Shown here: in pieces, positions 1 to 64,000 of the stretch
Position numbering within the stretch: position 1 is the first letter of the stretch
How the letters are laid out: each line of letters starts with the position of its first letter
Assembly: GCA_022799355.1 (NCBI GenBank)
Contig: JAAWOG010000002.1
Location: forward strand, 41,816 to 105,815
Length of the DNA: 64,000 nucleotides
From: Lachnospiraceae bacterium
GTDB taxonomy: Bacteria > Bacillota > Clostridia > Lachnospirales > Lachnospiraceae
Direction of reading: 5' to 3'
Made by a program: the position numbers and the translations under genes
Notes under the pieces: model-generated
Database searches by the model: none
The model's input: only the letters and a program-made list of their open reading frames with translations
Told to the model about the DNA's origin: nothing

Positions 1-1
1 A

Positions 2-397
2 GATCTGGTGATCGCTATGGGTGCATGTACGGATTCCGCCTATGCCGGACAGCTTAACGTGCCGGGAAATTTTGCTCCGATTGCCGATTATGATCTGCTG
101 GAAAAGGCAGTGCTTGCGGCAAGAGAGAAAAATGTCAGTGTGAAGGTAGGAAATGTCCTTTCAGCCGATGCGTTCTACAACTTTGATACCGGGCGTACAA
201 AGAGATGGGCGGATGCGGGCGTCCTCGCGGTGGAGATGGAGTCAGCGGCGCTTTATATAAACGCGGTGCAGGCAAAGAAAAAAGCGCTCAGCCTTCTGAG
301 TATTTCCGATCATGTGTTTACGGGAGAGGAACTGACGGCAGAAGAGCGGCAGCTTGAATTTAAGAACATGATAGAGGTAGCGCTCGAGATAGCCTGA
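2..397 (+). CDS. deoD: Purine nucleoside phosphorylase, DeoD type (5' truncated by window edge)
   Basis: Open from base 2 (DLVIAMGACTDS...); C-terminal motifs EMESAALY and SISDHVFTGEE typical of DeoD-family PNP. Confidence 0.9.
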   Translation, partial: DLVIAMGACTDSAYAGQLNVPGNFAPIADYDLLEKAVLAAREKNVSVKVGNVLSADAFYNFDTGRTKRWADAGVLAVEMESAALYINAVQAKKKALSLLSISDHVFTGEELTAEERQLEFKNMIEVALEIA

Positions 398-459
398 TCC
401 GGCGTCTTTATTCAGATATATAAAAAATAAATAATATATTATCAGAAAGAAAAACTGTT

Positions 460-1080
460 ATGTTATCATTAGGTATGCGGAGAGACTTTATCATATTTGT
501 AACGGGAATATTGATGCTGGCATTGTGTCTTATATTCTGTAAACCCGGGAAAAGAACAAAATACCGTTTTATCCGTCTCTCCGCAGGAAACCTGCTGATC
601 CATCTGATGGACGGGCTGATAACTTTTGTGAATACGCCGGATTTAAAAAGAGAATGGAATCCGCTTGTCAGAATATGGGGATTTGGCTGGGAAGCACTTT
701 TTGCGGCAAATCTGATCGGTTTTGTTTTTATTGTGCTTGCCACCTGGTATTTCGGGAAGTATGAACATATAAGCATTCCCTCGAAGAATATGTTTGATTA
801 TTATATGAAACTGTTTTACGGGGAAAACTATAAACCCATCTGGGTACTGTATAAGCACTCCAAAAACTGGAAATCCCAGTTTGCGCTGATCGGGTATGCC
901 TGTTACTGGGGGGTTACGATCGGAGCGCTGTTTCCTGTGATCGGATGGATATGGGATATGCTGGATGTGGATATACCCTGGTGGCACAGCGCGTACTTAA
1001 GTATGGGAGTGGGTGTTGTCATCGCACTTTATCAGTGCTGTGTCTGGACAAGAGAAGGGTATCTGAAGGGGAGAGAATGA
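460..1080 (+). CDS. Predicted multi-pass membrane protein, unknown function
   Basis: 206-aa ORF with several hydrophobic segments; no family recognised. Confidence 0.6.
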   Translation: MLSLGMRRDFIIFVTGILMLALCLIFCKPGKRTKYRFIRLSAGNLLIHLMDGLITFVNTPDLKREWNPLVRIWGFGWEALFAANLIGFVFIVLATWYFGKYEHISIPSKNMFDYYMKLFYGENYKPIWVLYKHSKNWKSQFALIGYACYWGVTIGALFPVIGWIWDMLDVDIPWWHSAYLSMGVGVVIALYQCCVWTREGYLKGRE

Positions 1081-1144
1081 AAAACAGGAGCATTTTATGT
1101 TCCTCCCGGCGTCCGATAATGTGAAGAAAATGGCATTGTTTCTC

Positions 1145-2383
1145 TTACCATAAGTTCTTTAGCGGCTCCGGCAGATACAAAAACAGTTCAAACACATGGC
1201 CGGCGGAAGTTACTTCAAGGCTGCCCTGATATTGTTTTACAATTTCCTCCATACTGCGAAGTCCATAGCCATGGTTTGCGGAATCGGATTTTGTGGTGGA
1301 GGGAAGGGGGCTTCCCGTGTTTAATAACAGCGAGGCGGGATTTTTTACGGACAGCGCTAGAATTCCTTTCTGATGGCAGGCAGTTATTTCGATAAAACGC
1401 TTTTCCTTTGGAAAAGTACAACAGCTCTCTATGGCATTGTCCAAAGCATTGGCAAACAGAACGCAGATATCAGCGCTCTGAAAGGGGAGCTGCTCAGGGA
1501 TATCCAGTTTCAGGCGCAGCGAAATATTCTCCTCCCGCATCAGAGGCTCTTTTACGGACAAGACGGCATTCACCGTCTGATCACCGCAGTAATCCATTTT
1601 CTGTGTCAGTCCGGGACTTTCCAGGAGATGGGTAATATAATTTTCTTTCTCTTCCGGGGGAAGATACAGGATCGTGTGCAGATGGTTGGAGAGATCATGC
1701 TTCAGGCGCCGGATCTCAAAATGCTGTTGTTTCATGGAGTCATAGTAATTCCGGTTCATCTCCGCATGGAGGCTCTGCCTTTCCAGCTTTTGCTGTCTTG
1801 ATAAAACGGCGATTGCCCAAAGAAGCCCGATAAAGGAAAGCAGGGAGAGAAAAAGCAGGGTACTGTACAGGCATAAAAGCCAGCGGGGCTCCCGGGATTC
1901 GATGGGAGGAATCAGGACGATACTGAAAACGATGCCGCTCGGGGCAAGTGTCAGAAACAGCATCAGACGCCAAAGAGAATTTCCCAGTTCCGTCTCTCTC
2001 TCAGGTCCCTTAAAGCGTACAAGCAGATAAAGCAATACGGAAAAAAGGGAGCGCAGCAGAACCATACTGCTGATGGTACCATAAGTTTTCAGGATATTGT
2101 CAAGGAATGCGTTCCATGCAAATACGGTGCTGGCAAGCATCAGGGAGACAGCGAATTTTTTTGCCCGGCTGTCGGTGCAGGCGTATTGGATTCCTGCAAG
2201 GTAAACAAGAAAAGTCGGGGGAAGATTGTCCCAGTCCCCGATAAAAATGATCATGGAGACCATCAGAAAACTGATAAAAATCAGGACTAAATGGGCGAAA
2301 AAAGACCTTTTTACCGAAAAAAGCCTTCTGATCATAAGGTAATGAAAAATGACGGCAGGTATCTCAAAAAATAGAACAAGCAT
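1145..2383 (-). CDS. GHKL-domain (AgrC-like) sensor histidine kinase
   Basis: N-terminal TM helices, then HEIRRLKHDLSNHLHTIL, NALDNAIESC and GYGLRSMEEIVKQYQG motifs; start trimmed to the ATG at 2383 preceded by an RBS. Confidence 0.85.
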   Translation of the reverse strand: MLVLFFEIPAVIFHYLMIRRLFSVKRSFFAHLVLIFISFLMVSMIIFIGDWDNLPPTFLVYLAGIQYACTDSRAKKFAVSLMLASTVFAWNAFLDNILKTYGTISSMVLLRSLFSVLLYLLVRFKGPERETELGNSLWRLMLFLTLAPSGIVFSIVLIPPIESREPRWLLCLYSTLLFLSLLSFIGLLWAIAVLSRQQKLERQSLHAEMNRNYYDSMKQQHFEIRRLKHDLSNHLHTILYLPPEEKENYITHLLESPGLTQKMDYCGDQTVNAVLSVKEPLMREENISLRLKLDIPEQLPFQSADICVLFANALDNAIESCCTFPKEKRFIEITACHQKGILALSVKNPASLLLNTGSPLPSTTKSDSANHGYGLRSMEEIVKQYQGSLEVTSAGHVFELFLYLPEPLKNLW

Positions 2384-2399
2384 GCGGACTCTCCTAAAT

Positions 2400-3152
2400 T
2401 CAGTCTTTCCGGCATGTTTCATGAAGGCCGGCAGAATAAGCGGATAAAAGCGCTTTTGCCAGTTTTTCCGAAACTTCTTTTTTGCAGCTCCTGCTGACAG
2501 GGAGCTTTTCACAGGCGGGATTGTCTATCACCACATAATCTTTTCCCAGAAAAGTCACCTTATCACTGTTTACAAGATATCGTTGATGGATGCGGATAAA
2601 GTTTTTCTGCAGCTGCTGTTCTATCTCATGTAATCTGCCGTAAAAAGTATAGTTCTTTACGGCGGTGACAAGGTTGATATACCTGCGGTCGCTGTAAAAG
2701 TACAGAATATCGCTGCAGGGAAGGCGGTAGATGCCGTCCGTGTTTTTCAGTACAAAATACTGTTTGTCCTGCGCCGAAAGTGCCTTTTTCGCGCGCAGCA
2801 GGACCTCTTTCAGTCTTTCGGAGGATGCCGGTTTTACCAGATAATCCAGTGCATCCACCTGATAGCCGTCAAACACATAATCCGTATATCCGGTGACAAA
2901 GACAAGCAGAAGGCTGCTGCCGGAAAGCCGTATCTTTTTAGCCGCATCCATTCCGTTTTCTTTTCCCATCTCCACATCCAGAAACAGAAGGTCCACTTCG
3001 CCGGGATGGGCAGTGATCCAGTTTGTGCAGGTTTGCCCGTTTGAAAATTCATAGACAATCTCATCTTCCGTTTCATCCATAATCTTTTCAAGCTGTATTC
3101 GGAGCGCGTCCCTTGCGCTCTCTTCATCGTCACAGATTGCGATACGAAGCAT
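2400..3152 (-). CDS. LytTR-family response regulator
   Basis: Receiver domain (MLRIAICDDEE, DLLFLDVEMG) plus LytTR DNA-binding domain (DILYFYSDRRYINLVT, FIRIHQRYLVN); start trimmed to 3152. Confidence 0.9.
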   Translation of the reverse strand: MLRIAICDDEESARDALRIQLEKIMDETEDEIVYEFSNGQTCTNWITAHPGEVDLLFLDVEMGKENGMDAAKKIRLSGSSLLLVFVTGYTDYVFDGYQVDALDYLVKPASSERLKEVLLRAKKALSAQDKQYFVLKNTDGIYRLPCSDILYFYSDRRYINLVTAVKNYTFYGRLHEIEQQLQKNFIRIHQRYLVNSDKVTFLGKDYVVIDNPACEKLPVSRSCKKEVSEKLAKALLSAYSAGLHETCRKD

Positions 3153-3296
3153 TTCTGGTATGGTTCCTTTCCGGTTTTGTTTTATCCGGCGGTCGGAATG
3201 CAAAGCAAAATATGCCTCCTGCGTACGCCGGATCCGTATTTATTATGCAATATTTTCAGGATATTTAGCAAGTATCTGTCCATATTTCCATTTCCA

Positions 3297-3326
3297 AACT
3301 TTACACGGTACGTACCGAACTTTACA
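3297..3326. promoter_or_regulatory. Candidate LytTR operator: AACTTTACA-CGGTACGTACCG-AACTTTACA
   Basis: Two identical 9-bp direct repeats with 21-bp period; the 12-bp spacer is a perfect palindrome; lies between the divergent LytTR regulator and the ABC operon. Confidence 0.6.
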
Positions 3327-3455
3327 TTTTTCGCAAAAGCATTCCGAATATGACACGAAACGAGCAAAACTTGACAGAGCAAAATCCGGCTGCAGGAGAA
3401 TTTGATAAACTGACATCAGAATATTTTATAACAAAATTCGGAGAGGAGATTTATT

Positions 3456-4208
3456 ATGCTGGAAGTTAAAAATCTGTACAAATCATATGAAACATCCAAA
3501 ACCCGTTATCCTGTTTTAAAGGGCGTCAGTTTCCATGTGGAACAGGGGGAGTTTGTAGCCGTCATGGGATCATCAGGTTCAGGCAAGAGTACGCTGCTGA
3601 ACTGTATTTCCTGTTATATTCCCTATGAGAAAGGAAATATCCTGCTGGGAGAACAGGACCTGGGGGTACTGGATAAAGAGGGACTGGCAAAAGTCAGAAA
3701 TGAAAAACTCGGTTTTGTATTCCAGGATTTTATGCTGCTTGACGGGCTCTCTGTCAAAGAGAATATTCTGATCCCCAGAATTATCCGGGAAAAAGCGGAT
3801 AAACAGGCGGAGGATTATGCGGATCAATTGATGGTACTGTTCGGGATTACCCATATAAAGGATAAATATCCCGCCGATATCTCCGGCGGGGAAAGGCAGA
3901 GAACCGCCGTGGCAAGAAGCCTGATCAATAATCCGCTGCTTATTTTAGCAGATGAGCCGACCGGAAACCTGGACAGCAAATCGAGCCGGGCGGTAATAGA
4001 AGCTTTTGAAAAAGCAAAAACGGAAATGAACTCTACTATTTTGATGGTGACGCATGACAGTTTTTCCGCGTCTTTTTGCGACAGAGTTATTTTATTAAAG
4101 GATGGCATGATTTATAAGCAGCTTGACAGGATCGGAAGCCAAAACAGCTTTCAGGGCTATCTGCTGGATACGATCAAGGAGATGGGTGAAGCGGATCAGG
4201 CGGGATAA
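3456..4208 (+). CDS. ABC transporter ATP-binding protein (BceA/MacB-like)
   Basis: Walker A GSSGSGKST, signature ISGGERQR, Walker B LILADEPTGNLD. Confidence 0.92.
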   Translation: MLEVKNLYKSYETSKTRYPVLKGVSFHVEQGEFVAVMGSSGSGKSTLLNCISCYIPYEKGNILLGEQDLGVLDKEGLAKVRNEKLGFVFQDFMLLDGLSVKENILIPRIIREKADKQAEDYADQLMVLFGITHIKDKYPADISGGERQRTAVARSLINNPLLILADEPTGNLDSKSSRAVIEAFEKAKTEMNSTILMVTHDSFSASFCDRVILLKDGMIYKQLDRIGSQNSFQGYLLDTIKEMGEADQAG

Positions 4209-4253
4209 GGAAAAGTCTTTTATGTAAGATGGAGAGAAAGTGAGGCGGACAAA

Positions 4254-6359
4254 ATGACAATGAAAGAATTAGAAAAGAGATTGAGAAAGCAGGATTACCA
4301 ACAGGCGAAACTGTATCTGTTCTGCAATTTTATTTCCCTGATGCTGATCACGGCTTACAGTATAATGATGCTGGCGCCTACGGTACTGGAGGTATTGCCG
4401 GAGGGCGGGGATTCCAGAAAACAGATGGTGGCGATCTTTGTTCTGGCAGCAGTGGGGTGCGTGGTGTTTACAATATATGCTACCGCGCTGTTTTTCCGCA
4501 AAAAATCCGGGCAGGTGGGAATATTAATGGCGCTGGGCGCATCGAAAAGACAGCTTGCACCGATGCTCTACCGGGAAATCCTTATCCTGGGGTTTTTATC
4601 TTCCGTCTGCGGCGTGGCGGCGGGGTTTCCGTTTGTGGCGCTGATCTGGAACGGTTTTCGCCTGCTGATCGTGGACAGTGAAGAGATGGTTCTGAATATC
4701 AGGATGGAATGCCTGAAGATTCCGCTTATCTTTCTGGTGCTGGTAATTCTTCTCGCCTGCCTGACGGCAAAACGCTACCTGAAAAGAACGGATATTCTTG
4801 ATACGATCCGGGAAGAACATAAAAATGAGCCGATCAAAGAACTGGGAAAGTGGTGCGGGCCGGCAGGTATTGTGATCTTGTTTGCAGGCGCTATTGCCGG
4901 TTATTATGCGCAGGGAGTTTATATGAGCCTTACGCAATCGTACGGTGGAGCATGGCTGAATCTGTTTTATGTACCGGTGTTTATCGGTTTATATATGATC
5001 CTGCTCCATACGGTGGTGCATGGCTGGTTTTTCCGCAAAAAGGCTTTCGATAAAAATCTGGTATCCCGCAGTATGATGAAGTTTCAGGGAAAACAGACCG
5101 TGAATAATCTGCTTGTGTCAACGCTGCTGCTTGCGGGGGCGTGTTTTGCGGCCTTTTATGTGCCGATGATGGCATCCGGAAATTTTATGAATGTCAGGAA
5201 TCGTCCTTTTGATTATCTGTATCATTACAGGGCGGACCAGAAAGTGCCGGGCAGGGAGGAGGCGGAGAAGATGGCATCGGAATACGGAGTATCTTTAAAG
5301 GACTGGCATGAGGCGCCCTATCTTTCTCTGGGCATGGACGGTATGAAGTACAAAGAAGACGGAAACAGATTTTACTATGAGTATGAAGAGCTTAAGTCAG
5401 AGGGAAAGTTTTTTTCGGAAAAAGGTTTTCAGGAACTGACCGGGATAACCGTAGCGGTGGAAGCGGGCACTTATCTTGCCGTCAGCGATGACGGGAACAG
5501 TATCTATTCACGTCAGCTTACTACGGACAGTACGCTTTTGACGAATATGGTCACAAGAAAGACATTGGGGGTTCGTTTTGCGGGCTATGTATGTTATGAA
5601 TTTCTGGTGGATGCGACAGGATATTATGTGCTGAATGATGCGGATTATGAAATGATAGCGGAAGGGAATACGGGGGAATGGAGCGGAAAAATGGCGGTGT
5701 TTAATGCGGCGGGAGAGGATAATTACCGGTTTGCCGATCGATTTTTTAACACGCTGGTATCTTCTTTTGACGAGAGCTGCGAGATGCCCAGCTACTATGA
5801 CAGAGTACAGAAAATATCGGAAAATGAGAAGGGAGATGTATACTGGGGAGATACACAGGATATGGGACAGATCAGTTTTGACCGGCCGGACAGTACGGAA
5901 TTCCGGCAATTCTGGAGGTATATGCCCAAATTCCGCATCATGGATAAAAATGATTTCATACGTACCTACGCCGTATTTTTGATGGTATTTATTTTTATTT
6001 TCCTGATCTGTCTTACGGCGGCCTGTGTGATCTGTTATACCAGATGCCAGACGATTGCCATTTATAACCGCTATGTGTTTGATGATTTGAGAAAGCTCGG
6101 GGCAACGCCTGCCTTTTTAAAACAGGAAGTAAAAAGACAGTGCCGCACGGTAATCCGCACGCCGTCAATCATCGGGATTCTGACAATGACGCTGTTGTAT
6201 ACGATGATTATGTATGCCAATGACGGAAAGATCATCATAAGTGAATTACTCGCGTTTGGGATATGCGGCGTGTTGATTCTGCTGATCATCCTGTTATTGT
6301 ACGTGGTTTACCGCAGGACGGTATGTACACTGGTGAAAGAACTTGAGATAGAAGGATAA
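4254..6359 (+). CDS. FtsX-like ABC transporter permease (BceB-like)
   Basis: 701 aa, N- and C-terminal TM clusters with large extracytoplasmic region; directly follows the ATPase gene. Confidence 0.85.
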   Translation: MTMKELEKRLRKQDYQQAKLYLFCNFISLMLITAYSIMMLAPTVLEVLPEGGDSRKQMVAIFVLAAVGCVVFTIYATALFFRKKSGQVGILMALGASKRQLAPMLYREILILGFLSSVCGVAAGFPFVALIWNGFRLLIVDSEEMVLNIRMECLKIPLIFLVLVILLACLTAKRYLKRTDILDTIREEHKNEPIKELGKWCGPAGIVILFAGAIAGYYAQGVYMSLTQSYGGAWLNLFYVPVFIGLYMILLHTVVHGWFFRKKAFDKNLVSRSMMKFQGKQTVNNLLVSTLLLAGACFAAFYVPMMASGNFMNVRNRPFDYLYHYRADQKVPGREEAEKMASEYGVSLKDWHEAPYLSLGMDGMKYKEDGNRFYYEYEELKSEGKFFSEKGFQELTGITVAVEAGTYLAVSDDGNSIYSRQLTTDSTLLTNMVTRKTLGVRFAGYVCYEFLVDATGYYVLNDADYEMIAEGNTGEWSGKMAVFNAAGEDNYRFADRFFNTLVSSFDESCEMPSYYDRVQKISENEKGDVYWGDTQDMGQISFDRPDSTEFRQFWRYMPKFRIMDKNDFIRTYAVFLMVFIFIFLICLTAACVICYTRCQTIAIYNRYVFDDLRKLGATPAFLKQEVKRQCRTVIRTPSIIGILTMTLLYTMIMYANDGKIIISELLAFGICGVLILLIILLLYVVYRRTVCTLVKELEIEG

Positions 6360-6367
6360 AATATGGT

Positions 6368-6398
6368 AAGCGGCAGATACGGAAGGTATTTGCCGCTT
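6368..6398. terminator. Bidirectional intrinsic-terminator-like hairpin between convergent genes
   Basis: AAGCGGCAGATAC / GTATTTGCCGCTT stem, 5-nt loop. Confidence 0.6.
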
Positions 6399-6408
6399 TG
6401 GTGTATTG

Positions 6409-6927
6409 TCAATGGTTGTGCTGAAAGGCATGCATTTTTTTCAGTAAATTCAGCAGAGGCTTATATAAAACCAGCGTTATAACAAAATTTCCGCCGCAGT
6501 GCAGAAGGTCAAACAAAATCCCGTTTGTCCAGTAGACAAAAGCTGCCGCCGGTCCGCCGGATATCAGATAGGGAATGGCGCACAGGGCGCCGAAGGATAA
6601 ACCGAATGCGCCGGAGATAACCGCCCAGAGAAGGGCGGAGTCCGTTTTCTGAAAAGCCAGTACGATCAGGGCAAAAATGGACCAGATATACAGATAGCTT
6701 ACCCACCATATGCCGAAGCCAAAGACGATTCCTTCCAGCAGGGCAAAGGCATAAATAATGGGAAAGACCTGTTTTTTATAGGTCAGAGTGTAGAGGATAA
6801 TCAGGGTGGTAACCGGCTCAATATTGGGCAGGAAGGACATGCCGAGCTGCCCGATCAGCAAAATGGCGGTAAGAAGCCCCATTGTCACAATATCAATAAT
6901 TTTTTCCGAAGGATTGTTGTGTTTCAT
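6409..6927 (-). CDS. ECF transporter S component
   Basis: 172 aa, about six hydrophobic segments, start KIIDIVTMGLLTAILLIGQLGMSFLPNIEPVTTLIILYTL typical of ECF S components; downstream of a cobalamin riboswitch. Confidence 0.8.
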   Translation of the reverse strand: MKHNNPSEKIIDIVTMGLLTAILLIGQLGMSFLPNIEPVTTLIILYTLTYKKQVFPIIYAFALLEGIVFGFGIWWVSYLYIWSIFALIVLAFQKTDSALLWAVISGAFGLSFGALCAIPYLISGGPAAAFVYWTNGILFDLLHCGGNFVITLVLYKPLLNLLKKMHAFQHNH

Positions 6928-6937
6928 AGTATGTAGC

Positions 6938-7345
6938 TCAGTATCCGATTGTGAGAGTCAGTTCGTATTTTTCGCCGTCTGCGATAGGTGTCTGGTCCGC
7001 GGAAGTGCCCAGTTTTTCATTGTCTTTTGTGATGCACCACCACTCCTGGTTGGATTCATCGGCAGTTTCGCCGTCCACCGTTGTGATAAACATCCCGTAA
7101 GCCCCCTCTTCGCCGGAAACGAGTCCTTCGTCCGCAAGCACTTCTCCGAGGTATTCCCGGTCCGTACCGTACTCAAAGGTATTCAGGGATGCATCTTTGT
7201 GGATAACTTCTACGGTGATAGTTTTTGATCCTTTTAAAACGTCCTGCCTTGTAAACCGGTAGATACCAAAGAACAGGGCGATCACAGCCAGCAGCGCGAT
7301 CAGGGAAATAATAATCTTTTTTGTGTTTTTTTGTTCTGTTTTCAT
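6938..7345 (-). CDS. DUF4430 domain protein, membrane anchored
   Basis: N-terminal TM anchor followed by DUF4430-like pattern (NQEWWCITKDNEKLGTSADQTPIADGEKYELTLTIGY); start trimmed to ATG 7345. Confidence 0.8.
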   Translation of the reverse strand: MKTEQKNTKKIIISLIALLAVIALFFGIYRFTRQDVLKGSKTITVEVIHKDASLNTFEYGTDREYLGEVLADEGLVSGEEGAYGMFITTVDGETADESNQEWWCITKDNEKLGTSADQTPIADGEKYELTLTIGY

Positions 7346-7365
7346 GAAATCCTCCTTCATCCAAT

Positions 7366-7395
7366 AAAAAAACTGCCGGGAAATTTCCGGGCAGC
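7366..7395 (-). terminator. Intrinsic terminator (riboswitch expression platform)
   Basis: On minus strand: CTGCCCGGAAATTTCCCGGCAG followed by TTTTTTT, between the riboswitch and the first ORF. Confidence 0.75.
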
Positions 7396-7475
7396 CTGAA
7401 AATGTTTGAGAAGCAATCCTGCGGCAACTCAAATTATCGCTTTACCATACATCATCCCTCGTAATGCATGATCTT

Positions 7476-7632
7476 ACCCGAACAGGCAGGTCTTCTGACT
7501 AAGGCATCTTTGCACAGAGCCGCCTTCCCGGTTTTCCGGTGGCATATCGGCCTGCACTCCACCCATACAGCGGCGTGACCGTGAAGCGTAACTTACTTCC
7601 CTATTCTCCCTTGCGGGCACCTGTTCTTATGA
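7476..7632 (-). ncRNA. Cobalamin riboswitch
   Basis: Minus strand: ACAGGTGCCCGCAAGGGAGAATAGGGAAG...CACGCCGCTGTA...AGTCAGAAGACCTGCCTGTT, with the conserved cobalamin-riboswitch blocks. Confidence 0.9.
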
Positions 7633-7690
7633 AACCGTATCATATGATAAATTATTTTATAATAAAATTCAAGTTATTTTGAAGATCCTT

Positions 7691-9274
7691 TTACAGATTA
7701 TCAAATACCTTTGTCTCTTTTTCAAGTTCTATCACAACCTGCTGGTTGACACCCATGCGCTGTGTGATATCTTCCATCTCACCGACAAGGATTCTGGTAT
7801 TGTCAGCCACACCGATAATACCGCCCGCACCTTCATCGATTGCATTTGTAATGGTTTCGATGGAATCCGCAATGCCGGACATGGAGCCTTTTAAGCTTTC
7901 CGTCTGTTCCTGAAATGCATCCATGGCACGGCGGATATAGGCAGCGTCCTCTTTATAATGGCTGCCGGACTGAATAAATGCCTGAAATTCGGTAAGGACG
8001 GCTTGGTTCATATAATCGATCAGATGCTGCGCATTTTCCGCAAGGTTGTATACGGCGGATGTGACGCCGCTGTTGATCGCCTGTATCCGGCTGGCGGTTT
8101 CCTTGCTGGAAGCGGCAAGGGCGCTCACCTCCTCGGCTACAATCGAAAACCCTCTTCCTGCGGGACCGGCATTGGCGGCTTCTATCGAAGCGTTCAGGGA
8201 GATCAGCCGTGTCTGGTTGGCGATGGAAAGTATTTCGCCCGTAAGGGTTTCAATCTGATCCACGCTCCTGCTTTTTTCGATCGCATCATTCAGAGTGCGC
8301 AGAATTTCTTCTGCTTTGGAACGGGTGGTATCCGCACTGTTTTGAGCGGACTGCTGCATGGCGTCCGCGCGGGCGTTCATCTGAATGGTATAATCAGTGA
8401 TCGAACCGCATTCTTCCGCGATATTCTGAACATCCTGCGTCACACATTTTGCGTTGTCATTGATGGTTGATACATTACCTGCCACTTCCTGAATGGTTGC
8501 GGAGAGCTGCTGGGCAAGGGCAGAGAGGCCTTCCGCGTTTCCCCGGGATGCCCGGGTACTGCTTAAAACTTCTTCGGTCATGTTGTTGATGCGCCCGGAA
8601 CTGTCCTGGATCGTATTCAGGATATTTTTGATCGGTATTACAACGTTATTGGTAATCAGTTTCAGGTCCGTAAAAACCAGTGAGATACAGGCGATAACCG
8701 CGGCAGCAGCCACTACCAGGGATATGATATACACAACGGTAAGGCGTGTTCTCGCCCTGGCGGTCTGTTCGCTGATGGAAGTGTTCAGGGCGTCCATATC
8801 ACGTTCCATTGCCTCGGCATAGGACGCCACATCTCCGTTGGCAAGCGCATAGGCATCCTGAGTCTTATGGCTTGCGCTGGCACAGACCAGGCGGACCAGG
8901 GCATGTTTGAATGAGGCATAGTCGGATAAGAGTGCTTCATACTGCGCCTGATCATTTGATATAATATGGTATTCATATTCCGCAAGCATATGGTCCAGAA
9001 GGGCTTCTTCTTCTTTGATCTGCTGAACAAGCACGATCATCGTATCATAATCTGTGGCAACGATATGGCTTAGTGCCATTTTATGGATATTCATGGAAGA
9101 CTGGCTGATCTCCGCCAGCCGGCTCTTGCCGTCCATATAGTTGTCAGCGATATTGGCGGCGCTCGAATTTACGTTGTGAATATTGATAATGGAAAGGATA
9201 TTGGACAACAGTGCCACAATCCCCAAAAGAGCGATCGGTAAGATCAAACGCTGTTTTAAACTGATATCTTTCAT
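7691..9274 (-). CDS. Methyl-accepting chemotaxis protein
   Basis: Two TM helices flanking a helical sensor region; signalling hairpin LISLNASIEAANAGPAGRGFSIVAEEVSALA. Confidence 0.93.
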   Translation of the reverse strand: MKDISLKQRLILPIALLGIVALLSNILSIINIHNVNSSAANIADNYMDGKSRLAEISQSSMNIHKMALSHIVATDYDTMIVLVQQIKEEEALLDHMLAEYEYHIISNDQAQYEALLSDYASFKHALVRLVCASASHKTQDAYALANGDVASYAEAMERDMDALNTSISEQTARARTRLTVVYIISLVVAAAAVIACISLVFTDLKLITNNVVIPIKNILNTIQDSSGRINNMTEEVLSSTRASRGNAEGLSALAQQLSATIQEVAGNVSTINDNAKCVTQDVQNIAEECGSITDYTIQMNARADAMQQSAQNSADTTRSKAEEILRTLNDAIEKSRSVDQIETLTGEILSIANQTRLISLNASIEAANAGPAGRGFSIVAEEVSALAASSKETASRIQAINSGVTSAVYNLAENAQHLIDYMNQAVLTEFQAFIQSGSHYKEDAAYIRRAMDAFQEQTESLKGSMSGIADSIETITNAIDEGAGGIIGVADNTRILVGEMEDITQRMGVNQQVVIELEKETKVFDNL

Positions 9275-9347
9275 GATCGGATACTCCTTTAAAATCTGAT
9301 ATTAATACCCGGTTTGCCGGCGAATCGAAGAATAAATATTCCGTATA

Positions 9348-10589
9348 TTATGGGGCGGTAATGCCTTCCACCATGATATCAAGCCTTTCCTGAAGGCTTT
9401 TGCCGGATGGATTTCCGGAAAGGATATCTGCGGTAAAAGTACTTACGGGATCCCAGTAATTCCCCCCGATACGCTGCAGGCAGGAGTACTCCGACTGTTC
9501 TAACAGTGCGGTGATAGCGGGGGCGCTTTGTACTTCTTCGGATGCGGCCGCATTCATATTGGATGGCCCCTGTCCGCGAAGGGTAAAGCGAAGTTTCTGG
9601 TTTTCTTCATTTGCGATACACTCCGCCAGTTTTGATGCCCATTCCCAGTTTTCGGAATAAGCATTTACGCCGATCAGTTTATAGCCGGAGAACGATGCCA
9701 TCTGGACCTGCCGCCCGGCGCAGGTATAAGAAGGGAGTTTTGCGGCGCCGAAATTTTTGCCCCATGCCTGTTCCACGGCCACCGCATTCCATACGCCGTT
9801 GATTCCCGCGATAATCGTATGATTTTTTACGCCGTCGACAAATCCGGCGTCATCGGTACTCATGAAACCCGGATGGAGAGCCATGTTCTGCATGGATCTT
9901 GCCACATCGATTCCTTTGATATCTCCTTCCGTGCTGTTCCAGGTACAGAAATTGGTGATTCCGTCATCGTTTAATCCTACCGTGAGCCCGGTATTTCCAA
10001 AAAGGGAATAAACATACCACCCTGAAGACCATTCCATGGAAACTTTTTTCTCATGTTCCGCAGCAATCTCAAGCATCCGGTCAAAAGACGCAATATCCTG
10101 TTCTGAAAAATACTGCTTATTATAATATAGAAAATAACCATTGTCCGCAGTAAGCGGCAGGGCATAAAGCGTATCGTTTACGGATGCCGCCAGGACGGCT
10201 TCGGGCAGATTGGAACTTTTGATAACGTCCGCATTTTCTACGGGTTCCAGTGCGCCGGCGGCTACTAAAGTGTTTAACTGATCATCCGCAAAGGCAAATA
10301 CATCCGCGCCGTTTTCCAGATCCGCCATCAGTGCGTCCATACAGTGGCTTTCACTCTGCGGTTCATATGTAATCTGAAATTCTGCCTGCCCCTGATATTG
10401 GGTTTCAAATCCGTCAATAATTTGACGTAGCAATTCTTCGTCTTCCTCGGCGCCCCATACGGTCAGACTGACTGTGCCGGAATCGGAAACCTGTTCATCT
10501 TCCGGAGCATCAGGGCTGTTGTTTTGGCATCCGGTTAGGAGTATTGTCAACAAAAGTGCCGGGAGCCATATGTTGCTTTTTTTCTTCAT
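9348..10589 (-). CDS. Extracellular solute-binding lipoprotein (sugar ABC-type)
   Basis: Lipobox LLTGCQ; VWGAEEDEELLRQIIDGFETQY typical of family 1 SBPs; start trimmed to 10589. Confidence 0.88.
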   Translation of the reverse strand: MKKKSNIWLPALLLTILLTGCQNNSPDAPEDEQVSDSGTVSLTVWGAEEDEELLRQIIDGFETQYQGQAEFQITYEPQSESHCMDALMADLENGADVFAFADDQLNTLVAAGALEPVENADVIKSSNLPEAVLAASVNDTLYALPLTADNGYFLYYNKQYFSEQDIASFDRMLEIAAEHEKKVSMEWSSGWYVYSLFGNTGLTVGLNDDGITNFCTWNSTEGDIKGIDVARSMQNMALHPGFMSTDDAGFVDGVKNHTIIAGINGVWNAVAVEQAWGKNFGAAKLPSYTCAGRQVQMASFSGYKLIGVNAYSENWEWASKLAECIANEENQKLRFTLRGQGPSNMNAAASEEVQSAPAITALLEQSEYSCLQRIGGNYWDPVSTFTADILSGNPSGKSLQERLDIMVEGITAP

Positions 10590-10735
10590 AACTCTCTCTC
10601 CACTCCATGTAAATTTTAGCAATTTATATTAACATTTTTTTAGCCTTTTTACAATCGGTTTTCGGGTTCAGGACATACTTTACATTAATTTTTTATCTCA
10701 TAAAAGTATGCGAAAAAATTGGTAAAAAAAAGTTG

Positions 10736-10764
10736 TTGACAATATGATATCAAAATGATATCAT
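10736..10764 (+). promoter_or_regulatory. Sigma-A promoter overlapped by a repeated ATGATATCA operator
   Basis: TTGACA-N17-TATCAT; ATGATATCA at 10744 and 10755 (11-bp period), the second being part of the palindrome ATGATATCAT. Confidence 0.65.
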
Positions 10765-10800
10765 CCATATATCAAATAAAATTTATACGGGAGGTGCTGT

Positions 10801-11817
10801 ATGGAAGAGAAAGTTTTACGGAAGAAAAAGAATGGAATGACGATGCTCATATTGTTTACATTGCTCTATATTGCGGCGATTGCAATGATCATCTGCGGTG
10901 CAAGTACGGATAGGGGAATACTGATTGCAGCAGGCGTTATTTATGCGGCGCTGGGCTGGATCCCTTATTGCGGGCTTTGTGTGTTAAAACCTCAGGAAGC
11001 GGTTGTGCTGACGCTGTTCGGAAAATATATCGGCAGTTTGAAAGGAGAGGGATTTTACTGTGTTAATCCTTTTTGCTCCGAGGTAAATCCGGCGGCGGAG
11101 ACCAAATTAAACCAGAGCGGCGATGTCAAAGCCGGCACGGGAAAGATGATGCAGTTAGGATCACTGGAAAGCATCAATATCAATCGAAGGGGTGGTTCCG
11201 TCGATAAAAAGATTTCTCTGAAAATTATGACATTGAATAACAACCGCCAGAAGATCAACGACTGTCTGGGAAATCCCATTGAGATCGGTATTGCGGTTAT
11301 GTGGAGAGTTACGGATACGGCGAAAGCGGTATTTAACGTAGATAACTACAAGGAGTATTTATCTTTGCAGTGTGACAGCGCCCTGCGCAATATTGTCCGT
11401 ATGTATCCTTATGATGTGGCGGAAAATGTGGATACCACAGGTGACGGTATAGCGGATGACGGAAGCCTTCGGGGTTCCAGCGAAGTGGTGGCGGAGCGTA
11501 TCAGGCAGGAGATCCAGAGTAAAGTCCGCGAGGCGGGACTTGAAATTATCGAGGCGAGAATAACTTACCTTGCTTATGCGCCGGAGATTGCGGCGGCGAT
11601 GCTGCAAAGACAGCAGGCATCCGCAGTCATCGATGCCAGAAGGCTGATTGTGGATGGCGCCGTTGGTATGGTGGAGATGGCGCTTCACCGCCTGTCGGAA
11701 AGGGAAGTGGTTGAGCTTGATGAGGAGAGAAAAGCCGCGATGGTCTCGAACCTCCTGGTGGTACTTTGCGGAAATAAGGATGCCCAGCCTATCGTAAATT
11801 CAGGAAGTTTGTATTAA
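10801..11817 (+). CDS. SPFH/band-7 domain protein
   Basis: N-terminal TM pair, LKPQEAVVLTLFGKYIGSL, long helical region EARITYLAYAPEIAAAMLQRQQASAVIDARR. Confidence 0.9.
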   Translation: MEEKVLRKKKNGMTMLILFTLLYIAAIAMIICGASTDRGILIAAGVIYAALGWIPYCGLCVLKPQEAVVLTLFGKYIGSLKGEGFYCVNPFCSEVNPAAETKLNQSGDVKAGTGKMMQLGSLESININRRGGSVDKKISLKIMTLNNNRQKINDCLGNPIEIGIAVMWRVTDTAKAVFNVDNYKEYLSLQCDSALRNIVRMYPYDVAENVDTTGDGIADDGSLRGSSEVVAERIRQEIQSKVREAGLEIIEARITYLAYAPEIAAAMLQRQQASAVIDARRLIVDGAVGMVEMALHRLSEREVVELDEERKAAMVSNLLVVLCGNKDAQPIVNSGSLY

Positions 11818-11820
11818 CAT

Positions 11821-12024
11821 ATGGCGGATAACAGCAAGAAACAGGTGCCGCTCAGATTGTCCGCAAAATTATATGATGCCATTGCAGCCTGGGCAGAGGA
11901 TGATTTTCGATCTGTAAATGGTCAGATAGAATATTTGCTGACAGAGTGTGTCCGCCAGCGGAAGAAAAACGGAAGGCCCGTACCCCATGAACTGGATGTG
12001 CCGCCGGAACTTGATATTGAGTAG
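11821..12024 (+). CDS. Small Arc/ribbon-helix-helix-like protein
   Basis: 67 aa; [33 protein letters not shown] fits an RHH fold; 3 bp after the SPFH gene. Confidence 0.8.
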
Positions 12025-12073
12025 ATTGTGATGATATTTAAGAATAAAAGTGAATAGGAAAGAATGAGAAGGG

Positions 12074-12115
12074 CAGAGATGAAACGAATGATAATGGTTT
12101 TCATCTCTGTCTTTC
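12074..12115 (+). terminator. Intrinsic terminator
   Basis: CAGAGATGAAA / TTTCATCTCTG 11-bp stem followed by TCTTTCTT. Confidence 0.65.
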
Positions 12116-12216
12116 TTATTCCGTTAATATAACGGTTGCAGTATAAAGTTTCTGAATATATACTGGAAACAGGATCAATAATAACGGACGGATGGCATAA
12201 AGAGGAGGAAAGATAC

Positions 12217-13626
12217 ATGGGAATAGCAGCAGCGTTTATGGTGCCTCACCCGCCGCTCATTGTACCTGAGATCGGCAGGGGAGAAGAGAAAAAAATTGTA
12301 CAAACGATCGATGCATACAGGGAAGCTGCAGAGCGTATAAAAGCGTGCGGGCCAAATACCATTGTGATTCTCTCGCCTCACCAGACCATGTATGCGGATT
12401 ATTTCCATATCTCTCCAGGAAAAGAGGCAAAGGGAGACTTTGGGAATTTCAGGGCAAAAGATGTCAGATTTGAGGTCTCCTATGATACGGAATTTGTGGA
12501 AGAGTTATGCAGACTGGCAGCAGAGCGTAATCTGCCCGCGGGGACAATGGGGGAGCGCGAGAGGAAACTGGATCACGGGACGATGGTGCCCTTATATTTT
12601 ATCGATCAGTTTTACCGCGGATACCGGACAGTGAGGATCGGACTTTCAGGGCTGCCCCTTGTAAAGCATTATGAACTGGGAGAATGTATAAAAGAGGCGG
12701 CGGATCGTCTTGGCAGGAAAACAGTGGTAATTGCCAGCGGAGATCTGTCCCATAAATTAAAGGAAGACGGTCCCTATGGATACCAGGAGGAGGGACCTGT
12801 GTATGACAGACAGATTATGGAAGTCATGGGAACGGGAAATTTTTCCGAACTGTTCGGTTTTTCCGAAAAATTTTGCGAAAAGGCGGGGGAATGCGGGCAT
12901 CGTTCTTTTGCTGTTATGGCGGGAGCCTTTGATAAGATGAAAGTAAAAGCTGAGAAGCTTTCTTATGAGGGACCTTTCGGGGTGGGGTATGGAATCTGTG
13001 CTTATGAGCCCCTTAGGGCAGACGCCGGGAGGAATTTCGGGGAACAGTTTAAGGAAAAAGAAAGAAGGAGACTTGAGAGCTTGCGGGAGAAGGAAGATGT
13101 ATATGTAAAGCTTGCCCGCAGAACCATTGAGAAGTATATTATTTCAGGAAGAAAGCCGTATCCCGGGGAGGATCTGCCGGAAAAGATGAAAATGGAGATG
13201 CCGGAGGAGATGTTTAAGCGCCGGGCGGGGGTTTTTGTTTCTATCAAGAAGGATGGGCAGCTTCGGGGATGCATCGGAACGATTCAGGCGGTGCAGAGTT
13301 GTATGGCGGAGGAAATTGTAGAAAACGCGATCAGTGCCGCGGTGCGTGATCCCAGATTTTCACCGATAGAACCGGAGGAGCTGGAATATCTGGTGATCAG
13401 TGTGGATGTGCTCGGGGATACGGAGAAGATAGCTTCGCCAGGGGAACTGGATACGGAGCGCTACGGCGTGATCGTGACGAAAGGGAGAAAAAGAGGACTG
13501 CTTCTGCCGAATCTGGAAGGCATAGATACGGTGGAAGAACAGATTGCGATCGCGAAACAGAAAGCCGGGATCGGACCTTATGAAGCGGTGGAACTGGAAA
13601 GGTTTGAAGTGGTCAGACATCATTGA
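12217..13626 (+). CDS. Fused Memo-like (AmmeMemoRadiSam B) and AMMECR1 (AmmeMemoRadiSam A) protein
   Basis: N-terminal MVPHPPLIVPEIGRG and SGDLSHKLKEDGPYG (MEMO/LigB-like); C-terminal RRAGVFVSIKKDGQLRGCIGTI and DPRFSPIEPEELEYLVISVDVL (AMMECR1). Confidence 0.9.
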   Translation: MGIAAAFMVPHPPLIVPEIGRGEEKKIVQTIDAYREAAERIKACGPNTIVILSPHQTMYADYFHISPGKEAKGDFGNFRAKDVRFEVSYDTEFVEELCRLAAERNLPAGTMGERERKLDHGTMVPLYFIDQFYRGYRTVRIGLSGLPLVKHYELGECIKEAADRLGRKTVVIASGDLSHKLKEDGPYGYQEEGPVYDRQIMEVMGTGNFSELFGFSEKFCEKAGECGHRSFAVMAGAFDKMKVKAEKLSYEGPFGVGYGICAYEPLRADAGRNFGEQFKEKERRRLESLREKEDVYVKLARRTIEKYIISGRKPYPGEDLPEKMKMEMPEEMFKRRAGVFVSIKKDGQLRGCIGTIQAVQSCMAEEIVENAISAAVRDPRFSPIEPEELEYLVISVDVLGDTEKIASPGELDTERYGVIVTKGRKRGLLLPNLEGIDTVEEQIAIAKQKAGIGPYEAVELERFEVVRHH

Positions 13627-13669
13627 GATCTGTTTGCCGGTGATAAATTTTTATAAGCGGGGTTGGGAG

Positions 13670-14497
13670 ATGGAAAAAATCTGTCAGGTATGTATGCATC
13701 ATTGCAGGTTAAAGCCGGGACAGTGGGGAGTCTGCAGGGCGAGAAAAAACGAAGAGGGGGAGATTGTCTGTAAAAATTATGGGCAGGTCTCTTCTCTTGC
13801 TCTTGATCCGATTGAAAAGAAGCCGTTAAGGCGGTTTTTTCCGGGAAGCAAAATACTTTCTGTCGGAAGCTTCGGATGCAATCTGCGCTGTCCTTTTTGT
13901 CAGAATTATGAGATTTCCATGGTGAGGCCGGAAATGTCGGCGGATTCGTATTTATCTGCGCGGGAGCTTGCCGAAATTGCGGGAAAATGCCGGGAAAAAG
14001 GAAATATCGGGGTGGCGTTTACCTATAACGAACCCCTTGTCGGATGGGAATATGTACTGGATACGGCGAAGCTAGTGAGGAAGGCGGACATGAAGAATGT
14101 ACTGGTGACCAACGGAACGGTTTCACCGGTAATACTGGAGGAGCTTCTGCCGTATATCGATGCGATGAATATTGATCTGAAAGGATTTCGGGAAGAATAT
14201 TATAAAAAGCTGGGCGGCAGCCTGTCAGCCGTAAAGGAATTTATTGTCCGGGCGGCGGCTAAATGCCATGTGGAGATTACGACACTGATCGTGCCTGGAG
14301 AAAATGACAGCGTGCGGGAAATGGAGGAGGAGGCATGCTGGATTGCCTCCGTAAAGAAAGAGATTCCTCTGCATATCAGCCGCTTTTTTCCCCGCTACCG
14401 GATGGAAGATGCCGCCGCGACGAAGGTGGAGAGCGTTTATAAACTTGCGGATACGGCGGGAAAGCATCTGGAATATGTTTATACGGGGAACTGCTGA
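13670..14497 (+). CDS. AmmeMemoRadiSam system radical SAM enzyme
   Basis: CNLRCPFCQNYEIS radical SAM motif, N-terminal CQVCMHHCRLKPGQWGVC; start trimmed to ATG 13670. Confidence 0.92.
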   Translation: MEKICQVCMHHCRLKPGQWGVCRARKNEEGEIVCKNYGQVSSLALDPIEKKPLRRFFPGSKILSVGSFGCNLRCPFCQNYEISMVRPEMSADSYLSARELAEIAGKCREKGNIGVAFTYNEPLVGWEYVLDTAKLVRKADMKNVLVTNGTVSPVILEELLPYIDAMNIDLKGFREEYYKKLGGSLSAVKEFIVRAAAKCHVEITTLIVPGENDSVREMEEEACWIASVKKEIPLHISRFFPRYRMEDAAATKVESVYKLADTAGKHLEYVYTGNC

Positions 14498-14683
14498 AAT
14501 GTTTTATGTATAACGGATTTTCAGGATATCATTGTGAAATCTACATAGAAAAACCGCAAAAAAGGCGTAAAAATAGAATTATTTGTTATGGAATCCGTAA
14601 AAAAAGAATGGTATACTCTATGGTAGACACTTGAGACGAAAGAAGAATGAAAAGGCTGCTTATGCGGCGGAATGAGAGGAAAG

Positions 14684-15442
14684 ATGGCGAAAGTAATAGC
14701 AGTTGCAAACCAGAAAGGCGGCGTAGGGAAAACAACGACTTCCATTAATTTAACGGCAGCCCTTGCCAAGCAGGGGAAAAAAGTTTTACTGATCGATGCC
14801 GATCCCCAGGGAAATGCTACCAGCGGATATGGTGTTAATAAAAATGAACTGGAAAATACAATATATGAGTTGATGCTTGGCGAGTGCTCTATCGGCGAGT
14901 GCCTGCTGACAGATGTGATTCCGGGTGTTTCTCTGATCCCGGCAAACGTAAATCTGGCGGCGGTTGAGATCGAACTGATCGACGCGGAAAAGAAAGAATT
15001 TATTTTGAGAAACGAGATCGATTATATCAGGGAGCAGTACGATTACATTATGATAGACTGTCCGCCCTCCTTAAGTATTTTAACTGTGAATGCGATGGTG
15101 ACTGCGGATACCGTGCTTGTGCCGATTCAGTGTGAATATTATGCCTTGGAGGGGCTCAGCCAGTTGATTTATACGGTGAATCTTGTCAGGGAGCGGTTAA
15201 ATCCGGTTCTGGATATCGAGGGGGTTGTGTTTACGATGTACGATGCCCGGACAAACCTGTCCATGCAGGTGGTGGAAAATGTCAAAAGCAATCTGACGCA
15301 GCATATTTTTGAAACCGCAATCCCAAGAAATATCCGGCTGGCGGAAGCGCCGAGCCATGGCGTTCCGATTAATATGTATGATGAGAAATCAGCGGGTGCG
15401 GAAGCCTATGCGAGACTGGCGCAGGAGATTATCGAAAAATAA
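14684..15442 (+). CDS. parA: ParA/Soj family chromosome-partitioning ATPase
   Basis: Deviant Walker [23 protein letters not shown]; followed by parB. Confidence 0.95.
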
Positions 15443-15545
15443 TCGGGCAGGTTTGAGCGGCATGGCTAAGGCGGTTTAAAAACAGGGCTTAGCCGATTCA
15501 GGGAAACAATCAGAAAAGGATCAGAAGAAAAAGAATGGGGGCAAT

Positions 15546-16457
15546 ATGGCGGCAAAAGGAGCGAAAGGATTAGGAAAAGGGTTGGATGCGCTGATACCGG
15601 GTGCACAGATTCCGAGGAAGACAAAAGAGGAGGCTGTTGAAAGTGCCGAAGACAAAGGGCAGGAGAAACTTGTAAAGATTACGAAGGTGGAGCCCAACAG
15701 GGAACAGCCGAGAAAGAACTTTGATGAGGATGCCCTGCAGGAACTTGCGGATTCCATAAAACAGTTCGGCCTGCTACAGCCGATTTTAGTGCAGGACCGG
15801 CAGACTTACTATGAGATCATAGCAGGTGAGAGAAGGTGGCGGGCGGCAAAGCTTGCCGGTCTGAAAGAGGTACCGGTGATCGTTAAAAGTTTTTCGGAGC
15901 AGGAGATAGTTGAGATATCCCTGATCGAAAACATCCAGCGGGAAGACCTGAATCCGATCGAGGAAGCGCTTGCGTATAAACGGCTTTTGACGGAATTTCA
16001 CCTGACACAGGATGAAGTGGCGGAGCGGGTGTCAAAGAGCAGGACAACGGTGACAAATTCCATGCGTCTTTTAAAGCTGGATGAGAGAGTGCAGCAGATG
16101 ATCATTGATGATATGATCACCACCGGACATGCCCGGGCACTGATCGGGATTGAAGATAAAAATATGCAGTACGAGCTGGCGCAGAAGATTTTCGATGAAA
16201 AACTGAATGTGCGCGAGGTGGAGAAGCTGGTTAAGAATATCCAGAGCCCGAAGCCGAAGAAGGAACCCAAAAAGATCAATGAGAGTCTGGAACTTGTATA
16301 CAGAGATATCGAAGAGCGGCTGAAGCAGTCGCTTGGCACAAAAGTGTCTATTCAGTCGAAGGATAACGGAGCGGGAAAGGTTGAGATCGAATTTTTCAGC
16401 CATGAGGAACTGGAGAGGATCACAGAATTTTTTATGAAAATCAGATCTGAAAAATAG
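15546..16457 (+). CDS. parB: ParB/Spo0J family partition protein
   Basis: EPNREQPRKNFDEDALQELADSI, GERRWRAAKLAGL, HTH LTQDEVAERVSKSRTTVTNSMRLL. Confidence 0.95.
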   Translation: MAAKGAKGLGKGLDALIPGAQIPRKTKEEAVESAEDKGQEKLVKITKVEPNREQPRKNFDEDALQELADSIKQFGLLQPILVQDRQTYYEIIAGERRWRAAKLAGLKEVPVIVKSFSEQEIVEISLIENIQREDLNPIEEALAYKRLLTEFHLTQDEVAERVSKSRTTVTNSMRLLKLDERVQQMIIDDMITTGHARALIGIEDKNMQYELAQKIFDEKLNVREVEKLVKNIQSPKPKKEPKKINESLELVYRDIEERLKQSLGTKVSIQSKDNGAGKVEIEFFSHEELERITEFFMKIRSEK

Positions 16458-16481
16458 TATAAAAACACAAAGGAGAAACGG

Positions 16482-16988
16482 ATGAACAGTGAGTTTTTGA
16501 CAATGATCGGCTTAGGCGGCATAGATATTGGTTATATTTTAGTCGGCATCACGGCGGTGCTTCTCATTCTCCTGATCATGCTGATTGTGCTGATTGTAAA
16601 ATATACCAAAGTAAAAAAACGCTATGACAGGTTTATGCGCGGAAAGAACGCATCCAGTCTGGAGGAAAATATACGCGGCGTTTTCGAGGACATGAAGATG
16701 CTGAAAAATAATGTGGAGAAAAATAAGAAGGATCTCCGTATGTTAAACAAAAATATGGAGAGGACCTTCCAGAAAATGGGTATTGTAAAATATGATGCCT
16801 TTAATACGATGGGCGGACAGTTATCCTTCTCGCTCGCCCTGCTGGATGGCAACGATGACGGTTTTATCATCAATTCGGTCCACAGCAGTGAGGGATGTTA
16901 TTCCTATACGAAGGAAATAAAAGGTGGTACAAGCAGTATTACTCTTGGGCAGGAGGAACAGAGGGCGCTGGATGAAGCCATCGGATAA
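16482..16988 (+). CDS. DUF4446 family protein
   Basis: N-terminal TM; KYDAFNTMGGQLSFSLALLDGNDDGFIINSVHSSEGCYSYTKEIKGG characteristic of DUF4446. Confidence 0.88.
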   Translation: MNSEFLTMIGLGGIDIGYILVGITAVLLILLIMLIVLIVKYTKVKKRYDRFMRGKNASSLEENIRGVFEDMKMLKNNVEKNKKDLRMLNKNMERTFQKMGIVKYDAFNTMGGQLSFSLALLDGNDDGFIINSVHSSEGCYSYTKEIKGGTSSITLGQEEQRALDEAIG

Positions 16989-17068
16989 TGAGTCAGGAAA
17001 ACAAATATAATAAAAAAAACAGAAACGTTCATATTATATAAAGAACGTGCCTGGAAAAGAGGAGCATT

Positions 17069-18349
17069 ATGATCGATATTAAATTTTTAAGAGAAAATCC
17101 GGAAATAGTAAAGGAAAATATCAGGAAGAAATTTCAGGATAAGAAGCTTCCTATGGTAGACGAGGTGATTGCGCTCGATGCTGACAGAAGAAAGGCACAG
17201 CAGGAGGCGGACGAGCTGAAAGCGGCAAAAAATAAGATTGCTAAACAGATCGGCGCACTGATGGGGCAGGGGAAAAAGCAGGAGGCGGAAGAGAAAAAGA
17301 AAGAAGTCGCCGTCAATGCGGCGCGCCTTGCGGAACTTGAGAAAAAACAGGCGGAGCTGGAAGAAAAAGTAAATAATATCATGATGGTTATCCCGAATAT
17401 TATTGATCCTTCCGTACCTGTCGGAAAAGATGATTCCGAGAATGTGGAAGTTCAGAAATACGGGGAACCTGTTGTACCTGATTTTGAGATCCCCTATCAT
17501 ACGGAGATTATGGAAAAGGTGAAAGGTATCGATCTGGATGCGGCGCGGAAAGTGGCGGGAAATGGTTTCTATTACCTGATGGGCGATATCGCAAGGCTGC
17601 ATTCCGCAGTGCTTTCCTATGCCAGGGACTTTATGATCGGCAGAGGATTTACCTACTGTATTCCGCCCTATATGATTCACGGCAATGTGGTTTCGGGTGT
17701 TATGAGTTTTCCGGAGATGGACGCCATGATGTATAAGATTGAGGGAGAAGATCTGTACCTGATCGGCACCTCGGAGCATTCCATGATCGGAAAATTTATC
17801 GATACCATGATACCGGAAGGGGAACTGCCTCAGACACTGACCAGCTACTCCCCCTGTTTCCGGAAGGAAAAAGGCGCACATGGACTGGAAGAGAGAGGTG
17901 TATACAGGATTCACCAGTTTGAAAAACAGGAGATGATCGTAGTCTGCAGACCGGAGGAATCTCCGATGTGGTTTGAAAAACTCTGGCAGAACACGGTGGA
18001 TTTATTCCGCTCTCTGGATATACCGGTGCGGACCATCGAATGCTGCTCAGGCGATCTGGCGGATCTGAAAGTAAAATCCTTTGATGTGGAAGCCTGGTCT
18101 CCAAGACAGAAAAAATATTTTGAAGTAGGAAGCTGCTCCAATCTCGGCGATGCCCAGGCAAGAAGGCTGAAGATCCGCGTCAAAGGCAGTGACGGAAACA
18201 AGTATTTTGCACATACATTAAATAACACCGTGGTAGCACCTCCCAGAATGCTGATTGCCTTCCTCGAAAACAATCTGCAGGCGGACGGCAGCATCAAAAT
18301 ACCGGAAGTACTAAGGCCTTACATGGGCGGGCAGGAAATCATTTCCTGA
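17069..18349 (+). CDS. serS: Serine--tRNA ligase
   Basis: MIDIKFLRENPEIVKENIRKK, class II motifs TSEHSMIG, FRKEKGAHGLEERGVYRIHQFEK. Confidence 0.97.
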   Translation: MIDIKFLRENPEIVKENIRKKFQDKKLPMVDEVIALDADRRKAQQEADELKAAKNKIAKQIGALMGQGKKQEAEEKKKEVAVNAARLAELEKKQAELEEKVNNIMMVIPNIIDPSVPVGKDDSENVEVQKYGEPVVPDFEIPYHTEIMEKVKGIDLDAARKVAGNGFYYLMGDIARLHSAVLSYARDFMIGRGFTYCIPPYMIHGNVVSGVMSFPEMDAMMYKIEGEDLYLIGTSEHSMIGKFIDTMIPEGELPQTLTSYSPCFRKEKGAHGLEERGVYRIHQFEKQEMIVVCRPEESPMWFEKLWQNTVDLFRSLDIPVRTIECCSGDLADLKVKSFDVEAWSPRQKKYFEVGSCSNLGDAQARRLKIRVKGSDGNKYFAHTLNNTVVAPPRMLIAFLENNLQADGSIKIPEVLRPYMGGQEIIS

Positions 18350-18395
18350 TATTCGGATAAAAACAGGTGAACAACAAATAAAGGAGGTAAAATCT

Positions 18396-19292
18396 TTGCA
18401 TAAGTATTTACGTGCCATCGGTTTCAGTAAAATACAAACACCGAAGCAGATGCATGATCTGATTATGGATGTGATTCAGAGTGCGGACAAAAGAAGCTAC
18501 ACTTCAAATTCCGAGACGACGATGCTGGCGGAATTCAGCAAAGATTTTGCTGACCGGATCGGCATTACGGTCTGCGGTGAATTTGATGATAAGGATGAAT
18601 TTACCTTTGAGTACAGCTTTCCGTATTTTCGCGGAGACGGTATTTCCACGGAGGAGGATATCTCTGTGGAACGACATGCCGAGAAAGAATCCTATGCGGG
18701 TGTCTGTAATGATATGCGGGTGGGAGTTTCTCTGATCTTCTATCTGCAGAATATGATGGACTATGCTAAAATCAAGTATGGCAACAGGCTGCCGATCCGG
18801 GGAACCAGTTTAACACTCAGCGCTCTTTCCACCAGCGGAAAGATTCTTTTGCCGATCCGAAAAAATGAGGCGGAGATGGCAAGGATTGAAAAAGAGACGA
18901 CAAACCGCAATAAACTGATTGCGCAGGCAAGAGCAGGAGATGAGGAAGCAATCGAAACGCTGACGCTTGAGGATATGGATACCTATAACGCCATTTCCAA
19001 AAAGATCAGGAAGGAAGATGTGCTGAGCCTGGTGGATACCTACTTTATGCCTTATGGAGTGGAGTGCGACCAGTATTCGGTCATGGGAGAGATCACAGAC
19101 TGCAGCAGCACAAAGAACAGGCTGACGGAAGAAGAGCTCTATATTATGACGGTCTCCTGCAACGACCTTGTATTTGAGGTGTGTATCAATAAAAAGGATC
19201 TGTACGGCGAACCGATGCCGGGACGCCGTTTCAGAGGGAGTATCTGGATGCAGGGTATTATTAATTTTCCTGAGGCATACGGAGTTTCCTAG
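18396..19292 (+). CDS. DUF3881 family protein (TTG start)
   Basis: MHKYLRAIGFSKI N-terminus; AAGGAGG RBS before TTG. Confidence 0.8.
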   Translation: MHKYLRAIGFSKIQTPKQMHDLIMDVIQSADKRSYTSNSETTMLAEFSKDFADRIGITVCGEFDDKDEFTFEYSFPYFRGDGISTEEDISVERHAEKESYAGVCNDMRVGVSLIFYLQNMMDYAKIKYGNRLPIRGTSLTLSALSTSGKILLPIRKNEAEMARIEKETTNRNKLIAQARAGDEEAIETLTLEDMDTYNAISKKIRKEDVLSLVDTYFMPYGVECDQYSVMGEITDCSSTKNRLTEEELYIMTVSCNDLVFEVCINKKDLYGEPMPGRRFRGSIWMQGIINFPEAYGVS

Positions 19293-20238
19293 AACTCTTT
19301 TTATGATGTCTGCGCATTTCTTTTGCATGCTGCAGACGATTTCTGATCGCCTCCGCTTCCTCGGGTGAGATGAATTTTTCCGTCTTTACGACATAGACCG
19401 TATTATCCTCCGTCTTACGGATACGGATCTTGCCTTTCATATAACCATGTTTATCACAATATGATACCGCAAAATAATGCTTTCCGTTGGGAGAAAACCA
19501 TTTAATCTTCCGACGGATATTTTTATGGCAGATATAACAGCGGCAGCTTGTGACTTCTCTGTCGGCTAAAGCGTCCGCTTTGTTGGGAAATTCCCGTGAG
19601 ATATATTTGGCATAGTTGTCAAATATGATTTTAATTTCTTCTTTTCGGGTTCTGGGCTTAATAAAGGTATCAAAGGAGTAGTGCGCAAGTGCGCTCTGGT
19701 CGGTGATCTTTGCCAGTACCCGGGCGGTATAATAGGCATCGCTGAAAGCCCTGTGAAAAGGGATGTCTTTTTCAATCTGCAAAAAGTCTACCGCATATTC
19801 CAGGGAACGCCTTGTCTTTTTATCCTCAAAAGCAATGCTGAACAGTTTCTGCACGTCATAAAATTTTAAAGGCCTGTCAGATAATGGCTCCAAATCATAG
19901 TATTTCATATTTTTCTGCAGTTCTTCCAGGTCAAGAGGTCCCCATGTGCAGAACAGGAAATCTTCCCCGCACCATTCCCTGAATTCCCGAAAGACCTTCG
20001 GGAAGGGCATGCCGTGTTCAAGCTGTCTCATTTGCAGGTGAATCAGTTTTCTTGTAATATGGTTCAGCTCATGGTAAAGCTGAGGCTTTACAAGCTGGTT
20101 AAACTCGCCGATCATCTTTTTTTCTTTATTCAGTTTTATGGCACCGATCTCCACAATCTCAAAAGGAACACCATATACTTCCGGTTCCCGTTGCGGATTG
20201 CCCTGGTTCCATTCCAGATCAATTACGATATAATTCAT
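19261..20238 (-). CDS. 3'-5' exonuclease (DnaQ/RNase T-like)
   Basis: MNYIVIDLEWNQGNP, HRAFSDAYYTARVLA exonuclease motifs; start trimmed to 20238; overlaps the convergent DUF3881 gene by 32 bp. Confidence 0.85.
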   Translation of the reverse strand: MNYIVIDLEWNQGNPQREPEVYGVPFEIVEIGAIKLNKEKKMIGEFNQLVKPQLYHELNHITRKLIHLQMRQLEHGMPFPKVFREFREWCGEDFLFCTWGPLDLEELQKNMKYYDLEPLSDRPLKFYDVQKLFSIAFEDKKTRRSLEYAVDFLQIEKDIPFHRAFSDAYYTARVLAKITDQSALAHYSFDTFIKPRTRKEEIKIIFDNYAKYISREFPNKADALADREVTSCRCYICHKNIRRKIKWFSPNGKHYFAVSYCDKHGYMKGKIRIRKTEDNTVYVVKTEKFISPEEAEAIRNRLQHAKEMRRHHKKSSRKLRMPQEN

Positions 20239-20250
20239 ATTTTTCCTCAT

Positions 20251-20385
20251 TTTTGCGTTGCTTTTGGCTCAAACTGTTGAGCCTGCGCATGAACGAGTTT
20301 GTGACAAGCAACGCGCAGACACAAATCTCGCGATTGAAAATTTTGATTTTCAATCTTCCGTCCTGTGTCCGCCCTGCGGGCTTCC
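20251..20385 (-). other. Structured intergenic element (multiple nested inverted repeats), upstream of the exonuclease gene
   Basis: Stems 20255-20262/20307-20314, 20266-20272/20277-20283, 20294-20303/20320-20330, 20318-20323/20364-20369, 20332-20341/20346-20355 and hairpin 20371-20381. Confidence 0.55.
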
Positions 20386-20554
20386 AATAAAGATTCTTCT
20401 GACTGTGATTATCGTATCATAGTTTAGGCGGTTTGACAAATCAAAGAAGTGAAAAACAATTGTACATCTATCAAAAATACCGTATACTGATTAAAACGAT
20501 TTTTTAAGACATCCGGGTAATAGCGGAAGATATTTTGTGTGCCGGGAGGAAGAT

Positions 20555-20863
20555 ATGGCAGCCGTCCTTACAAAAGATCTGATCTATGAAATCTTATCGG
20601 TGGTAGAAGAGATACCGGAAGGTAAAGTTGCCTCTTACGGGCAGATAGCCGGACTGATCGGCAGAGAGAAAAACGCGAGGCTTGTGGGAAAGGTTTTAAG
20701 TATGGCGGAATACTACGGCGAGTATCCCTGCCACCGGGTGGTGGATCATTCGGGGAGACTGGCGCCGCATTTTTATGATCAGAAGGCGCTGCTGCTGGAG
20801 GAAGATGTGATATTTAAGGATGACATACATGTGGATATGAAAAAGTGTCGATGGGATTGCTGA
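20555..20863 (+). CDS. MGMT-family (alkyltransferase-like) protein
   Basis: IPEGKVASYGQIAGLIG...PCHRVVDHSGRLAP: ATL/MGMT motif PCHRV. Confidence 0.9.
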   Translation: MAAVLTKDLIYEILSVVEEIPEGKVASYGQIAGLIGREKNARLVGKVLSMAEYYGEYPCHRVVDHSGRLAPHFYDQKALLLEEDVIFKDDIHVDMKKCRWDC

Positions 20864-20908
20864 TATACAGGGAATCCGGCAGTCACGATCAGGAAAGCAG
20901 GCAATATT

Positions 20909-21850
20909 ATGGAGATCAAAACACTGCGGGTGGGAGGGCTTATGCTCCCCTCAAATGTTTTAATGGCTCCGCTTGCCGGGTATACCTGTTATCCCTTTCG
21001 GATGATGGCGTATGAACTGGGGGCGGGGCTGTGTTTTACGGAGATGTCAAGTGCTAATGCCCTGAAATATCGGGATCAGGCTACCAGGCGTCTTCTTTTT
21101 ACAACAAAAGAAGAACCGATTCGGGCCATTCAGCTTTTAGGCGGGATTCCTGCTGTGATGGAAAAGACGGCGTCCTCGGAACTGCTGGAAACGTTTGATA
21201 TAATCGATATCAATATGGGATGTCCGGTGCCCAATGTATTTAAAAGCGGCGAGGGGAGCGCCCTGATGCTGGACCAGCCCCGGGCGGCGGCTATCATCAG
21301 GGGCTGTAAAAAAAGCGGAAAGATTGTTACCGTCAAATGTCGTACAGGTATACGGAAAGAAGATATGTTTGCGGCGGAATTTGCCCGTGTATGTGAAGAT
21401 GCGGGGGCGGACATGATTACAATCCACGGGAGAAGCCGCAGTATGATGTATGACGGTGACTGCTGTTATGAGGAGATTGCCCGGGCGAAAGCTGCCGTCT
21501 CCATACCGGTCATTGCCAACGGCGGTATTTTTTCCGCCGAAGAGGCGGATCGGATGATGGAGAGGACCGGGGCGGACGGGGTAATGATCGCCCGCTACGC
21601 GTTGGAAAATCCGTTTATTTTCAGCGAATTAACAGGGAAATATGCTGGAAAGTCCACATTACAGCTTATTTTAGAACAGATGGAGCTGACGCTTACTTAC
21701 TATGATGAGACATTCACAATGGCTTATATTCGTAAGCTGGCCTCCTATGGTATGAAAAAACGGAAAGGCACAAAAAAATATAAGGAACAGTTGTATCGAA
21801 GTGGCTCCATGAAGGAACTGAGAGAAATTATCATACGGATATTTTCATGA
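20909..21850 (+). CDS. dus: tRNA-dihydrouridine synthase
   Basis: APLAGYTCYPFR, NMGCPVPNVFKSGEGSALM, VKCRTGI, ITIHGRSRSMMYDG, NGGI. Confidence 0.93.
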   Translation: MEIKTLRVGGLMLPSNVLMAPLAGYTCYPFRMMAYELGAGLCFTEMSSANALKYRDQATRRLLFTTKEEPIRAIQLLGGIPAVMEKTASSELLETFDIIDINMGCPVPNVFKSGEGSALMLDQPRAAAIIRGCKKSGKIVTVKCRTGIRKEDMFAAEFARVCEDAGADMITIHGRSRSMMYDGDCCYEEIARAKAAVSIPVIANGGIFSAEEADRMMERTGADGVMIARYALENPFIFSELTGKYAGKSTLQLILEQMELTLTYYDETFTMAYIRKLASYGMKKRKGTKKYKEQLYRSGSMKELREIIIRIFS

Positions 21851-21868
21851 CGATGGAGGTTTTGTTTT

Positions 21869-24800
21869 ATGTTAACGAATATTCAGAATAACCCTCCGGA
21901 TTATTTTCAGATTGAGGATGGTATTTTAAAATCTTATACCGGCAGGGAAGAGGTGGCGGCAGTACCCGGGAAAGTTCATACGATTGGGGAGGGCGCTTTT
22001 AAGGGCTGTGTCTCACTGAAAAAGGTGATCCTTCCCTCCGGGCTTTTGAAGATTTTGGACGGCGCCTTTAAAGGCTGCCGGAAACTGCAGGAAGTACTGA
22101 TACCGGCAGGTGTTTCTTACATAGGCAGTTATGCCTTTCACAGATGCCATGAACTGAAAAATATTTCTCTTCCCGCTTCCGTAAAGGAGTTAGGGGACTG
22201 CGTATTCCTCTACTGTGACAGTCTCACCTGCGCTAAAATTCCCGGCGTGGAGCGCCTCGGAAAGCAGGTGTTTGTCAATGATGTCCTGCTGAGAGAGCTG
22301 GAAATTTCTCCGAATCTGCGGGAGGAGGGGATTTGTGATGTATTTACCGGCTGTATCAGAATCACGGATTTTTCATTTCCCGACGGGCAAAGAATCGTGA
22401 TTCCCAATGCCGTGGAGGCGTTGGCGGGAGATAGGAAGATACCGCCTGTTGTGCGTGCCGTGGCGGTGGATATTTTGCGGATGATGGAGTTAGATGACAG
22501 GTGTCTGATCAAATTTCAGACAAATTTAAAACATGTGGAAATCCCGGAGGGCATTGAAAAGATAGGAAAAAGCAGTTTTTTTGACAAACGGGGAATTATA
22601 TCCGTCAAATTTCCTGCTTCTCTGAAAGAGATTGGCAGCAGGGGCTTCCGCAACTGCATCAGCTTGGAAAAAGTTATTTTTCAGGGGGATCAGGTACGGA
22701 TTCATGAGGATGCATTTAAAAACTGCAGTTCTTTGAAGGAAGTTGTTATGCCTGATAATTCAGCCTATCAGATCGAAGGAATTTCAGGGAGTTCCGAAAC
22801 CGTTGGGAGACGGCTGCCCGATCTGGTAAAAACGGTTCGGAAGCAGGTTCTGGGGAATTTTCACCTTAGCGGTACGATGCTGCTGGAGTATCTCGGCAGC
22901 GAGTCGAGAGTTGTCGTGCCGGATGGAGTTACTTTTATTGCGGAAGAGGCATTTGCCCGAAATGAGGCGATAGAGCGGGTGATTTTGCCTGCCTCCCTTC
23001 TGGAGATTGGCGCAGGCGCTTTTCGGGGATGCCTTCTTTTACAGACCATTGAATTTCCGGAACATGTAAGGCGTATCGGCGCGGGGGCCTTTGAAAATTG
23101 CGTGAAGCTGCTCCGCGCGCTGCTGCCCGATGGGTTGGCGTTCGTGGAGGATAAAGTATTTAAGCATTGCCGCGAGTTAAAAGAAGTGGTTTTGGGGAAA
23201 TCGGTTCGTGCTGTGGGAGAACAGGCCTTTTATGGATGTTTTTCTTTAAAAGAGATATTGATGCCGGAGAATCTGACGTCCATCGGTATAATGGCTTTTT
23301 ATCAGTGCAGGGGATTAAAGGAAGTTTATCTGCATCAGGGTATTGGCTATGTGGGGCATCTCGCGTTTGCGCTGAGCGGTGTGAAAAAAGTCAGGATGGA
23401 TGGAAGCGGAAAGGATTATGGATCGGATATCTTTTCGGAATGTCCCCGGCTTTGGCGTGTGATATTGGAGGAAGGGGTATGCCATATTCCCGATAAATTT
23501 GCCCATGGGTGCAGGGCTTTAAGGCAGGTGATTTTGCCGGCAACGCTGGAATCCGTGGGAAGGGATGTATTGGAACATACACCTTTTTTGGAAGGGCTCC
23601 CGAAAGGGGAAAGTACGGAGGGCATCTTCTTTGACGGGCGGCATCTGAAGGGGGAGGTATTTGTTCCTGACGGAACCCGGATCATAGCGGGCAGCGCTTT
23701 TTATGGAAACAGGGAGATAACGGCAATCCATTTTCCTGACAGTGTGATATCGATCGGACCGGCGGCCCTGAAGGGCTGTTCCGGCCTTCGGTATGCGGTG
23801 CTGCCAGGAGGAATAAGAACGGCAGAGGCGGAAGTTTTTTCGGGCTGTGTGAGTCTGGAAAGGGTAGAGAGAAGAGGGGATTTTGAAGGTGCGGCGCCTG
23901 CGCCGGTATTATGGATAAACATCAAAGAGCGGGCTTTTCGCAGGTGCCGGAAACTTCGTGGTATTTTGTTGCATGAGGTGCAGGGTATCGGAAAAGAGGC
24001 GTTTTGGGGATGTACCTCTTTTGCGCCGGGAGAAGCGAAAATGTTGCGTCAGGTCGGAGAGGGTGCGTTTGAGGGGACGGTGGAATTACCGGAAGAATCT
24101 TCTCTTGGGATGATCGGCAGTATTTTGGTTTCCGGGCAGCACTGCAGCGGAGAAGTCAGGCTGCCGGACGGACTCACAGCCATTGCGCCTTTTGCATTTT
24201 CCGGCAACAATAATATCACGAAAGTGTTATTGCCAGAAGGGCTTTGCGGGATCGGAGAAGGAGCGTTCTGGGGCTGCGGCGCTCTTATGGAAGTGGCGGC
24301 GCCTTCCCCCTGTATGATTGGTGCGCGGGCTTTTGAGAAATGTATATCTCTCACAAAGATTCATGTTCATGCAGCAGGCGTCGGAGCTGCCGCTTTTGCT
24401 TTCTGCCGGTCTCTTGAAGAAGCCGAACTTACAGGGGTAAAGGTTTTGGCGCACCGCCTTTTTGAGGGCTGTTCCCGGTTGGAAAGATGCATTTGCAGGC
24501 AGGTGGAGGTCATAGGTTCTTATTGTTTCAGCGGCTGTCATAAGCTGAATGGGGTTGATCTTTGCCGGGTGGAGGAGATTGGCAGTTATGCATTCCAAAA
24601 CTGTGATGCGTTGGAAAAGATCTCACTGAATGAGAATGTGGTGCTTATGCCCCATGCGTTTGAAGACTGCGGACGGCTCGGGACGGTTGAGTTTGAAGAG
24701 GGCTTTGACGGGTTCGGATCGTATGAGTATGCCTTTTCCGGGTGTACCGCCCTGCACAGCGTAATCTGCGGGGACGCGGTATGGGATATGCATGTTTACG

Positions 24801-25936
24801 GAGATATTTTATCCGAAGATATTCCGGAGACCGTAAGACTGATCTTCCACAGTGCACTCAGCTGCTTTGTGGTCGAAAAGGAGGAAATACTCTGTGGCTA
24901 CAGGGGACTTGGGCGGATTGTGCGGATACCGGAGGGCATTCGGCGGATTGAGGCGGAAGTATTCAGGGATGTCCTTATGCTGGAAGAGATAAGGATACCT
25001 GAGACCGTGGAATATATAGGCGCCAGGGCATTTCACGGGACGGCGTGGATAGAAAAACAGCGCGGTATTTCTCCGTTGGTAGTTGTGGATCATATGCTTT
25101 TGGATGGCTCCGGCTGTAAAGGCGAAGTGGTTATTCCGGAAGATATCAGGCTGATCTGCGGCTGGGCGTTTGCCGGGGGAAAGGATATAGAGAGTATCCG
25201 GTTTTTGACAGATCAGGTGAGGGTGGAAGCATATGCTTTCCGAAACTGTATTTACTTAAGGAAGATGTTTTTTAGGGATGGTTCTTCTGTGATCTTTCAG
25301 GGGATTTCAGACAGAGAGAGGGAATTTCCCACAGCGTTTTCGGCGCTGGCAAAACAGGCTGTGATGGATTCACTGAATTGTTTTAAGACGAATGAGAAGT
25401 ATGAGCTTGTGGAGTGCACCGGTAATATTTCCGAACTTCCGGTAGCGGATGGTATTACGGCGATAGGGGACCATGTTTTCCAGGACGGAAACCTCCTGAC
25501 ACAGATTATACTGCCGCACAGTGTCACGTCCATTGGAAATAATGCTTTTGCCGGGTGTAAGTGGCTGAAAATCGTAAAAGGGGCGGATTGTGTGAAAGCT
25601 ATTGGCATCAGGGGCTTTTCCGGCTGCGGAGTTCTGGAGAGCGTTGAACTTGGAAAGGACTTTCGCGTTATGGGTATGAGGGCTTTTGAGAACTGTACTT
25701 CGCTGCGGGAGATTTATTTGCCGGAAGGGGTTACGGAAATTCCGGAGAGAGCGTTTTTCTGCTGTCATAGCCTGCGGGAAGTTTATCTTCCTTCCACAGT
25801 AAAGCGTATCGGAAAGGAAGCTTTTGCCTTTTGCACAAGCCTGCAAATGCCGATGATACCGGAGGGGATATCTGTTGAGGAGCGGGCGTTTTATGGCATC
25901 GGACAATGCGGGGAGGAAGAAGATGCGGTATCGTAA
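21869..25936 (+). CDS. Giant BspA-type leucine-rich repeat protein, no evident signal peptide
   Basis: 1355 aa; many LRR_5 units such as IGEGAFKGCVSLKKVILPSGL and IGSYAFHRCHELKNISLPASV. Confidence 0.9.
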   Translation: MLTNIQNNPPDYFQIEDGILKSYTGREEVAAVPGKVHTIGEGAFKGCVSLKKVILPSGLLKILDGAFKGCRKLQEVLIPAGVSYIGSYAFHRCHELKNISLPASVKELGDCVFLYCDSLTCAKIPGVERLGKQVFVNDVLLRELEISPNLREEGICDVFTGCIRITDFSFPDGQRIVIPNAVEALAGDRKIPPVVRAVAVDILRMMELDDRCLIKFQTNLKHVEIPEGIEKIGKSSFFDKRGIISVKFPASLKEIGSRGFRNCISLEKVIFQGDQVRIHEDAFKNCSSLKEVVMPDNSAYQIEGISGSSETVGRRLPDLVKTVRKQVLGNFHLSGTMLLEYLGSESRVVVPDGVTFIAEEAFARNEAIERVILPASLLEIGAGAFRGCLLLQTIEFPEHVRRIGAGAFENCVKLLRALLPDGLAFVEDKVFKHCRELKEVVLGKSVRAVGEQAFYGCFSLKEILMPENLTSIGIMAFYQCRGLKEVYLHQGIGYVGHLAFALSGVKKVRMDGSGKDYGSDIFSECPRLWRVILEEGVCHIPDKFAHGCRALRQVILPATLESVGRDVLEHTPFLEGLPKGESTEGIFFDGRHLKGEVFVPDGTRIIAGSAFYGNREITAIHFPDSVISIGPAALKGCSGLRYAVLPGGIRTAEAEVFSGCVSLERVERRGDFEGAAPAPVLWINIKERAFRRCRKLRGILLHEVQGIGKEAFWGCTSFAPGEAKMLRQVGEGAFEGTVELPEESSLGMIGSILVSGQHCSGEVRLPDGLTAIAPFAFSGNNNITKVLLPEGLCGIGEGAFWGCGALMEVAAPSPCMIGARAFEKCISLTKIHVHAAGVGAAAFAFCRSLEEAELTGVKVLAHRLFEGCSRLERCICRQVEVIGSYCFSGCHKLNGVDLCRVEEIGSYAFQNCDALEKISLNENVVLMPHAFEDCGRLGTVEFEEGFDGFGSYEYAFSGCTALHSVICGDAVWDMHVYGDILSEDIPETVRLIFHSALSCFVVEKEEILCGYRGLGRIVRIPEGIRRIEAEVFRDVLMLEEIRIPETVEYIGARAFHGTAWIEKQRGISPLVVVDHMLLDGSGCKGEVVIPEDIRLICGWAFAGGKDIESIRFLTDQVRVEAYAFRNCIYLRKMFFRDGSSVIFQGISDREREFPTAFSALAKQAVMDSLNCFKTNEKYELVECTGNISELPVADGITAIGDHVFQDGNLLTQIILPHSVTSIGNNAFAGCKWLKIVKGADCVKAIGIRGFSGCGVLESVELGKDFRVMGMRAFENCTSLREIYLPEGVTEIPERAFFCCHSLREVYLPSTVKRIGKEAFAFCTSLQMPMIPEGISVEERAFYGIGQCGEEEDAVS

Positions 25937-26999
25937 GCTGGGAAATACCGGGCTTATCGTCTCCGAGATTGGTTTTGGTACGATTCCGGTTCTGCAGGGA
26001 GATGTTCCGGTACTGCCTGATTATTTTAATCTCAGTGAAAAACAGGCGATATCCGTTATGGAATATGCCTTCCGGTCAGGGTGCAATCTGTATGATACGG
26101 CGATCGTTCCCGAGTATGGGGATGCGGAGATAAAACTGGGAAAATTTGCGGCAAAAATCGGGAGAGAGAAGATTATTATTTCCGATAAAGCCAGATTTTT
26201 TGACGGAAATGAGATCTATGGGGCTGTTCTGGAATCCTGTGAAAATCTCGGGACTTTGCCGGATATTTATTTTGTGCATCAGGCAGATTTCGCTCATGAG
26301 GAGGAAATTTTCCGAAAGGGCGGGGCGCTGGATGGGCTCTGTGAGTTGAAAAAGGAGGGACGGATACGATTTACCGGACTGGCTTCCCATTACTATGATA
26401 TTCTTTTGCGGGGCGCAGGAGACGGCAGGGTGGATGTGCTGCAGGGCAGCGGGAATCTGCTGGAGAGGGGGATGCTTGAACGGATTGCCGCAGAACCGGC
26501 CTTCCGGGAGAAGGGCTTTTTGGTAAATAAGGTTTATGCGGCGGGGATTCTGCCGAAATTTTTTCCGGTGGACATGCTGATCGGCAGCGTGCTCTCCTAT
26601 CCGGTATCCGGCGCGCTGCTTGGTATTGGTTCTGTGGAGCAGGTGGATGCGGCCGTGAGATATGAGGCTGAAATTCGGGAACCTGAGATACCTGATTTTG
26701 AGGAAGTGCTGGAAGTACTGGAAAAAGAATTTACACCGATTCCCTGTGACCGCTGTCAGAGATGTGTGTGCCCTTATGGAACGGAGATTCATACCATCTT
26801 CAGGCAGTACAACTATTATTTTCTGGGCAAAGATCATTGGGCGCTCCGCAAGCTGGATCTGGGAATTGAAGACAGTGCCCGGCTGTGCCGGGAATGTGCG
26901 GATATGCCCTGCCTTTCCATGTGCACAGGAAAGATCAGGATTCCGGACGAGATGGAGAAGGCGGCGGAACTTGTGAGGACTTTTTTACGCAGAGAATAG
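25923..26999 (+). CDS. Aldo/keto reductase with C-terminal Fe-S (ferredoxin-like) extension
   Basis: MRYRKLGNTGLIVSEIGFGTIPV; C-terminal CDRCQRCVCPYG and CRECADMPCLSMC; start overlaps the LRR stop by 14 bp. Confidence 0.9.
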   Translation: MRYRKLGNTGLIVSEIGFGTIPVLQGDVPVLPDYFNLSEKQAISVMEYAFRSGCNLYDTAIVPEYGDAEIKLGKFAAKIGREKIIISDKARFFDGNEIYGAVLESCENLGTLPDIYFVHQADFAHEEEIFRKGGALDGLCELKKEGRIRFTGLASHYYDILLRGAGDGRVDVLQGSGNLLERGMLERIAAEPAFREKGFLVNKVYAAGILPKFFPVDMLIGSVLSYPVSGALLGIGSVEQVDAAVRYEAEIREPEIPDFEEVLEVLEKEFTPIPCDRCQRCVCPYGTEIHTIFRQYNYYFLGKDHWALRKLDLGIEDSARLCRECADMPCLSMCTGKIRIPDEMEKAAELVRTFLRRE

Positions 27000-27086
27000 C
27001 GGTTTGGCTTTGCAGAGGCATAAGGCAAAGAAAAACCGTTATCTATAGATAAAACAGTATCAGATGAAGTATGGCAGGAGGTTAAG

Positions 27087-29243
27087 ATGGACAGATATCA
27101 ATTTTCGGAAAACACAATGGAACAGATTTACGCGGGCTGGCTTGGTAAGGTGATAGGGATTCGCTTAGGGGCACCGGTGGAGGGCTGGACGGCGGAAAAG
27201 ATTGCGGATGTATACGGAGAAACGTGGAGTTATCCTGTGGATTATCATATATTTGCGGCGGACGATGACAGCAACGGTCCGATTTTTTTTATCCGGGCGC
27301 TGAAAGACAGCGGGCATGGGGAAGCACTCACCGCCCAGGATGTGGCGGAGGCACTGCTGAATTACGCGCCTTATGAACATGGATTTTTCTGGTGGGGAGG
27401 GTACGGCGTTTCCACCGAACATACGGCATACCTGAACCTTCAAAAAGGCATTTCGGCGCCGCTTAGCGGCAGCATTGTAAAAAACGGATCAGCCATAGCC
27501 GAACAGATTGGCGGACAGATTTTTATCGATTCCTGGGGGCTTGTGGCGCCGGGAAACACGGATCTTGCGGCAAAGCTTGCCGAACGTGCCGCATCGGTGA
27601 CGCATGACCGCAACGGCATATACGGAGGAATTTTTATAGCGGTGTGCATCAGTGCCGCTTTTACCGGATGTACGATCAGGGAGATGCTGGATTTATCGCT
27701 TTCCTATATACCGGAGGATTCGGAATACGCGCGGGCAGTTAGGGCGGTGAGAACATTTTATGAGAATGACGCATCCGGAGATTGGAGAAGTGCGTTCCGG
27801 TATGTCAAAGAATATTTCGGCTATGACCGTTACCCGGGTTACTGTCACATTATTCCCAATGCGGCTGTGATCATACTGGCGCTGCTTTATGGGGAGGATG
27901 ATTTTACAAAAACTCTTTGTATCGGAAATATGTGCGGCTGGGATACGGATTGTAATGTCGGAAATCTGGGAGCGATCATGGGTGTGCGGAAAGGGCTGAA
28001 AGGAATAGATTACGATCGCTGGAGAAAGCCGGTGAATGACCTTCTCCTATGTTCCGGCGTTATGGGCAGCCTTAATATAATGGATGTGTCTTACGGGGCA
28101 ATGTATATGGCGGAGCGCGCCTTTGAACTGGCAGGAGAGGAACTTCCGGGAATCTGGAAGGAACTTTTGACGGACAGGACGGAAAGATGCCATTTTGAGT
28201 TTCCCGGTTCGACACATGCCATGCGGGTGCGGTGCGGAGAGGGCATCTATACATCTCATCCGGAATATCATCTCCGGAATACGGATGAGACAGCCGCCAG
28301 CGGGAGGCGGAGTCTTAAGATGCATGTGTATCCCCTTTGCTGTGGACAAAAGGTCTATTTATACCAAAAGACCTGGTATGAACATGCGGAACTCCACGAT
28401 GACAGGTATCAGCCGGCATTTTCGCCGAAGATTTATCCCGGTCAGAGGATGAGCGCCTGGGTGAGGGTTCCGGAGGATGAGAAGGCCGTGCAGGTGTGCA
28501 TGTATGTGCTCGATCAAAGAGATAACAGGGAATATACAGGTGAAAAAACAGTGCTGAAGGCGGGCGTCTGGACAAAGCTGGAATTTTGTATTCCGCCCAT
28601 GGAGGGGGCGCTGCTGAGTGAGGCGGGGGTGCGGTTTGTGGTTCCCGGTGACAAAAATGAACAGCAGGACTTTACGGCATATATTGACGATTTGGAGTAT
28701 GGGGGAGATCCGAACTATACCGTGGATTTTGCGAAGGAACGGGAACTGATGCTTCCGATGGGACACTGTGAGATCACACAGTTTACCAGGCTGAAAGGAT
28801 CATCCTTTTTGGAAGAGAATGTGCTGCATCTTACGGCGGAGGATTATGGCGAGGTTTATACGGGAAGTCATTTGTTTAAAAACTATACTGTAAAAACCGT
28901 GTTGAAACCTTTGTGCGGAGACGGGCACTTTGTCAATGTGCGTGTGCAGGGCGGGCTTCGCTCCTATGCGGTCGGATTTGGCTTAAAAGAGCGGCTCGGT
29001 CTTTGGAAGAATGAGCATGGTTACCGGGAACTTATCTCCGTACCGTATAAGTGGAAGTATGGGGAATGTTATGCTTTGATTGTCGTGGTAAAGGATCATA
29101 TCATAACTGTGAAAGATGGTGAAGGAAAGGAATTGATCCGTTATGCGGATGAGGAGCATCCTTATCTTTCCGGCGCGGTAGGATTTTCCGTGAGGGAGGC
29201 GGGGCATCTTGCGGTGCACAGGCTGGAAGTGAGACCTGTATGA
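27087..29243 (+). CDS. ADP-ribosylglycohydrolase-family protein with C-terminal beta-sandwich-like region
   Basis: GWLGKVIGIRLGAPVEGW, DDDSNGPIFF, GWDTDCNVGNLGAIMG metal-binding motifs; about 350-aa C-terminal extension. Confidence 0.88.
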   Translation: MDRYQFSENTMEQIYAGWLGKVIGIRLGAPVEGWTAEKIADVYGETWSYPVDYHIFAADDDSNGPIFFIRALKDSGHGEALTAQDVAEALLNYAPYEHGFFWWGGYGVSTEHTAYLNLQKGISAPLSGSIVKNGSAIAEQIGGQIFIDSWGLVAPGNTDLAAKLAERAASVTHDRNGIYGGIFIAVCISAAFTGCTIREMLDLSLSYIPEDSEYARAVRAVRTFYENDASGDWRSAFRYVKEYFGYDRYPGYCHIIPNAAVIILALLYGEDDFTKTLCIGNMCGWDTDCNVGNLGAIMGVRKGLKGIDYDRWRKPVNDLLLCSGVMGSLNIMDVSYGAMYMAERAFELAGEELPGIWKELLTDRTERCHFEFPGSTHAMRVRCGEGIYTSHPEYHLRNTDETAASGRRSLKMHVYPLCCGQKVYLYQKTWYEHAELHDDRYQPAFSPKIYPGQRMSAWVRVPEDEKAVQVCMYVLDQRDNREYTGEKTVLKAGVWTKLEFCIPPMEGALLSEAGVRFVVPGDKNEQQDFTAYIDDLEYGGDPNYTVDFAKERELMLPMGHCEITQFTRLKGSSFLEENVLHLTAEDYGEVYTGSHLFKNYTVKTVLKPLCGDGHFVNVRVQGGLRSYAVGFGLKERLGLWKNEHGYRELISVPYKWKYGECYALIVVVKDHIITVKDGEGKELIRYADEEHPYLSGAVGFSVREAGHLAVHRLEVRPV

Positions 29244-29285
29244 TAGGGAAGGATTATTTCACCGATGGCATTTGATAAAAAGAAT

Positions 29286-29316
29286 AATGCCGCAATCGTT
29301 GAAATTGCGGCATTTT
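29286..29316. terminator. Bidirectional intrinsic terminator
   Basis: AATGCCGCAAT / ATTGCGGCATT stem with T-rich flanks on both strands. Confidence 0.75.
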
Positions 29317-29319
29317 CAC

Positions 29320-29392
29320 GTTCCTGAGCGGATTCGAACCGCTGGCCTTCCGCTTAGGAGGCGGACGCTCTATCCTGCTGAGCTACAGAAAC
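29320..29392 (-). tRNA. tRNA-Arg (CCU anticodon)
   Basis: Minus strand GTTTCTGTAGCTCAGCAGGATAGAGCGTCCGCCTCCTAAGCGGAAGGCCAGCGGTTCGAATCCGCTCAGGAAC; cloverleaf with loop CTCCTAA; CCA not encoded. Confidence 0.95.
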
Positions 29393-29528
29393 AATTTTAA
29401 GTTATCAGGATTTCCCTGCCACATAGTGTATCACAAACGGATGGCAAAGGCAATATAAAATTTTACAAGCTCTTCGATTAGCAATGTTAACGAAATGACA
29501 TTGTTTCGCCTAGCGCCGTCTTCTTCGC

Positions 29529-31007
29529 TTAGCGCCGTCTTCTCCGCTTAGCCAGCCTGCGCTCCCTGCGTTTCAGGCGTTTATCCCGGCGAAGCTGCCT
29601 TTTTCTTTCCCGTCCGTGCATGTAATCCTGCCGGTTGTGGAAAATGGAGTGCAGGATCAGAATCAAAATGATAACGGCGGCTATGGAAGAGATAAAGATC
29701 ACCAGCACTTTGATATTGATGAAAATTACATTGTCGGGCCTGCCGGTCACGGGTTCATCATCACTGTCAAATTCGTAGGTATGTGTATTCTGGGAAGAAA
29801 AAATAATTTTGCCGGAGCCGATCAGCGTGTCATGATAGTAATAATCAATCTGCGCTATTTCATTTTTTTGCAGGTCAGCCGCGCTGTAGTCGATTTTGGA
29901 AGCAAGGTCGTTAAAATCGGACATATTGGGCAGTACCACAAAGCCGTCAGGTGCAATGGAAAGGATAGGGGAGGAATCTCCGAATATATCATTTCCGGTG
30001 TAAAAAAAGTTGGAGTTGCTGATAATATGCCGGTTGTCATTGTCTGCGATATTGGCTTTCATAAAGTTCTGATAGCCGTAGTCAAATAATGCGGCGGTAT
30101 CTTCAAACTGAGCCGGGGAGTCTTCTTTCATGACAACGCAGATCAGGCGCATCCCCGCCTGTTCACAGCCGGTGACAAGAGTCTGTCCTGCCGGATCGGT
30201 GTAGCCGGTCTTGCCGCCGATAATCCCTTCGTAGGGAATTGCGCCGGTGATCAGGCTGTGCTTGTTTGTTTTATAAAAGTCTTCGGACTGCCCGGGAGAG
30301 GGTAAAAAGTGGTAGGAAGGCGTATTGCCGATACGCCGGAGGACATCATTTTGAAAGTATGCCCTTGCGATCAGCGCCAGATCGTAGGCGCTGGTATAAT
30401 GGTCCTGTGCATGAAGCCCGTTTGCATTGACAAAATGGGTATTCAGACAGCCAAGTTCCGCGGCTTTTGAATTCATCAGTTCGGCAAAATCATCTAAGGA
30501 ACCTGCCACATGTTCTGCGACGGCGTTAGCCACTTCATTGGCGGAGGCCACCATAATACCATAGAGGCATTCTTCCATGGACAGGTATTCTCCGGCATCC
30601 ATTCCCATGTTGGAACCATCGGTGGGGACTGCACTTACGGCTTCATACGAAAAATTTACGGTTTCATTCATGGCGCACTGTTCTACGGCAATCAGACAGG
30701 TCAGCATTTTTGTAGTGCTGGCAGGGTAAAGTTCTTCATGGATATTTTTGGCATATAAAATCGTGCCGGTGTCGGCTTCCATCAAAATAGCGGCTTCTGC
30801 AGTGATGGCAGGACCGGTGGGCCAGTAGGAGAGATCGTTTGTCTGAACAGGGAGCATAAGGCGCTCCTGTGCCGCGGTCTGCGCCTCATTGAGAGGCTCT
30901 TCCGGTTCCGCAAGGACGGGAAAAGAAGCCTGTACCAGGACGGAAACGGACATAAAAACGGACAGCATATATATGGAAAACTTTTTTTTTATCTTCTGCA
31001 GTTTCAT
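29529..31007 (-). CDS. D-alanyl-D-alanine carboxypeptidase (PBP5/DacA family) with polybasic C-terminal tail
   Basis: SxxK YPASTTKMLTCLIA, SANEVANAVAEH, KTGYTDPAGQTLV; C-terminal TM then RERKRQLRRDKRLKRRERRLAKRRRRR. Confidence 0.92.
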   Translation of the reverse strand: MKLQKIKKKFSIYMLSVFMSVSVLVQASFPVLAEPEEPLNEAQTAAQERLMLPVQTNDLSYWPTGPAITAEAAILMEADTGTILYAKNIHEELYPASTTKMLTCLIAVEQCAMNETVNFSYEAVSAVPTDGSNMGMDAGEYLSMEECLYGIMVASANEVANAVAEHVAGSLDDFAELMNSKAAELGCLNTHFVNANGLHAQDHYTSAYDLALIARAYFQNDVLRRIGNTPSYHFLPSPGQSEDFYKTNKHSLITGAIPYEGIIGGKTGYTDPAGQTLVTGCEQAGMRLICVVMKEDSPAQFEDTAALFDYGYQNFMKANIADNDNRHIISNSNFFYTGNDIFGDSSPILSIAPDGFVVLPNMSDFNDLASKIDYSAADLQKNEIAQIDYYYHDTLIGSGKIIFSSQNTHTYEFDSDDEPVTGRPDNVIFINIKVLVIFISSIAAVIILILILHSIFHNRQDYMHGRERKRQLRRDKRLKRRERRLAKRRRRR

Positions 31008-31211
31008 AAATTACTTATTCCTCTGTGTAAAGGATCAGGATTTTTCGGACGGCATATTTTAAGTCAAAGCCGTTTCGTATTTACATCATATCATAGGAAT
31101 TTTATTTTTTCATTATAAAACATGATAAATATGGCAACTCAAGATTGATTTTTTTGTGAAAAAGAGTAAAATAGGGGAGAAAATCAAGTGTGTATCAGAA
31201 GGAGAGATTGT

Positions 31212-31856
31212 ATGCGCCTGCGAAATATCCCCGGTTCGAGAGAAGCGATCGGAGCCAGTGAATATGTGATTCCGGAGGAGAGCGAATGTGCCGGAAAATG
31301 GAGAGAGCTTTTTGGAAATGAAAATCCCATCCATGTGGAGATCGGTACGGGTAAGGGCAGGTTTTTAATGGAACTTGCGAAGGTGCATCCTGAGATCAGC
31401 TATGTTGGGATCGAGAAGTATTCCAGCGTTCTCCTTCGGGCAATTCAGAAGATGGAGGAGGAGCCGCTTTCTAACGTAAAGTTTATCCGAATGGAGGCGG
31501 AGCATATTCTGCGCTATTTCGCAAAAGGCGAGGTGGACCGAATCTATCTGAACTTTTCCGATCCGTGGCCGAAGGAGCGCCACGCAAAAAGACGGCTGGT
31601 CTCACGGGAATTTCTTGACCGTTACAGGGTTTTGCTGAAAGACGGGGGACACCTGGAATTTAAGACCGATAACAGGGATCTGTTTGATTTCGGCGTGGAG
31701 GAGACGGAACCTGCAAAGTGGGAGATTATGGAGATTACTTATGATCTGCACCATGATGAGAAAATGAACCGGGGCAATATTATGACGGAATATGAGGAGA
31801 GATTTTCTTCCATGGGGAATCCGATCTGTAAGTATGTGATCCGCCCCTTGCGTTAG
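31212..31856 (+). CDS. trmB: tRNA (guanine-N7-)-methyltransferase
   Basis: HVEIGTGKGRFLMELAKVHPEISYVGIEKYSSVL; YLNFSDPWPKERHAKRRL; FKTDNRDLFDF. Confidence 0.95.
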   Translation: MRLRNIPGSREAIGASEYVIPEESECAGKWRELFGNENPIHVEIGTGKGRFLMELAKVHPEISYVGIEKYSSVLLRAIQKMEEEPLSNVKFIRMEAEHILRYFAKGEVDRIYLNFSDPWPKERHAKRRLVSREFLDRYRVLLKDGGHLEFKTDNRDLFDFGVEETEPAKWEIMEITYDLHHDEKMNRGNIMTEYEERFSSMGNPICKYVIRPLR

Positions 31857-32015
31857 GTATGTGAAAACCGGGCTGATATTTTAGCGGACCGGAATATGGA
31901 AAAGGAGCGGCAATCGCAGCGGAACGGATTGCCGTCCTGAAAAATGTTGAATAAAGTGACCGTCTTTAGATGTCGGATTGATGCAGTTTAATGGAATACG
32001 GGTTGGGAAAAACAA

Positions 32016-32474
32016 ATGTTCATATTATTAATAGTAATCTGGTTTATTTTTAACGGAAAAATTACGACGGAAATTTTTATACTGGGAATCCTTCTTAGCG
32101 CCTGCATATACCTCTTTATGTGCAGATTTATGGACTACGGTTTCAGAAAAGATATTGCATTGATAAAAAAGAGTGTTTATTTCCTGTATTATATCGGTGT
32201 ACTGATTGTGGAGATTATAAAAGCCAATGTGCAGGTTATGCATCTGGTGCTGACGGACAGAGAAGTTGCGGAGCCGGTGATCATAGGATACAAAACCCGC
32301 CTGAAAACGAATCTGGGCAGGGTGATTCTTGCAAATTCCATCACCCTTACGCCAGGCACCATCACGGTATCCCTGGAAGAGGATGAACTGGTGGTTCACT
32401 GTCTGGATAAATCGATGGCGGAGGGAATGGATGACCTTATATTTGAACGTCTGCTGGAAAAGATGGAAGCATAA
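32016..32474 (+). CDS. mnhE: Mrp-type Na+/H+ antiporter subunit E
   Basis: MrpE pattern: TRLKTNLGRVILANSITLTPGTITVSLEEDELVVHCLD. Confidence 0.92.
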   Translation: MFILLIVIWFIFNGKITTEIFILGILLSACIYLFMCRFMDYGFRKDIALIKKSVYFLYYIGVLIVEIIKANVQVMHLVLTDREVAEPVIIGYKTRLKTNLGRVILANSITLTPGTITVSLEEDELVVHCLDKSMAEGMDDLIFERLLEKMEA

Positions 32475-32513
32475 AAAGAGCGGGCGTATGGCTTTTGAGA
32501 AGTGAGGCGGAAG

Positions 32514-32885
32514 ATGGAACTGATACAACAATATTCCACAATATTTCATATTATTTTGGTGATACTGGCAGTGCTGACGATCTGTTGTCTGATCAGGGCG
32601 GTGAAGGGACCGTCCATCGCGGACAGACTGGTGGCGGTAAATATGATGGGCACCATTGTTATGTCCGTTATTGCGGTGCTTGCACTTTTGATAGATGAGG
32701 ATTATCTGGTGGATATCTGCCTGATCTATGCGATGATCAGCTTTCTCGCCGTGGTGGTGCTCACAAAGGTATATACGGGAGTATATATTGAACACAGGGC
32801 GCATCAGGAAGAAAAGAGAAAGCAGAGAGAGGCGGAAGAAGAGAAAACAGCGGAAGAAAAAGGGAAGGAATGTCATGGTGTTTGA
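32514..32885 (+). CDS. mnhF: Mrp-type antiporter subunit F
   Basis: RAVKGPSIADRLVAVNMMGTIVMSVIAVLALLIDEDYLVDICLIYAMISFLAVVVL. Confidence 0.9.
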   Translation: MELIQQYSTIFHIILVILAVLTICCLIRAVKGPSIADRLVAVNMMGTIVMSVIAVLALLIDEDYLVDICLIYAMISFLAVVVLTKVYTGVYIEHRAHQEEKRKQREAEEEKTAEEKGKECHGV

Positions 32886-33216
32886 GTGGATAAGGTTTAT
32901 TGCGGGAACCGGCCTGCTGGTCATAGGGGTTGCTGCGTTTCTCCTGGAAATTTTGGGCGTTTTTAAATTCCGGTATGTTTTAAACAGGATGCATGCGGCG
33001 GCTATGGGCGATACGCTGGGGATCGGCGCGGTGCTTGCCGGTCTGATGATTTTGTTTGGCTTCCGGTTCGTAACGTTTAAGCTGGCGCTTGTGCTGGTCT
33101 TTTTATGGTGCGCATCGCCTGTTTCTTCGCATCTGATATCCAGGCTGGAATGTACGATCAATGAAGATCTGGAGAAGTCCTGCGAGATAGAGACGAAGAA
33201 GAAGAGACAGGAATAA
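32875..33216 (+). CDS. mnhG: Mrp-type antiporter subunit G
   Basis: FLLEILGVFKFRYVLNRMHAAAMGDTLGIGAVLAGLMI, typical MnhG. Confidence 0.9.
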   Translation: MVFEWIRFIAGTGLLVIGVAAFLLEILGVFKFRYVLNRMHAAAMGDTLGIGAVLAGLMILFGFRFVTFKLALVLVFLWCASPVSSHLISRLECTINEDLEKSCEIETKKKRQE

Positions 33217-33230
33217 AGGGAGGGGCAAAG

Positions 33231-33509
33231 ATGCAGATATTTCAATATATCCTGCTTGCGTTTTTGGTAATTTGCGCTGTGGCGGTAAGCTTTTCAAGAA
33301 GGCTGCTGAACTCTATTTTAATATTTATGTCCTACAGCCTGATCATGTCGATCATCTGGATATTGCTTGAGTCTCCGGATCTTGCGATTACGGAGGCGGC
33401 GGTGGGCGCCGGTGTTACGAGTGTGCTGTTTTTTGCCACATTGAAAAAAATCCATGCGATGAGGGAGGAGGACGAAGAGAGCGATGAGCAGACGGATTCC
33501 CGAGAATGA
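33231..33509 (+). CDS. DUF4040/MbhD-like subunit (MrpA C-terminal homologue)
   Basis: SIIWILLESPDLAITEAAVGAGVTSVLFFATLKKI. Confidence 0.88.
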   Translation: MQIFQYILLAFLVICAVAVSFSRRLLNSILIFMSYSLIMSIIWILLESPDLAITEAAVGAGVTSVLFFATLKKIHAMREEDEESDEQTDSRE

Positions 33510-34455
33510 GTATGGAAAACGCCCGATGGGGGCATTCAGGCAGTGGATGGAGGGAAGCAGAGATCCTTACGCCGGCAATGTGGAAGTGAGAGCGCATGAT
33601 ATGCCGGGGGAGAGCGAGGAGCAGCTCAAAAAGTATCAGGAGGAAGTTTTCACCGTACTTAGGAAGGCCCAGGATACCGCGAATAACAATCAGTATACGC
33701 TGTTCCGCAAATTTTACAGAGTGGCGGCGCTGCTCTGCTGTCTGACGCTGACTTTGCTGCTGTTTATTACGGTGGCGTATCTGCCGCCGGTAGGAAATGC
33801 CGGCAATCCGGCGAACAACGAAGTGGCGGCAAAATATATCGAAGATGGTATGCAGGATACCGGCGCGGTGAACATAGTCACGGGTATGATCCTGGATTAT
33901 CGTGCCTTTGATACGTTCGGGGAGTCCAATGTGCTGTTTATCGCAACCTGTACCGTACTGATTCTGATGCGGAATGACAAGAAGAAGGGAAAGGGCAGTG
34001 CGGAGGAGGAAGAGCGGCGGGACAGCTTCCATGAGCCGAAAAATGACAGGATACTGCAGACGGTGGCGATGGTACTGGTTCCTTTTATCATATTGTTCGG
34101 GATTTATGTGATTTTAAACGGACATCTGTCGCCGGGGGGAGGTTTTTCCGGCGGCGCCATCATCGGCGCGGGACTGATATTATATCTGAATGCGTTTGGC
34201 TTTGAGAAGACAGAGCGGTTTTTTACGGCAAAAACCTATAAGTGGATCAGCTTTCTGGCACTCAGTTTTTACTGTATCGCAAAGAGTTATTCTTTTTATA
34301 CCGGGGCGCATCACCTTGAGAGCGGGATTCCGCTTGGTACACCGGGAGATATTTTAAGCAGCGGACTGATACTGCCGCTGAATATCTGCGTCGGACTGGT
34401 GGTGGCATGTACGATGTACGCATTCTTCGCGCTGTTCCGTAAGGGGGGATTCTAG
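33484..34455 (+). CDS. MbhE-MnhB fusion subunit
   Basis: N-terminal DTGAVNIVTGMILDYRAFDTFGESNVLFIATCTVLILM (MbhE); C-terminal NGHLSPGGGFSGGAIIGAGLILYL (MnhB). Confidence 0.88.
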   Translation: MSRRIPENEYGKRPMGAFRQWMEGSRDPYAGNVEVRAHDMPGESEEQLKKYQEEVFTVLRKAQDTANNNQYTLFRKFYRVAALLCCLTLTLLLFITVAYLPPVGNAGNPANNEVAAKYIEDGMQDTGAVNIVTGMILDYRAFDTFGESNVLFIATCTVLILMRNDKKKGKGSAEEEERRDSFHEPKNDRILQTVAMVLVPFIILFGIYVILNGHLSPGGGFSGGAIIGAGLILYLNAFGFEKTERFFTAKTYKWISFLALSFYCIAKSYSFYTGAHHLESGIPLGTPGDILSSGLILPLNICVGLVVACTMYAFFALFRKGGF

Positions 34456-34457
34456 GT

Positions 34458-34835
34458 ATGCTTGAGACAAATTTTCTGGTCAATTATGGTGAGGAGGTTG
34501 CCATTTTACTGTTTGGCATCGGGTTTGCGAACCTGCTTGTTCAGAAAAATCTGATCAAAAAGATCATAGGATTAAATATTATGGATACCGCGGTTTATCT
34601 GTTTCTGGCGGAAAAGGGATATATTGCCGGCAGGGCGGCGCCCATCGTAGTAAACGGCGTGCAGGAGGTGGAGGCCTATATCAATCCGATCCCCAGCGGG
34701 CTTGTGCTGACGGGAATCGTGGTATCCGTTTCCGTGACGGCGCTTATGCTTTCGCTTACCGTACGGCTTTATCAGCGGTATCACACGCTGGATCTGGATG
34801 AGATTTCGATGCGGCTTAGGAAGGAGGGGCTTTGA
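34458..34835 (+). CDS. mnhC: Mrp-type antiporter subunit C (NuoK-like)
   Basis: NLLVQKNLIKKIIGLNIMDTAVYLFL; ALVLTGIVVSVSVTALMLSLTVRL-like NuoK pattern. Confidence 0.9.
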   Translation: MLETNFLVNYGEEVAILLFGIGFANLLVQKNLIKKIIGLNIMDTAVYLFLAEKGYIAGRAAPIVVNGVQEVEAYINPIPSGLVLTGIVVSVSVTALMLSLTVRLYQRYHTLDLDEISMRLRKEGL

Positions 34836-36349
34836 TGGATTTTATACAAAATGTGCCCTTTTTCTCGATCATGATCTCCATGTTTTCGGGAATTGTCTCC
34901 TCGATCCTCTCCGAGAAATGGGCAAAGCGGCTGAATACGGCGGTGATCCTTGTGGTCGGCGCAATGTCCGGCGCCCTGCTTTTATATCTTTGGCAGGCGG
35001 GGACCGGAAGTTATATTTTTATGATGGGGCATTTTCCGGCGCCCTGGGGCAATGAGATCCGGGCGGGAGTGCTGGAGGCGGGAATGGCGATGTTTTTCTG
35101 CATCGTGATGCTGCTCTCCATGACCGGCGGCAGAAAAAAGCTGTTCGATGAGGTGGAATACTCGAAGCACAATATCTACTATATTTTAGTGGATTTAATG
35201 CTCAGTTCCCTCCTTGCGCTGGTCTATACAAACGATCTGTTCACGGCGTATGTTTTTGTGGAGATCAATACGATTGCCGCCTGCGGACTGATTATGATCA
35301 GGCAGAACGGCAGGACCATAGAGGCGGCCGTCCGCTATATGATCATGAGCCTGTTGGGCTCCGGCCTTTTGCTGATGGGAATCTGTATGCTCTACGACCT
35401 GACGGGGCATTTGCTGATGAGCAATATCAAACAGGCGATGGCGGAGATTATGGCAAACGGCACATACCGGATACCGGTGCTGGTGACGGTAGGCATTATG
35501 ACCACGGGGCTTGCCATTAAGAGCGCACTGTTTCCCTGCCATGCGTGGCTGCCGGACGCTTACGGTTATTCTACGGTTTCTTCGGCGGCGATGCTCTCCT
35601 CTCTGGTATCGAAGGGGTATATCTTTCTGCTGATTAAGATATTTTACAGGGTGATAGGGCTGGATATCATTTACGACAGCCATATTATCGGCGTGCTTTT
35701 TATGTTTGGGCTTTGCGGTATGCTGTTTGGCTCATTCAGCGCGATCGGAGAGAAAGATATCCGCAGGATGATCGCCTTTTCCTCGGTGGCGCAGATCGGT
35801 TATATCTATATGGGCTTTGGTCTCGGGACGCAGGAAGGCATGGTGGCAAGCGTTTACCATATTCTTGTACATGCGGCGACAAAATCCCTGCTTTTTATCA
35901 GCGCCATCGGGCTGACGGATGTCTCCGGCGGCAGCAGGAGTTTTTTTGCACTGAACGGTTCGGGATACCGCAACAAAAGCGCGGGCATAGGCTTTGCGGT
36001 GGGTTCTCTGTCCATGGTGGGGATTCCGATCTTTTCGGGATTTGTCAGTAAACTCTTATTTGCGAAGGCGGCGATCATCAATCCTACCTGGAAGATGTTC
36101 CCCACGGTCATCGTACTGGCGATCAGTACGATCCTGAACGCGATTTATTTCCTGAAAACGGTGATCCGTATCTATACGCCGGAAGAGCCGGCGGTAATAG
36201 AAGAGAAAGGCTATTACAGTATTAGCTGGAGAAAGCAGAAACTGTACACGGTGACGATCATCCTGTTTGTGATTCTGAACCTGATCCTGGGTATGAACTC
36301 CCAGCCGATCATTCATCTGATAGAAACAGGGCTTGCAAATTTTGCATAG
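34832..36349 (+). CDS. Proton-conducting antiporter-like subunit (MnhD/NuoN-type), paralog 1
   Basis: IKSALFPCHAWLPDAYGYSTVSSAAMLSSLVSKGYIFLLIKI; DIRRMIAFSSVAQIGYIYMG. Confidence 0.9.
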   Translation: MMDFIQNVPFFSIMISMFSGIVSSILSEKWAKRLNTAVILVVGAMSGALLLYLWQAGTGSYIFMMGHFPAPWGNEIRAGVLEAGMAMFFCIVMLLSMTGGRKKLFDEVEYSKHNIYYILVDLMLSSLLALVYTNDLFTAYVFVEINTIAACGLIMIRQNGRTIEAAVRYMIMSLLGSGLLLMGICMLYDLTGHLLMSNIKQAMAEIMANGTYRIPVLVTVGIMTTGLAIKSALFPCHAWLPDAYGYSTVSSAAMLSSLVSKGYIFLLIKIFYRVIGLDIIYDSHIIGVLFMFGLCGMLFGSFSAIGEKDIRRMIAFSSVAQIGYIYMGFGLGTQEGMVASVYHILVHAATKSLLFISAIGLTDVSGGSRSFFALNGSGYRNKSAGIGFAVGSLSMVGIPIFSGFVSKLLFAKAAIINPTWKMFPTVIVLAISTILNAIYFLKTVIRIYTPEEPAVIEEKGYYSISWRKQKLYTVTIILFVILNLILGMNSQPIIHLIETGLANFA

Positions 36350-36366
36350 AGGAGAAACAGAGAACT

Positions 36367-37839
36367 ATGAATACATCGATAGTAATGCTGACAGCTATAT
36401 TTTTTCCCATACTTCTCGGAGCGGTCCTTCTGCTTTTGCCGGAATTTTCCGAAAGAAACCGGCTGCTTGCCGTGACGGGGGCAGGGCTTGTGATTACCGG
36501 CATCCTTGCGGTGTGCGCGCTGGGAGGCGGCGGGGAGATGCTTTTATTCAGCCTGGGGGATAAAATGGAAATCTTTTTCCGGCCGGATGATCTGGGAAGA
36601 ATTTTTGCCGTTATCGTGACGATCGTGTGGATACTGGCAGGTTTTTATTCCTTTGAATACATGAAGCATGAAAAAGAGGAGAAACGGTATTTCGGTTTTT
36701 ATCTGATGGCATTTGGTGTGCTGCTGGCATTGGATTTTGCGGGCAATATCATAACCTTCTACCTGTTTTATGAACTGATGACGCTGCTCTCCATGCCCCT
36801 TGTACTGCATTCTAAGACGAAAGAGGCAATTATGGGCGGCCTGAAATATCTGTTCTATTCTCTGTGCGGCGCCTATATGGTTCTTCTGGGCATATATTTT
36901 TTGTACAAATATGCGGATACTTTAAACTTTACGGCAGGAGGGACGCTGAACAGGGAACTGGCGGCGGGAAATGAAAAAGTGCTGCTTGTTATTGTATTTT
37001 TTATGATACTGGGTTTTGGTGTAAAAGCGGGCATGTTTCCGATGCATGCATGGCTCCCCACCGCCCATCCGGTGGCACCTGCGCCGGCAAGCGCGGTTCT
37101 TTCCGGGCTGATCGTAAAGGCGGGCGTACTTGGTGTTATCCGCACGGTATATTTTTTATTCGGGAAATCTTTTATCAAAGGCACCTGGGTACAGACGGCA
37201 TGGCTGATCCTGGTCCTGATTACGATTTTTATGGGCTCCATGCTGGCATACAGGGAAAAAGTGATGAAAAAAAGGCTTGCCTATTCCACGGTCAGCCAGG
37301 TTTCTTATATTCTGTTCGGACTTGCGCTGCTGGAACCGTCCGCAATGACGGGCGCCCTGCTTCATGTGGTATTTCACGCCTTTATCAAAGTTACCCTGTT
37401 CTTATCCGCCGGGGCAATCATTTATAAGACGGGAAAGACAAATGTAGATGAGATGACAGGAATCGGGAAGGAGATGCCGGTTACGATCTGGTGTTATACC
37501 TTCGCTTCTCTGGCACTGATTGGTATCCCGCCTGCCAGCGGCTTTATCAGTAAATGGTATCTTGCCACGGGTGCCCTTGAGTCAGGCACCGGCATTTTTA
37601 CCTGGCTCGGTCCCGTTGTCCTGCTGATATCCGCCCTGTTGACCGCGGGCTATCTGCTCCCTGTGACAATCAAAGGCTTCCTGCCCGGTGCGGATTTCGA
37701 TTATAAAAACCTGCAGAAGAAAGAGCCAAACTTTTGGATGCTGATACCACTGATTATTTTTGCGGCGCTTTCCATATTCCTCGGCATCTTTCCGAATCCG
37801 CTGACGGAGTATATAAAGGCGATTGTTTATTCTTTATAG
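36367..37839 (+). CDS. Proton-conducting antiporter-like subunit, paralog 2
   Basis: VKAGMFPMHAWLPTAHPVAPAPASAVLSGLIVKAGV; KKRLAYSTVSQVSYILFG. Confidence 0.9.
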   Translation: MNTSIVMLTAIFFPILLGAVLLLLPEFSERNRLLAVTGAGLVITGILAVCALGGGGEMLLFSLGDKMEIFFRPDDLGRIFAVIVTIVWILAGFYSFEYMKHEKEEKRYFGFYLMAFGVLLALDFAGNIITFYLFYELMTLLSMPLVLHSKTKEAIMGGLKYLFYSLCGAYMVLLGIYFLYKYADTLNFTAGGTLNRELAAGNEKVLLVIVFFMILGFGVKAGMFPMHAWLPTAHPVAPAPASAVLSGLIVKAGVLGVIRTVYFLFGKSFIKGTWVQTAWLILVLITIFMGSMLAYREKVMKKRLAYSTVSQVSYILFGLALLEPSAMTGALLHVVFHAFIKVTLFLSAGAIIYKTGKTNVDEMTGIGKEMPVTIWCYTFASLALIGIPPASGFISKWYLATGALESGTGIFTWLGPVVLLISALLTAGYLLPVTIKGFLPGADFDYKNLQKKEPNFWMLIPLIIFAALSIFLGIFPNPLTEYIKAIVYSL

Positions 37840-37911
37840 AAAATACAAAACGGTTTATTTTGTCACAATACAGCCCGGCGAGGCGGACTGATTTCATTTC
37901 GGAGAATTACC

Positions 37912-39387
37912 ATGAGTGAATACTGGATTTTAGCAGCAATCCTGCTTCCGATAACCGGAGGAATAGTAACCCCGTTTATCCCTTTTAAAAACAGAAAAAT
38001 AATGATGGTCTATCTGGAAACCGTTATGGCAGTGACTTCCGTCATCGTATGGAAACTGGTCCTGAACGGAACGACGGAAGTATTCCATGTGATCCATTTT
38101 GTAGAAGAGTTGTCAATCTCTTTCAAAATAGATGGTATGTCCATGGTTTTTGCGGGACTGGTATCGCTGCTCTGGCCCCTGGCGATTCTGTATTCCTTTG
38201 AATATATGGAGAGGGAAGAGCGGGAAAAAATATTTTTCATGTTTTACAGCATCACCTACGGGATTACGCTGGGTATCGCGTTTGCGTCGGATCTTTTGTC
38301 GATGTATTTCTTCTATGAACTTCTGACGCTCTGTACGGTGCCGCTTGTGCTGCATACGCTGAAACGGGAAGCGGTCCTGGCATCGAGGAAATATCTGTAT
38401 TATTCCATCGGCGGTGCGGCTTTTGCGATGATAGGGCTGGTGGTTGTGATCATTTATGGGGTGACCTGCGAATTTCAGCCCGGCGGTGTTCTGGATATGG
38501 CGCTGATCGGGGACAGGAGAGATCTGCTGCTCTGGGTATATCTGCTGGCTTTTATGGGATTTGGAGTGAAGGCGGCGATATGGCCTGTGAGTTCCTGGCT
38601 GCCGGATGCGGGTGTGGCGCCGACGCCGGTGACAGCGCTTTTGCACGCGGTTGCGGTTGTAAAGGCCGGTGTTTTCGCAATGATCAGGCTGACCTATTAC
38701 AGCTTCGGGACTTCTTTCCTGAGGGGAACCTGGGTACAGAACGTGGTGATGGGCGTTGCGATGTTCACGATCCTATACGGCTGCAGTATGGCGCTGAAGG
38801 AGACGCATCTGAAAAGAAGGCTGGCTTATTCCACCGTCAGCAATCTTTCCTATGTGATTTTCGGGATCACAATCATGACACCTCTCGGACTGGTCGGGGC
38901 GCTGTGTCATATGGTATGCCATGCGGTGATGAAGATCAATGCGTTTTTCTGTGCGGGCGCTTTTATGCAGAATACAGGAAGAAGTTATGTGTATGAGATG
39001 GACGGCATCGGAAGAAAAATGCCGGTTGTGTTTGGCTGTTTTACGATATCCTCTCTGGGACTGATGGGCGTACCGGGACTTGCCGGTTTTATCAGCAAGT
39101 GGAATCTGGCATCGGCTGCCGTGGAGAGCGGCAATATACAGGCGTATTTCGGTATCGGCTGTCTTTTGGCTTCCGCGCTGCTGACGGCGCTCTATATGAT
39201 GAATACCGTGATCTACGCCTTTTTTCCGGGGAAGGGTTTTGATGAAAAGCCGCTGGAAGGTGTAAGAGATCCGGGATGGCGGATGTGTGTGCCGCTGTTG
39301 ACCTTTGCGGTAAGTACCGTGCTGTTGGGAATTTTTTCAGGACCGCTGATTGGGTTTTTCCGGGATATAGCGGCAGGGGTGTATTGA
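37912..39387 (+). CDS. Proton-conducting antiporter-like subunit, paralog 3
   Basis: VKAAIWPVSSWLPDAGVAPTPVTALLHAVAVVKAGVF; LKRRLAYSTVSNLSYVIFG. Confidence 0.9.
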   Translation: MSEYWILAAILLPITGGIVTPFIPFKNRKIMMVYLETVMAVTSVIVWKLVLNGTTEVFHVIHFVEELSISFKIDGMSMVFAGLVSLLWPLAILYSFEYMEREEREKIFFMFYSITYGITLGIAFASDLLSMYFFYELLTLCTVPLVLHTLKREAVLASRKYLYYSIGGAAFAMIGLVVVIIYGVTCEFQPGGVLDMALIGDRRDLLLWVYLLAFMGFGVKAAIWPVSSWLPDAGVAPTPVTALLHAVAVVKAGVFAMIRLTYYSFGTSFLRGTWVQNVVMGVAMFTILYGCSMALKETHLKRRLAYSTVSNLSYVIFGITIMTPLGLVGALCHMVCHAVMKINAFFCAGAFMQNTGRSYVYEMDGIGRKMPVVFGCFTISSLGLMGVPGLAGFISKWNLASAAVESGNIQAYFGIGCLLASALLTALYMMNTVIYAFFPGKGFDEKPLEGVRDPGWRMCVPLLTFAVSTVLLGIFSGPLIGFFRDIAAGVY

Positions 39388-39398
39388 GGGAGGTATCC

Positions 39399-41573
39399 AT
39401 GGTCAGTTTTTATGTGTGCGGTCTTGTTTTTATGCCGATGGCGGGGGCGTTGTTGTCCTATGGGACAGGAAAAAAAGATAAGAAAGCCAGGGATTATTTT
39501 GTCGCCGGGGTGACGGTACTGGAATTTGTGCTGGCGGTACTTTTGCTGTTTCGGTATACATCGGGCAGTATGACAGAGAATATGACAAAGCTGTCAGAAA
39601 TATGCGGTATGGGGCTGAAATTTTCGGTAGATGGGTTTCGGGCTGTGTATGTCTGTATTGCGGCCTTTATGTGGATGGGAACCGCCCTGTTTTCCGTGGA
39701 ATACTTTGGACATTACAGGAACAGAAACCGCTATTATCTGTTTCAGCTTATTACGCTGGGGGCGACGGAGGCGATCTTTTTGTCGGCTGATCTGTATACG
39801 ACGTTTGTATTTTTTGAGATCATGTCCTTTGCCTCTTATGTCTGGGTAGCCCAGGATGAGAGGACACAGTCACTGCGGGCGGCAGGTACGTATCTGGCAG
39901 TGGCAGTGATCGGCGGACTGGTGATGCTGATGGGACTGTTTCTTTTGTATCATCAGGCGGGAACGTTGGAAATCGATAAGCTTTATGAGGCGTGCAGAGG
40001 GAAGGACGTCTATGCGGCGGCGCTCTGTATGCTGGTGGGATTTGGCGCCAAGGCGGGGATGTTTCCGCTGCATATCTGGCTGCCGAAGGCTCATCCGGTG
40101 GCGCCTGCGCCGGCAAGCGCTCTTTTGTCCGGTATTTTGACGAAAACCGGAATTTTCGGCATACTTGTGATCAGTTGTAAGATCTTCCTGCACAACGGGA
40201 TCTGGGGTACTTTTATTCTGATGCTGGGTGTGCTGACGATGACGGCAGGTGCGGTATTGGCGCTGTTTTCCATAGACTTTAAGAGAACCCTTGCCTGTTC
40301 CTCGGTTTCCCAGATCGGTTTTATCTTGGTAGGGATCGGAATGCAGGGACTGCTTGGAGAGGAAAACCTGCTGGCAGTGCGGGGAAGTTTCCTGCATATG
40401 GTGAATCATTCTCTGTTTAAACTGGTATTGTTTATGACGGCGGGTGTTATTTATATGAATCTGCATAAACTGGATTTAAACGAGATCAGAGGGTTTGGAC
40501 GGAAAAAACCGCTGCTTGCTTTTATCTATCTGATGGGAGCGCTGGGAATCGGCGGTATGCCTCTCTGGAGCGGCTATATCAGCAAGACGCTGCTGCATGA
40601 GAGCATTGTGGAATATACCGAAATACTGGCGGAACATCCGGGGAGCGCCGTTTTTTTCTCCGCAGGCGGCATGAAAGCGATAGAATGGGCGTTTCTGATC
40701 AGCGGCGGTTTGACCGTGGCGTATATGACGAAACTGTTTGTGGCGGTTTTTGTGGAACGAAACGCAGATGCCGCGGTGCAGGAGAGGTATGATGCACGGA
40801 AGGTTTATATGAATCCGCTCAGCGCGGCGGTTTTGACGGCGGCAAGTATTCTGTTTCCGGTAATGGGGCTGTTTTCCGGACTTACGATGGATAGACTGGC
40901 GGATCTGGGACAGGGCTTTATGGGGGCTGCGGAAGCCGGCGGAAAAGTAGCATACTTTAGTTTTGGAAACTTAAAAGGAGGCGCAACGTCCATTTTGATC
41001 GGGGCACTGCTCTATGTTGTGGTGGGACGGGGCTGGATGTTAAAACGGGCGGAACCTGAAAAAGATAAGGCCGGCAGTATATATCTGAACAGATGGCCGA
41101 AGCTTCTGGATCTGGAGGATTATCTTTACAGGCCTATCCTGCTGTTGATTCTGCCGACGGTCTGCGGCTGTATCTGCGGTATTTTAGATAAAATAACAAA
41201 TGTTACATCTAAATTTATGATTATTACGGGCGGAGCCGCCGCAGGATTTTTGAATACGATAACGGATGCCATGGTAGTTATTTTGCGAAAGACCATTTAC
41301 AGGGACCATACAAAGAAGGGCGAGCTGAAAGAAGGAAACGGGCTGACCTATGTTCTGGGCAGTGTGATAAATGCCATATGCGGACTTTTAAACCATACGT
41401 TGTGGCGCGGCAATCCGAGAGAGATCGATTACAGGCATAAACTGGCACTGGAGTACTGGAGCCGCAGAGAGACCATTTATATGATTACCAGGAGCCTTTC
41501 CTATGGACTGCTTTTGTTTTCCGTCGGGCTTTGTGCGACACTGATTTATTTGCTGGTGGGAACTCTGAAATAA
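39399..41573 (+). CDS. Proton-conducting antiporter-like subunit with C-terminal extension, paralog 4
   Basis: AKAGMFPLHIWLPKAHPVAPAPASALLSGILTKTGIF; FKRTLACSSVSQIGFILVGIG; start trimmed to ATG 39399. Confidence 0.9.
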   Translation: MVSFYVCGLVFMPMAGALLSYGTGKKDKKARDYFVAGVTVLEFVLAVLLLFRYTSGSMTENMTKLSEICGMGLKFSVDGFRAVYVCIAAFMWMGTALFSVEYFGHYRNRNRYYLFQLITLGATEAIFLSADLYTTFVFFEIMSFASYVWVAQDERTQSLRAAGTYLAVAVIGGLVMLMGLFLLYHQAGTLEIDKLYEACRGKDVYAAALCMLVGFGAKAGMFPLHIWLPKAHPVAPAPASALLSGILTKTGIFGILVISCKIFLHNGIWGTFILMLGVLTMTAGAVLALFSIDFKRTLACSSVSQIGFILVGIGMQGLLGEENLLAVRGSFLHMVNHSLFKLVLFMTAGVIYMNLHKLDLNEIRGFGRKKPLLAFIYLMGALGIGGMPLWSGYISKTLLHESIVEYTEILAEHPGSAVFFSAGGMKAIEWAFLISGGLTVAYMTKLFVAVFVERNADAAVQERYDARKVYMNPLSAAVLTAASILFPVMGLFSGLTMDRLADLGQGFMGAAEAGGKVAYFSFGNLKGGATSILIGALLYVVVGRGWMLKRAEPEKDKAGSIYLNRWPKLLDLEDYLYRPILLLILPTVCGCICGILDKITNVTSKFMIITGGAAAGFLNTITDAMVVILRKTIYRDHTKKGELKEGNGLTYVLGSVINAICGLLNHTLWRGNPREIDYRHKLALEYWSRRETIYMITRSLSYGLLLFSVGLCATLIYLLVGTLK

Positions 41574-41608
41574 AGAGGGCTGTTAATGATACTGAAAGGG
41601 AGGAGTGC

Positions 41609-42493
41609 ATGATGAAAAAACTTTTGTTGATCTATAATCCCGTCTCCGGCATGACGAAGACAAGGCTGAGCCTGCAAAAGGCGGTGGAGTTTTATGACAG
41701 TCAGGATTATCTCGTCACGGTCTGCCTTGTGAAAAGGCTGGAGGATTTTGATAAAGAGATAGATTTTAAATCTTTTGATTTGATTGTATGCAGCGGAGGG
41801 GACGGGACGCTGAATATTACGGTCTCTTTTCTACTGCGGAAAAATCTGCCCGCCCAGATTGCCTATATTCCTTCCGGCTCCACCAACGATTTTGCGTACA
41901 GCCTGGGGCTTTCGGGGGATATCGATGCATTGCTGCAAAATACCGTAAGCGGGGAGCCCAGGTGGATCGATGTGGGGCGTTTTAATGCATCCCGGTATTT
42001 TCTGTATGTGGCGGCGTTTGGTATTTTTACCAAGGTTTCCTATACCACATCCCAGAAAGTAAAGAATCTGTTGGGACATGCCGCCTATATTCTGGAAGGG
42101 ATTAAAAGCATTGCCGATTTAAAAAGCTATCATATGACAGCGCAGCTTGAGGGGGAAGAGGTAGAAGGCGACTATATTCTCGGTATGGTCACAAATTCTT
42201 TATCCATCGGCGGATTTAAAAATATTCTTCCGTCGGATACTGCCCTGGATGACGGGCTCTTTGAGATAGTGCTTGTGAAGATGCCGAAAAGCCTCGTCGC
42301 ATTGAACGAGATCGTTCTTTCGCTGCTGAGCGATAAACCGGAAGATAACCAGCATATTTTTTACAGAAAGGCTTCCGGGGTGATACTGCGCTCGGAAGAG
42401 AAAATATCCTGGGCGCTGGACGGGGAGTTCGGAGGCGAGGAGGATGTTGTGCGGATCGAGAACAGGAGAAAGCTGCTCTCGATCGTATGCTGA
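41609..42493 (+). CDS. Diacylglycerol/lipid kinase family protein
   Basis: LLIYNPVSGMTKTR, VCSGGDGTLNITVSFLL, YIPSGSTNDFAYSLGL. Confidence 0.93.
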   Translation: MMKKLLLIYNPVSGMTKTRLSLQKAVEFYDSQDYLVTVCLVKRLEDFDKEIDFKSFDLIVCSGGDGTLNITVSFLLRKNLPAQIAYIPSGSTNDFAYSLGLSGDIDALLQNTVSGEPRWIDVGRFNASRYFLYVAAFGIFTKVSYTTSQKVKNLLGHAAYILEGIKSIADLKSYHMTAQLEGEEVEGDYILGMVTNSLSIGGFKNILPSDTALDDGLFEIVLVKMPKSLVALNEIVLSLLSDKPEDNQHIFYRKASGVILRSEEKISWALDGEFGGEEDVVRIENRRKLLSIVC

Positions 42494-42497
42494 AAAA

Positions 42498-44183
42498 TCA
42501 GGGAATCACATCCGTCTGAGCCGGAGGCTGTAAGGGATCTGCTCCATCTTCCGGCGGAACCTGCACATCGGGAGAGGGAAGTATCGTACCCTCCTGAGGG
42601 GGAAGTACCGTACCATCCTGAGGAGGAAGTACCATACCGTCCTGGGGAGGAAGTACGACGGGAGGCTCCGGAGTGGCGGGTACGGATGGTACGGCCGGCA
42701 CGGATACCTTTTCACCGGAGAGGTTGGTGGCCTGTTTTTGTTCCGTGCCGCTCAGATGATAGCATAAAACAGGAATCCCCTGTTCAATATTTTCAAAGAT
42801 CGTCTCCGCTACGGAGGGGGGAAGGTTGATACATCCGTGGGAACCGTTTGTCTTGTAAATGGAAGCGCCGAAAGTAGAGCGCCAGGAACTGTCGTGCATA
42901 CCGATATTTCCGTTAAAGGGCATCCAGTAAGAGACCGGCGTTCTGTAATTTTCTCCTTTCAAAGTAGCGTTTCGTTCCTTGTAGGTAAGGGAGTAGGCGC
43001 CGTCCGGCGTGGCATTGCCGCGGGAAGGATTTCCGGATACAAAATCGGATTCCACAATAAGTTCCCCGTCTTTGTAAAAAAATAGATGCTGTGCGGTCAG
43101 ATTGATCTCCACATAGGTATTGCCGTAATCCGGACCGTCATGGCTTTCCGCCTCCAACAGATAAGCGGGTTCCCTGCTGGTGCTTTCGCCGTTGCGGATA
43201 ATTTCCATCAGAGCATTCACTTCCGCTTCTTTATCGATCATCCACCCATAATAGCCGTTTTTGATCGTGACCGTTTCTCCGTATGAAGTTTCCAGTGTTT
43301 TGGAGGAGTAGGCAGTATTATACTTTTTGGCAAGACTTTTTACATACTCGACAACGGCCTCGCGGTCAATCGAACGTTTTCCGCTTTTGTTCAGAGATAT
43401 CCATTCGGAAAGGGTATTGCCGTCCAGAACTTCGGACCGGCTGCCAAACTGATAAGTGACAGTCATGTCAGAATAACCCTGGAACAGAGCAAGGCGCTCT
43501 GCCAGGGTTGGATCATCAAAAGAGTATCTGGGAGGCTTGTAAACACCGACCTCGTTCAGCAAAAGGGTATCTTCAAGGCGGCAGATTGCCTCGGCAGCCG
43601 CCTCATAAAGTTTGTCAGGCAGAATTTCCGTGCCGGCTACCTCCGGGACGATTTTATAACCGCTGTCCTTGTCATAGGTGATATAAGCATTCTCCGGTGC
43701 CGTCCATTGTCCCTTATCCATACAGTCCAGTGCTTCAATGGCAGAGCGGAGTTTTTCCTGATCGTATTGCATATTCAGGGTATATTCTTTTTCACGAAAA
43801 GCCTGAAGTCCCCAGGTCAGCGGAATCTGACTATCCAGCAGAGACCGCAGCGAATTTTCATCTTCCAGACAAAGCCCGATCGCTTTGCCGGATATCTGCT
43901 CGGTGGCGTCTCCGTTTTCTCCTATGGTTAATATGTAATCTGAGGCGAGAGTGTTGATCGCAGTCTGTGCGCCCGCCAGATTAAGTCCGGAGACATTGAC
44001 GCCGTTTATGATAGTGCCGGGAAAGAAAACATCCCGGTATGCGTTGCCCATCAGAAAATACAGAACGGCAACAGCCAGAAATATACCTGCCAGAGTAATC
44101 TGTAATTTAGAGAACCCGGACTGAGAGGTACCGCTTTTCGGCGCCTCTTTCGTTTTTTTATTTGATTTTTTTGTCTCCCCCAT
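42498..44183 (-). CDS. L,D-transpeptidase (YkuD) with peptidoglycan-binding-like N-terminal region and proline-rich tail
   Basis: TM anchor; YkuD motif HDSSWRSTFGASIYKTNGSHGCINLPP; C-terminal VLPPQDG tandem repeats. Confidence 0.9.
   Translation of the reverse strand: MGETKKSNKKTKEAPKSGTSQSGFSKLQITLAGIFLAVAVLYFLMGNAYRDVFFPGTIINGVNVSGLNLAGAQTAINTLASDYILTIGENGDATEQISGKAIGLCLEDENSLRSLLDSQIPLTWGLQAFREKEYTLNMQYDQEKLRSAIEALDCMDKGQWTAPENAYITYDKDSGYKIVPEVAGTEILPDKLYEAAAEAICRLEDTLLLNEVGVYKPPRYSFDDPTLAERLALFQGYSDMTVTYQFGSRSEVLDGNTLSEWISLNKSGKRSIDREAVVEYVKSLAKKYNTAYSSKTLETSYGETVTIKNGYYGWMIDKEAEVNALMEIIRNGESTSREPAYLLEAESHDGPDYGNTYVEINLTAQHLFFYKDGELIVESDFVSGNPSRGNATPDGAYSLTYKERNATLKGENYRTPVSYWMPFNGNIGMHDSSWRSTFGASIYKTNGSHGCINLPPSVAETIFENIEQGIPVLCYHLSGTEQKQATNLSGEKVSVPAVPSVPATPEPPVVLPPQDGMVLPPQDGTVLPPQEGTILPSPDVQVPPEDGADPLQPPAQTDVIP
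42577..42660 (-). repeat. About 24-bp tandem repeat encoding (V/I)LPPQ(D/E)G(x)
   Basis: Successive GGAAGTAyCrTACCrTCCTGrGG units in frame within the transpeptidase C-terminus. Confidence 0.75.
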
Positions 44184-44268
44184 CTGTGTGGCTGCCTCTC
44201 TTATCTCAAAATAGTTCTTTCTTTCCAATTATATGATGATATCGGAAGGAAAAGGTTTTTGTTTCTCT

Positions 44269-44355
44269 AAAAACCCTAAAAAAATAAAACGGGCTAAACA
44301 GAAATGGCAGCAGAAATATTATCCTGCCGCCATACTTTTATTTTAGGTTTTTTCT
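44269..44355. terminator. Long imperfect hairpin / bidirectional terminator between rubredoxin and L,D-transpeptidase genes
   Basis: AAAAACCCTAAAAAAATAAAA ... TTTTATTTTAGGTTTTT arms, with inner arms ATGGCAGCAG / CTGCCGCCAT. Confidence 0.5.
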
Positions 44356-44406
44356 GTACCGCGTTTGAGCATGACAGAATCTTTTGTTCTTATGATCGGA
44401 AAATTT

Positions 44407-44577
44407 TAGGGTGTCTCTACAACCTTTTTGAACATGGATTTGTCAATACCGCAAACAGGGCATACCCAGTTATCCGGCAGGTCCGTAAAAGCTGTTCCGG
44501 CAGCTATGCCATGTTCGGGATCACCTTTCACGGGATCATAAGTGTATCCGCAGGGATTGCAAAAATATTTGTCCATT
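44407..44577 (-). CDS. Rubredoxin (56 aa; below the ORF-track length cutoff)
   Basis: Translated by eye: [56 protein letters not shown]; two CxxCG knuckles; RBS upstream. Confidence 0.93.
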
Positions 44578-44666
44578 TTAAAATCTCCTTATCGTTTGTA
44601 TTTATTTTAGTAGCGATCAGATCGTAATATTACAAAAAACAAAAGCATCTTTTCGGCAAACCGGGA

Positions 44667-45206
44667 TTAGCCAAAATATCTGTCCAACAACCCTTTGAAT
44701 GCTTTGCCGTGACGAGCCTCGTCGCGGGCCATTTCGTGAACGGTATCATGGATAGCATCGAGGTTTGCTGCTTTTGCTCTCTTTGCAAGATCAAACTTAC
44801 CGGCAGTAGCACCGTTCTCAGCCTCTATTCTCATTTCGAGGTTCTTCTTGGTGGAATCTGTTACCACTTCACCAAGCAGCTCTGCAAATTTAGCAGCGTG
44901 CTCAGCCTCTTCATAAGCAGCCTTCTCCCAGTACAGTCCGATTTCAGGATAGCCTTCTCTGTGAGCTACTCTTGCCATTGCAAGATACATACCAACTTCG
45001 GAGCACTCGCCGTTAAAGTTTGCTCTCAGATCCTCGATGATATCTTCGGAAACGCCTTTAGCTACGCCTACAACATGCTCTGCAGCCCATGTCAGCTCAC
45101 CAGCCTGCGCCGTAAATTTTTCAGGACCTACACCACACTGAGGACATTTCTCGGGGGGCTGATCTCCTTCATGAACATAACCGCATACCTGACATACAAA
45201 TTTCAT
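44667..45206 (-). CDS. rbr: Rubrerythrin family protein
   Basis: N-terminal rubredoxin-like [25 protein letters not shown]; diiron ferritin-like helices with [35 protein letters not shown] and EARHGKAF; start trimmed to 45206. Confidence 0.92.
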
Positions 45207-45312
45207 TGTTTTTCTCCTTTTCTTTTTAAGATGATTATATTTTAACCGGAAAAGTACCCGGTTGTAAACGCTTTTTCTGATGTTTTGGATATTTTTGGAA
45301 GTTTTTCTGTCT

Positions 45313-45714
45313 TCAGTTTTCGGGGGTATCCGCTTTTTTGCAGCAATTTCCGCATATGCCGTAAAAATAGGTAATATGCCCCGCGATCTGCCCGTCAAAA
45401 TTGACGCCGGCAATATCTTTTATGGTATCAATATTCTGCATCTGCAGATCGATTACGCTGCCGCATTCTTTACAGATAAAATGGTAGTGTGGGAAAGTCT
45501 TTGCGTCAAAATGATCCACACCATCCCCCACATTCAGTTTTCGGATTTCACCGAGATCCGTCAGAAGCTGAAGGTTCCGGTATACCGTACCGAGGCTGAT
45601 ATTAGGAAAGGTTTCCCGGACATCCATATAGACCATATCTGCCGTGGGGTGATCCTCCCTGTTCATAAGACAGTCTTTGATCACTTCCCGCTGCCTGCTG
45701 TATTTCAGTGCCAT
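45313..45714 (-). CDS. Fur-family regulator, PerR-like
   Basis: [65 protein letters not shown]-terminus; next to rubrerythrin. Confidence 0.88.
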
Positions 45715-45783
45715 GTCGTCTCCTTAATAAAGTGAGCATAAATTTATCCATAGAATAGTTCACACTTACTTTTTAAAAATAGG

Positions 45784-45826
45784 AATGATTACTATTTTAA
45801 TATAGCATAATTTTTCGACTTGTCAA
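45784..45826 (-). promoter_or_regulatory. Promoter of the PerR-like gene with Fur/PerR-box-like sequence
   Basis: Minus strand TTGACA-N16-TATATT followed by AATAGTAATCATT. Confidence 0.5.
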
Positions 45827-45933
45827 CACCTGTACTTATTTTTATATTTTTTTAAGAAGATTATTCTTCTCTTTTTACCAAAGGCGGATAAGAATATGTT
45901 ATACTGTTTACAAAATTCGGGGAAATAATAAGT

Positions 45934-47148
45934 ATGAAATTAAAAACGAGATTATTAATTGCATTTTTAGTTATGATATTCGTACCGCTGTTATTGACAA
46001 CGGTAGCGTTCTGGAGTATCGGTGCGGTCATCAGGGGACAGGAGTTAGGAACTCCGATGGATGATCCGGAGATGTTTTTATATGCCAGAGAGCTGATCGC
46101 GCCGAATTTTTTGTTTTCCATGGCGGTGGCAATCGCAGCCATTCTTGTATTTACGGCGCTTGTACTGAGCGTCTGGATTTATTCGAGTGTGTTTAACCCG
46201 GTGCAGGAACTGAATATTGCCATGAAAAATATCGCGGAGGGAAATCTGGATTATCAGGTGCCCTCGCCGGAACATAAGCAAAAAGGGGAGATAGCGGAAC
46301 TTGCGGTCAATTATGAAGATATGCGGCTCCGGCTCAAGGAATCCACGGAAGAAAAATTACAGCGTGAGAATCAGAATAAGGAACTGATCACCAATATATC
46401 CCATGACTTAAAAACGCCGATTACCGCAATCAAGGGCTACGTCGAAGGAATTATGGACGGTATTGCCAACACACCAGAAAAAATGGATAAATATATCCGT
46501 ACGATCTATAATAAGGCTAACGATATGGATCGGCTGATCAATGAACTTTCCCTCTATTCCGGTATCGATTCCAACCGGATACCTTATAACTTCCATCGTC
46601 TGAACGTGGCGGACTATTTTCAGGATTGCCTTGAGGAAGTGGGACTGGATTTGGAATCTGAGGACATTGAGTTGAGTTATTCCAATCTGGTGACGCCGGA
46701 AACAGTCGTGATCGCAGATCCCGAACAACTGAAACGGGTGGTAAATAATATTATCAGCAACAGTGTGAAATATCAGGATAAGAAACCGGGGAGTATTGAT
46801 ATCCGTATTCTGGATGAGATAGATTCCATCCGCATTGAGATTGAAGATAACGGCAGAGGCATTGCCCAGAGAGACCTGCCAAAGATATTTGAAAGGTTTT
46901 ACCGCACGGATGCCTCCCGCAATTCCACAAAAGGCGGCAGCGGCATCGGACTCTCGATTGTAAAAAAGATCGTGGAGGACCATGGCGGATATATCTGGGC
47001 AACCAGCAAAGAGGGTGAGGGAACCTGTATGCACATCGTACTGAGAAAATACGAAGAGGTGAACCAGGAGCCGAAGAGTGTTGCCGTTGACGGTGCGGTG
47101 CCGGAGGCGGGGCGAAAAAAGAAATCGGACCAGACAGTGGGAACTTAA
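45934..47148 (+). CDS. HAMP-containing sensor histidine kinase
   Basis: HAMP-like NPVQELNIAMKNIAEGNLDYQV; H-box ITNISHDLKTPITAIKGYVEGI; N/G boxes. Confidence 0.94.
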   Translation: MKLKTRLLIAFLVMIFVPLLLTTVAFWSIGAVIRGQELGTPMDDPEMFLYARELIAPNFLFSMAVAIAAILVFTALVLSVWIYSSVFNPVQELNIAMKNIAEGNLDYQVPSPEHKQKGEIAELAVNYEDMRLRLKESTEEKLQRENQNKELITNISHDLKTPITAIKGYVEGIMDGIANTPEKMDKYIRTIYNKANDMDRLINELSLYSGIDSNRIPYNFHRLNVADYFQDCLEEVGLDLESEDIELSYSNLVTPETVVIADPEQLKRVVNNIISNSVKYQDKKPGSIDIRILDEIDSIRIEIEDNGRGIAQRDLPKIFERFYRTDASRNSTKGGSGIGLSIVKKIVEDHGGYIWATSKEGEGTCMHIVLRKYEEVNQEPKSVAVDGAVPEAGRKKKSDQTVGT

Positions 47149-47197
47149 AGGACCAGGCGGAAACAGAAATGAAAGATCAGAGAAAGGCAGGAGTATT

Positions 47198-47887
47198 ATG
47201 AGTAAGATTTTGATCATTGAAGACGAAGAAGCGATTGCGGATCTGGAGAAGGATTATCTGGAACTGAGCGATTTTCAGGTGCATATTGAAAACAGCGGGG
47301 ACAGTGGATTAGAGGCGGCTCTGGCGGAAGAATTTGATCTGGTTATTCTGGACCTTATGCTGCCGGGCATGGATGGATTTGACGTCTGTAAAAGAATCCG
47401 TGAAAAGAAAAATATCCCTATTTTAATGGTATCGGCAAAAAAAGATGATATTGATAAGATCAGAGGACTTGGTCTGGGGGCCGATGATTATATGACGAAA
47501 CCGTTCAGCCCCAGTGAACTGGTAGCGCGCGTAAAGGCGCATATGGCACGGTATGACAGGCTGGTGGGCTCCGCCTTAAAGAGCAATGATATCGTGGAGA
47601 TCCGGGGCATCAAGATTGACAAGACCGCCCGCCGGGTATGGATAGACGGAGAGGAGAAGACCTTTACCACAAAAGAATTTGATCTGCTCACCTTCCTTGC
47701 CGAAAATCCGAACCATGTCTATACAAAAGAAGAACTGTTCCGCGAAATCTGGGATATGGACTCTATCGGCGACATCGCCACGGTAACGGTGCATATCAAA
47801 AAGATCCGCGAAAAAATAGAGTTTGATACTTCAAAACCGCAGTATATAGAAACCATTTGGGGAGTGGGCTACAGATTCAAAGTGTAA
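47198..47887 (+). CDS. OmpR-family response regulator
   Basis: MSKILIIEDEEAIADLEKDYL; DLVILDLMLPGMDGFDVC; winged-helix C-terminus VTVHIKKIREKIE...YIETIWGVGYRFKV. Confidence 0.95.
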   Translation: MSKILIIEDEEAIADLEKDYLELSDFQVHIENSGDSGLEAALAEEFDLVILDLMLPGMDGFDVCKRIREKKNIPILMVSAKKDDIDKIRGLGLGADDYMTKPFSPSELVARVKAHMARYDRLVGSALKSNDIVEIRGIKIDKTARRVWIDGEEKTFTTKEFDLLTFLAENPNHVYTKEELFREIWDMDSIGDIATVTVHIKKIREKIEFDTSKPQYIETIWGVGYRFKV

Positions 47888-47905
47888 TCCATCGGGCCCG
47901 GGTTG

Positions 47906-47949
47906 ATGCGGTCAGGGTAATTGTGACAACGCCGTTACCCTGACCGCAT
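47906..47949. terminator. Hairpin between convergent genes
   Basis: ATGCGGTCAGGGTAA / TTACCCTGACCGCAT, 15-bp perfect stem. Confidence 0.6.
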
Positions 47950-47979
47950 ACCTGTTATCCTGACGCATCATGCTCCTTT

Positions 47980-48843
47980 TTAGTCGTTGGGGCGCTGATA
48001 AAACCGCCCCGTAAGTTGCTGCGTATTCATCGTATTAATAAAGGCATTCTTGTCGATTTCTTTTGTTTTTTTAATGACTGACTTGATTTCATCCCTTCCC
48101 ACAACCGAATAGAGCATATTGCATTCCTGTTTTTTATAGCAGCCAATGCCCTTAAAGAGCGTTGCGTCATGGTTTGTATTTTCCCGGATCTCCTGGTAAA
48201 TCTCATCCGGTTTGGAGGTGATGATAAGCAGCGTCTGTTTCTGATAACGCTTGTAGAGAAAATGCAGCACCTGAGTGGAAGTATACTGAAAAATAATGGA
48301 ATAAAGTGCTTCCTCCCAGCCGAACAGATATCCTGCGATCATAAGAATAATACAGTTTGCCGCAAAAATATAATTCCATGTCTCAATACCGTATCTTTCC
48401 GAAAAGAAGATGGCAATAAAATCGGTGCCGCCGCTGGTAGCGTTGGCATAGAGACAAAGGGAGATGGAAAAGGCATTTAAAATGCCACCGAATACACTGA
48501 CAAGAAGAATATCATCCGTCATTTGAAAACCGGACAGAATATCTGTAAAAATACCGGTCAGTATAATCATCAGACAGGAATATCCGGTAAATTTTTTCCC
48601 TATATATTTAAAACTGATGATAACCGGAACGGCATTCAGGGAAAAATTGATCAGGGAATAGGAAAGTTCAAGATTCCAGAAATGTCTGGCGATCTGCTGC
48701 AAAAGCAGCGTAAGCCCGCTGAATCCGCCCGGGAGAAGATCCCCGGCGCGGACAAAACTTTTAATGTTCATAGCCATCAGAAAGGAGGCGGTAATAATCA
48801 GCGCCGTCCTTTTTGTGTCATCTAAAAGGGTATTCTTTTTCAT
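47980..48843 (-). CDS. YitT family (DUF2179) membrane protein
   Basis: GDLLPGGFSGLTLLLQQI, ATSGGTDFIAIFFSERYG; C-terminal DUF2179-like domain. Confidence 0.9.
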   Translation of the reverse strand: MKKNTLLDDTKRTALIITASFLMAMNIKSFVRAGDLLPGGFSGLTLLLQQIARHFWNLELSYSLINFSLNAVPVIISFKYIGKKFTGYSCLMIILTGIFTDILSGFQMTDDILLVSVFGGILNAFSISLCLYANATSGGTDFIAIFFSERYGIETWNYIFAANCIILMIAGYLFGWEEALYSIIFQYTSTQVLHFLYKRYQKQTLLIITSKPDEIYQEIRENTNHDATLFKGIGCYKKQECNMLYSVVGRDEIKSVIKKTKEIDKNAFINTMNTQQLTGRFYQRPND

Positions 48844-48895
48844 AATAACTTATGCCTCTCTGCCTCTTTATGTCCGTAATTGTTTTTGTCGGATG

Positions 48896-49549
48896 TTATC
48901 TGCCCTCATGCCACGCCAGACGTACACTGGCGGGATGATAACTTTTTGTAAGCCAGTCCATATCGTTTGTGATCCAGTCCATGATCTCAAGCTGCCGGCT
49001 CTCCCAGGCAACGGAAGCGGCATGAGCCTCGGGGGTTTCCTCCACTTCCATGGAGGTGTCGATTTCGTTATAGCCGAAGATGTATCCGCCTGCGTTCCAA
49101 ATGCTGAAATTGCTGTCAGGGCCGGGATCGGGCGTATCTCCTCTTGCGGCGATCAGTGCGTCATGGCGCGCCTTGTATTCCTCCTCACAACCGGGTTTTA
49201 ATTTTGTCATAAACACTCTGTGGCGTATCATTTCTTTATTTTCCCTGATTATGCCATAATTATGATACATCAGCCGCATATTCTGACCGGGGGTGGAGAT
49301 CCAGGTAAAAGTATCTTCCATCCTGCCGATCAGTGCAGGAATCTGTTCGGTGGCCATTGCATACAGATCCTTTTTGGTATCGGTCTCACAATAGCCGAAA
49401 ATCAGGGAAGAACAACTCCAGATACTGAAATTCCGCACGTCATGCCTGTCTAAAAATGCGGTGAGTTCCGGCCAGATCCCGCCGAGATTTTTCCGGTATG
49501 AGTTCATCTGTCCCTTTTTTATTTCCATTGCAAAAGTATGGCGTTCCAT
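48896..49549 (-). CDS. Tandem L-rhamnose-mutarotase-like (RhaM) protein
   Basis: Two copies of the RhaM pattern: NFSIWSCSSLIFGYCETD and NFSIWNAGGYIFGYNEID, each preceded by Y..R/H... Confidence 0.8.
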   Translation of the reverse strand: MERHTFAMEIKKGQMNSYRKNLGGIWPELTAFLDRHDVRNFSIWSCSSLIFGYCETDTKKDLYAMATEQIPALIGRMEDTFTWISTPGQNMRLMYHNYGIIRENKEMIRHRVFMTKLKPGCEEEYKARHDALIAARGDTPDPGPDSNFSIWNAGGYIFGYNEIDTSMEVEETPEAHAASVAWESRQLEIMDWITNDMDWLTKSYHPASVRLAWHEGR

Positions 49550-49759
49550 TTGGTTTCCTCCTGTTGGTATTCATTTTATATGGTAATGTTCATTTGATTC
49601 GGGTACATTATAGCACAAATCATTTCCGAGAAAACAGAAAATTACAAAAAATAAGAATTTTTAGTATAATGTGGAAGGGAGCGCTATATTTCTTGAAACG
49701 GTCCTGTTTTTTTGGTAACATGATAACGGAGTTAAAGATTGAAAATTAATTGATAATAG

Positions 49760-50449
49760 GTGAACAATTTGAGAGCGGATATTAATATTATATATGAAGA
49801 CAGTGATATTCTGGTGTGCAGAAAACCGGCGGGACTGGCAACCCAGAGCGCAAGGGTGTCGGCGCCGGATCTTGTCAGCGAACTGAAAAACTATCTGGCG
49901 GAAAAGAAGGAGCCGTATCTGGCATTAATACACAGGCTCGACCAGCCTGTGGAAGGGCTTCTTGTCTTTGCGAAAAATAAGGCGGCGGCAAAAAATCTGA
50001 ATGAACAGCTTAAGATGAGTTCTTTTGATAAAGTATATTATGCGGTAGCGTTCAATCAGCCGCCGGTGCAGGAAGGTATGCTTGAGGACTATATGATAAA
50101 GGATGGTTCAAAGGCGAAGATTGTTACGGCAGATACGCCCGGCGCCAAAAAAGCGGTGCTGCACTATAAGCTTCTGGCGATAAAAAAGGGCAGGGCGCTC
50201 TATGAAGTGCGTCCGGAAACGGGAAGATTCCACCAGATCCGGGCACAGATGGCTCATGCGGGGATGCCGCTTTTAGGGGATAAAAAGTACGCCGATGCGG
50301 CGATCATTATGTATTCGGACGTGCATGGCATTAAAAATGTGGCACTCTGCGCGTTTAAACTGAAGCTGATACACCCGAAAACGGGTGAGGAAATGCTTTT
50401 TGTGAGCAAACCGGCGGGAGAAGTTTTTCTGGAATTTAAAAAGGAGTAA
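49760..50449 (+). CDS. RluA-family RNA pseudouridine synthase
   Basis: ALIHRLDQPVEGLLVFAKNKAAAKNLNEQ; ETGRFHQIRAQMAHAGMPLLGDKKY; GTG start assumed. Confidence 0.92.
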   Translation: MNNLRADINIIYEDSDILVCRKPAGLATQSARVSAPDLVSELKNYLAEKKEPYLALIHRLDQPVEGLLVFAKNKAAAKNLNEQLKMSSFDKVYYAVAFNQPPVQEGMLEDYMIKDGSKAKIVTADTPGAKKAVLHYKLLAIKKGRALYEVRPETGRFHQIRAQMAHAGMPLLGDKKYADAAIIMYSDVHGIKNVALCAFKLKLIHPKTGEEMLFVSKPAGEVFLEFKKE

Positions 50450-50457
50450 AACAATAT

Positions 50458-51996
50458 ATGAAACATATAATGCGCCTTATCTGCGGCATGGGGGTTTATC
50501 TGTTCCTTTTTTGCTTTGTTGTTGTCTATTCCCTGTATGCCCCGGAGGGCTATATCCAGATCGCCACTCATAAGTATCTGTTTTTCAGAAAGCTTTGCCT
50601 GATCACGGCGGGGGTGATGATCCCGCTTATCATGTTATATTATATCATACCGCCCATTGGGAAAAGCTGGCGGAAGATGATTAGGCATATTTCGACAACG
50701 GATATTTATATGCTTCTTTTTTTGCTTATCAATATTATTTCTTTTCTCGGTACTAAGTTTCCGGAAGAAGCGCTCTGGGGGACCAGCGGCTGGTATATGG
50801 GGTTTGCCGTACATGTATTTTTTGTGGGAATTTATTTTTTTATCTCCAGGTTTTATGACGGCAGGATCGATGTGCTGCCTTTTCTTATGGCGGCAGCGTT
50901 TCTTATATTCTTATGGGGGCTTTTGAACCGGTTTTCGATCTATCCGATTGATATGCAGTATGAGAATGAACAGTTTATTTCCAGTATGGGGAATATTAAC
51001 TGGTTTTGCGGCTTCTGGTCGATATTTTTCGTGACAGGCGTGGTGGTGTATGTCCTGTGCGAAAAACGATGGATGCGGATTTATTCCGGTATTTTCAGTA
51101 TAACGGCGCTGGGACTTGGCGCGGTGGAGGGGAGTGATTCGGCGTTTCTCTCCATGGCGGTTGTTTTTTTCTTTCTCTTTTTCCTTTCTTTTCAAAAGAC
51201 GGAATATATGAAAAGATGGCTGGAACTGGGTATATTTTACTGCGCATCGTGTCAGGTAATGCGGGTGATTGTAAAGCTGGATAAAGAGAGCCTGAGTATG
51301 GATACCACTACCATGTGGATCATGTTGGGGAATCTGACATTGGTTGTGCTTATCATATTATGTGCTCTGCGGATTTTGGCAGGGAGAGGAGATAAACACT
51401 CAGAGGGAGAGTGGATTTGGAAATGGAAATGGTTAAGATATGCGGCGGCAGGGTTCGTCATCGGGGCAGCCATAATATATCTGATATTGCTTGTGCTCAA
51501 TACAAGGGCGCCGGGAAGTCTGGGGTTTTTGTCAAAGTATTCGATATTTTTATTTGACGGACACTGGGGAAGCGCCCGGGGAACCACCTGGCGTGACGGA
51601 TTTGCAATTTATCAGTCTTTCTCCTGGCGGGAGCGGCTTTTCGGGGCAGGGCAGGACTGTTTTGCCATATATGCTTATCAGGTTCCGGAATTATCTGCAA
51701 GACTTGTTGAGGAATGGCCCGGTTCGAGGCTGACAAATGCCCATAATGAATGCATCACATATCTGGTTAATATAGGAATTTTCGGGTTGCTTGCTTTTAT
51801 CGGCATTTTTTGGAGCAGCTTTAAACGGCTTCTGGAAAAAGCGAAAAAAGAACCTCTGTGTTATATGTATGCGGCGATTTTACTGTCCTATTTTATACAT
51901 AATCAGTTCAGCTTTTCACAGATATTGAGTACACCCTATATTTTTATGATGCTGGGGCTGGGGGAGAATCTGATGAGGAGAGAGGCGAAGTCATAA
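50458..51996 (+). CDS. O-antigen ligase/Wzy-like polytopic membrane protein
   Basis: 512 aa, many TM segments; RGTTWRDGFAIYQSFSWRERLFGAG and NAHNECITYLVNIGIFGLLAF typical of the Wzy_C region. Confidence 0.82.
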   Translation: MKHIMRLICGMGVYLFLFCFVVVYSLYAPEGYIQIATHKYLFFRKLCLITAGVMIPLIMLYYIIPPIGKSWRKMIRHISTTDIYMLLFLLINIISFLGTKFPEEALWGTSGWYMGFAVHVFFVGIYFFISRFYDGRIDVLPFLMAAAFLIFLWGLLNRFSIYPIDMQYENEQFISSMGNINWFCGFWSIFFVTGVVVYVLCEKRWMRIYSGIFSITALGLGAVEGSDSAFLSMAVVFFFLFFLSFQKTEYMKRWLELGIFYCASCQVMRVIVKLDKESLSMDTTTMWIMLGNLTLVVLIILCALRILAGRGDKHSEGEWIWKWKWLRYAAAGFVIGAAIIYLILLVLNTRAPGSLGFLSKYSIFLFDGHWGSARGTTWRDGFAIYQSFSWRERLFGAGQDCFAIYAYQVPELSARLVEEWPGSRLTNAHNECITYLVNIGIFGLLAFIGIFWSSFKRLLEKAKKEPLCYMYAAILLSYFIHNQFSFSQILSTPYIFMMLGLGENLMRREAKS

Positions 51997-52038
51997 GAAT
52001 AAAGGAAGAAAAAGGCAAAGATAAAATGAGAAAAATAC

Positions 52039-52067
52039 TTGTCAATCTGCGGATATTCTGATAAAAT
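52039..52067 (+). promoter_or_regulatory. Candidate sigma-A promoter upstream of the giant prepilin operon
   Basis: TTGTCA-N17-TAAAAT. Confidence 0.55.
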
Positions 52068-52117
52068 GTAGAAAATTTGCAGTAAGAGTTTTAGTTGGTT
52101 GGGTAATTAAATATGTG

Positions 52118-52163
52118 ATATCCCCTCAAAGTAAAATGATGCATTGGGGGGGTATTTTTTTAT
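52118..52163 (+). terminator. Strong intrinsic terminator in the leader of the giant prepilin gene
   Basis: ATATCCCCTCAA / TTGGGGGGGTAT 12-bp stem (with GU pairs), then TTTTTTATT. Confidence 0.8.
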
Positions 52164-52305
52164 TCCTTAAACTGACTGACTTTTTGCGGATTTTGCGCAA
52201 AAAGGGGCTAAATTTGCGCTGGTGCACCAAGTGTTTAGACTATGTGCTAATATATAAAAATATTATGTATATATCTAAAAATTTTCAAATAAAAGGTAAA
52301 ATCTG

Positions 52306-55300
52306 TTGAGGAAAATAGATAGAGAAAAGAAAGATGGATTTACATTAATAGAACTGATTGTCACCCTGGCGGTCAGCGCTCTGGTACTGTCCGTATCCGT
52401 GGCAGGTATTGTGGCATGGGTACACCATGCGGATTTTGTAAGAAACGAAAACTATGCGGAGACAATCTATTATGCGGCGCAGGCTGAGCTCACCAGATAC
52501 CGCAGCAACGGGCAGCTCGGAGAACTGGAAGAATATGTGATGAAAAACAATCAGGTGGTACCGGTGGAGGATATCGTGGTAACACCTGCCATCGACCGGG
52601 AAGCATATCAAAACAGACTGTACTATTTAAAAAAGGATGCGGGCAGCATCGATGAAGGAAATCCTCTGGGGGGGTTGCTGGCACCCTATATTTACGACGG
52701 CAGCATTATGGATGGTGTCGTATGTGTGGAATTTGATCCTGGTGACGGAACGGTATATTCGGTCAGCTACAGTGATGAAAATAATACGTTTACATATGAA
52801 AAAGCGCCGGGTGAGGAGGAGGAAAAGGAAGTATCTCTTCTGAACAGAGAACAGGATGTGCGCAAAAAAAATCGTGTGGGCTACTACAGTACCGATCTCT
52901 CCGAAGGAGCGCCGGATGCGGTGGGTAAGACCAGACTGGATAAGGTACAGCTGATCAATGAGGAGCAGCTTTATCTGAAATGGTCATTGCCTGAGAGATA
53001 TAAAAATATCAGGGGCTTTCTGACCTATACTCTGGAAATTTATGAGAAGGGAAAAGATGCGCCGGATTATATTTTTGCGGTAAAAGGGAGCAGGCTTAAG
53101 ACCAAAGATACGGAAGATATCCCGGAATATATCGTTGAATGTACGGAAGGAAAAACAGGAGAAGTTTATGCGTTTACGGCTTATATGGATGCGGATGGGG
53201 CGATGTATCTTGTACTGGATGCCATCGACTACGGTGCTGCGCCGGAAAAGATAGCGGCAGCCACCGAGCCTGGCACGGGAGAATGGCATTTTGACACATC
53301 CGGTCTTAAAAATTCCGCCAGCATTTTACAGCTTTTTCCGGAGCCGGAAGACATTTATATTCGGGTACAGGCGCAGGGGATGCCCTATAAAACCAGCGCC
53401 TGGAAGCAGAGCAATACATCCAATACCATGTTTGCCTCCATGAAAGAAGAGACAGGAACGGACTCTTATACTATCGAAAATGCGAGGCATCTGTATAATA
53501 TCCGCTATCGGGAAAAAGAGAGCGGTCTACTTGGCATGTCAAAAAACATATCTTACAGACAGAGCACCGATATCACCTGGCTGAAAACGGCTGAAAAACT
53601 GTATCACAGCATAGAGGAAGGCGCCGGAATGAAGCAGGCGCCCCTGCAGGCGGAAGATCTGTGTGTGCCCGGGGGATTTACGGAAAGTGTTCCCTGTTTT
53701 CTGCCTGTCCCTTCTCTGGGAGTGAACTCCATATTGGAAGTATCGGGATCACGGAAATATGAATTGAAAGATTTTGTATTGTATCAGGAAACACCCGGGA
53801 CGCAGGAGCCGGAAACAAACGAAAACGGACAAAGGGCGCAGGCGGTAAAACCGCTGGGACTGGTGGCGGAAAACCAGGGCAAAATACAGGGGCTTACCGT
53901 CAGCAATATTTATGTTGAGGGCGTCAGAAATGTGGGGGCGGTCTGCGGGATCAACAGCGGAAAAGGAAATTTAAATAAAATCTCCGTAACCGGCAGGGTA
54001 ATCGGAGAGGAAAATACGGGCGGTATTGTGGGATTGGATCAGGCCGGAGGAGCAGAGGGCTTTGGCGGCGATCCGGCTAAGGGCGTTTATACCGGTCTGA
54101 TTAATTATGCGGAAGTAAGCGGCAGCAGAGGTAAAACAGGAGGCATTATCGGAAGTGTTGCTGCGGATACGAAGGTATTCCTTTGTGAAAATTATGGTGC
54201 TGTAAAAGGGACGGAGAAATATACGGCTTATATCGGCGGGATCACCGGATATAACAGGGGTATAATTGAAGACTGCACCAGTGCGCCGAAGGATAAGCCA
54301 GTTATGAAAAACGGGGAACTGGACAAAGAGAGCCTTAAGGGTATCTTTGTGGGCGGCATCGCCGGCTATAACAACAAAGGAATCATTAAAAACAGCGGAA
54401 CGGAAAAAGAGAGTAAAGAGAAAAACGGCAGCGGAAAGGACGCTTATATCATAGGCTATCGCTATGTAGGCGGTATCGTGGGCTATAACAATGAAACGGT
54501 GGAGGGCGATGATAGCGGACTGGTATTTCTTTCCACGGCAAGAACCAACAAAGCGCAGGTAATCGGCTATGACTATGTGGGCGGTATCGTTGGGGCGAAT
54601 GCGCTGCTGGAAGGGGCGGAACTGGAGAGGGATGATATTCCGGATGCGGCGGAACTTGAGAGATGCAGTGTCAGAAAAGTATATTCGGAAAAGATGCTGG
54701 TAAAGAACTGGATCAATGAAGGGATCATTCATGCGGCAGGCTCTTATGCCGGCGGAATAGCGGGATATAATGCCGGTGTTCTGCAAAGCTGTACGACAAA
54801 GATCAATACTTCTTCCGGCGGCGGCTCATCGCTTCTTGCACAGGCTGTTCTGTACGGAAGTGAGGCTTCCTATGTGGGCGGTATTACCGGCTGTAATCTG
54901 GGCTGGATACATAATGAGAATACGGTGGACGGCGATGCGGTAATTCAGGTAAACAGCGTTGTGGCAGGTAAAAAGTATGTTGGCGGCATTGCGGGATATA
55001 ACGGGACGACAGTGGATGAGAGCGGCGTTTTGACGGATAAAAGCGGTATGATCCGCAACTATGCGCTGGCGGGAGGCTATATTTCCGGGGAATGCTTTGC
55101 GGGCGGCTATGTGGGGCTGAATACAACGGAAAAACTGTTGGGGGAGGAGGCACTTCTGCTCTCGAAACCCAACGAGGTAACTGCGGATTATTTTGCGGGC
55201 GGCGTAATGGGCGCTCTGATTCTGGTGCCGGGAAGCGACGTCAGAGTGAACTGCGGGACGGACAATTTCTTCGGAAAGGTGGAGGCGAAAAATGCTTTTG

Positions 55301-58300
55301 CCGGCGGCTATGTGGCATATACGCAGCTTCTGGCATCGGGCGGAAGTGATGCGGCGGATGCCAGAGCGGAGGCTTTGTATCAGGTGTTAGCCGAAGAAGA
55401 GATATCCGGGAATATTGATATAAACAGCGGCAGGCGGCAGGAGGCGCTGCAGACGCTGGCGGAAAAAGTGCTGGACGATGGAAGAAATACAAACAACGAC
55501 AGCGCCTTTCGGCTTAACTTTATCTATGGCGGGAATCAGGGAGAAAACCGTTTTGCATCGATCAAGGCACCCATATTTGCGGGCGGCATTATCGGTTTCA
55601 ACAGTTGGAATACAACGCTGAACCTGCAGGGGATCAGCAATAAAGTACAGGTAGAGGCGACGGAGAGTGTGGTTTATCCTTTTATCAGCAAAGAGCAGGG
55701 AGAAACTTTTTCCTTTGCGGGCGGCGTGATCGGGCTGGTTACGCCGAAGGCGACGGTTGATAACTGTAAGAATATCAACGGCGGCGGTGTGACCGGAAAA
55801 GGAACTTTTACGGGTGGTATCGCGGAGGTAAATCTGGGAGAGATCAGAAACTGCACGGCAGGTTCCATAGGCGGTCAGAGTAATTACGGCGGCATCGCGG
55901 GATTAAATACCAATGAAGGGCGGATTGCCGGTTGCACACTGGATGGCCAGATCAGCGGAGAAAGCTATCTGGGCGGTATTGTTGTGCGCAATGAGAGTAT
56001 TATTGAGGGCTGCACGGTAAAAAACAGTGCCGGAGCGGGCGAGAGTGCGGTGATCGGCAGCGGAGAGTATATCGGGGGTATTGCAGCGGTCAGCCGTCTG
56101 AAAAAAGTGGGAGATACGGAGGCGGTATACCCGAATCAGATCAAAGGCTGCCTGGTAGAGGCAAATATCGGCGCTCAGAATATGGGGCAATATGTAGGCG
56201 GACTGCTGGGAAAATATGAAGGCGGTGAACTCGGCGGAAGTTCTACCGGGGAACAGATTAAGATTTACGGAAACGATTATGTAGGCGGCATCGCCGGATC
56301 GGTGTGCAGCGAACTTCGGGGAGAGAAGGCGGAGCAGATCTCAAATCACGGGGAGGTCATTGCGGCAAATGCCGCGGGCGGTATCGCCGGTGATCTTTCG
56401 GAAAATGCTGCGATTATATATTGCGCCAACAGCGGGAAGGTAAGTTCCACCCAGGGGAAAGCGGGCGGTATTGTGCCCGAAGTGGGAGAGAGCAATGCGG
56501 TAAGGCAGTGTACAAACAGCGGAAACATTTCAGCCGTGCGGGAGATGGCGGGAGGCATCACGGCAGAAAATTACGGAAGAATAGAGGCATGTATAACGTC
56601 AGGCAATAACAGTGCCGCGCTTATCGTGGAAGGTGTAAATGCCGTAGGAGGTATTGCCGGGGATAACAGGAGTGAGATAGAGAACTGTACTCTGGCAGGG
56701 AATGTGACCGTCAGAAATGTAAATGACGGGGTAAAAGGCAGAGAGATTGGCGGGATAGCAGGCAGAAATGTAGGGCGGATCGTCAACAGAGACCGGGATT
56801 TTGCAGAGAAAACGGATAAAGGAATGCCTGAAATTATTTCCCGGGGGGACGGGAATTACCTTGGCGGTGTGGCAGGCATCAATATATCGGACGGAAAAGA
56901 TACCGGGATTATCGAGTCCGACGGGAAAAGATATGCGATGGCTTCCGTGGCGCTTGGCCAGGGGCAGAGCGGAACCGTGGGGGGCGTAGTCGGCGTAAAT
57001 GCCGGGACGGTTCGGAAGCTTGTCTTTTCGGGAAGCGTTGCCGGGACGGAGGGCAGCCAATATGGTACGGGAGGCATTGCCGGCAGAAATAATCTTCCGG
57101 AGGCGGACAGAGCAGGTGTGATTGAGGATTGTTTTCTGTCAGGGGGCAGTGTCAGCGCTTCGGGAGCGGCGGGATTCGGCGGATTTACGGAACGCTTTGC
57201 CGGCGTTTATGTGGGCGGTATCTGCGGCATCAATCCGGAAAAGGGAACGATCAAAGGCTGCGGGCTGAAAGACGGATCAAAGGTTTCCGGGAATAACGGA
57301 TATGTAGGCGGAATCACCGGGTATAATTTTGGGGAATTGATTGATAATGTTTCGGATGCGGCGAGCACGGCAACTGTTTTCAATAGTGGGGGCAGTTGTG
57401 TTATGGGAGGCATAGCCGGGTATAATGGTGCGGACGGCAGACTGGAGAATTGTGCAACGGGTAAGTGGACTGTGAATAACCGGATGACGGGCGGCGCGGA
57501 AAAATTCCCGACCGGCGGCGTAATCGGCTGCAACCAGTCGGTCAATGATCAGAAAGGGCTGATCAACCGTGCGGCGGTGTCCGGGGACTGGATGACCGGG
57601 GGAATTATCGGGCTGCAGCAGACGGAACGGCGTGGCGGCTTTACGATAGAAGGCTGTGAAAATCATGGGGAGATTACCGGGAGAATCCGTACTGCCGGCG
57701 GCATTATTTCAGACTGGCGTTATCAGAACGGCAGAGTGCGGGAATGTATTAATTATGGAAAAATTTCTATTGAAGCAGGTGACGGCAGGAATGGCGCCGG
57801 CGGTATTATAGGGACCGGATGGTGGGGAGGAGAAGTTTCCATTACCATTGAAAGATGCGGTAATGAAGGAGAGATTTTTCATCACACGTCAGGAAACAAG
57901 GACCAGGGAAAAGCGGCAGGTATTTTTGGGGCTTATAACAGTAACAGCGCCCCGTTAACACTGACAATCATGGATTGTTATAATGCAGGCGTTATACAGA
58001 ATACGGGTGCAAATTCAAGTGCCGGCATTTTCGGAGGGAACGAAAGTGCGGGGACCATCCATGCAAGGATCGTTCGCTGCATTAACTATGGGAAGGGAAC
58101 AAACTCGGGCAAAACATTTGCAGGTATTGCATATAACAAGGCAAGCAATACGACATGGAAAATAGATCAGTGCCTGAATATCGGTGAGTGCAGTGATAAA
58201 CAAAATCCGATCATTCTGCCTGCCGGCACATGTACCGGTGAAAACTATTATTTTTCCAATCCCGCGACAGGCGCTTTTACGGCAACATCCAATCAGGCGC

Positions 58301-61300
58301 AACGGGTAGCAAGAAGGCAGGGAAACTCCTTTAAGGCAGAGAATTCTGCAAGGTTTGACACAACTACCCAGCGTTTATACTTTAGCGGGAATACCGACAA
58401 ATATCTACAGTTTCAAAATGTAACAGGATCTGCCGCAAGTATTGCGGATTTAAAAAAGAATTTCAGCGCGCCGAATCAGACATATGCGCTGCTGCTCTAC
58501 GGCAGGGATAATGTAACTAAACTGAACCCGCCCACATCGGTTGTACTGAGTGAAGAGGGAGGGATTTATACCGTAAGTTATGAGGCTGATCAGGATACGG
58601 CGTTTTGTACGGAATCTTATGAACTGGTAATTTACGGAGAGAAAGAAAACGGAGATAAGACAGAGCTTAAAAGAGAACAGATAACCGATACCAGTAAAAA
58701 TACATGGAAAATCAGTGAAGGGGAACTGTTTGGAGCGGATAAAATAAGTTATGTGGAAATATGGGCTGAAATGCAGGCAAAAACCAGTGCAAAAACCAGT
58801 AGTGGTACGAAGATTGCTGATTCTGATTGGAAAAAGTCCGATCCGCTTGCGATAAAGAGTAAACTTCCGATGCCTGAGATTTGTTTTGAGGTGGTTAAGG
58901 GAAATGATACGAATCGTCTTTCTGGTTACTGGGTGCTGAATAATGCGGGAGATTATGCTTCTTACAACAATTGGGAAGTTGTTATAGAGGGTGCCGGCAA
59001 CATCGGGGGAAATCTTCATGCCGGCAGGGTAAAGTCCGGGCTGTGTGATTACGGAACACAATATAAAACGATCACAGCATATGCATATACTCCCGACGGA
59101 AGCAGCAGAAGATCGGATGATTTTAACGAATTATTCAGACTGTTCAGTGAAAACGCAACGTTGAAAGCGGAACGTGTCAATAATGATAACGGTGAATTGA
59201 TCGGACTGAAAGCCGGAGAATTGAGCTATAAATTCCGCATGAGGCAGGCAAAGAGCAATTATGACCATATTACATACCGGGCAGATTTTCTGTTAAACGG
59301 AACGGAGATGGGCTATGGCATAGTGGAACTGCCTTTGGAGCAGGGGCAGGCGGATTGTACGATAGACCTCTCCGCACTGACACAGGATCAGATAAGGCAA
59401 ATCATAGACGGAATCAATAACGGTTCACCCAGGGTAGAGATCCGCTATTATCCGCTGGAACTTGATTCTGTTAAATATTATACGACAAACGCGGATGGAA
59501 CCATAAGTCGGACGGTTTTGGAAGCGGGAAACGGCGCTTTTCAAAACAGCCTGACATACTTTGACTTAAGCGGTCTAAAGGATAAATACCGGATGCATCC
59601 GGTGCCGGTGCCGGGAAGTACGATCGAAATGAACGATACTGACGGAACCATAACTTATAGGCTGCATTGGGATGCGGCGGCTGATATCGGAGGGAGTTAT
59701 AATGCCGCCCATTACCAAAATGCAAGATATAAGATCACGGTAACGGGAAAAGATACGCTGGCAAATACTCAGGTTGTACTGTACCAGCAAGAAGTGACTG
59801 CGGCGGGAGAGAGAGACAGAACCGTATTGCTGACAGAGGATAACTGGAAATATCAGGAACTCCTGTTGACGGTGGAACGGATTGGAAGTACGGGAAATCC
59901 GGGCTATATCGGGGCGGTATCGGAGAAGACATATCCGATACCAATGCGTCTGAATGCCGTGCCGAAACCTACGGCAAATCTGCCGGATCAAAATAACCTG
60001 ATCTATCAGGTGAACTGGCTGCCCTCCGTGGAGAAAGATGCGGCAAAAGGCTATCGGATTCTTATAAAAGGCAAAAATAAGGATGGGACGGCGATACCGG
60101 AAACATCGGTTGATGTGGACGGAGTGGATACGACGGGTATCGAGATAGATTTAACAAAATATCCTGTCCTTGATAATGCGGAGACAATAGAATTTTCGAT
60201 TGTTGTATTGAGCGGGGATTCCTCAAAATATCTGGATTCCAGACCAAGTCCGGGCGTTGTCTGCGAGATACCTGAGAGACTGCCTGAGCCGGAAGGGAAG
60301 AGGACGCTTCTGCTGGAAGGAACGGAGGTTGATGAGAATATTCCTTTAGAGACAGAAAAGTTTGCGCAGTTTGAACTGAAACAGACGGATCAAAATGCGT
60401 CTGCGGAGGATGCGGTCTATGAAGTGGAATATTTTATTACGGACGCGGATGAAATACCGGCGGACTGGGATAAAAAAACGGGAGCAATGCCGGAGCAGGA
60501 TGAGGAGAATGGAATTTATATCAGCACCGGTCCGGTCAGGATGACGGGTAATTTACAGGAGGCGTCTTATCTGCTGCAGGATTTGGATGCGGATCAGGCG
60601 GGCAGGAGGCTCTGGTTTAGAATCCGGGGCGTCTCCAATAATAAGGTCAGCTCGATCTGGACGGTATGGGAGAGCCTGAAACTGCCGAAGGCAACGCTGA
60701 AAACGGTAGAAATGGAAGAACAGGCGGCGGAAAACAAGTGGTCCTATACCATAACGCAGAACGGAGTAACTTCCGGAGACAGCCATGAAGTGTCCATCAA
60801 TCAGCCGAAGCTGCGGTTTGGTATTGTGGACTTTGCGGCAGGCTATGAGGTTCGGCTGAAAGAGGCTGACAGAACGGTGGAAAAAGAGGACGGAACACAG
60901 GAAGTTATAACGGGAGGAGAGCATGCTTATACCCTGCATGAAAATCCGGATGCGGATGATGACATGCCGCTGGTTCTGATGGAGGGCTCTTCAACGCTGA
61001 CGCCTGAAGCAATCGATACGGATGCTGATATAACGACTTATGCCTTCGCCCTGTATGATATCGGGCACACGTTCCGGGTGGAAAGCAGCGGAACAACGTA
61101 TATCTATGAAATTACAACAACGGCGAAGCTGTTTTACAGTGTAAAAGACGGAGAGGTTCAGGAAATCTGGCTGGAACTGCCGGAAGGAATGTGTCTTGAC
61201 AGTGAGGGCAATGAGATCGGAAACAGGGAGTTTGTGGCTACCGCAGCGGTGGATGTTACGGTAATACCGCCGGTGGCGCCGGATGATGATCCGGATGATC

Positions 61301-61662
61301 CCAGATATGTTGTGGAAAATCTGATCAGATGGCAGAGAGTGGAAGATCCGGATGATCCGTCAAAGAACACTACTGAAATAAAGGAAATAAAGGTGTCGGA
61401 AGCGGCGCACAGTATAAGAGCGGTACAGGGATATTTCCTGGAAGAGGTGGATGCGGAAGAAGCCGGTGAGGATTTGCCGGAATTGTTCAGAGTGGAACAG
61501 ATGCAGATAAAAGAACCGGAGAGTGCCGAAGATTTGGATGAAACAGAAAAGCCGGAAGACGAAACCGGGGAGGAGGAATCTGCGGCCGGAGAAAATGATG
61601 CGGATGTGTCCGGCAATGATATCAGGCGGGAGACCGGGGATAAACAGGGAAAAGAGCAGTAA
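52306..61662 (+). CDS. Giant prepilin-type protein (3118 aa): class III signal, GLUG-repeat beta-helix-like region, FN3-like modules, acidic tail (TTG start)
   Basis: MRKIDREKKDG^FTLIELIVTLAVSALVLSVSVAGIVAWV at the N-terminus; dozens of GGI(A/V/T)GYN / GG(I/V)xGxN units; single uninterrupted ORF. Confidence 0.92.
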   Translation: MRKIDREKKDGFTLIELIVTLAVSALVLSVSVAGIVAWVHHADFVRNENYAETIYYAAQAELTRYRSNGQLGELEEYVMKNNQVVPVEDIVVTPAIDREAYQNRLYYLKKDAGSIDEGNPLGGLLAPYIYDGSIMDGVVCVEFDPGDGTVYSVSYSDENNTFTYEKAPGEEEEKEVSLLNREQDVRKKNRVGYYSTDLSEGAPDAVGKTRLDKVQLINEEQLYLKWSLPERYKNIRGFLTYTLEIYEKGKDAPDYIFAVKGSRLKTKDTEDIPEYIVECTEGKTGEVYAFTAYMDADGAMYLVLDAIDYGAAPEKIAAATEPGTGEWHFDTSGLKNSASILQLFPEPEDIYIRVQAQGMPYKTSAWKQSNTSNTMFASMKEETGTDSYTIENARHLYNIRYREKESGLLGMSKNISYRQSTDITWLKTAEKLYHSIEEGAGMKQAPLQAEDLCVPGGFTESVPCFLPVPSLGVNSILEVSGSRKYELKDFVLYQETPGTQEPETNENGQRAQAVKPLGLVAENQGKIQGLTVSNIYVEGVRNVGAVCGINSGKGNLNKISVTGRVIGEENTGGIVGLDQAGGAEGFGGDPAKGVYTGLINYAEVSGSRGKTGGIIGSVAADTKVFLCENYGAVKGTEKYTAYIGGITGYNRGIIEDCTSAPKDKPVMKNGELDKESLKGIFVGGIAGYNNKGIIKNSGTEKESKEKNGSGKDAYIIGYRYVGGIVGYNNETVEGDDSGLVFLSTARTNKAQVIGYDYVGGIVGANALLEGAELERDDIPDAAELERCSVRKVYSEKMLVKNWINEGIIHAAGSYAGGIAGYNAGVLQSCTTKINTSSGGGSSLLAQAVLYGSEASYVGGITGCNLGWIHNENTVDGDAVIQVNSVVAGKKYVGGIAGYNGTTVDESGVLTDKSGMIRNYALAGGYISGECFAGGYVGLNTTEKLLGEEALLLSKPNEVTADYFAGGVMGALILVPGSDVRVNCGTDNFFGKVEAKNAFAGGYVAYTQLLASGGSDAADARAEALYQVLAEEEISGNIDINSGRRQEALQTLAEKVLDDGRNTNNDSAFRLNFIYGGNQGENRFASIKAPIFAGGIIGFNSWNTTLNLQGISNKVQVEATESVVYPFISKEQGETFSFAGGVIGLVTPKATVDNCKNINGGGVTGKGTFTGGIAEVNLGEIRNCTAGSIGGQSNYGGIAGLNTNEGRIAGCTLDGQISGESYLGGIVVRNESIIEGCTVKNSAGAGESAVIGSGEYIGGIAAVSRLKKVGDTEAVYPNQIKGCLVEANIGAQNMGQYVGGLLGKYEGGELGGSSTGEQIKIYGNDYVGGIAGSVCSELRGEKAEQISNHGEVIAANAAGGIAGDLSENAAIIYCANSGKVSSTQGKAGGIVPEVGESNAVRQCTNSGNISAVREMAGGITAENYGRIEACITSGNNSAALIVEGVNAVGGIAGDNRSEIENCTLAGNVTVRNVNDGVKGREIGGIAGRNVGRIVNRDRDFAEKTDKGMPEIISRGDGNYLGGVAGINISDGKDTGIIESDGKRYAMASVALGQGQSGTVGGVVGVNAGTVRKLVFSGSVAGTEGSQYGTGGIAGRNNLPEADRAGVIEDCFLSGGSVSASGAAGFGGFTERFAGVYVGGICGINPEKGTIKGCGLKDGSKVSGNNGYVGGITGYNFGELIDNVSDAASTATVFNSGGSCVMGGIAGYNGADGRLENCATGKWTVNNRMTGGAEKFPTGGVIGCNQSVNDQKGLINRAAVSGDWMTGGIIGLQQTERRGGFTIEGCENHGEITGRIRTAGGIISDWRYQNGRVRECINYGKISIEAGDGRNGAGGIIGTGWWGGEVSITIERCGNEGEIFHHTSGNKDQGKAAGIFGAYNSNSAPLTLTIMDCYNAGVIQNTGANSSAGIFGGNESAGTIHARIVRCINYGKGTNSGKTFAGIAYNKASNTTWKIDQCLNIGECSDKQNPIILPAGTCTGENYYFSNPATGAFTATSNQAQRVARRQGNSFKAENSARFDTTTQRLYFSGNTDKYLQFQNVTGSAASIADLKKNFSAPNQTYALLLYGRDNVTKLNPPTSVVLSEEGGIYTVSYEADQDTAFCTESYELVIYGEKENGDKTELKREQITDTSKNTWKISEGELFGADKISYVEIWAEMQAKTSAKTSSGTKIADSDWKKSDPLAIKSKLPMPEICFEVVKGNDTNRLSGYWVLNNAGDYASYNNWEVVIEGAGNIGGNLHAGRVKSGLCDYGTQYKTITAYAYTPDGSSRRSDDFNELFRLFSENATLKAERVNNDNGELIGLKAGELSYKFRMRQAKSNYDHITYRADFLLNGTEMGYGIVELPLEQGQADCTIDLSALTQDQIRQIIDGINNGSPRVEIRYYPLELDSVKYYTTNADGTISRTVLEAGNGAFQNSLTYFDLSGLKDKYRMHPVPVPGSTIEMNDTDGTITYRLHWDAAADIGGSYNAAHYQNARYKITVTGKDTLANTQVVLYQQEVTAAGERDRTVLLTEDNWKYQELLLTVERIGSTGNPGYIGAVSEKTYPIPMRLNAVPKPTANLPDQNNLIYQVNWLPSVEKDAAKGYRILIKGKNKDGTAIPETSVDVDGVDTTGIEIDLTKYPVLDNAETIEFSIVVLSGDSSKYLDSRPSPGVVCEIPERLPEPEGKRTLLLEGTEVDENIPLETEKFAQFELKQTDQNASAEDAVYEVEYFITDADEIPADWDKKTGAMPEQDEENGIYISTGPVRMTGNLQEASYLLQDLDADQAGRRLWFRIRGVSNNKVSSIWTVWESLKLPKATLKTVEMEEQAAENKWSYTITQNGVTSGDSHEVSINQPKLRFGIVDFAAGYEVRLKEADRTVEKEDGTQEVITGGEHAYTLHENPDADDDMPLVLMEGSSTLTPEAIDTDADITTYAFALYDIGHTFRVESSGTTYIYEITTTAKLFYSVKDGEVQEIWLELPEGMCLDSEGNEIGNREFVATAAVDVTVIPPVAPDDDPDDPRYVVENLIRWQRVEDPDDPSKNTTEIKEIKVSEAAHSIRAVQGYFLEEVDAEEAGEDLPELFRVEQMQIKEPESAEDLDETEKPEDETGEEESAAGENDADVSGNDIRRETGDKQGKEQ

Positions 61663-61683
61663 AACAGGGAAAGGGGGAGAGCT

Positions 61684-62244
61684 GTGAATAACAGAAAAAA
61701 TCAGGGTTATACGATGATCATCGTTATGTGTCTTATGTTTTTATTTATGGCACTTGCTCTCTCCATGCTTTTTTCCTCCGCGGTACTTCTCGCAAGGGCT
61801 GAACGGGCGGCGGCGCAGAAACAGAGCAGAGCGTCTGCGGTATCTTTTGCGGAGTGGATGGACGGGGAGCTGGCAAAGGAGGCGGAAGGGGCGGACCTTA
61901 TCAGTGATCATATTAAAAAGAGGTTTGATGAGAAAAGCTGGCCTGCTTTTACCGGGGATTTTGAACATGAAGCGGAGGTGGCAATCCTGACATTTACTCC
62001 GGATATATCGGGAACTTCGGCGGTGGAAGAGTTAGGAGAACTGGAAGTTAAAATGTACTGGGAGACAGAGGACGGCAGCACAGATCCGGAAGATCCGCAG
62101 GTGGATCTGGTCGTGACGGTAAAGGCGGTGGTGCGGGAAGAGAAATTTCTGGTGACAACACGGTATTCCAAAAAACTGGAGCAGGCGGAAGGAGAAGAAG
62201 AGCCGATCTGGAACGGGGCATGGTATGTAAGGGGGCGTGAATGA
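61684..62244 (+). CDS. Minor pilin-like protein (PilX/GspK-like)
   Basis: MNNRKNQG^YTMIIVMCLMFLFMALALSMLFSSAVLLARAE; prepilin-like cleavage site without Glu5. Confidence 0.75.
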   Translation: MNNRKNQGYTMIIVMCLMFLFMALALSMLFSSAVLLARAERAAAQKQSRASAVSFAEWMDGELAKEAEGADLISDHIKKRFDEKSWPAFTGDFEHEAEVAILTFTPDISGTSAVEELGELEVKMYWETEDGSTDPEDPQVDLVVTVKAVVREEKFLVTTRYSKKLEQAEGEEEPIWNGAWYVRGRE

Positions 62245-62543
62245 TGAGAAATCAAAAAGGAACTTCTCTGGTATCTGTGATCGTGTCTTTTGCGGTGCTG
62301 ATGATCGTGCTGTTGCTGCTGCAGATTTCGATTACGGCATCGGGGCGGTATGCGGCGCGGGCTGATGAAGTCTGGCAGAAGGCGGTGGATGCGGAAAATA
62401 AGTACGTCAACGGTGACGGTTCTAAAAAAGCAGATATGGGGCTCACCATGAAATCCGATAAGGGGAATACGGAATTTTGGGGAAGCATGGAAATATGGAA
62501 GACGGATGATGGGGAGGCGGATATTTATTATATCAAGAATTAA
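62241..62543 (+). CDS. Minor pilin-like protein (PilV/GspI-like)
   Basis: MMRNQKG^TSLVSVIVSFAVLMIVLLLLQISI; overlaps upstream stop by 4 bp. Confidence 0.7.
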   Translation: MMRNQKGTSLVSVIVSFAVLMIVLLLLQISITASGRYAARADEVWQKAVDAENKYVNGDGSKKADMGLTMKSDKGNTEFWGSMEIWKTDDGEADIYYIKN

Positions 62544-62565
62544 TCAGGAGGCAGCGGGAAAGGAG

Positions 62566-63231
62566 GTGAGGACAGATACGAAAAGGAAAACAGACAGCAG
62601 AGGGATGACACTCGTGGAAATGGTAGTTACCTTTGCGGTGGCCGCAATTTTTATGGCGGCAGCGGCAGCGCTGGTACTTCCGGCAACAAAGATGACGTTA
62701 CGCATAAAAGGGATGAACCGGGTGCATGATGATGCCGCTATTATTATGGAAACCATTGTGAATGAATTGAGCTATGCAGATGGCTATATAGGAGAAGATG
62801 GATCGGCACAGGTACCGGCGATAACGCTCAAAGAACCATTTGCCGGGGAAACGGGTGATCCATATAATGGCTATTACCAGAAGGCGGAATACAGTGATAA
62901 AGGCGGCAATCCCGCAATAATACGCACAGGAGCGGAGGATGACGGTGAAAGTAAAGACCGGCTCCAGATCATCTATGCGGCGATAGGTTCAGCAGAGGAT
63001 GAGGAAGGTATTGTCCGCGAGGAGATCAAATGGGAATACGGAAAAGGACTGTATCGGGATAACCGGATTCGGCTGGGATTTCAGAAAAAGGCGGATGCGG
63101 CAGGGAATAAGGAGAAAAATATTATTACCATCCAGCTTACGGTGACAGATCCGGTCTCGGGTTACTCCTATACACAAAAGTCAGATGTACGCTGTATGAA
63201 CGTTACGGCAGACAGAATAAAAGAGGATTGA
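62566..63231 (+). CDS. Minor prepilin (PilW/GspJ-like); GTG start, or ATG at 62506
   Basis: VRTDTKRKTDSRG^MTLVEMVVTFAVAAIFMAAAAALVLPA: class III signal. Confidence 0.82.
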   Translation: MRTDTKRKTDSRGMTLVEMVVTFAVAAIFMAAAAALVLPATKMTLRIKGMNRVHDDAAIIMETIVNELSYADGYIGEDGSAQVPAITLKEPFAGETGDPYNGYYQKAEYSDKGGNPAIIRTGAEDDGESKDRLQIIYAAIGSAEDEEGIVREEIKWEYGKGLYRDNRIRLGFQKKADAAGNKEKNIITIQLTVTDPVSGYSYTQKSDVRCMNVTADRIKED

Positions 63232-63339
63232 TATATTATCATCCCGACAGCTTAGGAAATTCACCACAGGTGGTTTCAACATACACATAAACAAATTTTA
63301 CAAAGGGGCAGGCGAGACCTGCGCGAAAGGAGAGAATGA

Positions 63340-63771
63340 ATGATTCAGAAATTAAGAGACAGACTCACAAACGGGAAAAAGGATAACAAGGGTTTTACGC
63401 TGGTGGAATTGATTGTTGTGATTGTTATTTTGGCAATTTTGGCGGCGATTTTGATTCCGGGATTATTAAAATGGATTGATAAGGCGAAAGAAGAGCAATA
63501 TGCATTAGAGGCAAGAAATATCTATTTAGCTGCTCAATCAGAAGTAGCTGCAGAATATGCAGCGGATAGTACAGCGACACCTCCGGCTATGTCTGATGAT
63601 GCTGCAAAAACCAGGATTAGCACTTTGGCTGGAGTAACAGTGAATAGCATTACTGTTACTTATAAGACTGGCACTTGGGATATTGATACTATAGTAACAG
63701 AATTTAAGTCTTCTGATGGGAAGACTGTTACAGGGACTATGGCAGCTAATAAAACTTGGACATTTGCTTGA
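63340..63771 (+). CDS. Type IV major pilin-like protein
   Basis: MIQKLRDRLTNGKKDNKG^FTLVELIVVIVILAILAAILIPGLLKWIDKAKEEQ; strong RBS AAAGGAGAG. Confidence 0.92.
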   Translation: MIQKLRDRLTNGKKDNKGFTLVELIVVIVILAILAAILIPGLLKWIDKAKEEQYALEARNIYLAAQSEVAAEYAADSTATPPAMSDDAAKTRISTLAGVTVNSITVTYKTGTWDIDTIVTEFKSSDGKTVTGTMAANKTWTFA

Positions 63772-63820
63772 TAGTATAGTTATTGTCATATGCTCTGACA
63801 GATTTTTTACACCAATTTTA

Positions 63821-63857
63821 GCAGGTCTGCTTTTTATGACATAAACAGCAGACCTGC
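63821..63857. terminator. Hairpin downstream of the major pilin
   Basis: GCAGGTCTGCT / AGCAGACCTGC 11-bp perfect stem. Confidence 0.6.
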
Positions 63858-64000
63858 CCCCCAGAGAGGGGAAGAGTTTTTGGGGTATAGAAATTAAATA
63901 TGTTTAATGTTTCCTGAAAAGATTTTTCCAGTTTGGAAATACTTTGAAGAAATTACTGCGATGCTTAGCAGAAAGGGCCTTTTCCAGTTCAGCGATGTAT

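Follow-up and report, generated by a model that had tools for sequence, protein, structure and literature searches.

Pilins are generally treated as small proteins. Analysis of a 64,000-nucleotide stretch (the window) of the genome of a gut bacterium from the family Lachnospiraceae revealed a gene for a protein that begins like a type IV pilin and is about 20 times the usual size of a type IV pilus subunit. This locus raises the question of what such a giant is built from, which machine would present it, and where on the cell it would act. An earlier note on this DNA had proposed a prepilin with repeats of GGIxGYN type, displayed by a type IV pilus-like machine instead of being anchored by sortase. 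The checks suggested there, namely, structure prediction of the N-terminal and repeat segments, profile searches for N_methyl and GLUG, and a search for pilB, pilC, and pilD, were carried out. Feature coordinates are collected in Table 1.

Reading frame and architecture of the giant protein

The uninterrupted 9.36-kb open reading frame (ORF) of the earlier note was confirmed as a single frame that starts with TTG and stays open through to its stop codon. The only possible start is TTG 52306 (or CTG 52303), 11 codons ahead of the mature N terminus (KKDG^FTLIELIVTLAVSALVL). AAAGG is located about 9 nt 5' of the TTG, and an in-frame TAA is positioned at 52297-52299. Because this stop codon lies directly 5' of the start, the prepilin signal and the repeats belong to one protein. 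The stop contradicts the possibility, named in the earlier note as one that would overturn its reading, that the pilin signal is not translated with the repeats, and misassignment of the start was ruled out.

The class III signal, with Gly-1 and Glu5 ahead of a hydrophobic stretch as in type IV prepilins, was recognized above the curated cut-offs by both N_methyl (23.8 bits versus 21.2, Pfam) and TIGR02532 (22.9 bits versus 16.3). An AlphaFold2 model of residues 1 to 1000, generated from 11 sequences (mean pLDDT, 74), showed an alpha1 helix and a pilin head, followed by an Ig/FN3-like stretch and then by a long beta-helix. In the model, alpha1 is a 55-residue helix and the strands of the head extend to about residue 177, with a pLDDT of about 58 to 84 for this block. 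The alpha1 profile matches PilE1 of Streptococcus sanguinis (8pfb) and other pilins in the PDB. Model and profile together thus give the long alpha1 and beta-sheet head of a type IV prepilin.

The cargo that follows comprises about 2,900 residues, Ig/FN3-like and beta-helical. Between residue 544 and about residue 1832, 31 G[GA]x.G units were counted, with a median spacing of 36.5 aa, versus a mean of 3.3 in shuffled copies. The Pfam family GLUG (PF07581) matched residues 561 to 1250 with 52.8 bits, above its gathering score, and was found in all seven sequences of the alignment; on the entire protein, its score of 13.5 was below the cut-off of 20.5. The modeled beta-helix has a pLDDT mostly near 90. 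The GLUG-like units and right-handed beta-helix described in the earlier note are therefore well founded (31 units, GLUG on the fragment, and the model), and a non-pilus domain is fused to a pilin module, as in modular pilins. Of its FN3-like modules, the fold was recovered and the family was not: the Pfam scan gave no FN3 match, whereas Foldseek found strings of FN3/Ig domains in the C-terminal model, which has moderate confidence only (mean pLDDT, 61). "FN3-like" accordingly denotes fold-level support only, and residues 1950 to 2999 match no credible Pfam family. The final 100 residues contain 32 D/E and 11 K/R, in line with the acidic C terminus described before. A sequence scan found neither LPXTG nor a hydrophobic C terminus or C-terminal membrane helix, which rules out sortase anchoring, as the earlier note had held. 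A phage origin was also rejected, since the first 560 residues gave no phage match.

Table 1. Features of the giant prepilin gene and its surroundings (positions in the window)
Feature	Positions	Strand	Basis
Strong hairpin (13 bp), then U run; terminator or attenuator	52117..52156	+	Fold z-score -5.3, sequence
Giant prepilin gene, 3118 aa, ~334 kDa, TTG start	52306..61662	+	ORF, sequence, N_methyl, TIGR02532
Class III leader peptide MRKIDREKKDG, predicted PilD cleavage after G11	52306..52338	+	Sequence; N_methyl/TIGR02532
Pilin module: alpha1 helix (residues 14-68), beta-sheet head to ~residue 195	52339..52890	+	AlphaFold2 model; alpha1 profile; boundaries approximate
Beta-rich Ig/FN3-like stretch, residues ~213-380	52942..53445	+	Model secondary structure, weak Ig-fold matches; boundaries approximate
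GLUG right-handed beta-helix, residues ~388-1960, begins with conserved NARHLYNIRY	53467..58185	+	Model, profiles; past residue 1000, repeat sequence only
Tandem FN3/Ig-like domains, residues ~2289-2779	59170..60642	+	AlphaFold2 and Foldseek; fold level only
Acidic C-terminal tail without sortase motif or transmembrane helix	61360..61659	+	Sequence
K-like (GspK/PilX type) minor prepilin without Glu5, 186 aa	61684..62244	+	GspK model, E 1.7e-5, far under cut-off
I/V-like minor prepilin, 100 aa	62241..62543	+	Weak N_methyl and XpsI matches; conserved position
J/W-like minor prepilin, up to 241 aa; true start probably 3' of listed ATG	62506..63231	+	N_methyl, 27.3 bits
Major pilin, 143 aa	63340..63771	+	N_methyl, 39.8 bits
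62-base contig end, shared only with end of contig C80	63939..64000	.	Sequence overlap

The pilus locus and its neighborhood

Four co-directional prepilin genes follow 3' of the giant in the order K-like, I-like, J-like, and major pilin. The GspK model scored 24.5 of 130 bits on the K-like protein and matched 7 of 14 homologues. Glu5 is absent from all 14 homologues, and the K subunit of the H-I-J-K tip complex likewise lacks Glu5. The curated GspK, GspI, and GspJ models stayed below their cut-offs, and the proteins are therefore called K-, I-, and J-like and not members of these families. Their assignment to H/I/J/K positions is putative and derives from gene order and weak profile matches.

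The contig (C9) stops at the end of the window, and its last 62 bases occur only once elsewhere in the genome, at the end of C80. From the overlap onward, C80 carries a PD-(D/E)XK transposase-type gene (opposite strand), a gene for a 168-aa protein, and genes for PilD with its methylase domain, PilC, PilM, PilO, PilB with an MshEN domain, and PilT; PilM and PilO were called from their neighborhood and weak or absent Pfam matches. In a congener (G184), a single contig contains giant, giant, K, I, J, major pilin, transposase-type gene, PilC, PilM, PilO, PilB, and PilT. This contiguous locus has the same order and, with the unique overlap, supports a junction of C9 and C80. Across the junction, the components expected of a type IVa pilus locus are encoded, namely, the major pilin and PilB, PilC, PilM, PilN/O, PilD, and PilT. 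The link to a type IV pilus-like machine, proposed in the earlier note, is now strong, given the four adjoining prepilin genes, the Pil genes on the joining contig, and the family-wide co-occurrence reported below. Pfam scans found no PilY1 (PF05567) in the giant or in the genome, and a separate PilY1 tip protein was rejected.

Several further genes were observed around these loci. The transposase-type gene (L012 1756-2652) is located between the major pilin and the assembly genes; it is also present in the congener, where PilD is missing at this site. Many of these loci also encode a conserved protein of 140 to 170 aa with one probable membrane helix and no Pfam family (L012 1019-1525 (-)), close to the major pilin, PilD, or PilC. 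Directly 5' of the pilus locus, an O-antigen-ligase-like membrane protein (window 50458-51996; Wzy_C just under its cut-off) could glycosylate pilins; no homologue was found among the relatives' loci examined, and a role as a conserved pilin glycosyltransferase was rejected. A Tad/Flp-type locus, equipped with small peptidases of its own, is present separately on C20. Elsewhere in the window, three successive proton-antiporter-type membrane proteins of the NuoL/Mrp type (36367-41573) suggest an ion-pumping complex, and a cobalamin riboswitch (91.5 bits) is located at 7468-7639 (-).

Relatives, co-occurrence, and regulation

A search with the first 576 residues of the giant revealed relatives in 36 of 200 Lachnospiraceae genomes, and a pattern scan of named genomes yielded 32 loci. 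Carriers include Lactonifactor longoviformis DSM 17459, Diplocloster agilis, Diplocloster modestus, Faecalicatena faecalis, and the complete genome CE91-St56; the pattern scan also found Neglectibacter timonensis and Anaerotruncus massiliensis, which we take to lie outside Lachnospiraceae. When the part of the protein that follows alpha1 was used as a profile, matches came from 34 of 297 Lachnospiraceae genomes, 7 of 240 across the class, and 3 of 299 across the phylum (own genome counted). Dozens of relatives carry such giants, many with intact ORFs similar in size and build to that of the window. Complete prepilin-bearing giants range from 1542 to 4537 aa. The largest frame seen here (G179:C19 (-), L065/L106), from a genome with about 7% contamination, has 7664 codons, a prepilin signal at its start, and 75 GG-type repeats.

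The K, I, and J genes adjoin the giant in the majority of Lachnospiraceae loci, as they do in two further clostridial families, and the giant-K-I-J block occurs in two locus orders, either ahead of the major pilin or after PilT. In one relative (G002, L064 9665-13302), the minor pilins in the I and J slots, at 579 and 629 aa, are enlarged as well and contain Listeria-Bacteroides repeat domains. Among 297 Lachnospiraceae genomes, the giant was found in 29 of 35 with strong PilM and in 5 of the 262 others (Fisher p = 3e-29, relatedness uncorrected). Presence of the machine was defined by full-length PilM, scored at more than 140 bits with a profile of the PilM of this machine, a threshold set after a gap in the scores had been seen. 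In six machines, the profile found no giant: four of them encode just minor pilins of ordinary size (130 to 200 aa), another encodes a distant relative of the giant with 1242 aa, and the last is truncated or incomplete. These counts indicate that the machine does not need the giant and that the giant nearly always accompanies the machine.

The tandem giants of G184 (C36, L045/L072) are 89% identical in the pilin module, 45 to 60% identical around residues 1686 to 2341 (window numbering), and about 66 to 83% identical towards the C terminus. dS rises from about 0.28 to a peak of 1.07 in the divergent middle and then falls again, with an overall dN/dS of 0.36. Around residues 1686 to 1915, copy a resembles the window protein more closely than it does copy b. 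The pattern would fit cassette exchange or homogenization at the ends while distinct middles are kept.

In both Diplocloster species, a c-di-GMP-I riboswitch (79.7 and 79.9 bits versus a cut-off of 35) was found 5' of the giant, about 130 bases or more ahead of its start (L075 708-794 and L084 9560-9646). In some relatives, the giant is thus probably controlled by c-di-GMP. Among the loci scanned, only those of Diplocloster have this element; none was found in the window, and a riboswitch ahead of the window giant was rejected. The hairpin with its U run is located there instead, about 150 bases 5' of the giant start (z-score computed for window 52040-52180).

Proposed role and comparison with known systems

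The giant is probably an oversized modular type IV pilin that is displayed, together with K, I, and J, at the tip of the pilus, where it would do the job of PilY1 in diderms. From these data we infer its tip position, its assembly into a pilus, and its role in adhesion. The K-I-J neighbors point to the tip. For the tip pilin ComZ of Thermus thermophilus, it was argued that no place but the tip can accommodate its beta-solenoid (PMC6561018), and by this reasoning a cargo of about 3,000 residues is unlikely to pack in a shaft. PilD would remove the leader, and through alpha1 the giant would join K, I, and J in the complex that primes the tip of a filament, which PilB would extend and PilT would retract under load. 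The beta-helix and FN3-like domains would form a stiff arm that projects from the tip and binds host, diet, or microbial ligands, and the giant would take the part that PilC/PilY1 plays in diderms.

A considerably less probable explanation is that of a membrane-tethered surface adhesin, the signal of which, cleaved or not, only inserts into the cytoplasmic membrane and never enters a filament, while the cargo spans the wall. The size of the giant is in keeping with this, as is the G126 relative (L057 959-5251), in which a plain membrane anchor replaces the class III signal ahead of the same alpha1-like stretch and no pil genes are nearby; because of this relative, the cargo can evidently work without a pilus. 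However, G126 is the only exception among 24 giants, in 23 of which the class III signal was recognized by pattern or by inspection, and Gly-1 and Glu5 are conserved in the others. The fixed slot by the K, I, and J genes and the co-occurrence with the machine also argue against a mere tether. It is improbable that the locus encodes a secretion pseudopilus resembling a type II secretion system, with the giant as its tip or exported substrate and not as an adhesin on long pili: K and I do resemble GspK and XpsI, but the lineage is monoderm, a PilT-like retraction ATPase is encoded beside PilB, and the major pilin is of the ordinary pilus type.

Very little speaks for a surface enzyme that cuts glycoproteins or immunoglobulins. 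The best structural matches of the beta-helix are IgA1-protease-like (3n6z, 7uvk, and 6xja). Foldseek placed 3n6z, a putative IgA1 protease, first for the N-terminal model (E 1e-4), with two IgA1 proteases at weak E-values among ranks 2 to 5, and the sequence profile of the giant also finds 3n6z. Yet the structural match is the GLUG scaffold, Pfam scans gave no enzyme family, and the HEXXH motif occurs in 0 of 24 giants; without this zinc site, identity as an IgA1 protease (M26) was ruled out. That the giant ORF is an artefact of assembly or of start choice has a negligible chance, since nothing beyond the draft state of the assembly was found in its favor, a stop codon lies in frame just ahead of the start, and a type strain, a complete genome, and a congener all contain similarly built, uninterrupted ORFs, which rule out an assembly error.

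The reading of the giant as a modular tip pilin can be extended, tentatively, to a distinct type IV pilus subtype of gut clostridia. Here, a single long beta-helical/FN3-like tip arm would replace PilY1, exceed 7,600 residues in some lineages, and be diversified by recombination between tandem copies that share their ends and differ in the middle.

Modular pilins are a published class, and the giant lies at its extreme: the census of Raynaud et al. lists more than 1,200 proteins and 264 architectures, the most extreme multi-domain case having 860 residues and 12 repeat copies (PMC8179133). The exceptional size claimed in the earlier note stands at 3118 aa, but the protein is not unique, since such giants are shared by many Lachnospiraceae. 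New here are the size, the GLUG cargo, the fixed slot by the tip subunits, and the family-wide spread, which suggest that the giants of Lachnospiraceae and their relatives form an overlooked class of very large pilus-tip proteins. A literature search, with most subscription papers and bioRxiv outside its reach, found no paper describing giant prepilins in Lachnospiraceae, in agreement with the earlier note, which knew of no characterized example. PilFind, the pilin finder for Gram-positive bacteria, stops at 350 residues and would miss proteins this large (PMC3244431), and this limit may explain why the giants went unremarked. If they sit on pili, the giants set a new upper bound for the load lifted by a pilus machine through a Gram-positive wall and provide a concrete candidate for attachment of Lachnospiraceae in the gut; cultured carriers exist (L. 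longoviformis DSM 17459 and Diplocloster).

The closest known systems share parts of this architecture. The published model for S. sanguinis groups PilA, PilB, and PilC at the tip as a complex that has no PilY1 and whose effectors are the modular pilins (PMC9934059). Like PilB (vWA) and PilC (lectin) of this species, the giant grafts non-pilus domains onto a pilin module of a monoderm pilus (PMC8179133, PMC9934059), with small minor pilins in the same locus and no PilY1. Unlike PilB (about 50 kDa), it reaches 3118 aa, and relatives reach about 7,660 aa, with a GLUG beta-helix and an FN3-like string. ComZ likewise joins a beta-solenoid to a pilin domain; its solenoid measures about 380 residues and 60 A, whereas that of the giant is several times longer. 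ComZ has Gly at position 5 and is a DNA receptor, whereas the giant has Glu5 and a gene content that is not of a competence locus (PMC6561018). With the GLUG-repeat IgA1 proteases, the giant shares the beta-helix scaffold, but it has no protease motif and carries a prepilin signal instead of their usual surface anchor. It resembles sortase-anchored giant adhesins in size, repeats, FN3-like modules, and acidic tail and differs from them in lacking LPXTG and the C-terminal membrane helix. PilC/PilY1 proteins are the tip adhesins of diderm type IVa pili, on H-I-J-K minor pilins. PilY1 contains a beta-propeller and does not belong to the pilins, and PF05567 is missing from the genome of the giant; nevertheless, the giant would resemble PilC/PilY1 as a very large modular tip effector carried by minor pilins of this type.
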